From Chloroflexota bacterium (GTDB lineage Bacteria > Chloroflexota > Dehalococcoidia > Lucifugimonadales > Australimonadaceae), in the NCBI GenBank assembly GCA_028874795.1, contig JAPPHT010000009.1, forward strand, positions 56,103-114,552: a stretch of 58,450 nucleotides of DNA, in the 5' to 3' direction. Positions 1-58,450 of this stretch are shown here, in pieces (position 1 is the first letter of the stretch; every line of letters starts with the position of its first letter). The position numbers were made by a program, and so were the translations under genes. The notes beneath the pieces are model-generated. The model saw only the letters and a list, made by a program, of their open reading frames with translations. It did no database searches and was not told the origin of the DNA.

Positions 1-21
1 TATACCCTACCCCGGCTACCC

Positions 22-1215
22 GTGGTCGCTATCGGTGGCAATCTAATCCCCCCCGCCCCCCCCCCCATTGGGGGGCCCCCCCCCGCCGGCCCGGGGGGGC
101 CCCCCCCCCCCCCCCCTCTCCTGGGCGACCTGGGTTGCGAGATCATCAAGGTCGAGAGTCCCCTGCTGGAGCGGGGCGCCGGGCGCGGGCCTCGCCGTTC
201 CGGCTACGGCGGCAGGACGAACGCCCTGAACCGCAACAAGAGGAGCCTGACGCTCAACATCGATACGGAGCCGGGCAGGCAGATCTTTCTCCGGCTCGTA
301 TCCGAGGCGGACGTCCTCATCGACAACTTCCGGCCGGCAACCCGGCTGCGCCTCGGACTGAGCTACGAAACGCTGTCCAGAGAGAACCCCCGCCTGGTGC
401 ACTGCTCCGTTTCGGGGTTCGGTCAGACCGGTCCCTACAAGGACAGGCCCGGATTCGACACACTGGCCCAGGCGCTCAGCGGGATCCTCAGCCTCGTGAC
501 GGACCTCGATTCTCCGGAGGTGGTGGGCGTCTCCATCGTCGACCATTCCACCGGCATCTTCGCCGCGTACGCGGTCCTCGCGGCGTTGATGGCGCGAGAG
601 AGAACGGGCCGGGGCCAGTTCGTAGACGTCTCCCTGCTCCGGTCCAGCCTGTCGTTCGTGGAATCGCACATCGTCGACGCGATCAATGACGGCCCGCCCC
701 CCGTTCGAGACAACTTCGCCCGCGGGCGCATCTTCTGCTTCGTCGCGAAGGATGGCCTGCCCATAGCGATCCACCTCTCGGGTCACGAGAAGAGCTGGCA
801 AGGATTGGTGAAGTCGGTTGATCGGGAGGACCTGCTGCCTGAACTGGGGGACCGCAAGGCGCGTTGGGAACGGCACTGGGAGATACAGGGCATCCTCCAA
901 CAGGAGATCGCCAAGCAGCCTCGAAGCCACTGGCTGCCGATCCTGGAAGAGAACGGAGTGCCCAATGCTCCCGCCTACACGCCTGACGAGGTGTTCGCGG
1001 ACCCGCATGTCGCGGCGATGGGTATCCCGGTCACCGTGTCCCATCCCACGGAGGGAGACAGCCGGATAGTGGGAAGCCCCGTTCAACTGTCCGATACCCC
1101 AACGGCCGTACACCGGCCGGCGCCATTGACCGGAGAGCATACGTCCGAGATACTTGCGACGCTCGGCTACGGCCCCGACGACATCGAAGAGTTGCGAGCG
1201 CAGCACGTCATCTAG
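22..1215 (+). CDS. CaiB/BaiF family (class III) CoA-transferase, 5' end unreliable
   Basis: Class III CoA-transferases move CoA from one acyl-CoA to a free carboxylic acid in the cytosol. From about residue 33 the protein is a good family match: LLGDLGCEIIKVE, then NRNKRS and the RPGFD segment. Asp174 in SIVDHSTG aligns with the catalytic aspartate that carries the acyl-aspartyl intermediate. A C-terminal region typical of the family follows. The length of 397 aa is normal. The N-terminus is not trustworthy: the GTG at 22 has no clear ribosome site and positions 41-117 look corrupted, so the true start is unknown and may lie outside the window. It is the first of six same-strand genes leading into an acid transporter, which suggests it activates the imported acid. 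The substrate cannot be told from sequence. Confidence 0.85.
   Translation: MVAIGGNLIPPAPPPIGGPPPAGPGGPPPPPPLLGDLGCEIIKVESPLLERGAGRGPRRSGYGGRTNALNRNKRSLTLNIDTEPGRQIFLRLVSEADVLIDNFRPATRLRLGLSYETLSRENPRLVHCSVSGFGQTGPYKDRPGFDTLAQALSGILSLVTDLDSPEVVGVSIVDHSTGIFAAYAVLAALMARERTGRGQFVDVSLLRSSLSFVESHIVDAINDGPPPVRDNFARGRIFCFVAKDGLPIAIHLSGHEKSWQGLVKSVDREDLLPELGDRKARWERHWEIQGILQQEIAKQPRSHWLPILEENGVPNAPAYTPDEVFADPHVAAMGIPVTVSHPTEGDSRIVGSPVQLSDTPTAVHRPAPLTGEHTSEILATLGYGPDDIEELRAQHVI
41..117. other. G/C homopolymer tract, probable sequence error
   Basis: This stretch is almost only runs of C and G, with single-base runs up to about 16. It falls where a CaiB-family protein should have its conserved N-terminal segment just before the LLGDLG motif. 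The encoded residues are nearly all Pro, Gly and Ala and match no family feature. The sequence becomes normal abruptly at about 118. I read it as a low-quality contig end rather than a real Pro-rich insertion. Confidence 0.7.
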
Positions 1216-1300
1216 CTGCCTTGCAGGAGGAGAATGCCCCGACCCCGGTCCCACTGAACAGCGCTCGGCACGAGATACAAGTAGCAGCAGAGGTGCAGCG

Positions 1301-2533
1301 ATGGATTTCGCGATGCAGCCCGATAGCGAAGAGATGCAGGTATTTCGGCGTGAAGCCCAGGAGTGGTTTGCCGAGGCGATGAAGGACGGGGCGCACCTGA
1401 AATTCTCAGCGAACTGGTCAACCCGGGAGAACGAGGAAGAGTACGAGTTTCGACGCAACCTCGCCCGCAAGGTGGGAGCGAAGGGGTGGATGTTCCCGGT
1501 CTACCCCAGGGAGTACGGCGGAGGCGGGTTGACCGTTGAGCACCAGATGGTGCTCGAGAACGAGATCGGCAAGTACGGCCTCACCCTCGAACACATCTTC
1601 TATACGCTGGCGCGACTGGCAGTACCCTGCATCTTCACCTGGGGGACCGAAGAGCAGAAGCAGGCCTTCCTCCCACCGCTGATGACAGGCGAAGTGGGTT
1701 GCTGGCAGCTCCTTACGGAACCCCAGGGCGGCTCGGACGTGGCCAACGCCCAGACGACCGCGATCAAGGACGGTGACGTCTACGTCGTGAACGGGCAGAA
1801 GACCATGGTCGGGTCGATCCACTATCCGGACTTCTTCTGGACCCTCGTGAACACCAACCCGCAGGGAGCCCGGCACGAGAACCTCAGCTGGATCTACATC
1901 CCGGGCGACCTTCCGGGCATCAGCCGGAGCCCGCTCAACCTGCTCATGGGCCGGAAGAACACGGTCTTCTTCGACAATGTCCGCGTGCCCGAGTTCTACC
2001 TGGTCGGCGGAGAGAACAACGGCTGGAAGGTGGGCAATACGCACCTGGAGCTCGAGCACAGCGGCGGCGGCAGCCTGGGCGAAGACGGGCTCGTCAAGCA
2101 CCTCATCCAGTATTGCGAGGAGACCGAGAGCAACGGCGCGCCCCTGCTCGAAGACCCCGACGTGCGCGACCTGCTGGCTGATGTCCTGATCGGCTCGCAT
2201 ATCAGTGCCTTGTGGGGCAGGCGGAACTGGTGGCACAGGTACGCGCACAGGCCGCATGGCTATGGAGGCACGCAAGCCCGGTACTACTCACGGATGAGAC
2301 GGCTGGTGGTCGCGGAGAGGCTGCAGCAGATCCTGGGGTACCACACCCTCATACCGAACTTCGACGTACCTGAAGCGATCGACTTCGAACACGCGGCACG
2401 GCAGGGCCCCGGCACGCTGCACGGAGGAGGCACCCTGGATACCGACCGCCTCATCATGGGGAGGCGGATGGGCCTGGGAAGGCCGACAGCCGAGCAGGCG
2501 CCGATAACGACACCCGGTAGTTCAGAAGCGTAG
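1301..2533 (+). CDS. acyl-CoA dehydrogenase family protein (pair member 1)
   Basis: FAD-dependent acyl-CoA dehydrogenases introduce an alpha,beta double bond into acyl-CoA. The protein (410 aa) shows the N-terminal helical domain with YPREYGGGGL near residue 70, the FAD-contacting LTEPQGGSD segment in the middle beta domain, and a C-terminal helical domain. The reading frame is open further upstream, but ATG 1301 has an AGAGGTG ribosome site and gives the family start MDFAMQPDSEE. It lies 85 bases after the CoA-transferase and 17 bases before a second, different acyl-CoA dehydrogenase. Adjacent unlike pairs of this kind form alpha2beta2 enzymes in steroid and dicarboxylate degradation; whether these two do is inference. 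The substrate is unknown. Confidence 0.9.
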   Translation: MDFAMQPDSEEMQVFRREAQEWFAEAMKDGAHLKFSANWSTRENEEEYEFRRNLARKVGAKGWMFPVYPREYGGGGLTVEHQMVLENEIGKYGLTLEHIFYTLARLAVPCIFTWGTEEQKQAFLPPLMTGEVGCWQLLTEPQGGSDVANAQTTAIKDGDVYVVNGQKTMVGSIHYPDFFWTLVNTNPQGARHENLSWIYIPGDLPGISRSPLNLLMGRKNTVFFDNVRVPEFYLVGGENNGWKVGNTHLELEHSGGGSLGEDGLVKHLIQYCEETESNGAPLLEDPDVRDLLADVLIGSHISALWGRRNWWHRYAHRPHGYGGTQARYYSRMRRLVVAERLQQILGYHTLIPNFDVPEAIDFEHAARQGPGTLHGGGTLDTDRLIMGRRMGLGRPTAEQAPITTPGSSEA

Positions 2534-2550
2534 CAGGGGAGGGCTGCACT

Positions 2551-3681
2551 ATGGATCTCGCCCTGACCGAAGACCAGGCCATGCTGAAGCGGACCGTGGC
2601 GGACTTCATGAAGCGAGAGGCGCCGCCGACCAACATAACGGGATGGCTTCAGGGTGGCGTCGGCTACGTGCCCGAGCTGTTTCAGACGGCGGCAGACTTG
2701 GGTTGGCTGGGCATGCTGGTGCCTGAAGCCTACGGCGGAGCGGGATTGGGCCTGAGCGACTGCGCGGTCATCTTCGAGGAGTTGGGGAGAGGGCCTCTTC
2801 CAGGCCCGTACTTCTCCTCCGGCGTTCTCGGAGCAGCGGTGATCGCGGAAGGCGGAAGCGACGAGCAGAAGCAGCGCTGGCTACCGGCGATATGCCAGGG
2901 TGAGGAGATCGCCACGCTGGCCATCAACGACAGAGGCTACAGCTGGGGGCCGGGGTCAGTGGAGATGACGGCTACCGACCGTCCCGAAGGGCTGACGCTC
3001 AACGGCACGAAGATGTTCGTTCACGATGCAGCCGCGGCGACCGTCCTGATCTGCGCAGTCAGGCACGGGGACGGGATATCTCTCGCGCTCGTTGACATGA
3101 ATCAGCCCGGCGTGTCGGTGACTCCCTACAAGGGCCTGGCTTCGCCGTCACTCGGTGAGGTGCGTCTGGATGAGGTCCACGTGCCCAGATCGGCGATCCT
3201 CGGGGAGCCCGGCCAGGGCTGGGCTGCCCTGGAGCGCGCCCTGATACAGGCCATTCCCATCCTGTGCGCGTACCAGGTCGGCGGGTGCCAGGAGGTACTC
3301 GACTTCACAGTCGAGTACACCCGTAGCCGTGTCGTGTTCGGCCAGCCCATCGGCCGGTTCCAGCGCGTACAGGACCACGTCGTCGACCTCGTGAACCACC
3401 TGGACTCGGCACGATGGATCACGAACGAGACGATATGGAAACTGGACACCGGCAACGAAGCTATCTCAAGCGTCCATGAAGCCAAGGCGGTGGCAAGTGA
3501 CGGCTACTACCATGCGTGCAACTATGCTCACATGGTCTTCGCCGGCCCCGGGACGGACTACTCGCATCCGCTGGTCGCCCACATGATCCAGTCCCGGAGT
3601 CTCTATCAGTACCTCGGAAATCCCCTCTATCACAAGCGCATGATGATGGACTACCTGTTCCCTCGTGCGCTGAGGTCCTAG
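2551..3681 (+). CDS. acyl-CoA dehydrogenase family protein (pair member 2)
   Basis: Second acyl-CoA dehydrogenase (376 aa), starting at ATG 2551 after a GGGGAGGG ribosome site. The family fold is clear: VPEAYGGAGLGLSD near residue 60, a middle beta domain, then YTRSRVVFGQPIGRFQ in the C-terminal domain, which carries the Arg that contacts FAD across the dimer. The place where many single-gene enzymes have the catalytic glutamate reads FAGPGTDYSHP, with no obvious Glu. This is compatible with a non-catalytic or complementary subunit paired with the gene upstream. It belongs to the same operon as the CoA-transferase and tct genes. Confidence 0.9.
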   Translation: MDLALTEDQAMLKRTVADFMKREAPPTNITGWLQGGVGYVPELFQTAADLGWLGMLVPEAYGGAGLGLSDCAVIFEELGRGPLPGPYFSSGVLGAAVIAEGGSDEQKQRWLPAICQGEEIATLAINDRGYSWGPGSVEMTATDRPEGLTLNGTKMFVHDAAAATVLICAVRHGDGISLALVDMNQPGVSVTPYKGLASPSLGEVRLDEVHVPRSAILGEPGQGWAALERALIQAIPILCAYQVGGCQEVLDFTVEYTRSRVVFGQPIGRFQRVQDHVVDLVNHLDSARWITNETIWKLDTGNEAISSVHEAKAVASDGYYHACNYAHMVFAGPGTDYSHPLVAHMIQSRSLYQYLGNPLYHKRMMMDYLFPRALRS

Positions 3682-3712
3682 AGGAGGCGCCTGCACCAAA
3701 GGGAGGTGAACG

Positions 3713-5008
3713 ATGGGGAAGAACAACAGGGCCCGCTACGGAGCTATCTTTGCGTTACTTGCGGTTGCATTGATGGTCTTCGCTCTCAGCGGCTGCGGCA
3801 GTGACCCGACTCAAGAGCCGGCCCCTGCTCCCACAGCCACGACGGCTCCAGCTGACACCGGGCAGGCCGAATCGCCGGCCCCTGCTCCTGCTGCGACTCC
3901 CACCCCGGCTCCGGCTGACACCGGGCAGGCGGAGTCGCCAGCCCCCGCTCCCGCTGCCACTCCCACACCCGTACCTGCCGGCGCTCCCACCCAGGCTCCC
4001 AGTGAAACAGGGCCGGCAATGCAGGAGTCGGAGTTCGCAGGCCATTTCGACGACGAGCCAGTCACCATCGTGGTTGGCAGCGCGCCGGGCGGCGGCTACG
4101 ATCTGTTGGCTCGAACGATCGCACGCTTCGCTCCGCAGCACCTGCCCGGTGAGCCGAGGCGCTTCCAGATCCGCAACGTATCGGGTGGCGGGGGCCTCCG
4201 TGCCTGGGAAACCCTTCTGCGGTCGGACGCCGACGGGCGCACCATCCTTACCTTGAACATCAACCTGATACGGCAGGTGCTCCTCGGCCGGGAGGTAAGC
4301 GGACTGGACCTCAACACTCTGCCGCTGATCGGTGCGCCCACCCGGGTCAGCGACCCCTATCTCATATGCGCCGACAGGCACAAGTACTCTTCGTGGGACG
4401 ACCTGCTCGCCGACGGCAGCGTCACGATCGCGGGAGGCACCGGGGGCCGAGTGCCCATGGGGGCGCACTTCGTGGAACTGGTCGGCGGACCCATGAAGAC
4501 GATCCCGGGGTACGAGGGCAGCACCGAAACACTGGCGGCCTTCGAACGGGGCGAACTGGAAGCCTCCACGTGTATCCAACGGAGGGACCCGCGGCTGTTG
4601 CCCGAACTGGTGGAGGACATGCGATGGCTTCCTCTCTTCTGGTGGAACACGCGGCCCAACCAGGAGTGGCTGGATACCCTGGGCGCACCAGAGCCGTACC
4701 ACATCTACGATCTGCCAGGAGTCGATTTCCAGGACTGGCAAAAGACGGCCTTCAACGCCACGGTTGAGTACAACGACTTCCTCCGGATGTACGTGGTGCA
4801 CCCTGACACCCCACCCGGCCTCGTCCAGGTCTGGCGTGACTCCTACCAGGCGGTGATCGAAGACCCAGGCTTCATCGAGGCCGCGGGGATCGCAGGCTAC
4901 GACGTGGGATTCGGGTCGCCCGATGACTTCGGGCAGGTCATAGATGACCTGCTGAGCCTCCCGCCGGAAGGTCTGGAGCTGGTACTGAGGCTGTCCGGCA
5001 TCAACTGA
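3713..5008 (+). CDS. tctC: TctC-type solute-binding lipoprotein of a tripartite tricarboxylate transporter
   Basis: This is the extracytoplasmic substrate-binding component of a TTT carrier, which delivers carboxylic acids to the TctA/TctB membrane pair. It begins at ATG 3713 after a strong AAGGGAGGTGA ribosome site. Residues 10-28 form a lipoprotein signal peptide with lipobox LSGC (Cys28). Residues 31-105 are a Pro/Thr/Ala linker with a 21-residue tandem duplication, and the binding domain follows, with the family-typical VGSAPGGGYDLLAR. The linker is unusual for classic TctC proteins, which are free periplasmic proteins in proteobacteria. A lipid anchor plus long linker fits a cell without a normal periplasm. 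The next genes encode TctA and TctB, so the carrier is complete. Confidence 0.88.
   Translation: MGKNNRARYGAIFALLAVALMVFALSGCGSDPTQEPAPAPTATTAPADTGQAESPAPAPAATPTPAPADTGQAESPAPAPAATPTPVPAGAPTQAPSETGPAMQESEFAGHFDDEPVTIVVGSAPGGGYDLLARTIARFAPQHLPGEPRRFQIRNVSGGGGLRAWETLLRSDADGRTILTLNINLIRQVLLGREVSGLDLNTLPLIGAPTRVSDPYLICADRHKYSSWDDLLADGSVTIAGGTGGRVPMGAHFVELVGGPMKTIPGYEGSTETLAAFERGELEASTCIQRRDPRLLPELVEDMRWLPLFWWNTRPNQEWLDTLGAPEPYHIYDLPGVDFQDWQKTAFNATVEYNDFLRMYVVHPDTPPGLVQVWRDSYQAVIEDPGFIEAAGIAGYDVGFGSPDDFGQVIDDLLSLPPEGLELVLRLSGIN
3845..3970 (+). repeat. 63-bp tandem duplication in the tctC linker
   Basis: Two adjacent 63-bp units encode residues 45-65 and 66-86, each starting APADTGQAESP and ending ATPTP. 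The protein copies are identical, while the DNA copies differ at several third positions. The duplication is therefore not brand new and the amino-acid sequence has been kept. Confidence 0.85.
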
Positions 5009-5018
5009 ACCCACAGAT

Positions 5019-5046
5019 GAGGGGGCGCCCCTGAAGGCGCCCCCTC
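5019..5046 (+). terminator. Strong hairpin between tctC and tctA
   Basis: A perfect 11-bp stem, GAGGGGGCGCC (5019-5029) with GGCGCCCCCTC (5036-5046), closes a CCTGAA loop 11 bases after the tctC stop. No T-run follows, so it is not a classic intrinsic terminator. It probably stabilises or partly terminates the upstream message so that more binding protein than membrane subunit is made. Confidence 0.6.
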
Positions 5047-5071
5047 GTGTCTGCCCCGGAGAGGCCAGCGC

Positions 5072-6625
5072 ATGCTTGAGGCAGCGATCAGCGCCGCACA
5101 GAACCTGTTCAGTCCAGGGCCGCTCATCGGAATGGCCATCGTGCTGCCCGTTGCGCTTGCTTCCGGACTGATCCCCGCAGGCGGACTGCCTACCACGTCG
5201 GTGGTGCTCAGTTTCGCCGGGTACATCGACCCGTGGATCGCGATGTCTATAGTGGTATTCAGTATGGCGGCGGGGGACATCACTGAACCGGTCCCCGCGA
5301 TCCTCCTGGGCGTTCCAGGCGCTCGTTCAGCGCAGGCGACCGTGCTGGACGGCTATCCGATGGCACAGAGGGGTCTTGCCGGGGAGGCACTGGGGGCGAG
5401 CTACACCACCACTCTCGTCGGCGGGCTATTCGGAGGAGCCGTGCTGCTGGCGGTGCTGCCGGTCGGACGCGAACTCCTGAAGCTGTTCGGCTCATCAGAG
5501 TTCTTCCTCCTGTCGCTGATGGGCATCCTGGCGATCGCAATCATCAGCGCCGGTGCGTTCGTCAAGGGCATGCTCACTGCCGCGTTCGGTATCGCGATCG
5601 CGTCTATCGGGTTCACGAACGTCGGAGGAGTCGTCCGGGCCGACATGGGCATCGACTTCCTCTGGGAGGGGTTCGGCATCGTGCCCATCGTCATCGGCCT
5701 GTTCGCGATCCCCGAGGCTATGGACCTCGTCATCGGCGATACGCCCGTCGCCCGCGAGCGGCTGGACACGATGATGAAGGAAGCGAACAAGGACGTCCTG
5801 CGCGGGATGAAAGTCGCTCTCAGCCACAAATGGCTGATGCTCCGTTCGAGCATCATCGGCACGTTCGTCGGGGCGATGCCCGGTGTCGGCGGCGCCACGG
5901 GACACTGGATAGCCTACGTACAGGCGCGGCAGACAGAGAAGGGCGCCGTAGACACGTTCGGCAAGGGCGACATCCGAGGCGTCATAGCGGCAGATGCCGC
6001 CAATAACTCCAGCGACGGCGGAGTCCTGATACCGACGCTCGTGTTCGGTATCCCCGGAGCCCCCGGCATGGTCCTGGTCCTTGCGATCCTGATCCTCTCG
6101 GGGATCACTCCCGGACCTCCCATGCTCTCAACGCACCTGGACCTGACCATCGCGATGGTATACATCATCATCCTTGCCAACATCATCGTCGTACCGATCA
6201 TGCTGCTGCTGGCGCCCTATCTCGCTCGAGTGTCGGCCGTCCCCCCGAACATCCTGGCGCCGATCGTCATCGCGGTCACCACACTCGCCGCCTACCAGGC
6301 TTCCCGGATCCTGGAGGACCTGCTTGTCGTCCTGGCATTTGCGGTGCTCGGGGTCTTCATGAAGCGGTACGGCTGGCCCCGTCCGCCGATCCTCATCGCC
6401 GTGGCCCTGGCGCCTACGCTGGAGCGGTTCATGTGGATCACGGTGAATACCTACGGGTTCGGCCTGTTCCTCCGGGTGCAGTCGTTGGTGCTGATCGCCA
6501 TGATGATCGCCCTCGTCTACATGGCGCTGAGGGTCCAATCCGTCGCGAGCGAGTCAGCTCATACTGCCGTGCCGGACAGGCCGGGCAGCAAAGTCTCCGA
6601 GGAGTCGATCGAGGACCCGTCTTAG
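5072..6625 (+). CDS. tctA: TctA-family large membrane subunit of the tricarboxylate transporter
   Basis: The 12-TM-class permease that couples solute uptake to ion gradients in TTT systems. The protein is 517 aa, the usual length, and rich in hydrophobic segments throughout. Family signatures are visible: GLIPAGGLPTTSVV near residue 32, PGVGGATGHW near 270, and the AADAANNSSDGG/PTLVFGIPGAPG stretch near 310-335. ATG 5072 follows a GGAGAGG ribosome site. It lies after the tctC-tctA hairpin and 48 bases before tctB. The C-terminal ~30 residues are a hydrophilic cytoplasmic tail. Confidence 0.93.
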   Translation: MLEAAISAAQNLFSPGPLIGMAIVLPVALASGLIPAGGLPTTSVVLSFAGYIDPWIAMSIVVFSMAAGDITEPVPAILLGVPGARSAQATVLDGYPMAQRGLAGEALGASYTTTLVGGLFGGAVLLAVLPVGRELLKLFGSSEFFLLSLMGILAIAIISAGAFVKGMLTAAFGIAIASIGFTNVGGVVRADMGIDFLWEGFGIVPIVIGLFAIPEAMDLVIGDTPVARERLDTMMKEANKDVLRGMKVALSHKWLMLRSSIIGTFVGAMPGVGGATGHWIAYVQARQTEKGAVDTFGKGDIRGVIAADAANNSSDGGVLIPTLVFGIPGAPGMVLVLAILILSGITPGPPMLSTHLDLTIAMVYIIILANIIVVPIMLLLAPYLARVSAVPPNILAPIVIAVTTLAAYQASRILEDLLVVLAFAVLGVFMKRYGWPRPPILIAVALAPTLERFMWITVNTYGFGLFLRVQSLVLIAMMIALVYMALRVQSVASESAHTAVPDRPGSKVSEESIEDPS

Positions 6626-6673
6626 CACGGGCCTTGTTAGACGATCGAACTGAACGTGGCAACGGAGGGAAGA

Positions 6674-7192
6674 GTGCGCTGGCGCAACCTGCGAACCTAC
6701 TGGCTATCGACCGAGGTGCTCGGCGAGCTTCTGCTGATCGCGCTTGCATTCGCGCTGTTCGGCTATCTCTTCGTTCTCTCCTTCGACTGGCCCGAGGCAG
6801 CCAGGTTGCTGCCTCGTATCGCTGTGATCATAGGAGTGCCCTTCGGACTCGTGCGGCTCGTCGTCCTGCTGCGTCGCGTCAGGCCGTCTGCGGCATCGGT
6901 GATGGACACCTCTTTCCGCATCGAAGGACAGGACCCGCGCGCCATCGCGGGACGTTTCGTCAGGATATGGACCTGGCTGCTGGCGCTCTATCTCGGGATC
7001 TGGATGCTGGGATTCCACTTCGCCCTGCCCGTGGGGACGTTCATCTACCTGTTCCGTTACGGGAAGGCGGGGTGGGTATGGTCCGTGGGCCTGTCGGTTG
7101 CCATCTATGCGACGATCAAACTCGTCTACGACGTGGCGCTGGATGCGGTGTGGTTCGACGCGGTCATCCCTCAGTGGCTGGGTCTTGTGTAG
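6674..7192 (+). CDS. tctB: TctB-family small membrane subunit of the tricarboxylate transporter
   Basis: Small four-TM subunit that partners TctA. The protein is 172 aa. Hydrophobic segments lie near residues 15-35, 45-62, 98-118 and 135-155, with a hydrophilic cytoplasmic loop between the second and third. The frame is open from GTG 6656, but GTG 6674 has a good ribosome site (GGAGGG at 6664-6669) and is preferred. TctB sequences are poorly conserved, so the call rests on size, topology and position directly after tctA. It is the last gene of the operon; convergent dnaE2 ends 43 bases beyond it. Confidence 0.8.
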   Translation: MRWRNLRTYWLSTEVLGELLLIALAFALFGYLFVLSFDWPEAARLLPRIAVIIGVPFGLVRLVVLLRRVRPSAASVMDTSFRIEGQDPRAIAGRFVRIWTWLLALYLGIWMLGFHFALPVGTFIYLFRYGKAGWVWSVGLSVAIYATIKLVYDVALDAVWFDAVIPQWLGLV

Positions 7193-7234
7193 GGCGCCAC
7201 CCCGTCCACGTGCGCTTTGCATCGGCAGGACTAC

Positions 7235-10200
7235 CTAGCGCCAGTCGTGTGCGGACGGCAGCGGCGCGCGTGTCCCCAGGCGCTCCAGTCGGGTGACGAT
7301 GACGTTGGTCGTCCCGTCCCAGCGGGAGACCGTGCCGTGAGCCACGAGCAAGCGGCTGTCCAGCTCCCTCCTGAACCGCGCGAACACGTGCGGCCACAGG
7401 ATGAGTTGCACGTCTCCAGCCTCGTCCTCAACGGTGACGAACACGGTGCCCGACTTCCCCCGCGGATGCTGCCTCGCCACCGGCCAACCCGCCACGGTGA
7501 CGGCATCACCTTCCCGCGCTGCCTCGACCAGTGCGGCGGGCATCACCTCGGCGCGGAGCCGCGGGCGCACGAACTCCATCACGTGTCCTCTCGGGTAGAT
7601 GCCCATGACCCGGTACTCGCCCATCATCTTCTCCTCGTCGGAGAAGTCGACGAACGCGGGTGCTTCCCTGTCCCCGGCGAGTGCGAATGCCCGCTGGCCG
7701 TTCCTTCCGGGGCGGATGCCGAGCCCGGCGTCCCACAGCGCCTCCCGCCGGTTGGGCGTCACGCCGTCGAACGCGCCGGCCATCACCAGCGAGAGCACCG
7801 CTTGCGGCTTCAGCCCCGTGCGCCGCACGAGATCGCCCGCGCTCCGGTAGGGGCCGCGCTCCTCCCGCTCGCGCACGAGCGCATCGGCGGATGTCTCCCC
7901 GACGTCCTTGACGAATCCGAGGCCGATCAGCACCGCATCGCCGGATGGGGCACACCGCGCCGCACTGCGGTTCACGTCGGGGTTCAGGAACGGGACGCCG
8001 AAGCGCCTGGCGTCTTCCTTGAGCGTCTCCACGGGATAGAAACCCATCGGCTGGTTGTTCATCAGCGCCGTGAAGAACTCCACCGGGTGGTAGCGCTTCA
8101 GCCACGCCGCCTGGTACGCGGTGACGCCGAAGGCGTGGGAGTGCGATTCGGGGAACATGTAATGGCCGTTGACCTTGGCGAATATCGTCCTCGCGGTCTC
8201 CTCTGAGACGCCGTTCCGCGCCGCCCCCTCGCGGAACCGCTCCCAGTGCATGGCGATCAGGCGCTCGTTATTGGGCCGGGCGAACGCACGGCGCACCTCG
8301 TCGGCCTCGGCGGCGGTCATGCCCGCCACGTCCGTGAGCAGTTGGACGACCTGCTCCTGCCAGACGATGATGCCGTACCCCCGCTCCAGCGCGCGCTTCT
8401 CAAGCGGGTGGTCGTAGTCCCATGGAACGCCGTGCCGGTAGCGCTCCACGAACTGGCTCACCGCGCTCCCCTGCACGCCGACGCCGGGCCGGATGAGCGC
8501 TACCTGGTAGGCGAGGTCGAGCAGGTTGCGCGAGCGGAGGCGCTGCCCCATCTTGAGCTGGGCCGGCGACTGGAGCAGGAAGATGCCCTTGGACCTGCCC
8601 TCGTTGATCATGTCGTACACGCCGGGGTCTTCGGGGTCGAGCTTGCTCAGGTCGGGCCGTTCTCCCTCCCGCTGCTCGATCAGGTCGAGCGCCTCCTCGA
8701 TCTGGTCCAGTACCGGCAGAGAGAGAAGGTCGATCTTGGCGAAGTTGGCATCGGCGACGCTGTCCTTGTTCCAGTCCATGATGAAGCGCCCGTCCATCGC
8801 TCCCGCGCGGACCGGGACCATCTCCGGGATGGGGGAGTCGCTGAGGACCATGCCGCCGACGTGCTGTCCCAGGCTTCGCGGAGCGTGCATCAGCTGGGGA
8901 GCGAGCGCGACGAGGTCTCGCCAGCCCGGGGCCTCCACACGGTCGCGGAAGGCGGGCAAGGCCAGCATCTCGCTGCGGAGGTCGGCGGCATCGAGGGAGT
9001 GCAACTGTCGCGAGAGCAGCTGCAGGTCCTCCTTCGGCAAGCCCAGTGCTTTGCCGATGTCCTGAATGATGCCCTTGACCGAGTAGGTGGCGATGGCTCC
9101 CGTGAGGACAGCGAACTCCGGTCCGAAGTGCTCGTGCACCCGCCGGACCAGCTCGTCGCGTATCGCCCGCGGAAAATCGAGGTCGATGTCCGGCAGCATC
9201 GACATCTCCTCCGAGATGAACCGCTCCAACGTCAGGTCCCATCGGAGCGGGTCAACGTGGCTGATGCCGATGAGATAGCCCACCAGGAGGGCGACTGAAG
9301 AGCCTCGTCCTCTTCCCGGCGGCCGCTCCTCCAGGGGCGTTTCCGGGGGCGCCAGTCCCTTCTCCTCGGTGATCGCTTGCGCGAGCAGGACGATCTCCCG
9401 GTAGAGCAGCAGGAAACCCGCGAGCCGGTGTTTGCGTATCAGGCGGAACTCTTCATCGAGGCGTTCCCTGACCTGCGCCGACACGTCCCCGTAGCGCCGC
9501 AGGGCGGCCTCTATGCAGAGCCGCCGCAGGTAACCCTCTGCGGTATCTCTCTCCGGCAGCTGCGGCTCCGGCAGGGTGTAGCCGAGGTCGGCGCTCAGGT
9601 CGAAGCCGCACTGCTCCGCGATGCGGTGGGTGTTGGCGATGGCGTCGGGGCGCTCGCGGAAGAGCCGCGCCATCCGTTCGGCGGACTTCAGATGCAGGTG
9701 GTGGTTGGGCCGGATGAAGGGAAGAGCCCGGTCGATGGTGGTGTTCAGGCGGGCGGCCACCAGCGCGTGCTGCAGACGGCAGCGCTCCGGCGCGTGGTAG
9801 TGGACATCGTTGGTGGCGACGACCGGCGCGCCCACCTTGTCGGCCAGCCGCGCCAGCTCGCGGTTACGCGGCGTGTCGCCCTGCAGGAAGTTCTGCTGCA
9901 GCTCAACATAGACCGCATCGCTCCCGAACCACGACCGATAATCGTTGAGCAGTTCGCGGGCTTCCCCATGCCTCCCGTTCAGCGTCAGTTCGGCCAGCGG
10001 TCCATCCCGACCTCCGGTGAGCAGCACGATGCCGTCGGCGTGCTCGCGCAGGTGCGCGGGGTCGAGTCGCGGCTCCCTGCGGTCGACGGCGTTCGCCAGG
10101 GTGAACAGCCGGGAGAGGTTGGTGTAGCCCTGCCTCGATCTTGCCAGCAGCACGATGCGGAAGCCGTCCAGCAGGGTGATCTCCCCTCCAGTGATCGGCT

Positions 10201-10381
10201 GCACGCCAAGGCTGCCCGCGAGCCGGGCGAACTCCAGGGCTCCGCAGAGGTTGGTGTCGGTCAGGGCGAGGGCGTCGTGGCCGTGCTCTTTCGCCTGCGC
10301 CAGCAGCTCATGCGTGTGGGACGCCCCTGCTCCGAAGGAATAAAAGCTCTTGGCGTGCAACTCGACGTAGTCCGTGGTCAT
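7235..10381 (-). CDS. dnaE2: error-prone DNA polymerase DnaE2 (C-family)
   Basis: The SOS-induced C-family polymerase that extends past lesions together with ImuB. The 1048-aa length is typical of DnaE2. An N-terminal PHP domain starts at YVELHAKSFYSFG and includes ALTDTN. The polymerase core has catalytic aspartates in LPDIDLDF (Asp398 and Asp400). Tandem helix-hairpin-helix motifs follow, then an OB fold near the end (VTVAGWPVARQH). The frame is open to 10459, but ATG 10381 gives the family N-terminus MTTDYVELHAK. It starts only 10 bases after the imuB stop, so the two are co-transcribed from the LexA-controlled promoter at about 11.9 kb. No imuA gene lies next to them. Confidence 0.93.
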   Translation of the reverse strand: MTTDYVELHAKSFYSFGAGASHTHELLAQAKEHGHDALALTDTNLCGALEFARLAGSLGVQPITGGEITLLDGFRIVLLARSRQGYTNLSRLFTLANAVDRREPRLDPAHLREHADGIVLLTGGRDGPLAELTLNGRHGEARELLNDYRSWFGSDAVYVELQQNFLQGDTPRNRELARLADKVGAPVVATNDVHYHAPERCRLQHALVAARLNTTIDRALPFIRPNHHLHLKSAERMARLFRERPDAIANTHRIAEQCGFDLSADLGYTLPEPQLPERDTAEGYLRRLCIEAALRRYGDVSAQVRERLDEEFRLIRKHRLAGFLLLYREIVLLAQAITEEKGLAPPETPLEERPPGRGRGSSVALLVGYLIGISHVDPLRWDLTLERFISEEMSMLPDIDLDFPRAIRDELVRRVHEHFGPEFAVLTGAIATYSVKGIIQDIGKALGLPKEDLQLLSRQLHSLDAADLRSEMLALPAFRDRVEAPGWRDLVALAPQLMHAPRSLGQHVGGMVLSDSPIPEMVPVRAGAMDGRFIMDWNKDSVADANFAKIDLLSLPVLDQIEEALDLIEQREGERPDLSKLDPEDPGVYDMINEGRSKGIFLLQSPAQLKMGQRLRSRNLLDLAYQVALIRPGVGVQGSAVSQFVERYRHGVPWDYDHPLEKRALERGYGIIVWQEQVVQLLTDVAGMTAAEADEVRRAFARPNNERLIAMHWERFREGAARNGVSEETARTIFAKVNGHYMFPESHSHAFGVTAYQAAWLKRYHPVEFFTALMNNQPMGFYPVETLKEDARRFGVPFLNPDVNRSAARCAPSGDAVLIGLGFVKDVGETSADALVREREERGPYRSAGDLVRRTGLKPQAVLSLVMAGAFDGVTPNRREALWDAGLGIRPGRNGQRAFALAGDREAPAFVDFSDEEKMMGEYRVMGIYPRGHVMEFVRPRLRAEVMPAALVEAAREGDAVTVAGWPVARQHPRGKSGTVFVTVEDEAGDVQLILWPHVFARFRRELDSRLLVAHGTVSRWDGTTNVIVTRLERLGTRAPLPSAHDWR

Positions 10382-10391
10382 GGGAGGCTCG

Positions 10392-11837
10392 CTAGGATGC
10401 CTGCCGGTACCAGGAGGAGTCCGTCCGGTCCTGGAAGAGGACGATCGAACCCCCCTCACGGCGGCTCACCCGGAAGTAGGCGCGGCTCACCGGCTGCGGC
10501 ATCCACCAGAGGTCGAAGAGCCAGCTGTCCTCGACGCCGGTCAGCGCGTGCCACTGGTCACCGAGGCGGACCGCTACCGGCTCGCGGTGAGCGCCCTCCC
10601 GCACCGCCACCGGCACGGGAACGGCGAGGGGCTTCATGCCGTCCCGCCCAGACGGGTCGATGGGGACCTGCACCGCCCGCACCTCCGGGGCGGGGTGCCA
10701 CGGCGCCACGTCGACCACCCGGTAGAGCGCGTGGTTGCCGCCGATGCGGGCCTGGATCTGCCGCTCCGCATCCAGCAGCCGCAGGTCGCGGTCCTTCCGG
10801 GCGTCGGGGAGGAGCCCTGCCTGCACCCCCGCTTCGCCGGTGATGCCGGACAAGGTGAGGGTGACCTCCTCCACCGGGGCGACGGGAAACTCTCGCTCCA
10901 ACTGTCGACGCACGAGAGCGGCGGCCTGCTCCCAGTTGCCCGCCGGCAGCTTGAAGTTGATCGCTCGCTCCCACGGAGCTGCCCTTTCGAGGGCGCATCC
11001 CAGCGTCACCCTGCCTGCGTAGCGGCCCTGCATCCGTGGCCGGGCGTAGGCCCGCTTGAGCAGGGTGTCCACCGCCGTCAGCAGCCACTCCGCAGAGGCC
11101 GAGGCGAACGGGAGGGAGGTGTGCTCGACGACAGCCTCCTCGCAGGGAAGGGGGACTACGGTGTCGTGGTCGATGCCGTGGGAGAGCTCCCACGCCCGCC
11201 TGCCCGCGACCCCGAACTGGTCGATGAGCGACTCCGGTCTCATGGCCGCGACGTCGCCCATCGTGTGCAGGCCGAAGCGGTGCATGCGGTCGCGCGCCTC
11301 CTGATCGACCGGAAGCAGGTCGACGGAGCGAGGCGCGAGGAAGGCGGCGGCATCGGGCGGGACGTGCGTCACACCCGGCGCGTCGCTCGTCCGGGCCGCC
11401 ACGAACGCGGGGAACTTCGCGTCGCCGGCCCCGATGCGCGGCCTGAGGTACGCGGGAACCGCGTTCAGCAGCGCGTGGAGCGTGCCGTCTTCGCCGCCGT
11501 ACAGCCGCTCGAGGCCGTCCAGGCGGACGCAGGCGATGCCCAGGTCCACGCTCTCCACGCGGTCGCTGACTCCCTGCAGGGCGGCGAGCACACGGCGGAA
11601 CGCCCGCTGGTACGTCGGCTCGTCGGCGTCGAGGACGATAGTCCCGGTGTTGCGGGAGAGCGCTTCCTCGAGGGTCATGCCCGCCGTTACCCCGGCACAG
11701 TCCGGGAGGCAGTCGGCGACCATTGGCCTGCTCCCTGAGCGCTCGACGATAACGACGGGCCTGTTGACCAGATGAGGCTGCCGCTGCAGTTCCACCTTGG
11801 CCCTGAGATGAGTGATCAGGACACACGCGACGCGCAA
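10392..11837 (-). CDS. imuB: ImuB-like inactive Y-family polymerase homologue
   Basis: ImuB is a Y-family relative that has lost catalysis and acts as the hub joining DnaE2 to the sliding clamp. This 481-aa protein shows the fold, but two of three catalytic acids are missing. The first-strand DxD region reads VLITHLRAKVELQ with no Asp. In the SxDE motif, Asp98 is kept but the following Glu is Leu99 (ESVDLG). Palm, thumb (helix-hairpin-helix near GLHTMGDVAAM) and little-finger regions follow. The start is TTG 11837, preceded by AGGGGAG at a good distance. A perfect LexA box lies 54-67 bases upstream, and dnaE2 follows after 10 bases. The usual upstream partner imuA is absent. Confidence 0.87.
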   Translation of the reverse strand: MRVACVLITHLRAKVELQRQPHLVNRPVVIVERSGSRPMVADCLPDCAGVTAGMTLEEALSRNTGTIVLDADEPTYQRAFRRVLAALQGVSDRVESVDLGIACVRLDGLERLYGGEDGTLHALLNAVPAYLRPRIGAGDAKFPAFVAARTSDAPGVTHVPPDAAAFLAPRSVDLLPVDQEARDRMHRFGLHTMGDVAAMRPESLIDQFGVAGRRAWELSHGIDHDTVVPLPCEEAVVEHTSLPFASASAEWLLTAVDTLLKRAYARPRMQGRYAGRVTLGCALERAAPWERAINFKLPAGNWEQAAALVRRQLEREFPVAPVEEVTLTLSGITGEAGVQAGLLPDARKDRDLRLLDAERQIQARIGGNHALYRVVDVAPWHPAPEVRAVQVPIDPSGRDGMKPLAVPVPVAVREGAHREPVAVRLGDQWHALTGVEDSWLFDLWWMPQPVSRAYFRVSRREGGSIVLFQDRTDSSWYRQAS

Positions 11838-11890
11838 GACGCTCTCCCCTAAACGCTTGCTACCCCGGCTTGCCGGGAGGGCACGATATT

Positions 11891-11904
11891 AGAACGAATG
11901 TTCT
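11891..11904. promoter_or_regulatory. LexA (SOS) box, Gram-positive type
   Basis: AGAACGAATGTTCT contains the full GAAC-N4-GTTC operator recognised by LexA/DinR of Gram-positive bacteria, with one extra complementary base on each side. It is 54 bases upstream of imuB, where it would control the imuB-dnaE2 message, and 65 bases upstream of the divergent MFS gene, which it might also affect. Confidence 0.85.
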
Positions 11905-11968
11905 GTTGTCAAGCCTCAACCCTGGCACGCTGTGGCAAAGGACGCGGAGCGGGGGTAGCATCGCGCCC

Positions 11969-13375
11969 ATGGCCGAGGGACCGCAAAGCACGTCAGGCGC
12001 CGAGCAAGGGGGCGAGGTTCCTGCCTCCGCAGGAATGACGGAGGGGGCAGGAACGACGGAGGGGGCAGGAACGACGCAGGGGGCAGGAACGACGGAAGGG
12101 GCGGGAACAACAGGCCCAGGGCGCGCAGGTACAACGGAAGAGGGCGCGAGAACGACGGGCCCCAGACGCCGCTGGCCCCGGACATTCGATGCGCTCGGAG
12201 TGCCCGCGTACCGCAACTACTTCATCGCGATGACGTTCTACCTGGGCGCGATGCAGGCGACGATGCTGGCGCGCCCCATCCTGGCGTACGACCTCGCCGA
12301 CCGCGCCCCCATCGTGCTGGGCCTCGTCCTCGCGGCCAACAACGCCCCGTCGCTCGTGCTGTCGCCGTACGCGGGAGCACTCGCGGACCGGGTCTCCATG
12401 CGGAACATCCTCATCGTGGCCGCGGCGCTCATGGCTGCGTTCGCGAGCATCACGGCGATCGGCATCGTGCTGGATGTGCTGGAGTGGTGGCACGTCCTGG
12501 TCATCGGCGTCTTCCAGGGCACCGTGATGGTGTTCATCACACCGTCGCGCCGCGCGATCATCGGCGGGCTCGTGGACGAGCGGCTGCTGCTGAACGCCAC
12601 GGGCCTCCACACGATGTCCCATAACGCGACCCGGACGCTGCTGCCGCTGGTGGCGGGGATCATCTTCGCGCGGGCCGGGCCGGAATGGGCTTACGTGCTC
12701 GTGGTCGTGCTGTATGTCCTGGCGCTGGGCCTGATGTTCTTCACACCCGTGCGGGGCGCGACGGCCCCGCGGCGGCGAAACCGCAGCGGCTCGACGCTGG
12801 AGGGCTTCCGGTACGGGTGGCAGGCGCCCGAGATCCGCACGCTGCTGCTCGTGGGGTTCGTCGTCACGGTGTTCGGACAGCCGTTCCAGAACCTGCTGCC
12901 CCTGGCCCAGGACTTTCTGCAGATAGAGGCGGACGGCGTGGGCCTGCTGTTCACGCTCTATGGACTGGGGTCTCTGCTGGGCTCGACGACGGCTGCTTCT
13001 CTGGGGGACTTCCAGCGGAAGGGCCTGCTGCTGGTGGGCTTCTTCATGCTGTTCGGCGCCGGAGTCGTTGCGTTCGCGGCGTCGAACTGGTACCTGCTCT
13101 CGCTGCTGCTCATGCTTCCGGCGGGCATGGGACACTCCGGGCGGATAGTGGTGCACCTCGCCATGCTGCAGACGTATTCGGAGCCGGAGATGCGCGGGCG
13201 CGTACAGGCGCTGAACGCGATGATGGGCGGGCTGATGCCGCTTGCGATCCTGGGCATCACAGGATTGGCGGACCTGTTCGGAGGGCGCGTAGCCCTGGGG
13301 GCGACGGGCGCCGTCATCCTGTCTTACGGGCTGTGGGAGTTGCTCTTCTCGCGTACGCTGCGCAGGCTGCGGTAG
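11969..13375 (+). CDS. MFS exporter (MFS_3/EntS-like) with repeat-expanded N-terminus
   Basis: Major facilitator superfamily drug or siderophore exporter. The transport domain begins near FDALGVPAYRNYF and has about 12 TM segments. The motif-A-like loop DRVSMRN lies between TM2 and TM3, and LVDERLLLNATGLHTMSHN follows, typical of this subfamily. Ahead of it are about 75 hydrophilic residues made largely of TEGAGT repeats, encoded by an 18-bp tandem array grown from a REP-like palindrome. ATG 11969 has a purine-rich site upstream, but ATG 12035 or a later GTG could be the real start, so the N-terminal repeats may not be translated. It is a paralogue of the MFS gene at 32887. The substrate is unknown. 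Confidence 0.85.
   Translation: MAEGPQSTSGAEQGGEVPASAGMTEGAGTTEGAGTTQGAGTTEGAGTTGPGRAGTTEEGARTTGPRRRWPRTFDALGVPAYRNYFIAMTFYLGAMQATMLARPILAYDLADRAPIVLGLVLAANNAPSLVLSPYAGALADRVSMRNILIVAAALMAAFASITAIGIVLDVLEWWHVLVIGVFQGTVMVFITPSRRAIIGGLVDERLLLNATGLHTMSHNATRTLLPLVAGIIFARAGPEWAYVLVVVLYVLALGLMFFTPVRGATAPRRRNRSGSTLEGFRYGWQAPEIRTLLLVGFVVTVFGQPFQNLLPLAQDFLQIEADGVGLLFTLYGLGSLLGSTTAASLGDFQRKGLLLVGFFMLFGAGVVAFAASNWYLLSLLLMLPAGMGHSGRIVVHLAMLQTYSEPEMRGRVQALNAMMGGLMPLAILGITGLADLFGGRVALGATGAVILSYGLWELLFSRTLRRLR
12018..12112 (+). repeat. REP-like palindrome followed by 18-bp tandem array
   Basis: The palindrome TTCCTGC-ctcc-GCAGGAA (12018-12035) runs into four 18-bp units at 12029, 12047, 12065 and 12083 plus a degraded fifth. 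The unit is GCAGGAAYGACGGAGGGG with few changes. The first unit is the right arm and flank of the palindrome itself, so the array appears to have grown by duplicating half of a REP element. Because 18 is a multiple of three, the host frame stays open. Confidence 0.8.
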
Positions 13376-13387
13376 GGCTGCCCTACC
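13371..13387. terminator. Palindromic hairpin over two convergent stop codons
   Basis: GGTAGGG-CTG-CCCTACC is a perfect 7-bp stem with a three-base loop. It contains the stop codons of both the MFS gene (+) and the acetyltransferase gene (-). There is no T-run, so it is a weak bidirectional terminator at best. Confidence 0.45.
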
Positions 13388-13781
13388 TCGACCGGGGCAG
13401 GCGCCAGGAGCGGGTGAGGTTGTCCCATCCGAGGTGGCCGTAGAAGGCGTGCCCCTCCTCGCTGGAGTGGAGGATGATGGTGCACTCCTCCCCGGCCTGC
13501 TCGCGGAAGCGGCGCAGCAGTTCCCGCCCGATGCCCATGCGCTTGTAGGGTGCCGCGACGGCAAGCTCCGTGACTAGGGCGTACACGGCGTAGTCGGCGA
13601 GCCCGCGGACGATGCCGACGAGCGCATCGCCGTCCCGCGCGGTGACGATGACGTCGGCGTTGCGGAGCATGCGGTCGACGCGGCTGAGGTCGTCGAGCGG
13701 GCGGTTGAAGCCCCCGGCCCGCAGGAGGTCGGCCACTTCGGCTGCGCCGGGTACCTCGTTCGTGGAGTAGGTGATGGCCAT
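13383..13781 (-). CDS. GNAT-family N-acetyltransferase
   Basis: Small acetyl-CoA-dependent N-acetyltransferase (132 aa), probably cytosolic, substrate unknown. The acetyl-CoA pyrophosphate-binding loop is visible as YKRMGIGRELL. It is preceded by the beta4 strand VTELAVAAPY and followed by HSSEEGHAFYGHLGW, typical of the C-terminal half of GNAT proteins. The frame stays open upstream to 13952, but that extension translates a REP element (it contains PAKAGIQ, a well-known artefact). ATG 13781 is therefore taken as the start. It faces the MFS gene and is divergent from the amidohydrolase operon. Confidence 0.8.
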   Translation of the reverse strand: MAITYSTNEVPGAAEVADLLRAGGFNRPLDDLSRVDRMLRNADVIVTARDGDALVGIVRGLADYAVYALVTELAVAAPYKRMGIGRELLRRFREQAGEECTIILHSSEEGHAFYGHLGWDNLTRSWRLPRSR

Positions 13782-13897
13782 GCTGTCAACTCCCGAGTAA
13801 GCAGGGGCGGCTGCGGACCGGCCCTGCGGATGGTTGCGCACGCTCGCCAGCCCTCGCCCTCCAGCCCCGCGCCCGCGTGCGCTCCGCTGTCGCGCAC

Positions 13898-13931
13898 TCT
13901 GGATCCCCGCCTTCGCGGGAATGACGGATAA
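13898..13931. repeat. REP-like palindromic element
   Basis: CCCGC-CTTC-GCGGG with flanks CTGGAT on the left and AATGACGGA on the right is the widespread bacterial intergenic palindrome whose reverse translation gives PAKAGIQ. It lies between divergent genes. Related copies are at 12018 and 19871. Confidence 0.75.
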
Positions 13932-14023
13932 GAGGGGGGCGTTCCTTGACACTCCCGTTTGTCAATCCTACGATTCCCGTGTTCCGTGCGGAAGGCCTGC
14001 ACGGGGGCGAAAGGAGTGGAGTC

Positions 14024-15241
14024 ATGCCGGAGGAGAACGTTCGGGCAGACAGGCTGGGAGGGAGAGCGCGGCGACGTAACATCGGCGATCGCGACCTGAG
14101 CGGCAAGGGGAATATCGACTACAAGTACATCTCCGCGGACAACCACATAGACCTCGTGTGGTATCCGCACGACGTCATCCAGTCGCGCATCGCCCCGGAG
14201 TTCCGGGAGAAGGCGCCGAAGGTCGTCGAGTCGCACAAGGGCACGGCGTGGCACTGGGAGGACGACATCCACGCGTTCGCCGCCGACGGCAAGGACTGGG
14301 CGACTCACGCCAAGCGGTTCCAGCCTATCGAAGTCGAGGAGGGCCGGCTGCCGCCGTCCGACCCGGAGATCCTGCTCCAGCACATGGACATCGGCGAGTT
14401 CTACGCGGGCGTCTACTACGGGAACACACGCAAGTGGGTGTTCAAGGACAAGGAGCTGGAGAAGGCGGTCTACCGGGCGTTCAACGACTGGACTGTGGAG
14501 CTGTGCTCCTACGACCCGGACCGGCTGATCGTGCTGCCGTGGCTGCACGCGGCGTTCCCGGAGACGTGTGTCGAGGAGCTTTACCGGCTCGCCGACCAGG
14601 GCATCCGGGCCGTCGAGCTCAGCCCGAACGACATGGCTGAGGGCATCTGGTCACCCGTGTGGGAGCCGGTCTGGGCCGCGGCCGAGGAGACAGGCATGGT
14701 GATCTGCGGGCACATCGGTGACGCGGCGGGCACGCCGTACCCGCCGAACGAGTACGGCCAGTCGCTGGCGCACTTCTCACAGGTGCCCTTCAACCCGATG
14801 GGCAAGCAGATCGCGCAGTACGTGTTCAGCGGCATGTTCGACCGGCATCCGAACCTGCACGTCTCGATCGCGGAGTGCCGCATCGGGTGGCTGCCGTTCC
14901 TCTTCCAGTGGATGCGGCGCTGCTACAGCGACCGCGTACCGGACACGATCCACCAGCTGGAGCAGGAGCCGCTGCACTACCTGAAGAAGAACATGTCCTT
15001 CACGTTCGAGGAGGACTATATCGGCGCGAAGATGATCCCCGACCCCGAATTCCTGATCCGCGACAGCGTCATCTGGGGCTGCGACTACCCCCACGAGCAG
15101 GGGCAGACGTGGCCGGACGCGACGCCGGCGATGGAGCGCATGTTCACCGGCGTGGACCCGGACCTCGTACACGAGATCGTGTGGGGACGGTCGCAGCGCA
15201 TCTTCGGCATCAAGGGACCGAACGGGGCCAACGGGGGGTAG
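14024..15241 (+). CDS. amidohydrolase family protein (PF04909 type, ACMSD-like)
   Basis: Metal-dependent hydrolase or decarboxylase of the amidohydrolase-2 family, which includes aminocarboxymuconate-semialdehyde decarboxylase. The protein is 405 aa. The first-strand metal motif is ADNHIDL near residue 38. LPWLHAAFPE and VICGHIGDA contribute later ligands, and GCDYPHEQG near residue 350 holds the conserved C-terminal Asp. ATG 14024 sits 7-8 bases after an AAAGGAGTGG ribosome site; the longer frame to 13946 runs into non-coding sequence. It is the first gene of a compact five-gene operon with a RidA-type protein, a ThDP decarboxylase and an amidase, which suggests catabolism of a nitrogen-containing acid. 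Confidence 0.85.
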   Translation: MPEENVRADRLGGRARRRNIGDRDLSGKGNIDYKYISADNHIDLVWYPHDVIQSRIAPEFREKAPKVVESHKGTAWHWEDDIHAFAADGKDWATHAKRFQPIEVEEGRLPPSDPEILLQHMDIGEFYAGVYYGNTRKWVFKDKELEKAVYRAFNDWTVELCSYDPDRLIVLPWLHAAFPETCVEELYRLADQGIRAVELSPNDMAEGIWSPVWEPVWAAAEETGMVICGHIGDAAGTPYPPNEYGQSLAHFSQVPFNPMGKQIAQYVFSGMFDRHPNLHVSIAECRIGWLPFLFQWMRRCYSDRVPDTIHQLEQEPLHYLKKNMSFTFEEDYIGAKMIPDPEFLIRDSVIWGCDYPHEQGQTWPDATPAMERMFTGVDPDLVHEIVWGRSQRIFGIKGPNGANGG

Positions 15242-15244
15242 GGC

Positions 15245-16420
15245 TTGGCAGAGAACCGTCACAAGAAAGAAGTGCTGCTCGGCGACGAGCGGAACCGCCA
15301 GATGGCCGCCGTGCTGCGCTACGGCCCCTACGTTTTCCTCTCCAGTTCCGACGGCTACCGCGACATCGAGACGCAGCAGATCGACACAGAGCTGGACGGC
15401 CAGGCGATACCGCAGTGCAACAACGCCTACGGGCGGCAGGCGCGGCGCCTGGAGCAGGTGGGCTACGGCGGCGACGCGGCGGTGTGGATAGAGAACTTCA
15501 CGTCCGGTCAGTCCTGGCGCCTGGAACGGATGGCGACGTGGCCGGACCACTTCGGCGAGGAGGGGCACAAGCTCGCGGTCAGCTTCGGGGCGCAGTGCAA
15601 GATGGCGGGAGTGAACATGCTCACCGCCGTCGTCATGGCGATGACGCCCGATCTGGAACGGCAGGTGTTCGTGCACCAGCCCCACCGGGGGCGGGCGTCC
15701 CGCATCACGCGCTGCGGCGACTTCACCTACGTCATCGGCGTGCGCGGCCGCTCCAATCCGTTCACGGAGGAGGAGGCGGCCGAGGAGGTGCCTGAGCAGT
15801 TCAGCACGGAACTGTTCTACACCTACGAGTGGCTGCGGTCGCACCTGGAGAAGGGCGGCGGCAGTCTGGACGACCTCGTTCGGACGGACTGCGCGCTGAA
15901 GCGCATCGGCGACGTGGGGCCCTACTACGATCAGCTCAAGGAGCGCTTCGGCGGGAAGGTGCCGTTCGCGGCGTACTCGGTTGGGACGCTGCTCGGCGGC
16001 CGGGGCGTCATGGAGATCGGCGGCGTCGCCATCAACCCGGGCGGCGTGAAGGAGACGGCGTGGCTCGCCGAGGACCCGGACCGCGCCCAGGCCGTGCGCG
16101 CCAACGGGCTTGTGTTCGCCTCCGACGCGTCGGGTCTTGCAGACGAGCAGACCGGGGCGGTGAAGCAGGAACTGTACGGCGACCGCTCGGGCCAGGCGCG
16201 GCAGGCGCTGCGCCGTCTGGACGCGGCGCTCAACCGGTTCGACACGTCGCTGGAGAACGTGCTGCGGCTCGACGTCTTCCTCGACGACATCTATTTCGAG
16301 GACGAGTTCGTGGCGCTCGCGGCAGAGCACTGGGGCGGCGACCCGCCGACGATGAACGTCGTCGGCGTCGACCTGCACGGCAACGCCGAGGTCGAACTCT
16401 CCTGCATCGCGGGAGCGTAG
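15245..16420 (+). CDS. triple-domain RidA/YjgF-like protein
   Basis: RidA proteins hydrolyse reactive enamines and imines to ketones and ammonia. Most are about 130 aa with one domain. This one is 391 aa, and I see three RidA-like segments: roughly 1-135, 150-270 (ending GVMEIGGVAINP) and 275-391 (LVFASDASGL...MNVVGVDLHGNAEVELSCIAGA). The second and third carry the familiar pattern of a strand, a long helix (LRRLDAALNRFDTSLENV) and a C-terminal strand pair. It starts at TTG 15245, three bases after the amidohydrolase stop, with a G-rich stretch upstream. Since RidA normally acts as a trimer, one chain may make the whole trimer. Specificity is unknown. Confidence 0.75.
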   Translation: MAENRHKKEVLLGDERNRQMAAVLRYGPYVFLSSSDGYRDIETQQIDTELDGQAIPQCNNAYGRQARRLEQVGYGGDAAVWIENFTSGQSWRLERMATWPDHFGEEGHKLAVSFGAQCKMAGVNMLTAVVMAMTPDLERQVFVHQPHRGRASRITRCGDFTYVIGVRGRSNPFTEEEAAEEVPEQFSTELFYTYEWLRSHLEKGGGSLDDLVRTDCALKRIGDVGPYYDQLKERFGGKVPFAAYSVGTLLGGRGVMEIGGVAINPGGVKETAWLAEDPDRAQAVRANGLVFASDASGLADEQTGAVKQELYGDRSGQARQALRRLDAALNRFDTSLENVLRLDVFLDDIYFEDEFVALAAEHWGGDPPTMNVVGVDLHGNAEVELSCIAGA

Positions 16421-16423
16421 GGC

Positions 16424-16945
16424 ATGACCGAGGCGAAACCGGTCGCGGTCGGTGTCGAGGCGTCCGTCATCATGGCGGAGTTGCGCTCGCTGGGGATAGA
16501 CCACGTCATCTGCATCCCGGACTCGTACCAGAAGACGCTCATCGCCGCGTTGCAGGACGACCCTTCCATCCGTTTCATCACGGCCTGCACCGAGGACGAG
16601 GCGATGGGCATCAACGCCGGGCTGTACATGGGCGGGAAGAACCCGATGCTGGTCATCCAGAACAACGGCATCTTCGCGTCCATCAACACGATCAAGGCGA
16701 TACCGCTGGACGCACGTATCCCCACGTTCATCTTCGTGGGGCAGTTCCAGCGCGACCCGATGGTGGCCGTGGAGGAGAGCAGGTCCCGCGCTGTCCGCAT
16801 GGTGGAGCCGACGCTGGACACGTGGGGCGTGCCGCACTGGCGGCTGGAAGGGCCGGACGACATCGGCAACATCCGCGCCGCCTACGAGAAAGCACACGAG
16901 ACGATGGGCCCGGTGGCGCTCATCGTGGGAGCACCGACGCTGTAA
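16424..16945 (+). CDS. ThDP-dependent decarboxylase, alpha (PYR) subunit, sulfopyruvate decarboxylase-like
   Basis: This is the N-terminal half of a thiamine-diphosphate decarboxylase split over two genes, as in sulfopyruvate decarboxylase ComD/ComE; phosphonopyruvate decarboxylase is a fused relative. At 173 aa the protein carries the PYR domain: IDHVICIPDSYQK near residue 25, and Glu57/Glu59 in TACTEDEAMG, where the cofactor-activating glutamate sits. NPMLVIQNNGIFASINTIKAI follows. It starts three bases after the RidA gene, and the PP-domain partner begins two bases after its stop. The substrate is most likely a 2-oxo acid; sulfopyruvate itself is only one possibility. Confidence 0.8.
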   Translation: MTEAKPVAVGVEASVIMAELRSLGIDHVICIPDSYQKTLIAALQDDPSIRFITACTEDEAMGINAGLYMGGKNPMLVIQNNGIFASINTIKAIPLDARIPTFIFVGQFQRDPMVAVEESRSRAVRMVEPTLDTWGVPHWRLEGPDDIGNIRAAYEKAHETMGPVALIVGAPTL

Positions 16946-16947
16946 TC

Positions 16948-17511
16948 ATGGAACGCAACGAGGCCATAGAGATACTCGCGGAGGGGCGCGGCGACGCCGT
17001 GTCCGTCGTGACGATGCAATCGATATACCCGTGGCACCAGGCGGGGCAGGGCGAGATATTCCACGTTGACGCCTCGCAGTGCATGGGGAGCGCGTCGTCC
17101 ATCGGGCTGGGGCTCGCGATGGCGCGCCCCGACAAGAAGGTCATCGTCTTGGACGGCGACGGCAGCCTCCTGATGCAGTTGGGCTCGCTCGTCACCGTGG
17201 CGGGACAGTCGCCCGCGAACCTGTATCACTTCGTCTTCAACAACGGCCTGCACCAGAGCACGGGCAACCAGCCCCTGCCTGCGGTCGGCCGGTTCGACTG
17301 GGTGGGGCTGGCGAAGTCCTCGGGGTACGCCGACGCGCTCCGGTTGGAGGCGGCGGAGGACCTGCTGGAGCGTCTGCCGGACCTGCTGGCGATGACGGGC
17401 CCGGTGCTCATCGAGCTCGTCATCGAGCGCGAGGACCGCGACCCCCTGTGGGCAGGCGTGCCGATGTGGAAGCAGACCGCACTGCTGAAAGAGCAACTGG
17501 AGGCGTCATGA
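16948..17511 (+). CDS. ThDP-dependent decarboxylase, beta (PP) subunit, sulfopyruvate decarboxylase-like
   Basis: Cofactor-binding half of the split decarboxylase (187 aa). The ThDP/Mg motif is complete: GDGS at residues 70-73, followed 25 residues later by NN (98-99). CMGSASSIGLGLAMARPDKK upstream is typical of the PP domain. ATG 16948 begins two bases after the alpha-subunit stop. The coding frame extends far upstream only as antisense-free overlap with other genes, so this start is clear. The stop overlaps the amidase start by four bases (ATGA), indicating translational coupling. Confidence 0.85.
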   Translation: MERNEAIEILAEGRGDAVSVVTMQSIYPWHQAGQGEIFHVDASQCMGSASSIGLGLAMARPDKKVIVLDGDGSLLMQLGSLVTVAGQSPANLYHFVFNNGLHQSTGNQPLPAVGRFDWVGLAKSSGYADALRLEAAEDLLERLPDLLAMTGPVLIELVIEREDRDPLWAGVPMWKQTALLKEQLEAS

Positions 17512-18926
17512 CCGACGGAGGATTCTGGCGGCTCTCCGCCACGGAACTGCTCGATGGCTACCGCAGGCGGGACTTCTCGCCGGTGGAGGTTACGCGCGAG
17601 GTGTTCGAGCGCATCGAACGCATCGACCCGAAGCTGAGCGCGTTCCTCGCAGTGAACACGGACGATGCGATGCGGGCCGCTGAAGCGGCAGAGGCGGCGT
17701 GGCTCGGCTCCGGTGAGCGCGGACTGCTGTGCGGCGTACCGATATCGCTGAAGGACAGCATCGAGATGGGGGGCCATCCGACGACGTACGGATCGCTGGC
17801 ATTCGTCGACAACCGGCAACCGGACTCGGAGTTAGCGCGGCGCATCCGGCGCGAGGGCGGCGTGCTCATCGGCAAGACGAACCTGCCGGAGTTCGCCCTG
17901 CACGGGGCGGTGGACAACCGCATCAGCCCGCCGGGGCGCAACCCGTGGAACCTGGACCACACGTGCGGCGGCTCCAGCGGCGGAGCGGGCGCGCAGGTGG
18001 CGGCCGGCCTCGGGCCGCTCGCCATCGGCACGGACTCGGGCGGGTCGATACGGATGCCCGCGGCGATCAACGGCATATTCGGCATCAAGCCGACGTACCA
18101 GCGCATGCCGTCCGTCCAGACGTGGCGCGCGGCGCCCGGACGTTCGCACAACGGTCCGATGACGCGTACGGTGCGCGACGCCGCGCTGGCTCTGCAGGCG
18201 CTCGCGGGGTACGACCCGCGCGACGGCGAGTCCAACCTGCCGCCGGTGAGCGATTACTTCGCGTTCGCGTCGGGCGACCTGCGCGGGCTGCGCGTTGCGG
18301 TGAGCTACGACTTCGGCAGGGGCTTCCCGATGGACGGCGAGGCGCTGGAGCTCGTGCGGGACACGGCGCGCTTCTTCGAGGACGCCGGCTGCATCGTCAC
18401 CGAGGCCGACCCGCCGACGATCGACGAGCCGGAGGAGTTGGAGCCGGGCGTTTGGGCATACTCGGGCGACCACTACGCAGCCGCGGAGGCGATGATCCCC
18501 GGCTTCCTTGAAAAGCACCTGGACGACCTGAGCCCCGTCGCACGTCCGGTGTACGAGGCGGGGCCGCGCGCGAAGGCCTGGCAGTACCGGCGCATCATCC
18601 GTCGTAACCGCGGGTACGGCCTGCGGATGCAGGAGTGGTTCCGCAACTACGACCTGCTGCTGAGCCCGGAGATGGGCCCTGCCCAGCGTATAGCCGACGT
18701 GCGGGTTTCGGACCGGTCGCGGCCGCCGCAGAGCTTCAACACGCCGTTCAACCACGCGTACAACCCGGCCGCCGCCGTGCCCGCGGGATTCCACTCGAGC
18801 GGGCTGCCGCTCTCGGTGCAGATCGTGGGACGTCTCTACGACGACGTTGGCGTGCTGCGGGCGTCGGCGGCGCTGGAGCGCGCCCGCCCATGGGGGCACC
18901 ACTGGCCGGAGTTAGCGGAGGGCTAG
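17508..18926 (+). CDS. amidase (amidase signature family)
   Basis: Hydrolyses an amide to carboxylate and ammonia. The protein is 472 aa with a complete Ser-cisSer-Lys triad: Lys82 in PISLKDS, and the two serines in GGSSGG and TDSGGSIR around residues 158-182. The family opening SATELLDGYRRRDFSPVEV is clear. The C-terminal part, LPLSVQIVGRLYDD, is also typical. It overlaps the decarboxylase gene by four bases and ends the operon. Its stop codon shares a CTAG with the stop of the convergent hicB-like gene. The substrate is unknown; from context, it may release the acid that the rest of the operon degrades. Confidence 0.9.
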   Translation: MTDGGFWRLSATELLDGYRRRDFSPVEVTREVFERIERIDPKLSAFLAVNTDDAMRAAEAAEAAWLGSGERGLLCGVPISLKDSIEMGGHPTTYGSLAFVDNRQPDSELARRIRREGGVLIGKTNLPEFALHGAVDNRISPPGRNPWNLDHTCGGSSGGAGAQVAAGLGPLAIGTDSGGSIRMPAAINGIFGIKPTYQRMPSVQTWRAAPGRSHNGPMTRTVRDAALALQALAGYDPRDGESNLPPVSDYFAFASGDLRGLRVAVSYDFGRGFPMDGEALELVRDTARFFEDAGCIVTEADPPTIDEPEELEPGVWAYSGDHYAAAEAMIPGFLEKHLDDLSPVARPVYEAGPRAKAWQYRRIIRRNRGYGLRMQEWFRNYDLLLSPEMGPAQRIADVRVSDRSRPPQSFNTPFNHAYNPAAAVPAGFHSSGLPLSVQIVGRLYDDVGVLRASAALERARPWGHHWPELAEG

Positions 18927-19129
18927 GCTTCCACGAGGGCGGTGGTGCGCGTCGGTTCGGGGATGGGGTCGCCGTATTCCCGCATCAGCTCCAGGTGGAG
19001 GACGACAGCCTCGCGTATCAGCGTCTCGGTCTCCTCGTACGTGTCACCAGCGGCAATACAGCCGGGCAGGTCGGGCAGGTAGGCACCGTAGCTGGTGGGG
19101 CCTTTTTCGATGATGGCGACGTATTGCAT
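18923..19129 (-). CDS. HicB-family protein, solitary
   Basis: Small (68 aa) protein with the HicB partial RNase H fold: MQYVAIIEKGP, GAYLPDLPGCIAAGDT, then a helix ETLIREAVVLHLELM. It lacks the C-terminal DNA-binding extension of full antitoxins. ATG 19129 begins the conserved fold; upstream codons look non-coding. It sits 90 bases downstream of the hicA-hicB pair on the same strand and has no toxin gene of its own. It may be a second antitoxin copy or a decoy. Confidence 0.75.
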   Translation of the reverse strand: MQYVAIIEKGPTSYGAYLPDLPGCIAAGDTYEETETLIREAVVLHLELMREYGDPIPEPTRTTALVEA

Positions 19130-19219
19130 GGATCCTCTGTTCACCCACCAGTTCACTTCACCCGCATCTTACGCGCTGTAGGCGTCGCGGGTTAAGGGAT
19201 GTGAGCGTGGTGCTCGCCG

Positions 19220-19564
19220 TCAACCGGTCTTAGCGGTGTCCGGGACGGCGACCTCTATCTCCACCATCTGAAACGTGGTCGATAGCACGGGTGCGGGTTC
19301 ACCGAACTCGGCGTAGGAACGCAGGACGTCGTCCGGGAGCGGTTCGTTGTGGTGGGCGATGGCATCGTCGATGGACATCGCCGGTTCGGGAAGCAGCTCA
19401 CCCTGCTCCAGCAGGTCCTCGATGTGGAACGCGAGAGCTTCATTGATCATGGCCTGGATCTCGCCCCAGGTCTTGCCGGTGCTGATGCAGCCCGGCACGT
19501 CCGGCACGTATGCGCCATAGTTGTTGGGCATCTGCTGGAAAACGACGGCGTAGCGCAGCTTCAT
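19220..19564 (-). CDS. hicB: HicB antitoxin
   Basis: Antitoxin of a HicAB module (114 aa). The N-terminal HicB fold is clear (RYAVVFQQ, GAYVPDVPGCISTG, then EIQAMINEALAFHIEDLL). About 50 further residues probably bind the toxin or DNA. ATG 19564 overlaps the end of hicA by four bases, the usual coupled arrangement. The longer frame reaching 19849 overlaps all of hicA and is not used. HicB would neutralise HicA and repress the operon promoter. Confidence 0.83.
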   Translation of the reverse strand: MKLRYAVVFQQMPNNYGAYVPDVPGCISTGKTWGEIQAMINEALAFHIEDLLEQGELLPEPAMSIDDAIAHHNEPLPDDVLRSYAEFGEPAPVLSTTFQMVEIEVAVPDTAKTG

Positions 19565-19764
19565 CGCTTGCCCTCCGTGAGCCCCGCCTGTTTCATGATG
19601 CTCCTCCAGAGCCTCGGTTCCACGTCTTCCCCGAGGTGCCCGGGTATGGTCACAGTCCCTAGTTTGACAGGGTGATGGTAGTGCCGGTGGCTGCCCCGCG
19701 TACGCACATGGTACCACCCGTCGCGTTCGACGAGGCGGATGGCATCCCTCACCTTTGGCGGCAT
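19561..19764 (-). CDS. hicA: HicA mRNA interferase toxin
   Basis: Small toxin with a double-stranded-RNA-binding-like fold that cleaves mRNA. At 67 aa it is typical. The catalytic His26 lies in RTRGSHRHY, the core HicA signature, and PGHLGEDVEP follows in the expected strand-helix position. ATG 19764 is chosen because the family begins near PPKVRDAIRLVERDGW. It precedes hicB with a four-base overlap. Confidence 0.87.
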   Translation of the reverse strand: MPPKVRDAIRLVERDGWYHVRTRGSHRHYHHPVKLGTVTIPGHLGEDVEPRLWRSIMKQAGLTEGKR

Positions 19765-19870
19765 ACCGTTCGTGCTCCCCGATGTCTTGAGTGACTCGCA
19801 CGAGCACGCTACGGATACTGGCAAGCACGGCGCAAGGAGCAGATGTCACACGTCTATTCCCTTAGGCTGC

Positions 19871-19905
19871 GAGATTCCCGTTTTCTCGGGAATGACGGAA
19901 TGGCG
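19871..19905. repeat. REP-like palindromic element
   Basis: ATTCCCG and CGGGAAT arms around TTTTCT, followed by GACGGAATGG. The right arm and flank match the copies at 12018 and 13898. It lies between hicA and the next minus-strand gene, so it separates two transcription units. Confidence 0.65.
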
Positions 19906-19916
19906 TAGGATCGGGA

Positions 19917-20780
19917 TCAGCCGCCGAGGTAGGCGTCGCGGGCGGAGCGGTAGTCGGCGGCGCCGGTGGCGGCGGCCATCATCTCCGGGGTCGGTTCGCG
20001 GTCGGCGAGCTCGGCGGAGGGCGCGCCGGACGCCTGGTGCGCGAGCGATTCGTAGACGGTGCGGACGGTCTGGGTGAAGGTGCCGTGGCCACGCAGCACG
20101 ATCTTCACGCCGTAAGGCGCGAGGATGTCGAAGGTCAGCGACTCCGGCGTGCTGCCGAGCATGAAGGGCAGGTCCGTGACGGCGCGTACGGCCTCCAGGT
20201 GGGCCTCCTCCCGCACGCCCATCAGGAAGATGCCGTCCACGCCGGTCTCGCTATAGGCGGCGGCACGCTCGACCGCGTCGTCGAGGCTCGTAGCGTTGAT
20301 GGCGTGCGTGCGCCCGAGGATGACGGTCGCATCGTCCTGGCGGGCCGCGACCGCGGCGCGCAGCTTGCCGGTCATCTCGTCGAGCGGGATGAGCTCCTCC
20401 TTGCCGCCTGAACCGTAGCGGCTGGGGAGCGACGTGTCCTCGATGGTCATGCCGCTGGCGCCGGCGTCCTCCAGCTCGCGAATGGTGCGCATGACGTTCA
20501 GCGCGTTTCCGTAGCCATTGTCGGCGTCGATCATTTGGCTGATGTCGGATGCGCGGGTGATGCGGCGGACCTGGTCCGCGAGCTCGGTGAGGGTCATGAC
20601 TGCGACGTCCGGCGCGCCGAGGATGACGGCGCTTGCGATGGAGCCGCCGAGCATGCCGACCTCGAAGCCGAGAGCGTAGGCGGTACGCGACGAGACGGGG
20701 TCGAACACGGATGCGGGACGGATGCAGCCTTCGCGTTGGAGGTAGTCGCGCAGGCGTCGTCGTCGGTCGGTAACGTGCAT
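19917..20780 (-). CDS. isocitrate lyase/PEP mutase superfamily lyase, probably oxaloacetate decarboxylase-like
   Basis: Mg-dependent (beta/alpha)8 enzyme acting on 2-oxo or hydroxy acids. The protein is 287 aa. The metal-binding segment DADNGYGN spans residues 85-92, and ASGMTIEDTSLPSRYGS follows, as in the PA4872-type oxaloacetate decarboxylase group. The KRCGH-type catalytic loop of isocitrate lyase is absent, so true isocitrate lyase is unlikely. ATG 20780 has AGGAG six bases upstream and is preferred over ATG 20798. It stands alone between hicA and the divergent ABC transporter genes. Confidence 0.8.
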   Translation of the reverse strand: MHVTDRRRRLRDYLQREGCIRPASVFDPVSSRTAYALGFEVGMLGGSIASAVILGAPDVAVMTLTELADQVRRITRASDISQMIDADNGYGNALNVMRTIRELEDAGASGMTIEDTSLPSRYGSGGKEELIPLDEMTGKLRAAVAARQDDATVILGRTHAINATSLDDAVERAAAYSETGVDGIFLMGVREEAHLEAVRAVTDLPFMLGSTPESLTFDILAPYGVKIVLRGHGTFTQTVRTVYESLAHQASGAPSAELADREPTPEMMAAATGAADYRSARDAYLGG

Positions 20781-21235
20781 GGCTGGCTCCTGTGACATCG
20801 GCCCGTTGCGCGGTCGCGGGGGAGGCCGGTAGGTTGGTTCAAGGGGCGATGATAGACCATCGCAAAGAGACGGGTCCCGGACGGTCCACCCCCATCCTGT
20901 CCACCCCGTTGATTGTCTGGACTGGCGACACGCGCTCTCTCGCGGCCGCGCCCCCACCGCGTACGCTGGTGGACAACAGCGCATCGCCGGAGGTCCGCGC
21001 GTATGTCGTGGCGGAGGAAAGGCCGTCAGGAGTGAAATGGCGCACTTTGGCCCACTTTGGCGCACCTTGATCGATAAGGGACGCGCCACTCACGCCTGCG
21101 CAGAGCATCGGCAGGAGTGGACGCGGGGCGCCAGCACGGGCCGGAAGTCCCCGGGAGGCGCTTCGGCTCCGTCTCCGGCTGCGCTCGCCATGACAGGCGT
21201 AGGCTACAGTGTTATCATAGGGAGCGAGAGGCAGG
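20781..21235. other. Divergent intergenic region without a gene
   Basis: 455 bases between a minus-strand lyase and a plus-strand ABC transporter. No reading frame here looks coding. It must hold promoters for both sides, but I see no convincing -35/-10 pair. The only structure noted is a 10-bp direct repeat at 21041-21070. Confidence 0.6.
21041..21070 (+). repeat. Three tandem 10-bp repeats
   Basis: CGCACTTTGG, CCCACTTTGG and CGCACCTTGA follow each other without spacing. One-turn helical spacing would suit cooperative protein binding, or it may be chance. It lies about 165 bases upstream of the ABC ATPase start. Confidence 0.45.
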
Positions 21236-22228
21236 ATGGCACAGACGAACTACGCGATAGAAGCGACAGAGATATACAGGCGATTCGGCGAGGTACGCGC
21301 CGTGGAGGGCGTCAGCCTCGCGGTGAGTCCGGGCGAGATATACGGTTTCCTTGGCCCGAACGGGGCGGGGAAGACCACCGCACTCAGGATGCTGACGACG
21401 TTGCTGCTGCCCTCGAGCGGTAGCGCGACGGTTGCCGGGTTCGACGTGGTGTCGGAGGCGGTGCAGGTCCGGCTGAAGATCGGGACTGCGCTGCAGGAAG
21501 TAGGTTTGGACCCGAAGCAGAGCGGCCTGGAGTTGCTGCGCCTGCAGGGCGCGCTCTACGGCCTCTCCCGCAGAGAGACGAGTCGCCGCATCGAGGAGCT
21601 CGAACACCTCGTGGACATCGGCGACGCGATGGGCCGCCTCATCGGGACGTACTCCGGCGGCATGAAGCGCCGGCTCGACCTCGCGGCGTCGCTGATCCAC
21701 GCGCCGGAGGTACTGTTCCTCGACGAACCGACGACGGGGCTCGACCCCATCAGCCGCTCTCGCGTGTGGGACTACGTTCGCGCCATCAACCGGGAGATGG
21801 GCGTGACTATCTTCCTGACGACGCAGTACCTGGAGGAGGCGGACGCCCTCGCTGAGCGGGTCGGCATCATCAACCACGGCGTGCTGTCCGCGGAGGGCAC
21901 TCCCGCGGAGCTCAAACGCTCGGTCGGGTCCGACGTGATCGTTGCGCACGTGAGCGAGCCGGAGCAAGGCCGCGCCGCTCTGGAGCGCTTGCGGTCCGTC
22001 CAGCATGTGGACGTCTACGAGAACGAGATCTCCATCTCCACCGCGAACGGCGCTGCGTTGATCAGCGACGTTGCGCTCGCGCTCAACCAGGCGGGGGTGA
22101 CGGTGAACTCGCTTACGCTGCGCACGCCGACGCTTGACGACGTGTTCCTGCAGATCACGGGAGCACGCATGGAGGCGGAGGCGGAAGACTCCACGCGCGA
22201 CATCGAGCCGCAGGGGGTGGCCTCGTGA
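21236..22228 (+). CDS. ABC exporter ATPase (DrrA-like)
   Basis: ATP-binding subunit of an ABC-2 type exporter (330 aa). Walker A is GPNGAGKTT near residue 40, the signature motif is YSGGMKRRL near 141, Walker B is VLFLDEPTTGLDP near 161, and the H-loop position reads TTQYLEE. It has Gln instead of the more common His, as in DrrA-type exporters. About 90 C-terminal residues follow the core. ATG 21236 has GAGAGG upstream. It overlaps the permease gene by four bases (GTGA). The substrate is unknown; drugs or lipids are usual for this group. Confidence 0.92.
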   Translation: MAQTNYAIEATEIYRRFGEVRAVEGVSLAVSPGEIYGFLGPNGAGKTTALRMLTTLLLPSSGSATVAGFDVVSEAVQVRLKIGTALQEVGLDPKQSGLELLRLQGALYGLSRRETSRRIEELEHLVDIGDAMGRLIGTYSGGMKRRLDLAASLIHAPEVLFLDEPTTGLDPISRSRVWDYVRAINREMGVTIFLTTQYLEEADALAERVGIINHGVLSAEGTPAELKRSVGSDVIVAHVSEPEQGRAALERLRSVQHVDVYENEISISTANGAALISDVALALNQAGVTVNSLTLRTPTLDDVFLQITGARMEAEAEDSTRDIEPQGVAS

Positions 22229-23043
22229 CCACGGCGACGCGCTCCATCACGCCGGTGACGGCGCGCCGCGCCGGGTTCCTGCGCGACGTGATGAGCCTCG
22301 GCGGGCGAGCGTTGCGCTCCATCCCGCGCGACGTGGAGACGCTCGTCCCCGCACTCATCATTCCGGTCTTCTTCTTCATCATCAACGTCGGAGCACTGCA
22401 GGATCTGACGGAGATATCCGATGGAGCGGCTGCAGCCGGGTTTGACTACAAGGCGTTCCAGATACCGGTGGCCATCCTGTTCGCCGTGACCGGGCTGAGC
22501 CGCGCGAACATACTGGTGCTGGACATCCAGAACGGCTACTTCGACCGGCTGGCGCTGTCGCCGGTGAACCGCCTGGCGATGCTGCTGGGGTTCATGGTGG
22601 CGGACATGGCGCTCGCAGTGGCGATGTCGGTGCCGGTGTTCGTGCTCGCGTTCGCGATAGGGGTGGACTTCGTGACGGGCCTGCCCGGCATCGTTGCGCT
22701 GCTGGTGCTCACGGTCATCTGGGCGATCGTCTACAACGGCTTCCCGTACGCCATCGCCCTGAAAACGGGCAATCCCGCGGCGGTGAACTCCAGCTTCATC
22801 ATCTTCTTCCCGGTCGTGTTTCTGAGCCCGGTCTTCGTCCCCCAGGAGGCGATGACCGGCTGGATGGAGACCATCGTCCGGTACAACCCGGTGACGTACC
22901 TGTTGCGTGGCATGCGCTCGCTCATCAGCGACGGCTGGGTGCCGGAAGACATCTTCGTCGCGCTGCTCGGCATCGCGATCATCGGGGTAGTCACGATACC
23001 GCTGGCGACGCTGGCGCTGCTGGGCCGGGTCCGGAGGTCGTAG
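22225..23043 (+). CDS. ABC-2 type exporter permease (DrrB-like)
   Basis: Membrane partner of the ATPase just upstream (272 aa, GTG start, four-base overlap). Six hydrophobic segments are visible, beginning with LVPALIIPVFFFIINVGAL. The ABC-2 signature region GFPYAIALKTGNPAAVNSSFIIFFP is followed by FVPQEAMTGWMETIVRYNPVTYL, the typical end of DrrB-like permeases. It should homodimerise with two ATPase copies in the cytoplasmic membrane. Confidence 0.9.
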   Translation: MTTATRSITPVTARRAGFLRDVMSLGGRALRSIPRDVETLVPALIIPVFFFIINVGALQDLTEISDGAAAAGFDYKAFQIPVAILFAVTGLSRANILVLDIQNGYFDRLALSPVNRLAMLLGFMVADMALAVAMSVPVFVLAFAIGVDFVTGLPGIVALLVLTVIWAIVYNGFPYAIALKTGNPAAVNSSFIIFFPVVFLSPVFVPQEAMTGWMETIVRYNPVTYLLRGMRSLISDGWVPEDIFVALLGIAIIGVVTIPLATLALLGRVRRS

Positions 23044-23100
23044 GGGCCTCCTTCAGTTCCGGGAACGACGGATGGTGGGGGCGTGTATGGTAGGGGCCTC

Positions 23101-24393
23101 ATGGAGAGCGGCCCCACGCGCATACAGCACCTGCCCCGCCTGTGGCCGTCCCGTGCCTACTACGGCTGGGCCATCGTATTCACGAGCTTCTTCATCTCCA
23201 TAGCACAGGTGCCGATGTACGGCCCCGTCTTCTCCGTTTTCATGAAACCCATCGAGGACGAACTCGGCTGGTCGCGTTTCACCATCACGGTCGCCTTCAC
23301 GGTGGGAAGCCTTGGGGGCGCGCTGCTTGCCTCGGCGGTCGGGCCGATCGTGGACCGGTACGGCGCGCGGGGCGTGATGAGCGTGACCGGCCTGCTTGTG
23401 ACGGCGGGGCTGCTGGGCATATCAGCGATGAGCGAGCCGTGGCACTTCTGGGTGGCGTACGGAGCGGCGAGGACGGTGTCTGTCGCGGGGGTAGGACTCG
23501 GTACGTCGGTCGCCATCGCCAACTGGTTCATCCGCATGCGCGGGCGGGCCATCGCGATGCGCGCCGCCGGACAGCGCGCAGGGCAGGCCGTCATGCCGCT
23601 GATCATCCTGCCGGTGCTGCTCACGGCGGGATGGCGCGAGTCGTTCGTCGTGCTCGGGATCGTGGCCGCGCTCTTCATCACCGTGCCGTCGCTGCTGTTC
23701 ATCCGCCGAAGGCCGGAGGACTTCGGCCTTCGGCCCGACGGGGATAGCGCTCCGTCAGCCGATACCCCGCGCGCCCGGGGTTCCACCGAGTACTCGTGGA
23801 CGCTCCGGGAGGTCCGGACGACGCGGACTCTGTGGTTGCTGACGGTGGGGATGGCCGCGGGCCTGGCGGCGCAGATCGCCATCAACGTGCACGCGGTGGC
23901 GAACTTCGAGGACAAGGGCATCGCGCAGGGGCTCGCGGTGACCGTGGCGAGCATCTTCACCGGTGTGGCGGCTGTCTCGATGCTGGGCTGGGGCATGCTG
24001 GTGGAGCGTATCCACGTGCGCTACGTGAGCATGGCGGCGATGGCGCTCTTCTTCCTGGCGATGGGCGTGCTGCTCGTTGCTGAGACGTACGCGATGGCCG
24101 TGCTCTTCGCGTTCCTCTTCGGCCTGGGGACGGGCGGCTGGACGGTGGCGCAGATGATCATGATCCCCAACTACTTCGGGCGTCTCCACGCGGGATCGAT
24201 AAAGGGCTTCATCTCACCGGTCGAGGGGTTGCTGGGCATCAGCGGGCCCCTGGTGGCGGCCAGGGTGCACGACGCGACAGACAGCTACGACGCGGCGTTC
24301 GTCGCGGCTGCGGCGACGTTCGCGCTGGGCTGCGCGGCGTTCTATCTCGCGAAGCCCCTGCGCGCCCCGTCGGCGGTGGGGGCAACGGCCTGA
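23101..24393 (+). CDS. MFS transporter (monocarboxylate/OFA-like), paralogue 1
   Basis: A 430-aa, 12-TM major facilitator with the opening pattern YGWAIVFTSFFISIAQVPMYGP and the motif-A loop DRYGARG between TM2 and TM3. The central loop has RRRPEDFGLRPDG, common to OFA/monocarboxylate-type carriers. The frame is open six codons earlier (23083), but ATG 23101 gives a better N-terminus. It is immediately followed, with stop and start sharing one base (TGATG), by a clear paralogue. Likely role: proton-coupled transport of a small organic acid. Confidence 0.87.
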   Translation: MESGPTRIQHLPRLWPSRAYYGWAIVFTSFFISIAQVPMYGPVFSVFMKPIEDELGWSRFTITVAFTVGSLGGALLASAVGPIVDRYGARGVMSVTGLLVTAGLLGISAMSEPWHFWVAYGAARTVSVAGVGLGTSVAIANWFIRMRGRAIAMRAAGQRAGQAVMPLIILPVLLTAGWRESFVVLGIVAALFITVPSLLFIRRRPEDFGLRPDGDSAPSADTPRARGSTEYSWTLREVRTTRTLWLLTVGMAAGLAAQIAINVHAVANFEDKGIAQGLAVTVASIFTGVAAVSMLGWGMLVERIHVRYVSMAAMALFFLAMGVLLVAETYAMAVLFAFLFGLGTGGWTVAQMIMIPNYFGRLHAGSIKGFISPVEGLLGISGPLVAARVHDATDSYDAAFVAAAATFALGCAAFYLAKPLRAPSAVGATA

Positions 24394-25697
24394 TGCACGA
24401 GCAACAGCACCAGCAGATCCCCCGGCTGTGGCCGTTCAAGAACGTCTTCTACGGCTGGGCGATCGTGGGCACGTCCGTCGTGGTGACGTTCGCGCAGGTG
24501 CCGATGTATGGGCCTGTGCTGTCCGTTTTCGTGACGCCGATCGAGCAGGAGCTGGGGTGGGCGCGTTGGGAGACCGCCATGGCGTTCACCATCGGCAGCC
24601 TGGGAGGGTCGATCGGCTCGGCCCTCGTCGGGAACCTGCTGGACCGGTACGGCGCACGGGCGGCCGTGGTGGTTTCAGGGATGCTGGTCACCGGGGCGCT
24701 CCTGGGACTTGCAGCCATGCAGGAGGTGTGGCAGTTCTGGGGGCTGTTCGGGCTCGGCCGGACGGCGGCGCTTGCGGGGGTGAACCTCGGCGTTACGGTC
24801 GCGATCGGCAACTGGTTCATCCGCAAGCGCGGGCGGGCGCTATCGTTCATGACCGTGGGTCTCCGGGCCGGGCAGGCGTTCGTGCCGTTGATCATCGCGA
24901 CGCCGCTCATCCTTGCCTACTCGTGGCGCCACGCGTACCTGGCGCTGGCGGTGATGGCGTTCGTCTTCGTCGCTCTACCCGGCTGGATGTTCATTCGGCG
25001 CAGGCCGGAGGACTTCGGCTTGCGCCCGGACGGCGCACAGCCGGACGAGGTGGCCGCACGGTCCACCGATGCTCCTGGGAGCGACCCTGATGGAGAAGTG
25101 TCGTTCACGCTGGCGGAGGCGAAACGCACACCGGCATTCTGGCTGCTGACCTTCGCGACGATGACGGTGATCTTCGCGCAGACCTCGGTGAACGTGCACG
25201 CCGTGCCCAGCGTTGAGGACCGGGGCGTGAGCCAGGCGTTCTCCGGCGCGTTCGTCTTCATTATCATGGGGACGGCCGCGCTCTCGGCCTACGTGTGGGG
25301 CGCGCTGATGGACAGGTTCCACGTGCGGTGGGCGACCATCGCCGCGACGGTGTTCTCGGCGGTTGCGATGATCGTCCTCCTGTTCGCCGACGACATCCTG
25401 ACAGCGACCGTGTTCGGCGTGCTGTTCGGCCTCGGCACGGGAGCGTGGACGATCTCCCAGATACTGCTGTTCGCCAACTACTTCGGCCGACGGCACCTGG
25501 GGGCCATACGTGGACTATCACAGCTGCTCGCGGCCCCGCTCTCGTCGTTTGGCGCCGTGCTTGCGGGCCTTATCCACGACCTCACGGACAGCTACACGCT
25601 GGCCTTCCTCATCTTCTTCGGAGCGCTCGTTACCGTAGTCGTGGCGCTTCTGCTGGCGAAGCCGCCGCGCAAGCCCACCGGTCCACCCCCATCCTGA
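24393..25697 (+). CDS. MFS transporter (monocarboxylate/OFA-like), paralogue 2
   Basis: 434-aa sister of the preceding gene, with the same order of motifs: FYGWAIVGTS, AQVPMYGP, LLDRYGARA, IRKRGRA, IRRRPEDFGLRPDG. The pair arose by tandem duplication and has diverged considerably. They are translationally coupled (TGATG at 24391-24395). Two carriers in one message may transport related substrates or work as a heterodimer; sequence alone cannot decide. Convergent gdhA ends 28 bases downstream. Confidence 0.87.
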   Translation: MHEQQHQQIPRLWPFKNVFYGWAIVGTSVVVTFAQVPMYGPVLSVFVTPIEQELGWARWETAMAFTIGSLGGSIGSALVGNLLDRYGARAAVVVSGMLVTGALLGLAAMQEVWQFWGLFGLGRTAALAGVNLGVTVAIGNWFIRKRGRALSFMTVGLRAGQAFVPLIIATPLILAYSWRHAYLALAVMAFVFVALPGWMFIRRRPEDFGLRPDGAQPDEVAARSTDAPGSDPDGEVSFTLAEAKRTPAFWLLTFATMTVIFAQTSVNVHAVPSVEDRGVSQAFSGAFVFIIMGTAALSAYVWGALMDRFHVRWATIAATVFSAVAMIVLLFADDILTATVFGVLFGLGTGAWTISQILLFANYFGRRHLGAIRGLSQLLAAPLSSFGAVLAGLIHDLTDSYTLAFLIFFGALVTVVVALLLAKPPRKPTGPPPS

Positions 25698-25725
25698 CCT
25701 TCCCCATCAAGAGGGAAGGGACCGG

Positions 25726-26973
25726 CTAAACGAACCCTCGCAGTTGGATGGCCCTGGCCACGCGCTCCACGCCTATCTCCATCGCTGCCTCGCGGTACGT
25801 GCATCCGGCTTGCCGCGCCTTCGAGACGACTGCGCGATAGGCGGCGACGATGCGATGGCGCAGTTCGTCGTTCACGCGTTCCTCCGTCCAACTGAACTGC
25901 TGGAGGTTCTGCGTCCACTCGAAGTAGGAGACGGTGACGCCTCCGCCGTTGACGAGGATGTCCGGGAGCACGGGGATGCCGCGCTCGCAGAGGATGCGGT
26001 CGGCTTCGGGCGTCGTTGGGTGATTGGCGGCCTCGAGCACGACCTTCGTCGGAAGCGTCCCTGCGTTCTCCTCGGTCAGGGCGTTCTCCATCGCCGCTGG
26101 CACGAATACGTCGCACTCCACCGAGAAGATGTCCTCCGTGCGGCAGTTCTCGCCGCCCGTGAACCCGGCGACCGTGCGGTGTTCCCTCGCGTATTCGGCA
26201 AGCGCTGGTATGTCCAGCCCGCTCCCATTGCAGACCGAGCCGTGCAGGTCCGCGACCGCGACGATGCGCAAGCCCTCCTCGTGCGCGATACGCGCGAACC
26301 AGGAGCCGACGTTGCCGAACCCCTGCACGGCGACGCGCGCGCCCTGCACCTGCATGCCGAGGTCCCGCATCGCCTCCATGAGCACGAACACCGCGCCGCG
26401 TCCAGTGGCCGCCTCACGTCCGGCGGAGCCGCCGAGTTCGATGGGCTTGCCGGTGACGACGGACGGGTTGTAGCCGTGCAACTGGCCGTACTCGTCCATC
26501 ATCCACGCCATCGTCTGGGCGTTGGTGCCCATGTCCGGGGCCGGGATGTCGCGATGGGGGCCCAGGAGGTGCTGGATGCTGCGGGTGTAGCGTCGCGTGA
26601 GGCGGTTCAGTTCCGCGTCGCTCAGCGTGTGGGGGTCGAGCTCGATGCCACCTTTCGCGCCACCGAACGGTATATCGAGCAGGGCAGTCTTCCATGTCAT
26701 CAGCGAGGCGAGGGCGCGCACCTCATCTTCGTCGGCGTGCGGGTGGTAGCGGACGCCTCCCTTATACGGCCCGCGTACGGCGTTGTGCTGCACGCGGTAG
26801 CCGATGAAGACCTCGATGCGGTCGTCGTCCATCCGCACAGGGATCGAGACGCGGAGCTCCCGCCACGGCTCGATGAGCATGTTGCACATGCCCTTGGACA
26901 GACCAAGCCGGTCAGCCGCGCAGTCGAACGACTGCCGGACGTCATCCTGGGCGCTTCTCTCCTTGACGGCCAT
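25726..26973 (-). CDS. gdhA: Glu/Leu/Phe/Val dehydrogenase, probably glutamate dehydrogenase
   Basis: NAD(P)-dependent oxidative deamination of glutamate to 2-oxoglutarate and ammonia, or the reverse. The 415-aa length fits the hexameric short family. Substrate-binding and catalytic lysines are in GGVRYHP, MTWKTALLDIPFGGAKGG (residues ~92-110). PAPDMGTN carries the catalytic Asp. The Rossmann dinucleotide motif is VQGFGNVGSW. ATG 26973 follows GAGAGGAGAAG. It is divergent from the MFS gene at 27085 and links carbon to ammonia metabolism alongside amt-PII at 45 kb. Confidence 0.92.
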   Translation of the reverse strand: MAVKERSAQDDVRQSFDCAADRLGLSKGMCNMLIEPWRELRVSIPVRMDDDRIEVFIGYRVQHNAVRGPYKGGVRYHPHADEDEVRALASLMTWKTALLDIPFGGAKGGIELDPHTLSDAELNRLTRRYTRSIQHLLGPHRDIPAPDMGTNAQTMAWMMDEYGQLHGYNPSVVTGKPIELGGSAGREAATGRGAVFVLMEAMRDLGMQVQGARVAVQGFGNVGSWFARIAHEEGLRIVAVADLHGSVCNGSGLDIPALAEYAREHRTVAGFTGGENCRTEDIFSVECDVFVPAAMENALTEENAGTLPTKVVLEAANHPTTPEADRILCERGIPVLPDILVNGGGVTVSYFEWTQNLQQFSWTEERVNDELRHRIVAAYRAVVSKARQAGCTYREAAMEIGVERVARAIQLRGFV

Positions 26974-27084
26974 GCTCTTCTCCTCTCAATTCGAGGATAT
27001 CACCCTGCCCCTCCAGCCCTGCCCGTGGCAACGCGCCGCGAGGTCCGGAGGCTGCTATGCTCGCGATGTGGTGACGAACAGCGC

Positions 27085-28320
27085 ATGAGCGTTTCAGAAC
27101 GGCGGAGGCATCCCGCCCTTACCCACGCCCCTATCTTCTTCTCCTTCTTCACGTGGGGGTTCGGGACGGGCGCTCAGAACCTGGGGCGCTCGCTGTTCGC
27201 ATTGTTCCTCACGGGCAACGTCTTCCTGGTGGGGGTGATGATGGCGGTCAACGCCATCCCGCGCGCCTTCACCGGCCCGGTGACCGGCTTCCTCACGGAC
27301 CGACTTGGGCGCAAGCCGATGGTGCTCCTCGGCCCTATCGTGCGGGGCGCCACCAACATCGGGCAGTACTTCGCGGACGACTACATCACATTCCTCGTGC
27401 TGGAAGTGATTGGGCAGGTGGGCGTGGCGATCTGGGCAACGAGCTCCAACGTCCTCCTCTCCGACGTCACGACGACTGAGAACCGCGGCCGCATGCTGGC
27501 CCTGCGCACGATGGCGATGCGACTGGGGTTCGTCGCCGGGCCTGCGGTGGGAGGCGTGCTGGCGGCGACGTTCGGGATCGAGTCGGTGTTCCTGCTGAAC
27601 GGAGTGAGCAAGATAGTCATCGTGATCGTCGTGCTGACGATGGTCAGAGAGACGCGTCCGGAAGAACTGGCCAGGCCGGGTGGGGCAGGGAGGCAGGGGG
27701 CGCGGCTGTCGTTGGAGCCGTTTCGCCACCGGACGTTCGCGGTGGTAGCAATGGCGACGGCCGTTTTCGCGATGAGCAACGCGGGCATCGTGCAGACACT
27801 GTTGCCGGTGCACGCCGTGGAGGCGCTGGAGCTGGACGCCGCGGTAGTGGGGTTCCTCATCAGCCTGAGTTCGACCCTGGCATTCCTCTGGGCGTTCCCG
27901 AACGGGATGATCGCGGACCGTTTCGGACGCAAGTGGTCACTCGGGCCGGGGTTGCTGATGATGGCCGTGGCAGCGGTGGTGCTGACCGTGGGCGACGTGT
28001 ATGCGGCACTACTCGTGGCGGCGGTCTTTCTTGGCATGGGCGAGGCGATGGGCATGGGAACGTCGCAGACGTTCGCGATGGACCTCGCGCCGCCGGAGAA
28101 GCGCGGGATGTACATGGGCCTGTCCATGATGGCGAACTCGGTGGGCGCGACGGCAGGGCCGCTCCTGCTCACCGGCCTCTACCACTTCGTCCACCCGGAC
28201 GTGTCGTTCGTCACAATGACGGTGCTGCTCCTGCTGGCGGTTCTCCTCCTGGCGTTGCTGGCGCAGGAGACGGGAGGCCGAGCGCGGCTGCAGCGGGTCG
28301 ACGCCCAATCGGAGCCATAG
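27085..28320 (+). CDS. MFS transporter, drug-efflux type
   Basis: 411-aa major facilitator with 12 predicted TM segments. Motif A reads DRLGRKPM between TM2 and TM3 and is repeated as DRFGRKWS between TM8 and TM9, typical of multidrug or sugar-efflux carriers. ENRGRMLALRTMAMRLGFVAGPAVGG carries motif C (antiporter motif). The frame stays open far upstream antisense to gdhA, but the family begins at ATG 27085 (MSVSERRRHPAL). The substrate is unknown. Confidence 0.85.
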   Translation: MSVSERRRHPALTHAPIFFSFFTWGFGTGAQNLGRSLFALFLTGNVFLVGVMMAVNAIPRAFTGPVTGFLTDRLGRKPMVLLGPIVRGATNIGQYFADDYITFLVLEVIGQVGVAIWATSSNVLLSDVTTTENRGRMLALRTMAMRLGFVAGPAVGGVLAATFGIESVFLLNGVSKIVIVIVVLTMVRETRPEELARPGGAGRQGARLSLEPFRHRTFAVVAMATAVFAMSNAGIVQTLLPVHAVEALELDAAVVGFLISLSSTLAFLWAFPNGMIADRFGRKWSLGPGLLMMAVAAVVLTVGDVYAALLVAAVFLGMGEAMGMGTSQTFAMDLAPPEKRGMYMGLSMMANSVGATAGPLLLTGLYHFVHPDVSFVTMTVLLLLAVLLLALLAQETGGRARLQRVDAQSEP

Positions 28321-28344
28321 CGTCGTTCTTGCGCCGCTAGCCGA

Positions 28345-29541
28345 TTGACCCGCATCGTGGGAACGGCGCATCATCTGAGCATCGAAACTCAGGTAGCATC
28401 CCTCCCTTCTTTGGCTTCCACTCCGCCGTACTCGTTCGTCGATGAGCAGCAGGCGCTCGACGACGCGGTCGCAGTGCTTGCGTCATCCCCATCTGTCGGA
28501 GTGGATACCGAGGCTGACAGCCGTCACCACTACCCTGAGAAGGTGTGCCTCCTCCAACTGTCGGATGGCGCACGTACGTATCTCGTCGACACGCTGGCGG
28601 GTCTCGATTATGGGGCGCTGGGCGAGTTGTTCCTCGACCGCGCCGTGCAGAAAGTGCTGCACGGCGCGGACTTCGACCTGCGCGGGTTGCACCGCGACTT
28701 TGGTTTCACGTTCGCCAACTGTTACGACACGTCCATCGCTGCCCGGTTCGCCGGCATCGAGCGATTCGGCCTCGCGTCGCTGCTCGAGGAGGTCCTGGAC
28801 GTGCGTATCCCGAAGGACCAACGCCTGAGGCGGGCTGACTGGTCCCGCCGTCCTCTGGAGAACGACGCGCTTTCTTACGCAGCGTCAGACGTGACCCACC
28901 TCCCTGAGCTGCGGAGCGTGCTGCACGGGCGGGTCCGCGAGCTCGGCAGAGAGCTCTGGGTCGCGGAGGAGTGCGAACGCCTGACGGAGGTTCGGTATAC
29001 ACCTCCGGACCCCGACACGGCATGGCTGTCGGTGAAGGGCTCACACGTGCTGGATGGCAGGGGCCTCGCGGTTCTGAAGGCCCTGCACGACTTCCGGGAG
29101 GCGGAGGCGCTGCGGCTGGACCGCCCGCCGGCGTACGTACTTCCCGCACAGGCGCTGGTCTACCTTGCAGCGCACAGGACCGCACCGATCGAGGACGTTC
29201 CGGGGATGAGCGCCACGCTGGTCCGGCGTTATGGGCGGGGCATACGCGCCGCCGTCAAGGCCGGCACGTCGTCGCCTCCGCTGCAGCGCCCGCGCCCGCC
29301 GCAACCGCTGTTCCCGCGGCTCACCAGGGAAGAGGCGGCGCGGTTCACGCGGCTGAAGCGGTGGCGGGCTGGCCTCGGAGTGGACCTGGGCGTAGACCCC
29401 TCGATCCTCTGGCCGATGCGGAGCCTGGAGCGGCTGGCCCGCGCGCCGGGGTCGCTCGACGCGGAGTGTGCTTCCGTGGAGGTGCGGGCGTGGCAACGGG
29501 AACGGTTCGCTGGGCTGCTGCGCCGGGAACTGGAAGGGTGA
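28345..29541 (+). CDS. rnd: ribonuclease D-like 3'-5' exonuclease with HRDC domain
   Basis: Trims 3' ends of tRNA and other structured RNAs. The 398-aa length and order match RNase D. DEDD exonuclease motif I is VDTEADS (Asp54, Glu56), motif II is VLHGADFDLRGLHRDF, and motif III is YAASDVTHLPEL. An HRDC-like helical domain follows (LHDFREAEALRLDRPPAYVLP) and probably a second near the C-terminus. TTG 28345 is the first possible start, but no ribosome site is visible; GTG 28357 or TTG 28411 are alternatives. Its stop overlaps the next start by one base. Confidence 0.85.
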   Translation: MTRIVGTAHHLSIETQVASLPSLASTPPYSFVDEQQALDDAVAVLASSPSVGVDTEADSRHHYPEKVCLLQLSDGARTYLVDTLAGLDYGALGELFLDRAVQKVLHGADFDLRGLHRDFGFTFANCYDTSIAARFAGIERFGLASLLEEVLDVRIPKDQRLRRADWSRRPLENDALSYAASDVTHLPELRSVLHGRVRELGRELWVAEECERLTEVRYTPPDPDTAWLSVKGSHVLDGRGLAVLKALHDFREAEALRLDRPPAYVLPAQALVYLAAHRTAPIEDVPGMSATLVRRYGRGIRAAVKAGTSSPPLQRPRPPQPLFPRLTREEAARFTRLKRWRAGLGVDLGVDPSILWPMRSLERLARAPGSLDAECASVEVRAWQRERFAGLLRRELEG

Positions 29542-30518
29542 TGCAGCCACCAACGATGCGGGACGTCTACGAGGCGCGAAAGACCATTGCGCCGTACCTG
29601 GCCCGCACGCCGCTGCAGTACTCGGCAGGCTTGAGCCGTGTGTTCGATGCGGACGTGTACCTTAAGCACGAGGAGCATCATCCGCTGGGCGCCTACAAGA
29701 TCCGGGGCGGCATCAACCTGCTCGCGCACATGGGCGAGGAAGAGCGAAGCCGGGGGCTGATCACCGCATCCACCGGCAACCACGGACAGTCGATAGCCTT
29801 CGCCTGCCGGATGTTCGGTGCAAAGGCGTTGATCGCATTGCCCGCGAAGGACCCCAACCCCGTGAAGGTGGCGGCGATGGAGGCCCTGGGAGCGGAGTTG
29901 GTGTTCCACGGGGACAACTTCGACGAGGCGAGAGCCCACTGCGAACGGCTCGCCGCGGAGGAAGGCTACCGCTACGTTCACGCGGTCAACGAGCCGCTGC
30001 TCATCGCAGGCGTGGCGACGCAGGCGTTGGAGATCATCGAGGAATTGCCTGACGTTGAAGTGCTGTACGTCCCGCTGGGGGGCGGTACAGAGGCGTCCGG
30101 CGCCTGCATCGTTACCAGCGGGATAGCCCCCGATGTCAAGGTCCGCGCCGTGCAGTCGGAAGCAGCGCCGGCCGGTTATCTGTCGTGGCAACGAGGCGAG
30201 CTGGTGCAGGCCTCGATGAACACGTTCGCGGAGGGCATCGCCACCGTGTCCGGCTATGAACTTCCGCAACAGATCATCCGCCATGTGCTGGACGATTTCG
30301 TGCTCGTGAGCGACGACGAGATACGCCATGCGATGGGTATGCTCATCCAGGAGGCGCATACGCTGTCGGAAGGCGCGGGCGCCGCGGCAACGGCGGGAGC
30401 GTACAAACAACGGGAGTCGCTGGCCGGCAGGAAGGTCTCTATCACGGTCAGCGGCGCGAATACGACGGCGGCCCAACTCTCGGCTGCGCTGGAGACGTAC
30501 GCGCGGATGGAGGGGTAG
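29541..30518 (+). CDS. PLP-dependent threonine/serine dehydratase family protein
   Basis: Fold-type II PLP enzyme (325 aa). Lys53 in GAYKIRGG forms the Schiff base, STGNHGQS (77-84) binds the substrate carboxylate, and PLGGGTEASG near 185 forms the phosphate cup. There is no C-terminal ACT regulatory domain, so it resembles catabolic threonine ammonia-lyase or serine racemase-type proteins rather than biosynthetic IlvA. Phe-in-place-of-Tyr type variations are not resolvable by eye. ATG 29541 shares one base with the rnd stop (TGATG), so the two are coupled, although no functional link is evident. Confidence 0.83.
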   Translation: MQPPTMRDVYEARKTIAPYLARTPLQYSAGLSRVFDADVYLKHEEHHPLGAYKIRGGINLLAHMGEEERSRGLITASTGNHGQSIAFACRMFGAKALIALPAKDPNPVKVAAMEALGAELVFHGDNFDEARAHCERLAAEEGYRYVHAVNEPLLIAGVATQALEIIEELPDVEVLYVPLGGGTEASGACIVTSGIAPDVKVRAVQSEAAPAGYLSWQRGELVQASMNTFAEGIATVSGYELPQQIIRHVLDDFVLVSDDEIRHAMGMLIQEAHTLSEGAGAAATAGAYKQRESLAGRKVSITVSGANTTAAQLSAALETYARMEG

Positions 30519-30550
30519 TTGCCCAACCCCACCCCGGAGGGCCTTCACCC

Positions 30551-30586
30551 GCCGCCCTTCGGGCGGCACTCTCTCCCTCAGGAGAG
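30551..30586. terminator. Tandem hairpins after the dehydratase gene
   Basis: Two adjacent stems: GCCGCCC-TTC-GGGCGGC (30551-30567) and CTCTCC-CTCA-GGAGAG (30571-30586). No T-run follows. They separate the dehydratase gene from the molybdenum hydroxylase gene. The second stem resembles the CTCTTCC/GGAGAG core near 40001-40018, so this may also be a dispersed repeat rather than a dedicated terminator. Confidence 0.5.
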
Positions 30587-30640
30587 GGGACAGGCTGGCG
30601 TGCTATCCTTCCCGCATCCCTGATCCCTGCCGGAGTTGCG

Positions 30641-32890
30641 ATGGTTGCCCAGCCCACCGGGCTCGCTATCGGCGTGCCCACCCCACGAGTCGACGGCGTA
30701 GAGAAGGCCACGGGCCGCGCCGTGTACACCGCCGACGTGCAGCTGGACGGTGCGCTCTTCGCCAAGACGCTGCGCTCTCCCTATCCCTCTGCCCGCATCC
30801 TTTCGATAGACACGTCGAAGGCCGCACAGGTGCAGGGCGTGCATGCCGTGGTGACGGGCGCGGACATCTACGAGGGAGCGCGGCACGGACGCGCCGTGCT
30901 CGATATCCCCGTGCTCGCGCAGGGTGTCGTGCGCTTCATCGGTGAGCAGGTCGCGGCCGTGGCCGCCGACGACGAGGACATCGCTCAGCGCGCCCTTGAC
31001 CTCATCGAGGTGGAGTACGAGGAGCTGCCGGCCGTTCTGACGATGGACGACGCGAAGGCGGAGGGCGCCCCGCTGGTGCACGAGGACATGCTCGAGGTGA
31101 AGGGCTACCCGAAGGAAGTGACGGAGCCGAGCAACGTCTACACCGTCTGGGAGTGGGTGAAGGGTGACGTTGACGCGGGTATGAGCGAAGCCGACGTGAT
31201 CGTGGAGAACACGTTCACGACGCCGCGCCAGCACCAGGCTTACCTGGAGCCGCACACCTGCCTCGTAACGGCGCACCCGTCGGGCAAGGTGGACGTCTGG
31301 GCCGGGAACAAGTCGCCGCATCCCGGAAAGCGGATGGTAGCCATGGCGCTGGGACTGGACGCCGCGGACGTGGTGTTCAACCCCGTGACCATCGGCGGCG
31401 ACTTCGGGGGCAAGGGCTCCGCGATGGCGATCCCCATCGCGTGGATGCTCTCGACGCGCACAGGCAGGCCCGTGAAGATCGTATTCGACTACTCGGAGGA
31501 CCTGACGTCCGCCAACCCGCGCCACGCCTCCCGCGTCACGGTGCGCACGGGCGCAACGCGTGATGGCATCATCGTTGCGCACGATGCGCTGGTGGAGTAC
31601 GACAGCGGGGCGTACGCGGGGTTCAAGCCCGGTGGACACCTAGGGGGCGCCAGCGCGGCGGCTGGCCCCTACAAAGCTGCGAATACCCGTATAGTCGAGC
31701 ATCAGGTCTACACGAACAACGTGCCGTGCGGGTACATGCGCGGGCCCGGGGAGCCGCAGGCGATGTTCGCGGTGGAGTCGCAGATCGACTGTCTTGCCGC
31801 TGCGTTGGGGATGGAACCGGCGGAGTTGCGGAGGAAGAACCTCGTCACTGAAGGCGAGGAGGACTCGCTCGGCACCGTGTTCGAGCAGGTGCGCTCCATC
31901 GAAACACTGGACGCCGCGCTTGCCGCCGCAGGCTATGCGGACGCCGCGCCGTCGGACGACCGCCTCGCCTATGGCAAGGGCGTCGCTATCGGCGAGCGCG
32001 TGCAGGCGGGCGGCGAGACGCATGCCGGAGTGACCCTGCACGCGGACGGGTCGGTCACGGTCAACACCTCCGTTTTCGAGCAGGGCACCGGCTCCTACAC
32101 CGTCATGCAGCAGATCGTTGCGGACGAGCTCCGCATGCCTGTCGAGCACGTCCGCGTTGCAGTGTGGGACACGGCGAGCACGTCGTTCGACTCCGGCATC
32201 GGCGGGGCCCGGGTCACGCGGATGGCGAGCGCGGCGGTGTGGAACGCTGCGCAGGCCGCCAAGGGAGAGCTGTTCAAGCTGGCCGCGGACATCCTCGGCT
32301 GGCCGGAGGACGCGCTGGAGGTGGAAGGCGTTGCGTTGCGCAGGAGCGACACCGGCGAGAGCATCGAGTGGGCGTCGCTCGCTGAACGCACCGGGGCGCC
32401 AATCGTGGGGCTCGGCGACGTGCAGGACACCGCGCGCAATCCCTACACCGCGTTCACAGCCCAGGTCGCCGAGGTGGCGGTCGACCGGGAGACCGGGCAG
32501 GTGAAACTGCTGACGATGACGACGGCGCATGACACCGGCAAGATACTCAATCCGATAGGTCACCAGGGACAGGTCAACGGCGGTGTGGTGCAGGGCATCG
32601 GCTTCGGCCTGCAGGAGGAGCTTGCGGTCGAGGACGGCCGCGTGACCACAGCCTCCTTTGCGGACTACAAGATCCCGACCGTCGCGGACCTTCCGGAGCT
32701 GCGGACCGTGCTGCTGGACGAGGAGCAGGGCGGCGGTTGGGGGCCGTATCAGATCAAGGGCATCGGCGAACAGTCGAATTCGCAGGCCGCCCCAGCCATA
32801 GCCAACGCCGTCGCGAACGCCGTCGGCGTGCGGATACGCGACCTTCCCGTGACGGCGGAGAAGGTGTACCGAGCGCTGCACGGCGAATGA
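30641..32890 (+). CDS. molybdenum hydroxylase large subunit (xanthine dehydrogenase/aldehyde oxidase family)
   Basis: Molybdopterin-binding catalytic subunit (749 aa). N-terminal a/b hammerhead domain: PRVDGVEKATGRAVYTADVQ, LRSPYPSARI. The molybdenum domain has YLEPHTCLV, TIGGDFGGKG, YMRGPGEPQ and the catalytic Glu710 in KGIGEQSN, the position of the base in the GxGE motif. These enzymes normally need FAD and [2Fe-2S] partner subunits, and neither is encoded beside it, so they must come from elsewhere or this is an unusual single-gene type. ATG 30641 has a weak CGGAG site. The MFS gene downstream overlaps by four bases. The substrate is unknown. Confidence 0.87.
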   Translation: MVAQPTGLAIGVPTPRVDGVEKATGRAVYTADVQLDGALFAKTLRSPYPSARILSIDTSKAAQVQGVHAVVTGADIYEGARHGRAVLDIPVLAQGVVRFIGEQVAAVAADDEDIAQRALDLIEVEYEELPAVLTMDDAKAEGAPLVHEDMLEVKGYPKEVTEPSNVYTVWEWVKGDVDAGMSEADVIVENTFTTPRQHQAYLEPHTCLVTAHPSGKVDVWAGNKSPHPGKRMVAMALGLDAADVVFNPVTIGGDFGGKGSAMAIPIAWMLSTRTGRPVKIVFDYSEDLTSANPRHASRVTVRTGATRDGIIVAHDALVEYDSGAYAGFKPGGHLGGASAAAGPYKAANTRIVEHQVYTNNVPCGYMRGPGEPQAMFAVESQIDCLAAALGMEPAELRRKNLVTEGEEDSLGTVFEQVRSIETLDAALAAAGYADAAPSDDRLAYGKGVAIGERVQAGGETHAGVTLHADGSVTVNTSVFEQGTGSYTVMQQIVADELRMPVEHVRVAVWDTASTSFDSGIGGARVTRMASAAVWNAAQAAKGELFKLAADILGWPEDALEVEGVALRRSDTGESIEWASLAERTGAPIVGLGDVQDTARNPYTAFTAQVAEVAVDRETGQVKLLTMTTAHDTGKILNPIGHQGQVNGGVVQGIGFGLQEELAVEDGRVTTASFADYKIPTVADLPELRTVLLDEEQGGGWGPYQIKGIGEQSNSQAAPAIANAVANAVGVRIRDLPVTAEKVYRALHGE

Positions 32891-34155
32891 GGCGGCAGCC
32901 GGAGAGCGGGGAAACGCCCCCCGCTGAAGAGGTGGTCGCCGAAGGACGCGGCCTCCGCACGTTCTCTGCGCTCGGCTACGCGCAGTACCGTCGCCTCTGG
33001 GGCGGCACGTTCTTCACGTTCGCTGCGGGCCAGATGACCATGATCGCGCGTCCGTGGCTCGCGTACGAGCTTACGGACTCCGCCTTCTGGCTGGGCGTTG
33101 TCGCACTCGGGCAGGGCATCCCCATGTTCTTCATGTCGCCGTTCGGCGGGGTTGCGGCCGACCGGTTGTCGAAGCGCACCGTGCTGTTGGTATCCCAGAT
33201 GGCGCTTCTGGCGATGGCGCTCGTTCTCGTCGTGCTGCTCTACCTCGATGTCGTGGAGGTCTGGCACCTGTTGCTGCAGGCGCTCGTGCACGGGACGGCG
33301 ATGCCGTTCAACATGCCGGTGCGCCAGTCTTACGTACCACTGCTGCTGCCGAGGCGGCTGATTCCCAATGGCGTCGCCCTGCAGGCGGCGGGGCGGAACG
33401 TCAATCAGGTCGCCGCGCCGGGCGTTGCGGGCATCCTGCTGGGCATCGACCCGCTCACCGCGTTCGGCACGATAGCGGCGTTCCACGTCCTCTCGATGGC
33501 GATGTCGCTCACGTTCCCCGTCGGCCGCCCTGAGGAGCGGCGCAGTCGCGGGATGCGCGGCGAGCTCACGTTGGGGTTCCGCTACGTCTTCTCGACGCCG
33601 CTCTTGCGGCTGCTGTTCGGGATGCTGCTCATCATGCTGGTCCTGGGCATGCCGTACGTTCACCTGCTCCCCGTGTTCCAGGAGGTGCTGAGCGTCGGGC
33701 CTGAGCTGCTGGGTTTCATGTACGCGACGATAGGGCTGGGCGGGTTCTTCGGGTCTCTGACGGTCGCGTCATTCGCGCGGCTTGCGGGCGGCCTGCCGCA
33801 GCTGATCGCGGGGGTCGGTTTCGGAGTGGGGCTGGCCGCGTTCGCGCTGTCGCCGTTCTACGCGCTGAGCATGGCCCTGCTCTTCTGCACGGGGTTCGCG
33901 CACCAGGCGTACACGACGATCAACCAGACGCTCATCATCACGCGGACTGATCCGGCGCTCTACGGGCGGGTGATGAGCATCAACCTGATGCTGCGGTCGT
34001 TCATCACGATGGCGATCCTGCCGTTCGGCGCGCTGGTGGACCACTTCGGAGCCCCGGTGACATTCGCGGTCGCCGGGGGGATGATCGCCGGGTCGCTGCT
34101 GCTGATCGGCGCGGTGCGTGGGACGACGATACCGGAGGGCGCACGGAGCGCGTGA
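32887..34155 (+). CDS. MFS exporter (MFS_3/EntS-like)
   Basis: 422-aa exporter, a paralogue of the gene at 11969 but without the repeat-rich N-terminus. A short hydrophilic start is followed by FSALGYAQYRRLWGGTFFTFAAGQMTM and about 12 TM segments. The motif-A loop reads DRLSKRT. LPRRLIPNGVALQAAGRNVNQVAAPGVAG in mid-protein is typical of this subfamily. ATG 32887 overlaps the stop of the molybdenum hydroxylase gene (ATGA), implying co-expression and possibly export of its product or of a toxic substrate. Confidence 0.86.
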   Translation: MRRQPESGETPPAEEVVAEGRGLRTFSALGYAQYRRLWGGTFFTFAAGQMTMIARPWLAYELTDSAFWLGVVALGQGIPMFFMSPFGGVAADRLSKRTVLLVSQMALLAMALVLVVLLYLDVVEVWHLLLQALVHGTAMPFNMPVRQSYVPLLLPRRLIPNGVALQAAGRNVNQVAAPGVAGILLGIDPLTAFGTIAAFHVLSMAMSLTFPVGRPEERRSRGMRGELTLGFRYVFSTPLLRLLFGMLLIMLVLGMPYVHLLPVFQEVLSVGPELLGFMYATIGLGGFFGSLTVASFARLAGGLPQLIAGVGFGVGLAAFALSPFYALSMALLFCTGFAHQAYTTINQTLIITRTDPALYGRVMSINLMLRSFITMAILPFGALVDHFGAPVTFAVAGGMIAGSLLLIGAVRGTTIPEGARSA

Positions 34156-34227
34156 GCAGCGCGTTGCCCGTTCCCGTGGCGCTTCGGTAGACTGCGGATG
34201 CGTGGAACGCCGCGCGCGAGGAATGCC

Positions 34228-35604
34228 ATGGACGAACGAATCCGGGACCGCATCGAGAGTGCTCTGAAGGAAGCGGGCGGCCAGTACGTGGAGGTGCACG
34301 TCGAGGAGGCGTCGTCGTCCACGATCCGCTACCGGGCGCGGGAGTTGGAGGAGATCGGGCGCGGCAGCGCGATCGGCGGCAACGTCCGTGCGCTCGCCGG
34401 CGGCGGCTGGGGGTTCGCGTCGTTCAACGACCTGGACAGCCTGGAAGCCAAGGTGCGGCAAGCGGTCGACCAGGCGCGCGTCATCGGCGGCGAGCGGGTC
34501 GAGCTTGCCGAGACGCCCACGGTCGTGGACCATGTGCCGCCGGTGCTGGGGCGCGACCCGAGCGCCATGTCGCTCGCCGAGAAGAAGGCGGTGCTGGACG
34601 AGTACGCGGACGTGATGATGGGCACGCCGGGTGTGCAGTCGGCTACCGTGGGCTATACGGACGCGCGGCGCCACATGGTGTACGCCAACTCCGAGGGGTC
34701 GTACGTCGACCAGGAGCGGGTGGACGTCAACCTGCGCCTGAACGCGCAGGCCCGCAACGGCGCGGACGTGCAGCAGTACGGCATCAGCCTCGGCAGCCTG
34801 GGCGATTTCGAGTTCGTGATGGACCTTCGCGAGAGCGCGACCGAGGCGGCCGAGAAGGCTGTTGCGCTGCTGAACGCGCCGGAGGTGAAGGGCGGCGAGT
34901 ACACCGTGATCCTCGACCCCATCCTCGCGGGCGTCTTCATCCACGAGGCGTTCGGCCACCTCTCCGAGGCCGATCACATCTACGCGGAGCCGCGCCTGCA
35001 GGAGCTGATGAAGCCGGGCAAGCGGTTCGGGGGCCCGCACCTGAACGTGAAGGACGGCGCGACTATCCCCCGCCCGACGCTGCGCGGCTCGTACCTGTAC
35101 GACGACGAGGGTGTGCAGGGCCAGGAGACCGACCTCATCCGCGAGGGCGTGCTCGTGGGGCGGCTGCACTCCCGCGAGACGGCGGCGAAACTGGGCGAAC
35201 GCCCGACCGGAAACGCGCGGGCGCTGAACTACCGCTTCGCCCCCATCGTCCGCATGACCAATACGTTCATCGTTCCCGGCGAGGCGAGCGTGGACGACCT
35301 GTTCGCGGACGTCGAGGACGGGCTCTACGTGAGGAACTGGTACGGCGGCATGACCTCCATGGAGATGTTCACCTTCTCCGCCGGAGAGGCGTACCGCATC
35401 CGGAACGGGAAGGTAGCGGAGCTGTGCAGGCCGGTGATGCTCTCCGGCAATGTCTTCACGACGCTGCACAACTTAGACGCGATCGCTGGTGACCTGGAGA
35501 TGAACGAAGGCGGCGGTTGCGGCAAGGCGGGGCAGAGCCCCCTGCCGGTCTCCAACGGCAGCCCCCACATCCGCATCCGTCAGTGCCTCATCGGAGGAGC
35601 GTAG
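34228..35604 (+). CDS. tldD: TldD metalloprotease subunit
   Basis: Catalytic subunit of the TldD/TldE protease, which trims peptides such as microcin precursors and degrades small proteins. The protein is 458 aa. The zinc motif HEAFGH (His239, Glu240, His244) is intact, and the later Cys of GGGCGKAGQSP, another zinc-ligand region, is present. The frame opens 10 codons earlier at 34198, but ATG 34228 gives the family start MDERIRDRIESALKEAG and has an AGGA site. tldE follows directly. No bacteriocin-like precursor gene is visible nearby. Confidence 0.92.
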   Translation: MDERIRDRIESALKEAGGQYVEVHVEEASSSTIRYRARELEEIGRGSAIGGNVRALAGGGWGFASFNDLDSLEAKVRQAVDQARVIGGERVELAETPTVVDHVPPVLGRDPSAMSLAEKKAVLDEYADVMMGTPGVQSATVGYTDARRHMVYANSEGSYVDQERVDVNLRLNAQARNGADVQQYGISLGSLGDFEFVMDLRESATEAAEKAVALLNAPEVKGGEYTVILDPILAGVFIHEAFGHLSEADHIYAEPRLQELMKPGKRFGGPHLNVKDGATIPRPTLRGSYLYDDEGVQGQETDLIREGVLVGRLHSRETAAKLGERPTGNARALNYRFAPIVRMTNTFIVPGEASVDDLFADVEDGLYVRNWYGGMTSMEMFTFSAGEAYRIRNGKVAELCRPVMLSGNVFTTLHNLDAIAGDLEMNEGGGCGKAGQSPLPVSNGSPHIRIRQCLIGGA

Positions 35605-35606
35605 CC

Positions 35607-36941
35607 ATCGTCTCCCCGGAGCAGGCCAGGGCTGCGGCGGAACGGATCCTGGAGCGGGCGCTCCGTTCCGCCGACGAGGCGGAGGTCTTCTACGCCGCGT
35701 CGTCCAGCACGCCCGTGCGCTTCGAGGCCAACGTCATCAAGGGCGTCGACGCGAATGACGCGATGGGCGCCGCTCTCCGCATCATCAAGGACGGTCGCGT
35801 GGGGTTCAGTTCCACGTCCAACCTCGACGACCCGCAGGCGCTGGTAGACGCCGCGGTCGAGACGGCCCCGTTCGGCGCTGAGGCGCAATTCGAGTTCCCC
35901 GGCGCCCAGCCCTATCCGGACGTGCGTCCATACGACTCCTCAGTGGAGGAAGTGACACTCGAGGAGATGGTGGCGCTGGGAGAGCGCGCTATCGCGGGCC
36001 TTCGGGACTACTCCACAGAGGCGCAGATAGAAGGCGGCGTCGGCAAGTCCACGTCCACGCTCGCACTCGTCAACAGCCGCGGAGGCAGCGTCGCGTACGA
36101 GCGCTCCCGCTTCCAGATCGGGTTCGAGGGAACGGTGATACGCGGCGAGGACATGCTCTTCACGATGGACAGCGAGAGCAGCATCGCCGCCTTGAACGAT
36201 CCCTCCGGCGTTGTGGCCTCCGTCATCCGCCAGCTGGAATGGGCGAAGGAAACGGCGGCGGTGGAGACGAAGGCCATGCCCGTGGTGCTGATGCCGACCG
36301 CGGTGCGCAGCGTGCTCCTCTCGCCGCTGCTTGCGGGGCTGAACGGCAAGTCCGTGCTGCAGGGCACGTCGCCGCTCGTGGGGCGGCTCGGCGAGCGCAT
36401 CGTCGACGAGCGGTTCAGCATCACGGACGACCCGACGCTGGCCGATGCCCCGGGCGCACGTCCCGCGGACGATGAGTGCGTGGCGAGTCGCCGTTTGCCG
36501 CTCATCGCTTCCGGTGTGGCGTCGGCGTTCTTCTACGACCTGCAGACGGCGGGGCAGGCGGGCGCCGTGAGCACGGGTGCGGGCGAGCGGGGACTCGGCT
36601 CGCTGCCGGGACCTTCGACGAGCGTCCTGCTCGTTGACGAGGGCGATGCCGCCCTGGACGACATCATCGCGTCCATGGACGAAGCGCTCATCGTGGAGCG
36701 GCTGCTGGGCGCCGGTCAGAGCAACGTGCTCGGCGGAGACTTCAACGCGAACGTGCTGCTGGGCTATAAGGTGGAGCGCGGCCGGGTGGTGGGTCGCGTG
36801 AAGAACACGATGATATCCGGCAATGCATACCGGGCGCTGAACGAGGTGCTGGCGCTGGGCAGCGAAGGCCGCTGGATGGGCGGCGGGCTGTACGCGCCTC
36901 CCATAGCTGTCGGTGGTATCTCGGTCTCCAGCGGGGGTTAG
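35607..36941 (+). CDS. tldE: TldE/PmbA protease subunit, apparent ATC start
   Basis: Non-catalytic partner of TldD, forming the heterodimeric protease. The protein is about 444 aa from VSPEQARAAAERILERALRSADEAEVFY onward, and the C-terminal NTMISGNAYRALNEVLALG is typical of PmbA. The HExxxH motif is absent, as expected. No ATG, GTG or TTG lies at the natural N-terminus. A perfect GGAGGAG site (35593-35599) is seven bases before an ATC at 35607, two bases after the tldD stop. The only standard start, TTG 35517, would add 30 unrelated residues and overlap tldD by 88 bases. I therefore favour initiation at ATC, or a base error there. Confidence 0.82.
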   Translation: MVSPEQARAAAERILERALRSADEAEVFYAASSSTPVRFEANVIKGVDANDAMGAALRIIKDGRVGFSSTSNLDDPQALVDAAVETAPFGAEAQFEFPGAQPYPDVRPYDSSVEEVTLEEMVALGERAIAGLRDYSTEAQIEGGVGKSTSTLALVNSRGGSVAYERSRFQIGFEGTVIRGEDMLFTMDSESSIAALNDPSGVVASVIRQLEWAKETAAVETKAMPVVLMPTAVRSVLLSPLLAGLNGKSVLQGTSPLVGRLGERIVDERFSITDDPTLADAPGARPADDECVASRRLPLIASGVASAFFYDLQTAGQAGAVSTGAGERGLGSLPGPSTSVLLVDEGDAALDDIIASMDEALIVERLLGAGQSNVLGGDFNANVLLGYKVERGRVVGRVKNTMISGNAYRALNEVLALGSEGRWMGGGLYAPPIAVGGISVSSGG

Positions 36942-36946
36942 GCGGC

Positions 36947-37876
36947 ATGACGCTCGGAGATGTCATCCCCCGATTGTTGGACGCGGGCAGCGAGCTGAAG
37001 CCGTCGCTTCTCGGGCAACTCAGCGGCCTGACGCCGGAGGAGCAGCGCGAACTGCTGGAGAGATGGAACGATATCCCGACGTCCCGGCGGCTGATGATCA
37101 TCCGCGCCGTGACCGGGATGGCCGAGGACAATATCGAGATGGAGTTCACCGGGCTGCTGTGCGCCGCATTGGCGGACGACGATGCTCCCGTGCGGGCGAG
37201 TGCCGCAGCCGGACTGTGGGAGACTGGCGACCGCATCGTCATCGCCCCGCTTGTCGCGATGCTTGAAAGCGACGAGTCTCACGAGGCGCGCGCGGCGGCT
37301 GCCAGCGCGCTCGGCCACTTCGCCGAGCTCGCCGAGGAGGGGAAGCTGATCGATCGGGATGTGGCAGTGGTGCGGAACGCACTCCTCGGCGCGCTGGAAG
37401 ACAGCGAGGAGGAGACCGCGGTGCGCCGCAGGGCGCTGGAAGCCATCGCACCGATGCGCCACGCCGACGTGTCGGACTGGATCCGGTGGGCCTACCGCAG
37501 CGGCGAGCCGCTGCTGCGGCAGAGCGCCGTCTATGCGATGGGACGTACCTGCGACCCCGTGTGGCTGCCCATCATCGAGCAGGAGTTCGGGAGCAGCGTC
37601 GCCGCGATGCGCTTCGAGGCGGCAAACGCGGCGCGCGAACTCGCCGACGCGAAGACATTGCCGCACCTGCACGATCTGGTGACCGACGACGACCCGCAGG
37701 TGTCGCTCGCCGCGGTCCATGCGATCGGCGGCATCGGCGGCGCGGCGGCGCGCAAGCTCCTCAAGCACTACGTCGAGCAGGGCGACCCGACCCTGAGCGA
37801 GGCCGCGCAGGAGGCGCTGCGCGCGCTCGAAGCTGACGAGGGAGACTTCTCGATGCTGGCGCTGGAGGAGCCGTAG
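36947..37876 (+). CDS. HEAT-repeat protein
   Basis: A 309-aa, wholly helical protein with several HEAT-type helix pairs of about 30 residues. Examples are DDDAPVRASAAAGLWETGD, HEARAAAASALGHFAEL, TAVRRRALEAIAP and DPQVSLAAVHAIGGIGG. The last resembles the PBS-lyase-type HEAT variant. Such proteins are protein-protein scaffolds. It has no signal peptide. It starts five bases after the tldE stop and ends two bases before a NUDIX gene, so it belongs to a tldD-tldE-HEAT-NUDIX-GNAT operon. The binding partner is unknown. Confidence 0.8.
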   Translation: MTLGDVIPRLLDAGSELKPSLLGQLSGLTPEEQRELLERWNDIPTSRRLMIIRAVTGMAEDNIEMEFTGLLCAALADDDAPVRASAAAGLWETGDRIVIAPLVAMLESDESHEARAAAASALGHFAELAEEGKLIDRDVAVVRNALLGALEDSEEETAVRRRALEAIAPMRHADVSDWIRWAYRSGEPLLRQSAVYAMGRTCDPVWLPIIEQEFGSSVAAMRFEAANAARELADAKTLPHLHDLVTDDDPQVSLAAVHAIGGIGGAAARKLLKHYVEQGDPTLSEAAQEALRALEADEGDFSMLALEEP

Positions 37877-37878
37877 GC

Positions 37879-38322
37879 ATGGCGGGCGGTTTGCGGGTCG
37901 CACACGCGGTATCTGCCGGCGGTGTCGTCTACGAGGAACGTGAAGGGGACGTTATGGTGGCGCTCTGCGGCCGGCTCAGGACCGGCCTCTGGGCGTTGCC
38001 CAAGGGTACACCGGACGGCGACGAATCCCTGGAGCAGACGGCGCTGCGCGAAGTCCGGGAGGAGACCGGACTGGAGGTGGAGATAGCGGCCTCGTTGGGA
38101 CACATCGAGTACTGGTTCACCCGCGACGCCGGACGCATCCACAAGCGGGTCTACTTCTACCTGATGCATCCACGCGGCGGCTCGTTCGACGACCACGACC
38201 CCGAGTTCGAAGTCGTGCGCTGGGCGTCCGCGGCAGAGGCGCTCGAAACGCTGACCTACCCTTCCGAGCGTGAGGTGTTGCGCAGAGCCATGGAGGCGCT
38301 GGGTGCGGAGGCCGTCGGATGA
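37879..38322 (+). CDS. NUDIX hydrolase
   Basis: Hydrolyses nucleoside-diphosphate-linked compounds. The protein is 147 aa with a canonical Nudix box: Gly43, Glu49, then Arg57-Glu58 and Glu61-Glu62 in REVREETGL. The preceding GLWALPKGTPDGDE is typical of diadenosine polyphosphate or nucleotide-cleaning members (MutT/Ap4A type), which WxLPKG favours. The gene starts two bases after the HEAT gene and overlaps the GNAT gene by four bases (ATGA). Confidence 0.9.
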   Translation: MAGGLRVAHAVSAGGVVYEEREGDVMVALCGRLRTGLWALPKGTPDGDESLEQTALREVREETGLEVEIAASLGHIEYWFTRDAGRIHKRVYFYLMHPRGGSFDDHDPEFEVVRWASAAEALETLTYPSEREVLRRAMEALGAEAVG

Positions 38323-38861
38323 CCGAGATCAGCATCCGCGGACAGAAGGTCGTGCTCCGCGAGAAGCGGATAGAGGACGGCGAGGACGATCACCGTTGGC
38401 GGTCGGACCAGGAACTCGCCGAGCTTGACGCTGCGCCGCGCCTCAGACAGCCGCTCGCCGACTTCCTGCGCGACTATGCCAACGAGTTGAAGTACCCCAC
38501 GCCCTGGGTGCGCCGCTACGGTATCGACACGCTGGACGGCCTGCACATCGGCAACTGCATGGTCTACGACATAGACAACTTCAAGGGGCAGTGCGAGGTC
38601 GGCATCCTGGTCGGCAACCGTGATTACTGGGGCAGGGGCTTCGGACGGGAGGCGGTGCAGCTACTCGTAGGGCAGTGTTTCAAGAATGCGGCCATGAACC
38701 GGCTCTATCTGCACACACTGGAGTGGAACGCCCGCGCCCGCCGCGCGTTCGCGCTGTGTGGCTTCCGCGAGGTGAAGCCGGTGCGTCGCGCCGGTTACAA
38801 CTTCATCCTGATGGAACTGAACCGCGAGGAATGGGAGGCGATGCAGGACGGATCGGCCTAG
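38319..38861 (+). CDS. GNAT-family acetyltransferase (RimJ/RimL-like)
   Basis: 180-aa acetyltransferase related to the ribosomal-protein/small-molecule N-acetyltransferase group. VVLREKRIEDGEDDHRW opens the fold. DYWGRGFGREAVQLLVGQCF holds the acetyl-CoA loop, and LEWNARARRAFALCGFREV is the characteristic end motif. It is the last gene of the operon. Its stop shares a CTAG with the convergent MaoC gene. The acceptor substrate is unknown. Confidence 0.85.
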   Translation: MTEISIRGQKVVLREKRIEDGEDDHRWRSDQELAELDAAPRLRQPLADFLRDYANELKYPTPWVRRYGIDTLDGLHIGNCMVYDIDNFKGQCEVGILVGNRDYWGRGFGREAVQLLVGQCFKNAAMNRLYLHTLEWNARARRAFALCGFREVKPVRRAGYNFILMELNREEWEAMQDGSA

Positions 38862-39280
38862 CGCGCCGGCAGCGCCACCACCGCCTCGCCCGTTGTCGTG
38901 CGGACGCCCGCGCCGTTCTCGATCCAGATCTCGCAGCGCACAGAGCCCGCCTCCTCGTCCCGCTCCACTACAGTGCCCTTGCACGTCAGCACGTCACCCG
39001 GGACGTCCATCTCGCGGTAGCGCACCGAGAGCGATAGCAGTTGCCCTTCCGCGCCCATCCAGTCGGTCATGAGTTGGCCGAGGTACGCGCTCTTCAGCGC
39101 GCCGTGCAGGATCACGCCGGGCAGACCCTGCTCCGCGGCGAAGTCCTTGTCGTAGTGGATCTCATAGAAATCCCCGGAGGCGCCCGCGTACATCACCAGC
39201 TGGCGCGTCGTCGGCTCTTTGACCAGCGGGGGTAACTCCGTTCCTACCGTGGCGTCGTCCAGGTACGGCTGCGTGCTCAT
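38858..39280 (-). CDS. MaoC-like hydratase, catalytic subunit
   Basis: Hot-dog-fold (R)-enoyl-CoA hydratase half (140 aa). The hydratase-2 catalytic pair is visible as Asp37 and His42 in YAGASGDFYEIHYD. It follows the second hydratase gene with a four-base overlap, the layout of mycobacterial HadAB or ChsH-type heterodimers, where one subunit catalyses and the other shapes the acyl pocket. It probably hydrates an enoyl-CoA in beta-oxidation-like catabolism, consistent with the acyl-CoA dehydrogenases at 1-3.7 kb. Confidence 0.87.
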   Translation of the reverse strand: MSTQPYLDDATVGTELPPLVKEPTTRQLVMYAGASGDFYEIHYDKDFAAEQGLPGVILHGALKSAYLGQLMTDWMGAEGQLLSLSVRYREMDVPGDVLTCKGTVVERDEEAGSVRCEIWIENGAGVRTTTGEAVVALPAR

Positions 39281-39693
39281 GCTGCGGGCATCCTGATGAG
39301 GGTGTTGCGTTGCGTGGCGGCGAGTTCGCCGCGCTGGTTGGTGTAGCGGGTGACATAGGTGGCGATGAGCATCGACCCCATGCGGCCTTCCCGCTCGATG
39401 AGGTTCTCCATCTGCGTGACGAACGTGATGGCGTCACCTGGACGCACAGGCTCGCCGTACGTCCACTCGCTGCCACCGTCCAGCACGCGCGGAACGGCCT
39501 CGCTGTCGGGAAGAGTGGGGATGGCGAGGCCGACGGAGCGCAGGAATGTCGGGGGCGCAACGTCCGCGTAGGCGGGGTTGTCGTCACCGATAGCGGCGGC
39601 GAAGCGCTCGATGGCGCCGCGCTCGATGATGGTAGTGCGGGGTTCGCCGTCGCGCCCGACGGCGGCCTGCATCGCTGGCGTGAGTACGGACAC
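39277..39693 (-). CDS. MaoC N-terminal-type dehydratase, non-catalytic subunit
   Basis: 138-aa hot-dog protein of the FAS1-like/MaoC_dehydratase_N type. The active-site region reads FAAAIGDDNPAYAD: the Asp is kept but the His is replaced, so it is probably the structural, substrate-binding partner of the downstream gene. It starts at GTG 39693 with no clear ribosome site; ATG at residue 8 is an alternative. It ends with ATGA shared with the catalytic subunit. Confidence 0.82.
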   Translation of the reverse strand: MSVLTPAMQAAVGRDGEPRTTIIERGAIERFAAAIGDDNPAYADVAPPTFLRSVGLAIPTLPDSEAVPRVLDGGSEWTYGEPVRPGDAITFVTQMENLIEREGRMGSMLIATYVTRYTNQRGELAATQRNTLIRMPAA

Positions 39694-39854
39694 GCTTGGC
39701 TACTCCAGTGTGCGGGTCGGCGGGCAGGCTAGTGGCGCAAGGGAGGAGTGTCAAGCAGGTGCTGACGTGATGCGGCATGAACGCCGCAGATACTCTGGTC
39801 AAACTGCTGGAGACATTCTGGATATTCTGTTCATGGATTCGCATTCCGGATGTA

Positions 39855-39883
39855 TTGACAATGTCCGGGCAGAGCATTAATGT
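39855..39883 (+). promoter_or_regulatory. Sigma-70-type promoter for a candidate small RNA
   Basis: TTGACA (39855-39860), a 17-base spacer, and TAATGT (39878-39883). The -35 is a perfect consensus, the spacing is optimal, and the -10 keeps the key T, A and final T. It lies in an unusually AT-rich 200-base stretch with no convincing gene, on the strand that reads towards a hairpin terminator and then the tRNA genes. Confidence 0.55.
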
Positions 39884-40008
39884 CCCGTACTCACGCGGAA
39901 ATCGCCGTGTACCTTTGTGATTGATGACGGTACGGGTTGCCGGGCCCACCAGTTCCAGCAAGGCCTACCGCCCTTGATCAGCCCCTCCTGAGCGGAGGGG
40001 CTCTTCCT
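39884..40008 (+). ncRNA. Candidate small RNA or tRNA-operon leader
   Basis: About 120 bases lie between the promoter at 39855-39883 and a terminator at 39980-40008, with no reading frame that looks coding. The 5' end, CCCGTAC (39884-39890), pairs perfectly with GTACGGG (39930-39936), enclosing a CACG/CGTG stem. The 3' end is the terminator. A family cannot be named: I see no SRP, 6S, RNase P or tmRNA signature. Alternatively it is a leader that attenuates the tRNA-Trp/tRNA-Leu transcript. Confidence 0.45.
39980..40008 (+). terminator. Intrinsic terminator with an overlapping alternative stem
   Basis: AGCCCCTCC (39980-39988) pairs with GGAGGGGCT (39994-40002), followed by CTTCCTTT. A second, mutually exclusive stem joins CCTGAGCGG (39987-39995) to CCGCTCAGG (40023-40031) and encloses a CTCTTCC/GGAGAG stem. 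The region could therefore switch between terminator and antiterminator forms. Confidence 0.6.
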
Positions 40009-40078
40009 TTAAGGAGAGGGTTCCGCTCAGGAGCGATTGACCCTCAGAGGCGGCGGGTGCTAGCCTGTGATGTAGCGC

Positions 40079-40155
40079 AGGAGTGTAGCTCAGCCTGGTA
40101 GAGCAGCGGTCTCCAAAACCGCCGGTCGAGGGTTCGAATCCTTCCACTCCTGCCA
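40079..40155 (+). tRNA. tRNA-Trp (CCA)
   Basis: The acceptor stem AGGAGTG/CACTCCT, D-arm TAGCTCAG...GAGCA, anticodon stem GCGGT/ACCGC with loop CTCCAAA (anticodon CCA at 40113-40115), T-arm GGTTCGAATCC, discriminator G and an encoded CCA are all present. It is 13 bases from tRNA-Leu and probably co-transcribed. Confidence 0.97.
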
Positions 40156-40168
40156 CTGACCGGCTAGA

Positions 40169-40255
40169 GCGCAGGTGGTGGAATAGGTAGACACGCTGTC
40201 TTGAGGGGGCAGTGGGAGAAGTCCCGTAAGAGTTCAAATCTCTTCCTGCGCACCA
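40169..40255 (+). tRNA. tRNA-Leu (GAG)
   Basis: Class II tRNA with acceptor GCGCAGG/CCTGCGC, anticodon stem CTGTC/GGCAG, loop TTGAGGG (anticodon GAG at 40203-40205), a long variable arm (GGGA-gaag-TCCC), T-arm GAGTTCAAATCTC, discriminator A and encoded CCA. It reads CUC and CUU. Confidence 0.97.
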
Positions 40256-40268
40256 CCAGCATCCGAGA

Positions 40269-40295
40269 GAAGCCCCGGCGGAGCCGGGGCTTCTT
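40269..40295 (+). terminator. Intrinsic terminator after tRNA-Leu
   Basis: Perfect 11-bp stem GAAGCCCCGGC (40269-40279) and GCCGGGGCTTC (40283-40293) with a GGA loop, followed by TT. It ends the tRNA transcript before the dehydrogenase gene at 40382. Confidence 0.85.
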
Positions 40296-40381
40296 CATGC
40301 CTCCGCTCCATCCGTCAGGGCCATCGCTTTCTGCGTTGGCGGTACAATCCGCTCCGCACGCCCACGTGCGACGGAGGAGCC

Positions 40382-41434
40382 ATGCCAACCGTTTCCCACG
40401 ACAGACTGCACACCATCGCTGACCGCCTGCTCCAGCGCGCCGGAGCGAGCGCCGAAGAGGCAGGCGTCATTTCGAGGCACGTCATCGGCGCGAACCTCGC
40501 GGGACACGACTCCCACGGCATCATCCAGGTGCCCACCTACATAGACCGCATCAAGCGCGGACACATCGTCCCGGGCGCGCCGTTCGACATCGTCAACGAG
40601 ACACCCTCGACGCTTGTGGTAGACGGCCACTGGGGGTTCGGCTACGTCGTGTCCGAGCGGGCGATGGGGCTCCTCATCGAGAAGGCGAAACAGCAGGGCG
40701 CAGCCGCAGCGACGGTCTACCGCCAGAGTCACGTCGGGCGCGTCGCCGACTATCCGCTGATGGCCGAGCGTGCGGGCATGATCGGCCTGATGACCGCGGA
40801 CTCCGGTCGCACGACGAAGAACGTCGCCCCGTTCGGCGGACGCGAGCCCAGGCTTGGCACGAACCCGATCTGCGTCGCGGTGCCGAGCGACCTCGAGGGG
40901 CCACTGTTCGTGGACATGGCGACGAGTGCGGTGGCGGCGGGCAAGATCGAGCTCGCCGCGGCGCGAGGCGTTCCGATACCGGAAGGATGGGTCGTCGACA
41001 GCGACGGCAACCCCGCGACGGACCCCAACGTGCTGCGTGGCGCGGGCGGCGCGCTGCTGCCGCTCGGCGGTTCGGAGGGATACAAGGGCTATGGCCTCTC
41101 CGTGATCGTGGAGATCCTCTCCGGCCTGCTGACGGGCCTCGGTTTCGGCCACGACCCGCGCGGGTTCCACAACGACGGCTGCTTCATGGCCGTGTTCGAC
41201 GTGTCGGCGTTCCGGCCGCTGGACGAGTTCAAGCGGCAGGTAGCGGAGCTCGCCGGTTACCTGAAGGCGTCCAAGCGCGCCGCGGGGTTCGACGAGATCC
41301 TCTATCCCGGCGAGATAGAGTACCGCAACACGCAGCGCCGCCTGCAGGAGGGGGTCTTCGTGGAGGACGCCACCTGGGGCAAGCTCGCCGCGCTCGCCCA
41401 AGAGTACGGCGTCAGCGCGGAGTTGGAGCTCTAG
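40382..41434 (+). CDS. malate/L-lactate dehydrogenase family (Ldh2/MDH2) oxidoreductase
   Basis: NAD(P)-dependent oxidation of a 2-hydroxy acid; the family also includes ureidoglycolate, sulfolactate and 2,3-diketogulonate dehydrogenases. The protein is 350 aa. GHDSHGIIQVPTYIDRIKRG near residue 41 holds the catalytic His in DSHG. VYRQSHVGRVADYPLMAERAGM and GTNPICVAVPSD follow in the usual order. ATG 40382 has an ideal GGAGGAG site. It is monocistronic, bounded by the tRNA terminator upstream. The exact substrate is unresolved. Confidence 0.9.
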   Translation: MPTVSHDRLHTIADRLLQRAGASAEEAGVISRHVIGANLAGHDSHGIIQVPTYIDRIKRGHIVPGAPFDIVNETPSTLVVDGHWGFGYVVSERAMGLLIEKAKQQGAAAATVYRQSHVGRVADYPLMAERAGMIGLMTADSGRTTKNVAPFGGREPRLGTNPICVAVPSDLEGPLFVDMATSAVAAGKIELAAARGVPIPEGWVVDSDGNPATDPNVLRGAGGALLPLGGSEGYKGYGLSVIVEILSGLLTGLGFGHDPRGFHNDGCFMAVFDVSAFRPLDEFKRQVAELAGYLKASKRAAGFDEILYPGEIEYRNTQRRLQEGVFVEDATWGKLAALAQEYGVSAELEL

Positions 41435-41479
41435 GGGGCCGCGCGTCAGGCTCGCCAGGTGTGAACAAAGAGGCCGCCG

Positions 41480-42316
41480 TCAAGCCGCGGACGCGGTGCG
41501 GCTGCTGTGGTCGGACTGGGGACGACCACCGGGATGCGCCGCACGAACGGGACGAGTGGTCCGTCGCTGATGGGGAGAGTAAGGAGTCGCGGAACGCACC
41601 TTGGTGCCGACGCGGCAACCCGGGTATACCGGCCTGCGCGCCTGCCATTGCAGTTGCCGGGTCAGCGCGGCGTAGCTCGCGAGTTCCGTTCGCCGCAGAT
41701 TCCGGATCGTCTCCAGTTCCCGCCGGGCCTTTCGCACCTTTCGGACTTCCCGGACGACGGCCCACACCAACAGGAGTGGCCCGATGACGATGGCGGCCAC
41801 ACTCACCACGCCCAGAGCGAATCGCAGGCTCACACCGAACACGAGCGAGCTACCCGTTCCGATGGCTGGAGCGGCCCCGGGAAAGAGAGTCAGCAGCTTG
41901 GCTGTTATGGGACGCAGCAGGTTCATGATCGTGGCAGACCAGGCCTTCCAGACGGTGCCGGCCACGAAGCCTGCCCCCTGGCGTCCGATGATGCTTGCCC
42001 GGGAATGGGGAGAGCCGTCGGCGACCGTGCGCTTCCGGCGTCTGAGGAGCCGCTGCCAGATCGGCGGAGGCGGGGGAGGTTCCTCATGCTCCTGAAGGGA
42101 AGCCGGCAACTCCGGTCCCGGCAGGCTCAGCCGATGGCAGAGCACGATATGGCGTTCATAGTGCTGCAGCATCTCGTCCCGGTGGAGCGACTCCAGTTCC
42201 TGCAGCTCGGACTGCAGCGCGTTGAGCCGCTCGTGGCTCTTGAGCTTCGCGGCCGCCTGGGCTACGGCGGAGCCACCGGCGATGGCCAGGGGGATGAGCA
42301 GGGCAGGTAGGGGCAT
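41480..42316 (-). CDS. Hypothetical membrane protein with coiled coil
   Basis: I do not recognise this 278-aa protein. Residues 1-20 are hydrophobic, about 27-60 are a Glu/Leu-rich amphipathic helix (HERLNALQSELQELESLHRDEM), then EPPPPPPIW. Two long hydrophobic segments follow near 113-150 and 157-187, and a basic helix at about 188-205 (REVRKVRKARRELE). The last 60 residues are basic and low-complexity. No ribosome site is visible before ATG 42316, and the last part could be non-coding. The heptad and TM pattern nevertheless argues for a real gene. It is convergent with Ldh2 and divergent from tRNA-Cys. Confidence 0.55.
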   Translation of the reverse strand: MPLPALLIPLAIAGGSAVAQAAAKLKSHERLNALQSELQELESLHRDEMLQHYERHIVLCHRLSLPGPELPASLQEHEEPPPPPPIWQRLLRRRKRTVADGSPHSRASIIGRQGAGFVAGTVWKAWSATIMNLLRPITAKLLTLFPGAAPAIGTGSSLVFGVSLRFALGVVSVAAIVIGPLLLVWAVVREVRKVRKARRELETIRNLRRTELASYAALTRQLQWQARRPVYPGCRVGTKVRSATPYSPHQRRTTRPVRAAHPGGRPQSDHSSRTASAA

Positions 42317-42451
42317 GGTTTCAGATGTGTCCGGCTATGGAGCGGACGTTCAGACTGCAAGGTCATTCTACCAAGCGTCACGACACTCTTGCGGGCATCT
42401 CCGCTACTGTCGTTGACGAGGGAGAGCGTTCTGGCTAATCTGGTATGTCGC

Positions 42452-42527
42452 GGCGACGTAGCCAAGTGGTTAAGGCGGAGGTCTGCAAAACCTCTATTCG
42501 GCGGTTCGATTCCGCCCGTCGCCTCCA
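42452..42527 (+). tRNA. tRNA-Cys (GCA)
   Basis: Acceptor GGCGACG/CGTCGCC, anticodon stem GAGGT/ACCTC with loop CTGCAAA (anticodon GCA at 42485-42487), T-arm GGCGGTTCGATTCCGCC, discriminator U73 (a tRNA-Cys identity base) and encoded CCA. It is 48 bases upstream of the OsmC-family gene, whose UGA falls at a Cys position. The acceptor length and anticodon exclude tRNA-Sec. Confidence 0.97.
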
Positions 42528-42575
42528 AAAGCCTGTTATCAACGACGCTCCCACCCTTGCAGAAGGAACAGTGTC

Positions 42576-43127
42576 ATGGAAGAGATTGTCAGGAAGGTCG
42601 AAACGAGGGAGTCGGAGCCAAGAGCCGGAAACCAGGACGGCGTCCGGCGGGAGATCGTCATTCAGGTCGAGGCGGAGACGCTCGAGCGACAGCGCAAACT
42701 GGCGCGCGTCCAATCCGGCAGCGGCAGTGCGTTCGAGATGCTGTGCGACGAAGGCACGCGCATCGGCGGCGACGATACCGCGCCCTCCCCGCTCGCCTAT
42801 TTCTCGGCGGGCGTCGCGTTCTGACTGCTCACCCAACTCGCTCGGCTGAGCGAGATGACCCACATCTCCTACACGAAGGTGCGGCTGCGGCAGACCGCAC
42901 GCTTCTACCGCGACGGCTCGGCGCTCGCGGGCACCATCGTCGGCGGACCCGCCGGCCTCGAGACCAGCGTCGACGTGGAATCGGAAGAGCCGTCCGAGCG
43001 TGTCCGCCGCCTCGTCGACATGGCGGAAGCCAGCTGCTATGCGCTCCAGTCGCTGTTGCAGAACGTGGAAGTGACGTCCGTGTTCACGCTCAACGGTGAC
43101 CCGCTGCCGGAGGCCGCCCCCGCCTAG
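42576..43127 (+). CDS. OsmC-family protein read through in-frame UGA (probable selenoprotein)
   Basis: OsmC/Ohr-type proteins reduce organic hydroperoxides with two thiols. Read normally, the frame stops at TGA 42822-42824 after 82 codons and resumes without a shift to 43127. Read through, it is one 183-aa OsmC-like protein. The first half ends SPLAYFSAGVAF, the strand before the family's first active-site Cys, and UGA falls exactly at that Cys (residue 83). LLTQLARLSEM continues the active-site helix, and the second thiol is Cys154 in AEASCYALQ. A 7-bp stem with a GGCT loop lies 12-30 bases after the UGA, as expected for a bacterial SECIS. ATG 42576 has an AAGGA site. Alternatives are a nonsense mutation or sequencing error. 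selA, selB, selC and selD are not in the window. Confidence 0.82.
42822..42854 (+). promoter_or_regulatory. UGA codon with bacterial SECIS-like hairpin
   Basis: TGA (42822-42824) is followed by CTCGCTC (42837-42843), loop GGCT (42844-42847) and GAGCGAG (42848-42854), a perfect 7-bp stem. The loop starts 19 bases after the UGA and opens with GG. Known bacterial SECIS elements sit inside the gene just after the UGA, need a G among the first loop bases, and have their loop roughly 16-37 bases away. All three conditions are met. Confidence 0.75.
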
Positions 43128-44002
43128 AACGCGTTCGTGGGCTGGTCGGCGAGACCCGTACCCACCTCGTCCATGAAACGCTCGGCTAGAGCGAGGTGCT
43201 CGGCAGCCGTTGTGAACCCGCCGCGGCTCGTGTTGACGGCCAGGTGAGTCGCGCCGAGCTCGAGCCAGCGCTCGGCGGCTGAGGCCCATCTGTCCGCACC
43301 GCCTCCCACGAGCGGCATGCGCCCCTGGACCTGGACGGCGTCCCGCGGGCGGCCGGCAGCCACCGATGCGTTCCGGATGGTGTCGAGTTGCGCTTCCGCA
43401 TCTCCCTGAGCGGAGCTGCTGGCAACCCAGCCGTCGGCGAGCCGGCCGATGCGCTCGAGTGGACGTTTGCCGTGTCCTCCACCGATCCAGATGGGGATGG
43501 GCCTCTGCACGGGCAGCACCGTGAGCCCGCCGTCGATGATGTGGTGCCAACGCCCATCGAAGTTCACGACGTCCTGGGTCCACAGCATACGCATGACCTC
43601 GATCTGCTCCTCGACGCGGGCTCCACGGCTGTGGAAGTCAGTGCCGAGGCCGATCGCCTCCTCCTCGTTGCTGCCGAGACCGATACCGAGGCGCAGGCGT
43701 CCTCCGGAGAGCGCGTCGATCTCCGCCGCCTGGCGAGCGACGACCACGGTCTGCCGCTGCGGGAGGATGAGTATCGAGTTTGCGAACTGGATCGTCCGGG
43801 TGACCGCGGCGAGGAACGCGAATAGCACCAGGGGTTCGTGGATGTGGACGTCCGGCGTGTAGCTGGCGCTCGTCCGGACGCCGAGGGTGTGCTCGAGTGC
43901 CGTCATGTGGTGGAATCCGAGTTGCTCCGCGCCCTGCGCGAACGCCTTGATCTCTTCAGGGTCGTGCAGTTCGAGGGTAGGGAAGGAGATACCGATCTTC
44001 AC
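43124..44002 (-). CDS. LLM-class flavin-dependent oxidoreductase
   Basis: Luciferase-like (beta/alpha)8 enzyme using FMN or F420 (292 aa). Typical segments are MKIGISFPTLELHDPEEIKAF at the start, SILILPQRQTVVVARQAAEID near residue 80, SGGRLRLGIGLGSNEEE near 99, and PIPIWIGGG near 168. Short SILILP-type proteins are often F420-dependent, but the cofactor cannot be fixed from sequence. GTG 44002 has AGAGGTG upstream. The stop shares a CTAG with the selenoprotein gene. Substrate unknown; monooxygenase or dehydrogenase roles in catabolism are usual. Confidence 0.87.
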   Translation of the reverse strand: MKIGISFPTLELHDPEEIKAFAQGAEQLGFHHMTALEHTLGVRTSASYTPDVHIHEPLVLFAFLAAVTRTIQFANSILILPQRQTVVVARQAAEIDALSGGRLRLGIGLGSNEEEAIGLGTDFHSRGARVEEQIEVMRMLWTQDVVNFDGRWHHIIDGGLTVLPVQRPIPIWIGGGHGKRPLERIGRLADGWVASSSAQGDAEAQLDTIRNASVAAGRPRDAVQVQGRMPLVGGGADRWASAAERWLELGATHLAVNTSRGGFTTAAEHLALAERFMDEVGTGLADQPTNAF

Positions 44003-44042
44003 AGGCGCACCTCTTCTCGTGGACCGTATGGTATGCGCGTGG

Positions 44043-44951
44043 TCACGCCTGACGCTCCAGCAGGTTGATGATAACGGTGAGCGTCGCGAGGCTGGCGATC
44101 GTGCTCGCGACGACTATGGTCGCCACGAAGCGCGGTGAAGTGCGGTACTCCGTCGCGAGGATGGTGATGAACACGGCGGCGGGCATCGCTGCGATGAGCA
44201 CCACGGTGTTGCGGACAACCCCGTCCAGTCCGAAGAGCGTGGCGATCCCCACACCGGCAGCCGCTCCTACAACGAGGCGCGTGATGAGCGCCGCCGCGAT
44301 GCTGCCGGGACGGTCCAATGCGATGCCCAGCGCCAACTGGTAGCCGAGCACGAGCAGCATGCCGGGGATGGCGGCGTCCGCCAGCAGGCCGATCGGGCGT
44401 TCTATGGTCACGGGGAGCGTCCAGTCGAGTGCGCGCACCACGAGCGCAACCGGGACCACGTACAGGACCGGGGCCTTGACCGCGGTGAGCAGAGGAGCCC
44501 AGCCCCGCGTTCGTCCGCGCGCGGCGATGTAGATGCCGATGGGCCAGCTGATGGAGCTCTGGGTGATGAACACCATGATCGCCACGGCCAGGCCGTCATC
44601 CCCGAACGCGAGGAAGGCGACGGGGATGCCCATGTTCCCCGCGTTGCCGAACGTCCCGGTGAGCATGAAGCCGCTCTCGTTCGTCCGGTCGAGTCGCAAC
44701 ACCCGCGCCACGATCCACGAGACGGCGACCATCGCGATGAGGATGGTTGCAGCGGCCCCGACGATGCGGAGCGAAACGTCCAGCGGTAGTTCCGTCTGCA
44801 GAAGGCCGTCCAGGGCGAGGGCCGGGGCAAAGATGTAGAGCGACGCGGGAGCAAGCAGGCCGAGGGGGCCGGGCCGCACCCTCTGCAACGCTGCGCCGGC
44901 GCCGGCCACGAGAAAGATGGGCAGTACGACTGTGAGAAAGATGTTGAGCAA
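44043..44951 (-). CDS. AEC-family permease (auxin efflux carrier family)
   Basis: 302-aa membrane protein with about 10 hydrophobic segments and the AEC/BASS-like two-repeat pattern. FLTVVLPIFLVAGAGA starts it, GTFGNAGNMGIPVAF near residue 98 is the conserved crossover motif, and AMPAAVFITILATEY occurs in the second half. Bacterial members carry malate, malonate or other small acids. The first codon is TTG 44951 without a clear ribosome site. It lies on the same strand as the LLM gene, 40 bases apart, so co-transcription is likely. Confidence 0.85.
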   Translation of the reverse strand: MLNIFLTVVLPIFLVAGAGAALQRVRPGPLGLLAPASLYIFAPALALDGLLQTELPLDVSLRIVGAAATILIAMVAVSWIVARVLRLDRTNESGFMLTGTFGNAGNMGIPVAFLAFGDDGLAVAIMVFITQSSISWPIGIYIAARGRTRGWAPLLTAVKAPVLYVVPVALVVRALDWTLPVTIERPIGLLADAAIPGMLLVLGYQLALGIALDRPGSIAAALITRLVVGAAAGVGIATLFGLDGVVRNTVVLIAAMPAAVFITILATEYRTSPRFVATIVVASTIASLATLTVIINLLERQA

Positions 44952-45027
44952 GGCGGCGCCTGGAAGGGAGAGCCGGAGCAGTGTATCTCTCCGGCCACTT
45001 CAGGCCAACCGGATGGCTTTCGGTTCG

Positions 45028-45074
45028 TTGTTCGGCTTTGTTACAGATTCGTAATACGCCGGAAACACCGGCGT
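45028..45074 (+). promoter_or_regulatory. Possible amt promoter and leader hairpin
   Basis: TTGTTC (45028-45033), 18 bases, TAATAC (45052-45057) is a plausible promoter. The start of a perfect stem, ACGCCGG-AAACA-CCGGCGT (45056-45074), overlaps the -10. The stem could be an operator for a repressor, or part of the leader. It is 50 bases upstream of amt. Confidence 0.35.
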
Positions 45075-45124
45075 AAAACCTGCCTCGGATACTGCTTCCA
45101 TCACGCAATGGGAGGAGTGCCGCA

Positions 45125-46321
45125 ATGGACAGTGGTTCGATAGCCTGGTTGCTAACCGCATCGGCCCTGGTGTTGCTCATGACGCCGGGGCTCGCCTTCT
45201 TCTACGGAGGACTCGTCCGCAGCCGCAACGTCATCAGCACCATCATGCTGAGCTTCATGAGCATGGCAGTGGTCAGCGTGGTCTGGGTCCTCTGGGGCTA
45301 CAGCATCGCGTTCGGCGAGGGCAGCGCCATCGTGGGAGACCTCTCTCTACTCGGCCTGTCGGGCGTTGAGCCCGGCGACGACATGCTGTTCGCCGTCTTC
45401 CAGATGATGTTCGCCATCATCACGCCGGCCCTGATCACGGGGGCGATGGTGGAGCGGTTCAAGTTCACCACCTACCTCGTCTTCCTGGTCGTCTGGGTGA
45501 CGCTGGTCTACGCGCCCATCGCCCACTGGGTATGGGCGGGCAACGGCTGGCTGTTCGACCTCGGCGCGCTCGACTTCGCGGGCGGCACGGTCGTCCACAT
45601 CAACGCCGCCATGGCCGCCGTGGCCGCTGCGCTGCTGGTCGGCAAGCGGCGGGACCCCGGCCTGGAGCCCGGCAACGTGCCTTACGTGGTGATCGGCGCC
45701 GCGCTCCTGTGGTTCGGGTGGTTCGGGTTCAACGCTGGCTCCGGTCTCGCGGCGGACGGAGTCGCCATCAACGCGTTCCTCGTGACGAACACGGCTGCCG
45801 CGACTGCGGCGCTCACGTGGGGCATCCTGTCTCAGATCCAGAACAAGCGCATGAGCGCAGCCGGAGTCGCGACGGGCGCTGTCGGCGGTCTCGTCGCCAT
45901 CACCCCTGCCGCGGGGGCGGTAGGCGTCATGGGCGCGCTGGCCATAGGGTTCGGCGCGGGCGTGTTCTGCTACCTCGCCGTGCTGATCCGTCCGAGGCTC
46001 GGGGTCGACGATGCGCTGGACGTGTTCGCGGTCCACGGCATCGGCGGCATCTGGGGGGCGCTGGCGACCGGTATCTTCACGGTCTCGGTGTTTACGGACG
46101 GTGTCAAAGGCCTTGTTGAGGGCAACATCGAGCAGTTGGGGATACAGGCCGTTGGGGTCGTTGCAACGATGGCCTACTCGTTCATCGCATCGCTCATCAT
46201 CCTGAAGGTGCTCGACCTGATCCCGGGTCTCGGCCTGCGCGTCAGCGAGCGTGACGAGGGCACCGGCCTGGACGTGGCCGCTCACGGTGAGCGCGCCTAC
46301 GTGAGTGACGGCGCCGACTAG
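45125..46321 (+). CDS. amt: Amt/MEP/Rh ammonium transporter
   Basis: Channel-like uptake of ammonium. The protein is 398 aa with 11 TM segments and no cleavable signal. The pore twin histidines are His158 (FAGGTVVHIN) and His304 (DVFAVHGIGGIWG). Family hallmarks FFYGGLVRSRN, ALITGAMVERF and WFGWFGFNAGS are present. ATG 45125 follows GGGAGGAG. A PII gene follows 83 bases downstream, the near-universal amt-glnK pairing in which PII blocks the pore. The operon probably responds to nitrogen limitation. Confidence 0.96.
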   Translation: MDSGSIAWLLTASALVLLMTPGLAFFYGGLVRSRNVISTIMLSFMSMAVVSVVWVLWGYSIAFGEGSAIVGDLSLLGLSGVEPGDDMLFAVFQMMFAIITPALITGAMVERFKFTTYLVFLVVWVTLVYAPIAHWVWAGNGWLFDLGALDFAGGTVVHINAAMAAVAAALLVGKRRDPGLEPGNVPYVVIGAALLWFGWFGFNAGSGLAADGVAINAFLVTNTAAATAALTWGILSQIQNKRMSAAGVATGAVGGLVAITPAAGAVGVMGALAIGFGAGVFCYLAVLIRPRLGVDDALDVFAVHGIGGIWGALATGIFTVSVFTDGVKGLVEGNIEQLGIQAVGVVATMAYSFIASLIILKVLDLIPGLGLRVSERDEGTGLDVAAHGERAYVSDGAD

Positions 46322-46404
46322 GACGGTCGACTAACAACGAGGAACGGCCCCGGGGTATGCTGAGGCGGCGTACCCCCAGGGAACGAGAAGAGGGGATAAC
46401 AGCC

Positions 46405-46758
46405 ATGATAAGCATAGAAGCGATAGTCCGGCCGGAGCGCATCCACCGGGTCACGGAAGCGTTGCAGGACGCGGGATGCCAGGGCTTCTACTACGTCAAC
46501 GTGACGGGTGAGGGGCGCCAGCGCGGGGTCGAAGTCTTCGTCGGACGCGGCGGCACGATGGCGAGCCGAGCGTCGGTGCCCAAGACACTCGTGCGCACCG
46601 TCGTCACGGACGACATGCAGGAAGCGGTGATCGCCGCGATCATCGAGGCAGCCAGGACGCCGGACAACGGCGAGATCGGCGACGGCAAGATATTCGTCTC
46701 GCAGGTCAGCGAGGTCGTGCGCGTGCGCACCGGCGAGCGAGGCGACGCGGCCATCTAG
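46405..46758 (+). CDS. glnK: PII nitrogen signalling protein (GlnB/GlnK family), atypical T-loop
   Basis: Trimeric sensor of ATP/ADP and 2-oxoglutarate that regulates Amt and nitrogen enzymes. The protein is 117 aa. GRQRG (37-41) opens the T-loop, the C-terminal signatures IGDGKIF and VRVRTGERGDAAI are intact, and the ATP-binding surface looks normal. The T-loop (about 41-60) contains no tyrosine at all, so uridylylation at Tyr51 is impossible. It carries serines and threonines instead and appears about two residues longer. ATG 46405 with GAGGGG upstream is preferred over the longer frame from 46357. Confidence 0.93.
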   Translation: MISIEAIVRPERIHRVTEALQDAGCQGFYYVNVTGEGRQRGVEVFVGRGGTMASRASVPKTLVRTVVTDDMQEAVIAAIIEAARTPDNGEIGDGKIFVSQVSEVVRVRTGERGDAAI

Positions 46759-46784
46759 CCCCGCGCATGACAGAGGGTCCGTTG

Positions 46785-46819
46785 GAAGGGCTCGGCTCCG
46801 GGAAGGAGCTGGGCCCTTC
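46785..46819. terminator. Bidirectional terminator between glnK and the enolase-superfamily gene
   Basis: GAAGGGC and GCCCTTC arms plus an inner GCTCC/GGAGC stem around GGGAA. TCG facing TGG between them can also pair with wobbles, giving a nearly continuous 15-bp stem. It ends three bases before the stop codon of the convergent gene and serves both strands. Confidence 0.7.
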
Positions 46820-46821
46820 TG

Positions 46822-47913
46822 CTATTCCCGCCATTCGGCGAGCGCGTCCCACTTCGGCTCCAGGCCCAGGCCAGGCGTCTCCGGCATCTGCGTCCAGCCC
46901 CGTTGCGGGCCGACGCAGCCGTCGAACACCATCTCGCCGCACTTCCACATCACGTAGTGGTACTCGATGCGCCAACCGTTCGGGACCGCAGCCTGCAGGT
47001 GCATGTTGTGGTGGGGCCAGCCGCCGCCGTTCGCTATCGGCAGGTTGAACGCCTGTGCGAGTGCCGCGAACTTCATCCCCTCCGTGTAGCCGCCGCAGTA
47101 GACGACATTGGGCTGAAGGATGTCGACAGCCTGGTGCACGAGCAGCTCGCGGGCGCGGAAGCGGTGCCCCTCGTTCTGTCCGGCCGAGATAGGGATGCTG
47201 GTGCGCATCCGCAGCTCGTGGAGCAGAGGAGCGTCGTTCCCCCACACCGGCTCCTCGAACCACTCGACGTTGCACTCCTCCACCGCCTTCGCGAGGTTCA
47301 GGGCGTTGTTGAACTGGAGCATGTAGTTCGCGTCCATCGAGAGCTGCACGCCGGGGCCGATGGCGTCCCGAACGGCGTGCACGCGGTCGGAGTCCTCGCG
47401 CCAGCCCTGGTGGTCGCCCGCAACGCCCACGACCATCTTGAGCTTGTCCTCGCCCTGGGCCACGAAGTCGCGGGCCACCTGTACGAGCTGCTCCTCCGTG
47501 TACTCCGGCAGGCCGAACGTGATGTAGGCCGGGACGTTCGGCTGCGCGCCGCCCAGCAGACGCCAGACCGGGACGCCCAGCGCCTTGCCCTTGATGTCCC
47601 ACAGCGCGATGTCGATGGCGCTCACTGCGCTCGACCAGACGCCCGTCTGTGAGCGGGGATTGTGCTCGACGTAGCAGAGGTGCCAGATGCGCTCCGTGTC
47701 CATGGGGTCCATGCCGGTGACGAGGGGGCCGAGCTCGGCGTTGATGTGCTCGCGCACGGCCTTCCGCTGGATGGGGCCGGAGATGCCATAGCCGGTGACG
47801 CCGGCGTCGGTGTCGACCTGGCAGAAGACGAACGGGCGCATGACGGGCTCATCCATCAGCGGGACGGGCACCGGCACGTTATGGGTGGTGGCCTGGACGT
47901 TGGTAATCTTCAC
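46822..47913 (-). CDS. mandelate racemase/muconate lactonizing enzyme family protein (enolase superfamily)
   Basis: Mg-dependent proton abstraction next to a carboxylate, used in sugar-acid dehydration or racemisation. The protein is 363 aa. Metal ligands are Asp194 (MDANYM), Glu220 (EWFEEP) and Glu248 (GQNEGH). A KxK base motif is at Lys157/Lys159, and a His-rich GGGWPHHN sits near the seventh strand. The N-terminal capping domain is complete. GTG 47913 has GAGGAG upstream. The closest guess is an acid-sugar dehydratase, but function in this superfamily is hard to predict. It stands alone, convergent with glnK. Confidence 0.9.
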   Translation of the reverse strand: MKITNVQATTHNVPVPVPLMDEPVMRPFVFCQVDTDAGVTGYGISGPIQRKAVREHINAELGPLVTGMDPMDTERIWHLCYVEHNPRSQTGVWSSAVSAIDIALWDIKGKALGVPVWRLLGGAQPNVPAYITFGLPEYTEEQLVQVARDFVAQGEDKLKMVVGVAGDHQGWREDSDRVHAVRDAIGPGVQLSMDANYMLQFNNALNLAKAVEECNVEWFEEPVWGNDAPLLHELRMRTSIPISAGQNEGHRFRARELLVHQAVDILQPNVVYCGGYTEGMKFAALAQAFNLPIANGGGWPHHNMHLQAAVPNGWRIEYHYVMWKCGEMVFDGCVGPQRGWTQMPETPGLGLEPKWDALAEWRE

Positions 47914-48202
47914 GAGTGCTCCTCACGACGGGGAATGGCGGGGACGATAGCGATGCTGTGCAGGAATGGCAAACCGGCGCACGCCTGCCGGGGCGGCTGC
48001 AGAAGACAGGGCAAGTTCCACCTGCAACATTCAGCAACAATTGGTAACACTGCACTTCCAACCGGGCGGGAGCCAGAGGCCGGAACCCGATCCCATGTAG
48101 GGGAACCAGCGTAGCGGGCCCTGCCTCGAACGGGCAATGGGCGGATGTCACACTCGGCTATACTCCGGTGTAGTCCTGCCCTGTGCCGCTGGGAGCTTCC
48201 GT

Positions 48203-48931
48203 TTGCGCTCGTTCCCGCTCGTCGTCCTGCTCTTTGTGCTCACCGCATCGCTTCCCGCGCTGGCTGCGTGCTCCGGAGGATTCTCCGTTTCTGTGACGAG
48301 GTCTACGCCCACGCCGATACCAACGGCGATGCCAGCCTTCACACCGACTCCCACGGTGGAGATCGAGGCGACCGCAGCGAGACCGGAGCCTGCATCCACG
48401 TCAGTGCCGACGCCGGAGCCTACTCCCACTCTCCTTCCCGTCCCCACAGCAACGCCCACCCCGACTCCGACAGCAACCCCCACCCTGGCTCCGACCGCGA
48501 CCGCCACGCCTACCCCGGAGCCCTGCCCACCACCAGACGTGAGCGCTTACTTCGATCAGGTGCGCGAGGTGGTAGCGTCCTTGGCGGAGCCTATGAGCAC
48601 CCTCGCCGAACTGGCATATCAGCTGAGTGTTGACCCTACTCTCTTCGACGATCAGGCCTGGAACGCGCAGGTGACGGTGGTCTCGTCGGCGCTGCGATCA
48701 AACGCGCAACTGATCCGCGAGATGGAGCCGGCGCCGTCGTCCGTCCAGCACATCCATGTCGAGTTGGAGGCGCTGGCAGTCCTGCTCGAAGGCGGCCTCG
48801 AGGCCTTCGCCCAGGGTCTGGAGAGTGGAGAAACCTCACTCGTGGCCATAGGGGACCGGCAGTTCCAGTTCGTAGTGAGGGGCGGAGTGCGCGGCAGAGT
48901 TGGCGAGGCGATCTCAGATTTCTGCGGCTAG
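48203..48931 (+). CDS. Lipoprotein with Thr/Pro-rich linker, unknown function
   Basis: I do not recognise the folded domain. From TTG 48203 the protein is 242 aa: RSFPLVVLLFVLTASLPALAAC is a lipoprotein signal with Cys23, then about 85 residues of TPTPTATP-type linker, then a mostly helical domain of ~110 residues (DVSAYFDQVREVVASLAEPMSTLAEL...). That domain has a Cys at the linker edge and one next to the C-terminus. The frame is open to ATG 48137, but TTG 48203 has a GGGAG site at seven bases and puts the signal peptide at the N-terminus. A TATACT at 48159 may be its -10. It is probably surface exposed. Confidence 0.72.
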   Translation: MRSFPLVVLLFVLTASLPALAACSGGFSVSVTRSTPTPIPTAMPAFTPTPTVEIEATAARPEPASTSVPTPEPTPTLLPVPTATPTPTPTATPTLAPTATATPTPEPCPPPDVSAYFDQVREVVASLAEPMSTLAELAYQLSVDPTLFDDQAWNAQVTVVSSALRSNAQLIREMEPAPSSVQHIHVELEALAVLLEGGLEAFAQGLESGETSLVAIGDRQFQFVVRGGVRGRVGEAISDFCG

Positions 48932-48960
48932 CCGGCCCGCGACGGGGCAGATAGACAATC

Positions 48961-49911
48961 TCAGAATACCGCTACGGGATTCGCAGGAGAGCCGGTTCCG
49001 CCCTCGATGCGCAGGGGGTTGATGGTAATCATGAACTCCCAGCGGCCCCGATCGGCGCACGCCTCCGCGAGACCTTCCAGGTCCGCGTTGTCCAGTATCC
49101 AGAGGCCCATGGCCACGATGCCCACCTGGTGCGTGGGATTGGACAGTTTGTCGAAGTCTGGGTGGATGAGGCTGTTGCCGGTGTCCGAGCCCAGCATGGC
49201 GATGGAACGCTCGTGGAAGTACGGGAGGCAGTTGGCGTGGGTGCCGGTGCCGCCCTCCGCCGCGATGTTCCACGGCCCGAGCTCCGCACGGCGGTGGAGC
49301 TGCCCCGTCCGCACGAGCAGGACGTCGCCGGGCTCGACGCGGACGTTCTGTGCGGCCTCTGCCGCTTCGAGGTCCTCGCGCAGGATGCCCTCGCCGGGGT
49401 TGAACCACGGCACGCCACGCAGCCTGGGGATGTCCAGCAGCACCCCGCGGGCAAGGACGCCGCCCCGCAGCACCTCTATCGACTCCCTCAGCGCGCCGTA
49501 GCGCGTGGAGACGAGGCTGGACGGCTTGCCGTTGTACATCTGCCCGTCGAAGAAGAAGTGCGACAGGCTGTCGACGTGAGTGACGACGTGCCCGTGGAAG
49601 GCGACGCCGATGAAGTCCGACGATGTCTGCGCGGCGCGCGGCGGGCCTGCCTTCTCATCGTGTGCATAGCCCTCGCCCGACTCGATCATGTAGTGGACGG
49701 GGGTTGCGGTCACGTCCGGCCCGTTGGCGTTGCTGAGCGTCCTCGCGCAGGACACCGTGACGCCCTCCCGCACAAGCGACACCGCGCGGCGGCGCGTCTC
49801 CGGTGTGATGTGGTTCATGGTGCCAAGCTCGTCGTCATCGCCCCACCGGCCCCAGTTGCTCAGCGAGTTGAAGTAGGAAAGGACTTCGTCCTGGGTCGGC
49901 AGCTCCGTCAT
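48961..49911 (-). CDS. cyclase family protein (kynurenine formamidase-like metal hydrolase)
   Basis: Hydrolase of the PF04199 cyclase family, which includes kynurenine formamidase and isatin hydrolase. At 316 aa it is the long type. The metal motif HxxxTHxDxxxH is visible as His108, His112, Asp114 and His118 in GHVVTHVDSLSHF. DVLLVRTG and IHPDFDKLS/GLWILDN follow as in the family. It cleaves an amide or lactam; the substrate is unknown. It lies convergent with the lipoprotein gene upstream and 135 bases from the next minus-strand gene. Confidence 0.88.
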   Translation of the reverse strand: MTELPTQDEVLSYFNSLSNWGRWGDDDELGTMNHITPETRRRAVSLVREGVTVSCARTLSNANGPDVTATPVHYMIESGEGYAHDEKAGPPRAAQTSSDFIGVAFHGHVVTHVDSLSHFFFDGQMYNGKPSSLVSTRYGALRESIEVLRGGVLARGVLLDIPRLRGVPWFNPGEGILREDLEAAEAAQNVRVEPGDVLLVRTGQLHRRAELGPWNIAAEGGTGTHANCLPYFHERSIAMLGSDTGNSLIHPDFDKLSNPTHQVGIVAMGLWILDNADLEGLAEACADRGRWEFMITINPLRIEGGTGSPANPVAVF

Positions 49912-50046
49912 GGCTGGCCTCCTCTCGCGGGTCGCGACAGCGGGGCAAGCATACTATGGGCCGGCACGCGTGAGACGCGAACAGGCTGCCCTCAGCCACG
50001 CCAGGGGCAGCCCTGTAACCAATCCATCCTCCCCTTCAGTCGTCGA

Positions 50047-50853
50047 TCACCTGTCGTCGAAGGGCCCGCCGGTTATGAGTTCGTGGTATCGCGAGACCCG
50101 TCCGCCATCGTAGTGAACGTAGATCACGTAGAGGTGCATCTCGACCTCGCTCGCGAGCAGACTGGTCGTCCCGTCCTCCACCTGCTGCGTCGTCAGCCGG
50201 TCCCTCCAACTCTGTGGGTTGTCCGGGTGTGGTTCTTCCTTGTCGCCGGGGATCAACAACGCCTGTACGGGAACGTCATGCTTCCGTCCAGGCGCCAGCA
50301 GCGAGCCGCTGTAGTCCGATAACGTGTAGGAGTCGCTGTAGGCTTCCAACTGCTCCGCCGATGTCGGTCCACCGGAAGGGTCTACGCGGACGTTGCTGAT
50401 GCCCGTACAGAACCAGGCATACCGGGTCACCTCATTCTGACCATCCCTCTCCATACCCCAGGGCCGGCAACTGCGCGTGTCGGGCACGGTGTAATCGGCG
50501 TCATCAACGGAGGTCCCGTCGTCTTCCCGTGTGAAGTCATAGCGGTACATGAACCGGAGCCGCTGGATGGAGTAGCGGTCGACGTCCTGGCGCCCATCGG
50601 CCCATGCGCTCCAGTTGATCTGGTATTCCCCGTCAGGGCGGACGGTGGTGACCGCGAAGCGGCCACGCGCGCAGGCCACCGCGCGTCCGGCGGTCAGCTC
50701 CTCGCCGCACTCTTCCATGGTTGCCGGGCTTTCCGGGGAGCCCTGCGCCGAGGGCGGCGACAGCGCCAATGGCACGGCAGCGATCGCGGCTGCCGCGATC
50801 AGCGCCAGCGCGATCGTGCGACTACGGTAGGCAAGAACACTCATATAGCGCAT
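50047..50853 (-). CDS. Secreted protein of unknown function
   Basis: I do not recognise this 268-aa protein. ATG 50853 follows a perfect AGGAGGTGG site, so translation should be strong. The N-terminal Sec-type signal peptide spans residues 9-38 (TIALALIAAAAIAAVPLALS...AQG) and has no lipobox. The mature part has six or so cysteines (ATMEECGEEL, VACARG, RSCRPWG, WFCTG), suggesting disulfides, and many Tyr/Asp/Arg residues. It is divergently arranged with a membrane-bound HTH protein, which may regulate it. Confidence 0.72.
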   Translation of the reverse strand: MRYMSVLAYRSRTIALALIAAAAIAAVPLALSPPSAQGSPESPATMEECGEELTAGRAVACARGRFAVTTVRPDGEYQINWSAWADGRQDVDRYSIQRLRFMYRYDFTREDDGTSVDDADYTVPDTRSCRPWGMERDGQNEVTRYAWFCTGISNVRVDPSGGPTSAEQLEAYSDSYTLSDYSGSLLAPGRKHDVPVQALLIPGDKEEPHPDNPQSWRDRLTTQQVEDGTTSLLASEVEMHLYVIYVHYDGGRVSRYHELITGGPFDDR

Positions 50854-51041
50854 CGGTCCACCTCCTGTCTGTCACTCACCTGCTGGGTGAGTCTTTCGAA
50901 CGACACCTTCGCGCGTCCTTCTGTGGCCTTCAGCGCCGACGGTAGGCGAGGCTCCGCCATATGTCTGTGCATCGACGTTCTTTGACGCTCTCCTCTTGAG
51001 ATGTGCGACAATTGATATATACGGCAACGAGATGCGTAGAC

Positions 51042-52385
51042 ATGGCCGAACGGGATGTGCAGAACGCCAGAGCGGCTCAGGTAGGGTCCTTGATGAGGTC
51101 CTACCGCGAGAACTTCCCTTCCGGTGATGGCCGGAGGGGTCTTACGCAAGAAGCGCTGTTGGCGCGAATGGCGGCGGTGGACAGTGACTACGCGGAGCGG
51201 TACAGCCACGGTACCGTTTCGCGGTGGGAGTCCGGCGGTACTCGTCCCACCCTTCGACGCCTGAGGGTGTTCGGCGCAGCCCTCAACCTGTCGCATGAAG
51301 AGACAGCCGGCCTGATACTGCTGGCCGGGCTTGCGCCTGATTTCCCCACGGCCCTGCGCCGGGCGGCCGGACGCAACGGAGAAGAAGTCACAGGCCATAC
51401 TGCAACGCGGGGCGCGTTGTCCGTCCCCGGCGTTGCGGCAGGCGAACGGGAACCGGCATCCACAGACATGTCGACAGCCCCCCGGGCCGCGCTCCGTTTC
51501 TGGCTCCTCAGGGTCCTGCCGCTTAGCATCTGCATCGCCGGTGGGGGGTACGCCCTGTCGTACTTCGGCACGACCGGCGGATGGATGCCCTATGTGTACA
51601 TCGCCTTCGTCGTGGGGATCGTGCTGGCGCAGGGGTTCCTGCTCCCGGACCGTGACGCGGGCCTCAGGGAGTTCTTCTGGATCTCGTTGTTCTTCCTGTT
51701 GACGACCCCGCTGCTGCAGTTCGCCCAGATACGAACCGACCACTACAACTTCTATACGATCAGGGGTCTCTCCGGCACCCAGCTCCCCTACATGCTGGCC
51801 CTCGTCGTGAACCTTATTGTCGCGTCCGTAGCCGCGCGGATGTTTCAACGGTTGTGGCGGTGGCAGTACACCAGCGGCAGGGGCGGGAGCCATGCCCTCC
51901 AGCGGGCAGTCTGGGTAGCGCTGCCGCCGGTGGTCTTCGTGTACGCGGTCGTCCTCGTTGTCTCCAACATCTCGGTGTCCATACAGATGGCGGTCCTCCT
52001 GCCGGCTCTCGGCGCCGCATTCACCGGGTTGTTAGTACTCCGCGATCCCGGCCTCGATCTCACCGAACGCGACCGGCGGTTCATGCTCTCGACGACGACG
52101 GCAGTGGGGATGCTTGCGACAGCGCTCGGAGCCATCACCATCCTCACGATCTACGTGTCGCCCGACCTCCCGAGCGTCCTGCCCGACCACAACCTGCTGC
52201 GCTCCTGGGAGATAGACTTCACGGCGTTGGGCCACTCCCGGGAAGAGGCGCTCAAGCGCTTGAACCTGGGATACGTCTGGCACGGCGTGTGGGTGCTGGC
52301 CTATATGGTCCTCATCATCGGCGGCCATCTCATGGTCGCCATCCACCGGAGCGGCGGCGGTCGAAGACCCGGTGCGACGTACTGA
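51042..52385 (+). CDS. XRE-type HTH protein fused to a polytopic membrane domain
   Basis: A 447-aa one-component regulator candidate. Residues ~10-85 hold a Cro/C1-type helix-turn-helix (LTQEALLARM...GTVSRWESGGTRPTLRRLRVFGAAL). A linker of about 40 residues follows, then around eight TM segments from residue ~145 (FWLLRVLPLSICIAGGGYAL) to the C-terminus (WVLAYMVLIIGGHLMVAIH). The membrane part has no family I can name. The frame opens at GTG 51003, but ATG 51042 better matches the start of the HTH. It would bind DNA from the membrane. The divergent secreted-protein gene 188 bases away is the obvious target. Confidence 0.75.
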   Translation: MAERDVQNARAAQVGSLMRSYRENFPSGDGRRGLTQEALLARMAAVDSDYAERYSHGTVSRWESGGTRPTLRRLRVFGAALNLSHEETAGLILLAGLAPDFPTALRRAAGRNGEEVTGHTATRGALSVPGVAAGEREPASTDMSTAPRAALRFWLLRVLPLSICIAGGGYALSYFGTTGGWMPYVYIAFVVGIVLAQGFLLPDRDAGLREFFWISLFFLLTTPLLQFAQIRTDHYNFYTIRGLSGTQLPYMLALVVNLIVASVAARMFQRLWRWQYTSGRGGSHALQRAVWVALPPVVFVYAVVLVVSNISVSIQMAVLLPALGAAFTGLLVLRDPGLDLTERDRRFMLSTTTAVGMLATALGAITILTIYVSPDLPSVLPDHNLLRSWEIDFTALGHSREEALKRLNLGYVWHGVWVLAYMVLIIGGHLMVAIHRSGGGRRPGATY

Positions 52386-52403
52386 GGCGTTGCGAGGCGT
52401 TGC
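52384..52403 (+). repeat. Perfect 10-bp tandem duplication
   Basis: GAGGCGTTGC occurs twice in a row, beginning inside the stop codon of the HTH-membrane gene. It may be a recent slip or part of the rpsO upstream region. No function is evident. Confidence 0.5.
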
Positions 52404-52429
52404 TGTTTGTAGTCAGTGACGTCCGCCAC

Positions 52430-52457
52430 TTCACACCCCACCGCGATGGTGTATACT
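52430..52457 (+). promoter_or_regulatory. Promoter of the rpsO-pnp operon
   Basis: TTCACA (52430-52435), a 16-base spacer and TATACT (52452-52457) match the sigma-70 consensus at five of six and five of six positions. The predicted transcript begins near 52464, about 46 bases before rpsO, leaving room for a short leader. Confidence 0.6.
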
Positions 52458-52509
52458 GGTGCGCGAAGAAGAAAAGCGGACAGACGATTAAGGTCCCGCG
52501 GGACGGAAC

Positions 52510-52776
52510 ATGCTGGATACAGCAACCAAGCAACGCATCATCGGAGAGTACCAGGCGAAGCCGGGCGACACCGGCTCCACGGAAGTGCAGGTGGCACTTC
52601 TCTCCGAGCGTATACGCGGCCTGACCGATCACCTCCGCCGGAACCATAAAGACCACGCCACGCGCAGAGGTCTCCTGAAATTGGTCGGGCGCCGCCGCCG
52701 TCTCCTGCGTTATCTCGCCAGAGAGGACGTAGGACGCTACCGGACGGTCATCAGCAGGCTTGGGCTCCGCAGATAG
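52510..52776 (+). CDS. rpsO: 30S ribosomal protein S15
   Basis: Primary 16S rRNA-binding protein of the small-subunit platform. The 88-aa length is the bacterial standard. All four helices are present, with the conserved [35 protein letters not shown] and [12 protein letters not shown] segments that contact 16S rRNA. ATG 52510 is the family start. pnp follows 120 bases downstream with a hairpin between, the common rpsO-pnp arrangement. S15 often represses its own mRNA. Confidence 0.97.
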
Positions 52777-52787
52777 CGCGCCCCGGA

Positions 52788-52814
52788 AACAGCGCCTTGC
52801 AAAGAGGCGCTGTT
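52788..52814 (+). promoter_or_regulatory. rpsO-pnp intercistronic hairpin
   Basis: AACAGCGCC (52788-52796) pairs perfectly with GGCGCTGTT (52806-52814) across a nine-base loop, TTGCAAAGA. CCTCTATAAG follows, so there is no T-run. In enterobacteria a stem at this place is cut by RNase III and used by PNPase to control its own mRNA; the same role is inferred here. It may also partly terminate the rpsO message. Confidence 0.6.
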
Positions 52815-52896
52815 CCTCTATAAGCCAGCCGACACTCCTGACCCGTTACAGAGTTCCCCCCGCGCACGGCCTGCGAAGAACAGGAGTTGTTTACCT

Positions 52897-55107
52897 ATGC
52901 CCACGTACCATGAGATAGAAGTAGCCGGACGAACCCTCTCCATAGAGACGGGCAAGCTGGCACAGCAGGCGCACGGCTCAGCCGTCGTGCGCTACGGCGA
53001 TGCGGTCGTGCTCGTCACCGCGGTGATGGGACGCGCCCGTGAGGGCGGGGACTTCTTCCCGCTCACCATCGAGTACGAAGAGCGCCTCTATGCCGTGGGT
53101 CGCATCCCCGGCAGCTTCTTCCGCCGCGAGGGACGCCCGACCACGGAGGCGACGCTCGCCGCGCGGCTGACCGACCGGCCACTGCGGCCGCGCTTCTCGA
53201 AGCGGATGCTGAACGAGGTGCAGGTCGTCATCACCGTCCTCTCCGCCGACCACGAGAACCAGCCGGACATCCTCGGCATCATCGGCGCGTCCGCCGCGCT
53301 CTCCGTCTCCCAGATACCGTTCGACGGTCCCGTCGCCGCGACCCGCATGGGTTACGTGGACGGCGAACTCGTCGTGAACCCCACATACGAGCAGCTCGCC
53401 GCAGGCAAGCTCGACCTGACGATCGCGGGCAGCCGCGACGCCGTCATCATGATCGAGGCCGGAGCGAACGAGGTGAGCGAGGAAGTCGTCCTGGAGGCGC
53501 TCCGCGTCGGTCAGGAGAACAACGTCAAGGTCATCGGCCTCCAGGACCAGATCGTTGCCGAGGTCGGCAGGCCTAAGACAGAGGTCGTGCTGGCCGAGGA
53601 GTCCGCTCCGGAGCTGGTCTCGAGCATCGAGAGCATCGTGCGCTCCACCCTGGAGAGCATCATCGACCGGGGTGAGGGCCGCGGCGAGCGCAACGAAGGC
53701 ATCAAGCAGGCCGAGCACGACGCCATCCAGCAGTTGAGCGAGCGGTTCGACGCGAAGGACGTGGCCAAGGCATTCGACGACGTGCTGAAGAAGACCGTGC
53801 GCGCCAAGGTCATCAAAGAGGGCAAGCGCCCGGACGGACGCGCGCTCACCGAGGTCCGCCCGCTCTCCAGCGAGGTCGGCCTGCTCCCGCGGACGCACGG
53901 CTCCGCGCTCTTCCAGCGCGGCGAGACGCAGATCCTCACGGTGGCGACACTCGGCTCGATGTCCATGACCCAGAAGCTGGACGGCCTCAGCCCGGAGGAC
54001 ACGAAACGGTACATCCACCAGTACAACTTCCCGCCGTACTCCACCGGTGAGGTGCGCCGCATGGGCACCGGCCGGCGGGAGATCGGCCACGGCGCGCTCG
54101 CGGAGCGGGCGCTTGCGCCCATGATCCCGGATGAGGCTGAGTTCCCGTACGCGTTCCGCGTCGTCTCCGAGGCGATCGGCTCCAACGGCAGCACCTCCAT
54201 GGGTAGCGTCTGCGGGAGCACGATGGCGCTCATGGACGCGGGGGTGCCCATCAAGCGGCCCGTCTCCGGGGTCGCCATGGGGCTGATGACGGACGACCAG
54301 GGCAACTTCCAGGTGCTGACGGACATCCAGGGCGTCGAGGACTTCTTCGGCGACATGGACTTCAAGGTCGCGGGCACCAGCGAGGGCATCACGGCCCTGC
54401 AGATGGACATCAAGGTCTCCGGCATCACGCAGGAGATATTCAGGCAGGCGCTCGCTCAGGCGAAGGAGGGGCGCGCTTTCATCCTCAACCACATGCTCGG
54501 CACGCTCGCGGAGCCTCGGACGGAGCTGAACCCCAACGCGCCGCGCATGACGCGCGTGAGCATCCCGGTCGACAAGATCGGCGCGCTCATCGGCCCCGGC
54601 GGCAAGACGATCCGCAGCATCATCGAGGCCACCGGCGCGTCCGTGGACGTGGAGAACGACGGCGTCGTCACCATCGGCGCGTCGGACCAGGCGGCCGCGG
54701 AGCACGCCATCCGCATGATCGAGGGGCTGACGAAGGAGGTCGAGGTCGGCGAGCGGTACGCCGGGCAGGTGACGCGGCTGATGAACTTCGGCGCCTTCGT
54801 GGAGATACTTCCGGGCAAGGAAGGCCTGGTGCACGTGAGCGAGCTCGATACCAAGCGCGTCGAGTCCGTCGAGGCCGCCGTGAAGGTGGGCGACGAACTG
54901 GAAGTGATGGTGGTCGAGATCGACCGGATGGGCCGCATCAACCTCTCGCGCCGTGCCGTGCTGGAGAACCTGTCTCCGGAGGAGGTTGGCAGCCGCTCCA
55001 ACGGACGCAACGGCGCCGACAGAGGCCCCCGCGACCGTGGAGGCGACCGGCGCGGCGGCGACCGCGACCGCGGACCGCGCCGCCCGCGCGAGTTCGGGCG
55101 CCGGTAG
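52897..55107 (+). CDS. pnp: polyribonucleotide nucleotidyltransferase (PNPase)
   Basis: Phosphorolytic 3'-5' exoribonuclease of the RNA degradosome. The protein is 736 aa. The first RNase PH domain (about 10-140) includes GDFFPLTIEYEERLYAVG. The helical linker domain is near 240-310, and the second RNase PH domain (about 320-545) has GSALFQRGETQ and the active-site SNGSTSMGSVCG. The KH domain near 555-615 has the GPGG loop, and the S1 domain near 618-690 has MNFGAFVEILPGKEGLVHVSEL. Residues 700-736 are an Arg/Gly/Asp-rich tail, likely disordered and RNA-binding. ATG 52897 follows AGGAG. Confidence 0.97.
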   Translation: MPTYHEIEVAGRTLSIETGKLAQQAHGSAVVRYGDAVVLVTAVMGRAREGGDFFPLTIEYEERLYAVGRIPGSFFRREGRPTTEATLAARLTDRPLRPRFSKRMLNEVQVVITVLSADHENQPDILGIIGASAALSVSQIPFDGPVAATRMGYVDGELVVNPTYEQLAAGKLDLTIAGSRDAVIMIEAGANEVSEEVVLEALRVGQENNVKVIGLQDQIVAEVGRPKTEVVLAEESAPELVSSIESIVRSTLESIIDRGEGRGERNEGIKQAEHDAIQQLSERFDAKDVAKAFDDVLKKTVRAKVIKEGKRPDGRALTEVRPLSSEVGLLPRTHGSALFQRGETQILTVATLGSMSMTQKLDGLSPEDTKRYIHQYNFPPYSTGEVRRMGTGRREIGHGALAERALAPMIPDEAEFPYAFRVVSEAIGSNGSTSMGSVCGSTMALMDAGVPIKRPVSGVAMGLMTDDQGNFQVLTDIQGVEDFFGDMDFKVAGTSEGITALQMDIKVSGITQEIFRQALAQAKEGRAFILNHMLGTLAEPRTELNPNAPRMTRVSIPVDKIGALIGPGGKTIRSIIEATGASVDVENDGVVTIGASDQAAAEHAIRMIEGLTKEVEVGERYAGQVTRLMNFGAFVEILPGKEGLVHVSELDTKRVESVEAAVKVGDELEVMVVEIDRMGRINLSRRAVLENLSPEEVGSRSNGRNGADRGPRDRGGDRRGGDRDRGPRRPREFGRR

Positions 55108-55137
55108 CCCCCGGACCGGAAAACACGGCAAAAAACG

Positions 55138-55171
55138 CGGCGCTGCGGTCCGATCAACCGCAGCGCCGTTT
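55138..55171 (+). terminator. Intrinsic terminator after pnp
   Basis: A perfect 12-bp stem, CGGCGCTGCGGT (55138-55149) with ACCGCAGCGCCG (55157-55168), loop CCGATCA, followed by TTT. An A-run just before the stem would make it work on the other strand too. It ends the rpsO-pnp operon. Confidence 0.88.
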
Positions 55172-55312
55172 CTCGTCACGGGCAACACGGAATATGTACG
55201 ACAGTTGGCGGAAGTATCAAGACGACCCGTAATTTGATACCGGCGATTGGCAGTGGGATTCGCTCTGAGCGCGTGTATAGTTGCTATGAACAATTATGCG
55301 ATGGAGTAAACT

Positions 55313-56773
55313 GTGAGGAAGGGCACGGTCTCCTTGCTGGCCGCGGGAGCGGCCGCGCTGAGCGCGATCGCAGGCGGCTGCGCCGCCGACCCAACCCCAA
55401 CGTCCATGCCGACCGCAACGCCGCCCCCGGTTCCTACCGCGACGGCGACCCCGACGCCCACGGTGACCCCGCCTGCGCCGATGGCAACGGCGACACCAAC
55501 CCCGACGCCAACACCGTCACCCACTCCTTTGCCGCCCCCAACAGCAACCCCTGTTCCTGCTCCCACCAGTACGCCGGTCCCCACCGCCACACCCACACTC
55601 AGGCCGACGGCGGCGCCGACCGCGACACCGAGACCTACGCCGACGCCGGACCCATCGGCCTCGCCTCACTACTCCACGGGCCTGGAGCACGCGAGCGCCG
55701 AAGGGCTCTACGGACAGGATGCTGCCAGGTATGCGGCGGCGTTCGTGGACGGGAAGTCGCTGGACCTGTCGGATGAGTATGCCGCCGCCTTCGCGAGCGG
55801 GGTCCTCTACTTTGCGATCATCGCGGAGGACGTGCTGCTGGGCCGGGGCCGCCTGAGGGACTACGACGCGTACGCGCAGGAGCGATTCGTCGAGCCGTTC
55901 GAACAGGCGCTGGCAGCAGGAGCGTCGCCGGTCGAGGCGCTCGCCCAGGCGGACGAGGCGTTCCGCGTAGTCGGCAGATGGTGGCCGATCCTGAGGCGTC
56001 CCTACGTGGGCACGCCCGACGAGGGCACGCTCGCTGAGAGCTACGCGAGGGCCTTCGCGCGAACGGAGGAGGCCGGGCTCGCCGCGCACCAGTACGCCGC
56101 CTTCTACGCGGGGAACAGGTACTTCGGCTACTCCGAGGAGCATTCCGACGAGGCAGGCAGCATCATCGCCCGGGCGTACCGTGAGTCGGACCAGCGGGAC
56201 GCGCAGCTGCGCATCAAGTATGCGTCGGCGTACCTGCTGGGCTTCCAGCACGCGCACCAGACGCACGAGTTCGATGATCTGGCCAGGGACCACCTGTGGG
56301 CGGACGCGTACGCCGACGGGTACGTGCGGGGGTGGCTTCGGGCCACCAACAGGCGGTGGCTGGACGCCAACAACGTGGCGTTCGACTTCGCCAACGTCTA
56401 CGCTCACGCGAAGATGGACTGGGGCTACTCCGAGCAGGAGGCCTTTCTGCGTGCGGAAGCCTACATGCGCGGCTCCTACCAGGCATTCCTGCTTGATTTC
56501 GACGTGACCGGCGACGACTACTACGACTATGCGTGGGAGTACTACCTGGCCTACTACGACTGGGCCTTTGAACAAGGCTGGAACGAAGAGCGCTCGCACG
56601 TCTACGCCACAGCGTATGCGGAACAGAGGCTCGACGACGCATCCGAAGAGGACGCCGCAGCGTACGCGAAAGCCTACGAGCGCGCGTACGTGGCGGCACG
56701 CGCCGATGGCCAGAGCGAGGAGCAGGCGCACGAGACGGCCGCTGCGGCCGTGGATGCTGAGGCGTCAGGGTAG
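55313..56773 (+). CDS. Lipoprotein with Thr/Pro linker and aromatic-Ala helical repeats, unknown function
   Basis: I do not recognise this 486-aa protein. GTG 55313 has GGAG just upstream. Residues 1-23 form a signal peptide ending in GGC (likely lipidated Cys23). Residues 25-115 are a TPTATP-type linker. The rest is acidic, helical and rich in Tyr, Ala and Trp, with some ten degenerate copies of Y-A-x-A-[YF] followed by a small residue: YAAAFVDG, YAAAFASG, YARAFART, YAAFYAGN, YASAYLLG, YADGYVRG, YATAYAEQ, YAKAYERA. These suggest a repeated helix-hairpin solenoid. It is likely exposed on the cell surface. Base use matches its neighbours. Confidence 0.75.
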   Translation: MRKGTVSLLAAGAAALSAIAGGCAADPTPTSMPTATPPPVPTATATPTPTVTPPAPMATATPTPTPTPSPTPLPPPTATPVPAPTSTPVPTATPTLRPTAAPTATPRPTPTPDPSASPHYSTGLEHASAEGLYGQDAARYAAAFVDGKSLDLSDEYAAAFASGVLYFAIIAEDVLLGRGRLRDYDAYAQERFVEPFEQALAAGASPVEALAQADEAFRVVGRWWPILRRPYVGTPDEGTLAESYARAFARTEEAGLAAHQYAAFYAGNRYFGYSEEHSDEAGSIIARAYRESDQRDAQLRIKYASAYLLGFQHAHQTHEFDDLARDHLWADAYADGYVRGWLRATNRRWLDANNVAFDFANVYAHAKMDWGYSEQEAFLRAEAYMRGSYQAFLLDFDVTGDDYYDYAWEYYLAYYDWAFEQGWNEERSHVYATAYAEQRLDDASEEDAAAYAKAYERAYVAARADGQSEEQAHETAAAAVDAEASG

Positions 56774-56814
56774 TCAGCGCACCTTCGCCCCGAAGCCGTT
56801 GCTACCATAGACCC

Positions 56815-57114
56815 ATGGGATTCCTGAAGCGCCTCGTCATCTGGACCGCGATCGCCGTCCCGCTCGGGATCGCCATCGGGGCGCTCGTCTCGTTGACCTG
56901 GGGTCCGGACTCAGACATCGACCGAGCGACCGCCGGGTTCAATGGCGCCATCGCGGGGTTCTGGCTCGGGCTCATCGGCGCGCTCTCGGCCGCGACGACG
57001 ACGCGCATCGCGCGGGAGCCGCTGCGCCGCGCGGGCGGCTCCGAGTGTCTCACCGGCGGGATCATCGTGTTCGGCCTGCTGGCGGCCGGGCTCTGGCTGC
57101 TGACGCGGGCCTGA
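56815..57114 (+). CDS. Small membrane protein, unknown function
   Basis: 99 aa with three hydrophobic segments: residues ~6-29 (LVIWTAIAVPLGIAIGALVSLTW), ~42-60 (FNGAIAGFWLGLIGALSAA) and ~79-97 (LTGGIIVFGLLAAGLWLLT), separated by short polar loops. The positive-inside pattern and lack of rare codons support a real gene. No ribosome site is obvious before ATG 56815. It lies 42 bases after the lipoprotein gene on the same strand and converges with dapA, with four bases between the stops. Confidence 0.6.
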   Translation: MGFLKRLVIWTAIAVPLGIAIGALVSLTWGPDSDIDRATAGFNGAIAGFWLGLIGALSAATTTRIAREPLRRAGGSECLTGGIIVFGLLAAGLWLLTRA

Positions 57115-57118
57115 CCTG

Positions 57119-58024
57119 TTACGCCGCCGCGCCCACCGGCAGGTCTATCTCGTACCGCGCCAGCATCGCATCCAGGAACGCGGCGGTCTTCTCGTCCGCC
57201 TCCACGAGCGGCAGGCGAAGCCCACCGACATTGAAGCCCACCCTGTTCACGCAGTGCTTGACCGGTATCGGGTTCGAGACGACGAAGAGGCCTGACGCCA
57301 TTGGGAGCTGACGCTTGTGCTCCTCGGCCGCCGCCGCGAGGTCGCCGACCGCCGTGAGCTCGATGAGCCGCTTGATCTGCCGCCCGATGAGGTGCGACGC
57401 CACGCTGACGACGCCCCATCCTCCGAGGCTGACGACGCCGAACGTGTCGCTGTCGTTGCCGCTCCACACCTGGAACCCGTCCGGCGCGTCGCGGATGATG
57501 GAGGCGATCTGGGCGAAATCGCCGGACGCCTCCTTCGTGCCGATGATGTTCGGCACGTCGTTGGCGAGGCGCAGGGTCGTCTCCGCGGTCATGTTGACGA
57601 TGGTGCGGCTCGGCACGTTGTAGAGGATGCAGGGCAGGGACGTGCTCTCCGCGATGGCCCTGAAGTGGCGGTACAGCCCCTCCTGGGTCGGCTTGTTGTA
57701 GTAGGGCACGACCAGCAGTTGCGCGTCAGCGCCCGCCTCTTCCGCCATCCGCGCCAGCTTGATCGTCTCGCCGGTGCCGTTCGTGCCGGAGCCCGCGATG
57801 ACGGTGGCCGAGTCGCCCACGGCCTGCTTGACCTCCGTCCAGAGGCGCAGGTTCTCCTCGTGGGCGAGCGAGGGGTTCTCGCCCGTCGTGCCGGTGACGA
57901 CGAGGCCGTCGCTGCCGGACGCCACGAGCGCCTGCGCGAGCCGCCGCGCCTGCCCGTAGTCGATCTCCATCGCCGCGTCGAACGGCGTAACCATCGCTGT
58001 GATGAGACGGCCTATCTCGGTCAT
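57119..58024 (-). CDS. dapA: 4-hydroxy-tetrahydrodipicolinate synthase
   Basis: Condenses pyruvate with aspartate semialdehyde, the first committed step to lysine and diaminopimelate. The protein is 301 aa, a TIM barrel. The Schiff-base lysine is Lys164 (GTKEASGD). The proton-relay residues Thr47 (TGTTGENPS), Tyr109 (PYYNKPTQEG) and Tyr135 (YNVPSRT) are all present, as is Arg140. ATG 58024 has GGAGGAGGCG upstream; the frame open to 58237 is not used. DapA has close paralogues such as N-acetylneuraminate lyase, but the YNVPSR and GxTGE details fit DapA. Confidence 0.9.
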   Translation of the reverse strand: MTEIGRLITAMVTPFDAAMEIDYGQARRLAQALVASGSDGLVVTGTTGENPSLAHEENLRLWTEVKQAVGDSATVIAGSGTNGTGETIKLARMAEEAGADAQLLVVPYYNKPTQEGLYRHFRAIAESTSLPCILYNVPSRTIVNMTAETTLRLANDVPNIIGTKEASGDFAQIASIIRDAPDGFQVWSGNDSDTFGVVSLGGWGVVSVASHLIGRQIKRLIELTAVGDLAAAAEEHKRQLPMASGLFVVSNPIPVKHCVNRVGFNVGGLRLPLVEADEKTAAFLDAMLARYEIDLPVGAAA

Positions 58025-58133
58025 GCCCCGCCTCCTCCCGAAGGGGTGTGCGCTGAAGATTCTACCTGACGCGGCAACCGGGCGGCGGCTCCGCTTGCGC
58101 AAGGACGGGATATGACAGACCATCGGAACCGCC

Positions 58134-58450
58134 ATGGCGCTCGACCTGACCAAGACCGCCGGACAGCTGTACGAGGCGATGCCCTCCATGCGGGAGCAGT
58201 GGGGCTCGCACCGGCGGGCGCTGGACCGCGCCGCCACTCATTTCGCGGGTGCTGACGCACACGAGACGGAAGCCCGGCGCGCGGCAGGAAAGGCGACGTG
58301 GCTGGCCGCGCGGCAGGACGGCGCGCTCCGTGGGGCCTATCCCCCACCGCCGCTGCCGCCCGATTACGTCGTCGTTGCCGTTGACGGTTCGCACGTCGAC
58401 GTCGACCGCCACGCCGCGGCGCGCTGCTTCCTCATCAACATCGGCTACGT
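58134..58450 (+). CDS. nurA: NurA-domain nuclease, 3' end cut by the window
   Basis: The first 105 residues of a protein that runs past the window end. It starts at ATG 58134 (MALDLTKTAGQLYEAM), with about 70 helical residues and a Pro-rich hinge (AYPPPPLPPDYV). Then comes VVAVDGSHVDVDRHAA, the start of a NurA domain, where the Asp of DGS is a metal-binding catalytic residue, and CFLINIGYV, its next strand. NurA is a 5'-3' nuclease usually paired with the HerA helicase in DNA end processing, so a herA gene may lie beyond the edge. It is divergent from dapA. Confidence 0.75.
   Translation, partial: MALDLTKTAGQLYEAMPSMREQWGSHRRALDRAATHFAGADAHETEARRAAGKATWLAARQDGALRGAYPPPPLPPDYVVVAVDGSHVDVDRHAAARCFLINIGY

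Follow-up and report, generated by a model that had tools for sequence, protein, structure and literature searches.

The results indicate that the UGA codon at positions 42822..42824 (+ strand) of the 58,450-nucleotide stretch analysed here (the window) is almost certainly read as selenocysteine (Sec), in a selenoprotein of the NCBIfam family NF041052. This reading draws on the reading frame, the alignment column of the codon, a covarying hairpin, the selenocysteine machinery of the host and the predicted fold of the protein. We propose that the codon is decoded as Sec because the mRNA hairpin at 42837-42854 recruits SelB together with Sec-tRNA-Sec, which would be made by the host-encoded SelA and SelD.

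The OsmC-like selenoprotein gene occupies positions 42576..43127 (+). Its read-through translation is 183 residues long, Sec being residue 83; the frame ends at a TAG stop codon and contains a single internal stop, namely the TGA at 42822-42824. Just 5' of the ATG, a purine-rich stretch resembling a ribosome-binding site, AGAAGGAA (42561..42568, +), was read directly from the sequence. Standard ORF calling cuts the gene in two, at 42576-42824 and 42855-43127. An earlier note had proposed that these abutting frames form one OsmC-like protein broken by the TGA alone, and the profile searches bore this out. The Pfam OsmC profile PF02566 matched residues 65-167, crossing the UGA, with 50.1 bits against a gathering cut-off of 27.5. 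The NCBIfam model NF041052, "OsmC-related (seleno)protein", matched with 165.5 bits against a cut-off of 95, over profile positions 2-144 of 144. Annotations in which the gene is split, or taken for a pseudogene, could be corrected on these grounds.

The UGA lies in the column that holds the first redox Cys in OsmC-family proteins, at the head of a U-x-x-T motif, which agrees with the placement suggested previously. In this column, 37 distinct homologues, with protein identities as low as about 30%, have TGA and 12 others have TGC or TGT; two more rows are unaligned there, and one TGA row (L087) was left out of the count as a spurious frame. Homologues aligned at residue 83 have either predicted Sec or Cys. 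In the genome collection, the four close relatives, at 80-85% identity, keep the TGA, as do the two distant relatives at 40%. In a sample of the class, 32 of 393 genomes had a match. An in-frame TGA was present in each of the 19 best matches, which reach as low as ~32% identity, and the weaker ones were mostly Cys forms. In a sample of 400 genomes of the phylum, 27 genes scored above the NF041052 cut-off; one of them has TGC at the column, and each of the other 26 has a single in-frame TGA. The codon is conserved across the genus, family, order and class, as well as in metagenome-assembled genomes (MAGs) labelled as other phyla. One of the relatives is labelled SAR202 and others Dehalococcoidia or Chloroflexi; judged by these names, the host probably belongs to that group.

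Two of the TGA homologues (L027 and L028), both 40% identical, are found in MAGs labelled Proteobacteria and Acidimicrobiales; their placement may reflect horizontal transfer or misbinning. The SECIS apex of L027 is nearly identical (CTCGCTCGGTCGAGCGA). One further genome, G119, has two TGA-bearing paralogues, L036 (G119:C20:7703-8182) and G119:C113:1986-2462.

A structure model built from 27 homologues had a pLDDT of 88.5. When it was compared with solved structures, OsmC/Ohr types filled ranks 1-33 with Z scores of 9.9-15.0, and unrelated structures began at Z 8.4; the OsmC/Ohr match spans nearly the whole model. The model places Sec83 inside the long helix of residues 72-95, and Cys154 where the next helix (140-153) ends.

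In Ohr/OsmC proteins, both cysteines are required for activity and form an intramolecular disulfide that is reduced by lipoylated proteins (PMC8945050). The two redox positions, the first of which may be Sec, are present here. Residues 83 and 154 are invariant among the 27 aligned selenoprotein sequences, as are D58, E59, Y75, A150, N173 and G174. The second Cys was thus found intact, as noted earlier; it is encoded by the TGC at 43035..43037 (+) and is the candidate resolving cysteine. By analogy with relatives, a Sec/Cys redox cycle of the selenenyl/thiol type is likely. A substrate, for instance an organic hydroperoxide, would oxidise Sec83, the oxidised Sec83 would form a bond with Cys154, and this bond would be reduced by a dithiol donor.

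The reaction itself is less firmly indicated. The other OsmC protein of the host has the canonical SPEE...C motif (SPEEL), and the selenoprotein has SPLAY there, with the Glu replaced. The alignment of the selenoprotein family has no column with an invariant Arg. The catalytic Arg and Glu that canonical Ohr/OsmC peroxidases have near the first redox residue are not recognised here; the invariant D58 and E59 sit elsewhere in the sequence. These departures from the canonical site leave doubt about peroxidase activity. The proposal of a Sec-based peroxidase was upheld for Sec insertion, which is supported by the machinery, the alignment column and the hairpin, and the peroxidase half of it stays an expectation weakened by the unconserved canonical Glu. 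We consider hydroperoxide reduction the probable reaction, judged by likeness to relatives. A selenoprotein with a different reaction, for instance thiol transfer or a YhfA-like role, is clearly less probable but deserves weight, since it would accommodate the missing Glu and the lack of an invariant Arg. The YhfA proteins are also without the Arg and Glu of Ohr/OsmC, and their activity is uncharacterised (PMC8945050). Against this reading, both redox positions are invariant, and the title of the related structure 3cje calls it an OsmC-like hydroperoxide resistance protein, which is a name and not a tested activity. We also regard as tentative the idea that Sec83 and Cys154 work with other helpers (D58, E59 and Y75 in place of Arg/Glu), so that the substrate or the donor would be unlike those of the known Ohr/OsmC peroxidases.

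Downstream of the UGA, a predicted bacterial SECIS hairpin occupies positions 42837..42854 (+), as recognised by folding, recoding and covariation. The 7-bp stem, CUCGCUC/GAGCGAG, has its arms at 42837-42843 and 42848-42854 and closes the apical loop GGCU. The stem starts 12 nt and the apical loop 19 nt past the UGA, and the 7-bp hairpin with a GG-led loop described earlier is thus present. The bacterial SECIS model has a stem of 4-16 bp and a loop of 3-9 nt with G in its first two positions, placed 16-37 nt after the UGA (PMC13188914). With its 7 bp, GGCU loop and distance of 19 nt, the hairpin of the OsmC gene falls within these ranges.

It should be noted that the fragment 42822-42870 can also adopt an alternative fold of -15.3 kcal/mol. 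Moreover, at 104 sites in the window a TGA joins two frames that are each 60 codons or longer, and a more stable downstream fold occurs at 21 of these sites. Because a hairpin behind a TGA is common in this GC-rich window, the evidence from the single sequence is suggestive and not decisive. Three of the larger TGA-joined frame pairs of the window with a downstream hairpin had no Pfam match on either side.

It is the comparative evidence that lifts the hairpin above chance. None of 500 synonymous recodings of the gene's own sequence gave a helix as long (7 bp) at that place. The helix averaged 6.46 bp in the 37 TGA homologues and 2.70 bp when their peptides were recoded synonymously; the 12 Cys homologues showed no helix excess (2.5 versus 3.3 when recoded). 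Nearly all of the 37 TGA sequences have a hairpin of 6-7 bp with a GG- or GU-led loop at a fixed distance from the UGA, and it nearly always takes one of two registers, with a loop of 4 or 3 nt. Counting from the first base of the UGA, positions 24-25 read GT in 31 of the 37 sequences and GC or GG in another four. Across the 18 second-register sequences, 98.1% of the cells pair and changes on both sides occur in five of the six pairs. Their covariation score was 0.740, compared with 0.237 ± 0.043 after shuffling and at most 0.160 in slid registers. As a piece of evidence, then, the hairpin fared better than the lone sequence would allow: it is real and covaries among homologues, although taken alone it would be weak.

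The best single control for the hairpin is the closest Cys orthologue, L064, which scores above the NF041052 cut-off. It carries TGC at the column, and its hairpin is gone (-0.6 kcal/mol) in spite of the retained peptide TQLARFAP; meanwhile, TGA relatives sharing this peptide retain the hairpin. The TGC and the lost hairpin suggest a natural Sec/Cys switch. This close orthologue lies at G649:C8:95038-95463, in a genome that also has selA. The aligned hairpins and the natural control, with Cys and no hairpin, make the gene a clean case of a covarying bacterial SECIS within a coding region.

These comparisons also bear on the other explanations of the TGA. A lone in-frame TGA is a frequent form of decay or error, so that the codon could be a nonsense mutation in a pseudogene or a miscalled TGC/TGT. 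We consider this very improbable. Genomes assembled independently, both within the genus and in much more distant lineages, have the same TGA, and its conservation over such distances refutes this origin. No second internal stop is found and the hairpin covaries. In comparisons of close relatives, both flanks of the UGA are under purifying selection, with dN well below dS; downstream of the codon, dN was 0.07-0.08 against a dS of 0.36-0.45. The in-frame ATG at 42855 after the UGA would allow two polypeptides, 42576-42824 and 42855-43127, to be made by termination and re-initiation. This too is highly unlikely, as the OsmC domain crosses the UGA, the segment LLTQLARLSE between the UGA and the ATG is conserved in distant homologues, and the Cys orthologue is one uninterrupted frame. 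A genome-wide reassignment of UGA, for instance to Trp or Gly, would likewise keep the frame open, but it is the least credible explanation of all: TGA terminates the ordinary NUDIX, FAS1-like dehydratase and Mem_trans genes beside the OsmC gene, which shows that UGA is not globally reassigned, the homologues carry Cys at the column and neither Trp nor Gly, and selA and selB have no in-frame TGA.

Decoding of the UGA as Sec is in keeping with the gene content of the host, whose genome assembly (3.33 Mb in 90 contigs) is 97% complete. A search of this genome returned selA (508.6 bits), selB (341.5 bits), selD (389.1 bits; L019, G000:C89:24806-25726) and tRNA-Sec (69.9 bits; called by ARAGORN as tRNA-SeC with the anticodon TCA). 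The selA and selB genes are also frequent in sampled relatives without the OsmC-like gene. As the machinery is common both with and without the gene, its co-occurrence does not discriminate. The host selD is likewise interrupted by an in-frame TGA, close to the N-terminus (CAGU-AGK), which we take to be the active-site position of SelD; it is followed by a GG-led hairpin whose apex resembles that of the OsmC gene. Because of this TGA and the hairpin behind it, the selenophosphate synthetase of the host is probably itself a selenoprotein. Formate dehydrogenase matches in the host genome had no in-frame TGA.

The genomic neighbourhood gives no clear hint at the function. A tRNA-Cys gene (42452-42527) lies 48 nt upstream of the selenoprotein gene in the same direction; it is kept in four relatives of the genus and was not seen in two members of the family. 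The two genes are possibly co-transcribed, but the adjacency is probably a coincidence. The other neighbours encode Ldh_2, a luciferase-like monooxygenase, a transporter and an ammonium transporter, and they are syntenic in the genus. A PII-like gene following the ammonium transporter was identified by eye from the sequence. A membrane-protein-like ORF at 41480-42316 had no Pfam match and is ~70% conserved in the genus.

The family as such is not new, as the earlier note had stated. OsmC-like selenoproteins with the UxxT motif have been reported from marine metagenomes since 2005, again in 2008 (PMC1088965, PMC2398784), and a 2026 review includes them in its list (PMC13188914); the curated NCBI model NF041052 covers exactly that family. 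Our search found no literature on SAR202 selenoproteins or on selenocysteine in OsmC proteins of Chloroflexi, and the papers searched do not mention the host lineage; this is weak evidence of absence, as the search covered few subscription papers.

With its score over the NF041052 cut-off and its one in-frame TGA, the gene resembles the other members of the family, and no feature sets it apart from them. It shares Pfam PF02566 and the UxxT motif (here U83-L-L-T86) with the OsmC-like selenoproteins of the Sargasso Sea and GOS data sets (PMC1088965, PMC2398784). Those were metagenome fragments, three and five sequences, whereas here a family first met in such fragments is tied to a genome with the complete Sec machinery. 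The closest solved relative by sequence is the OsmC-like protein of Jannaschia (PDB 3cje; E 3.7e-24 with the family profile). It has the second Cys and a CxxTQ motif at the Sec column, and thus differs in having Cys instead of Sec. The canonical OsmC/Ohr peroxidases (1nye, 1n2f, 4xx2) have the same fold and the same positions of both redox residues; in contrast to them, Sec replaces the first Cys here and the glutamate of the SPEE/NPEQ motif is missing. Measured against these systems, this is a well-supported selenoprotein gene and an ordinary addition to a known family, not a new kind of system.
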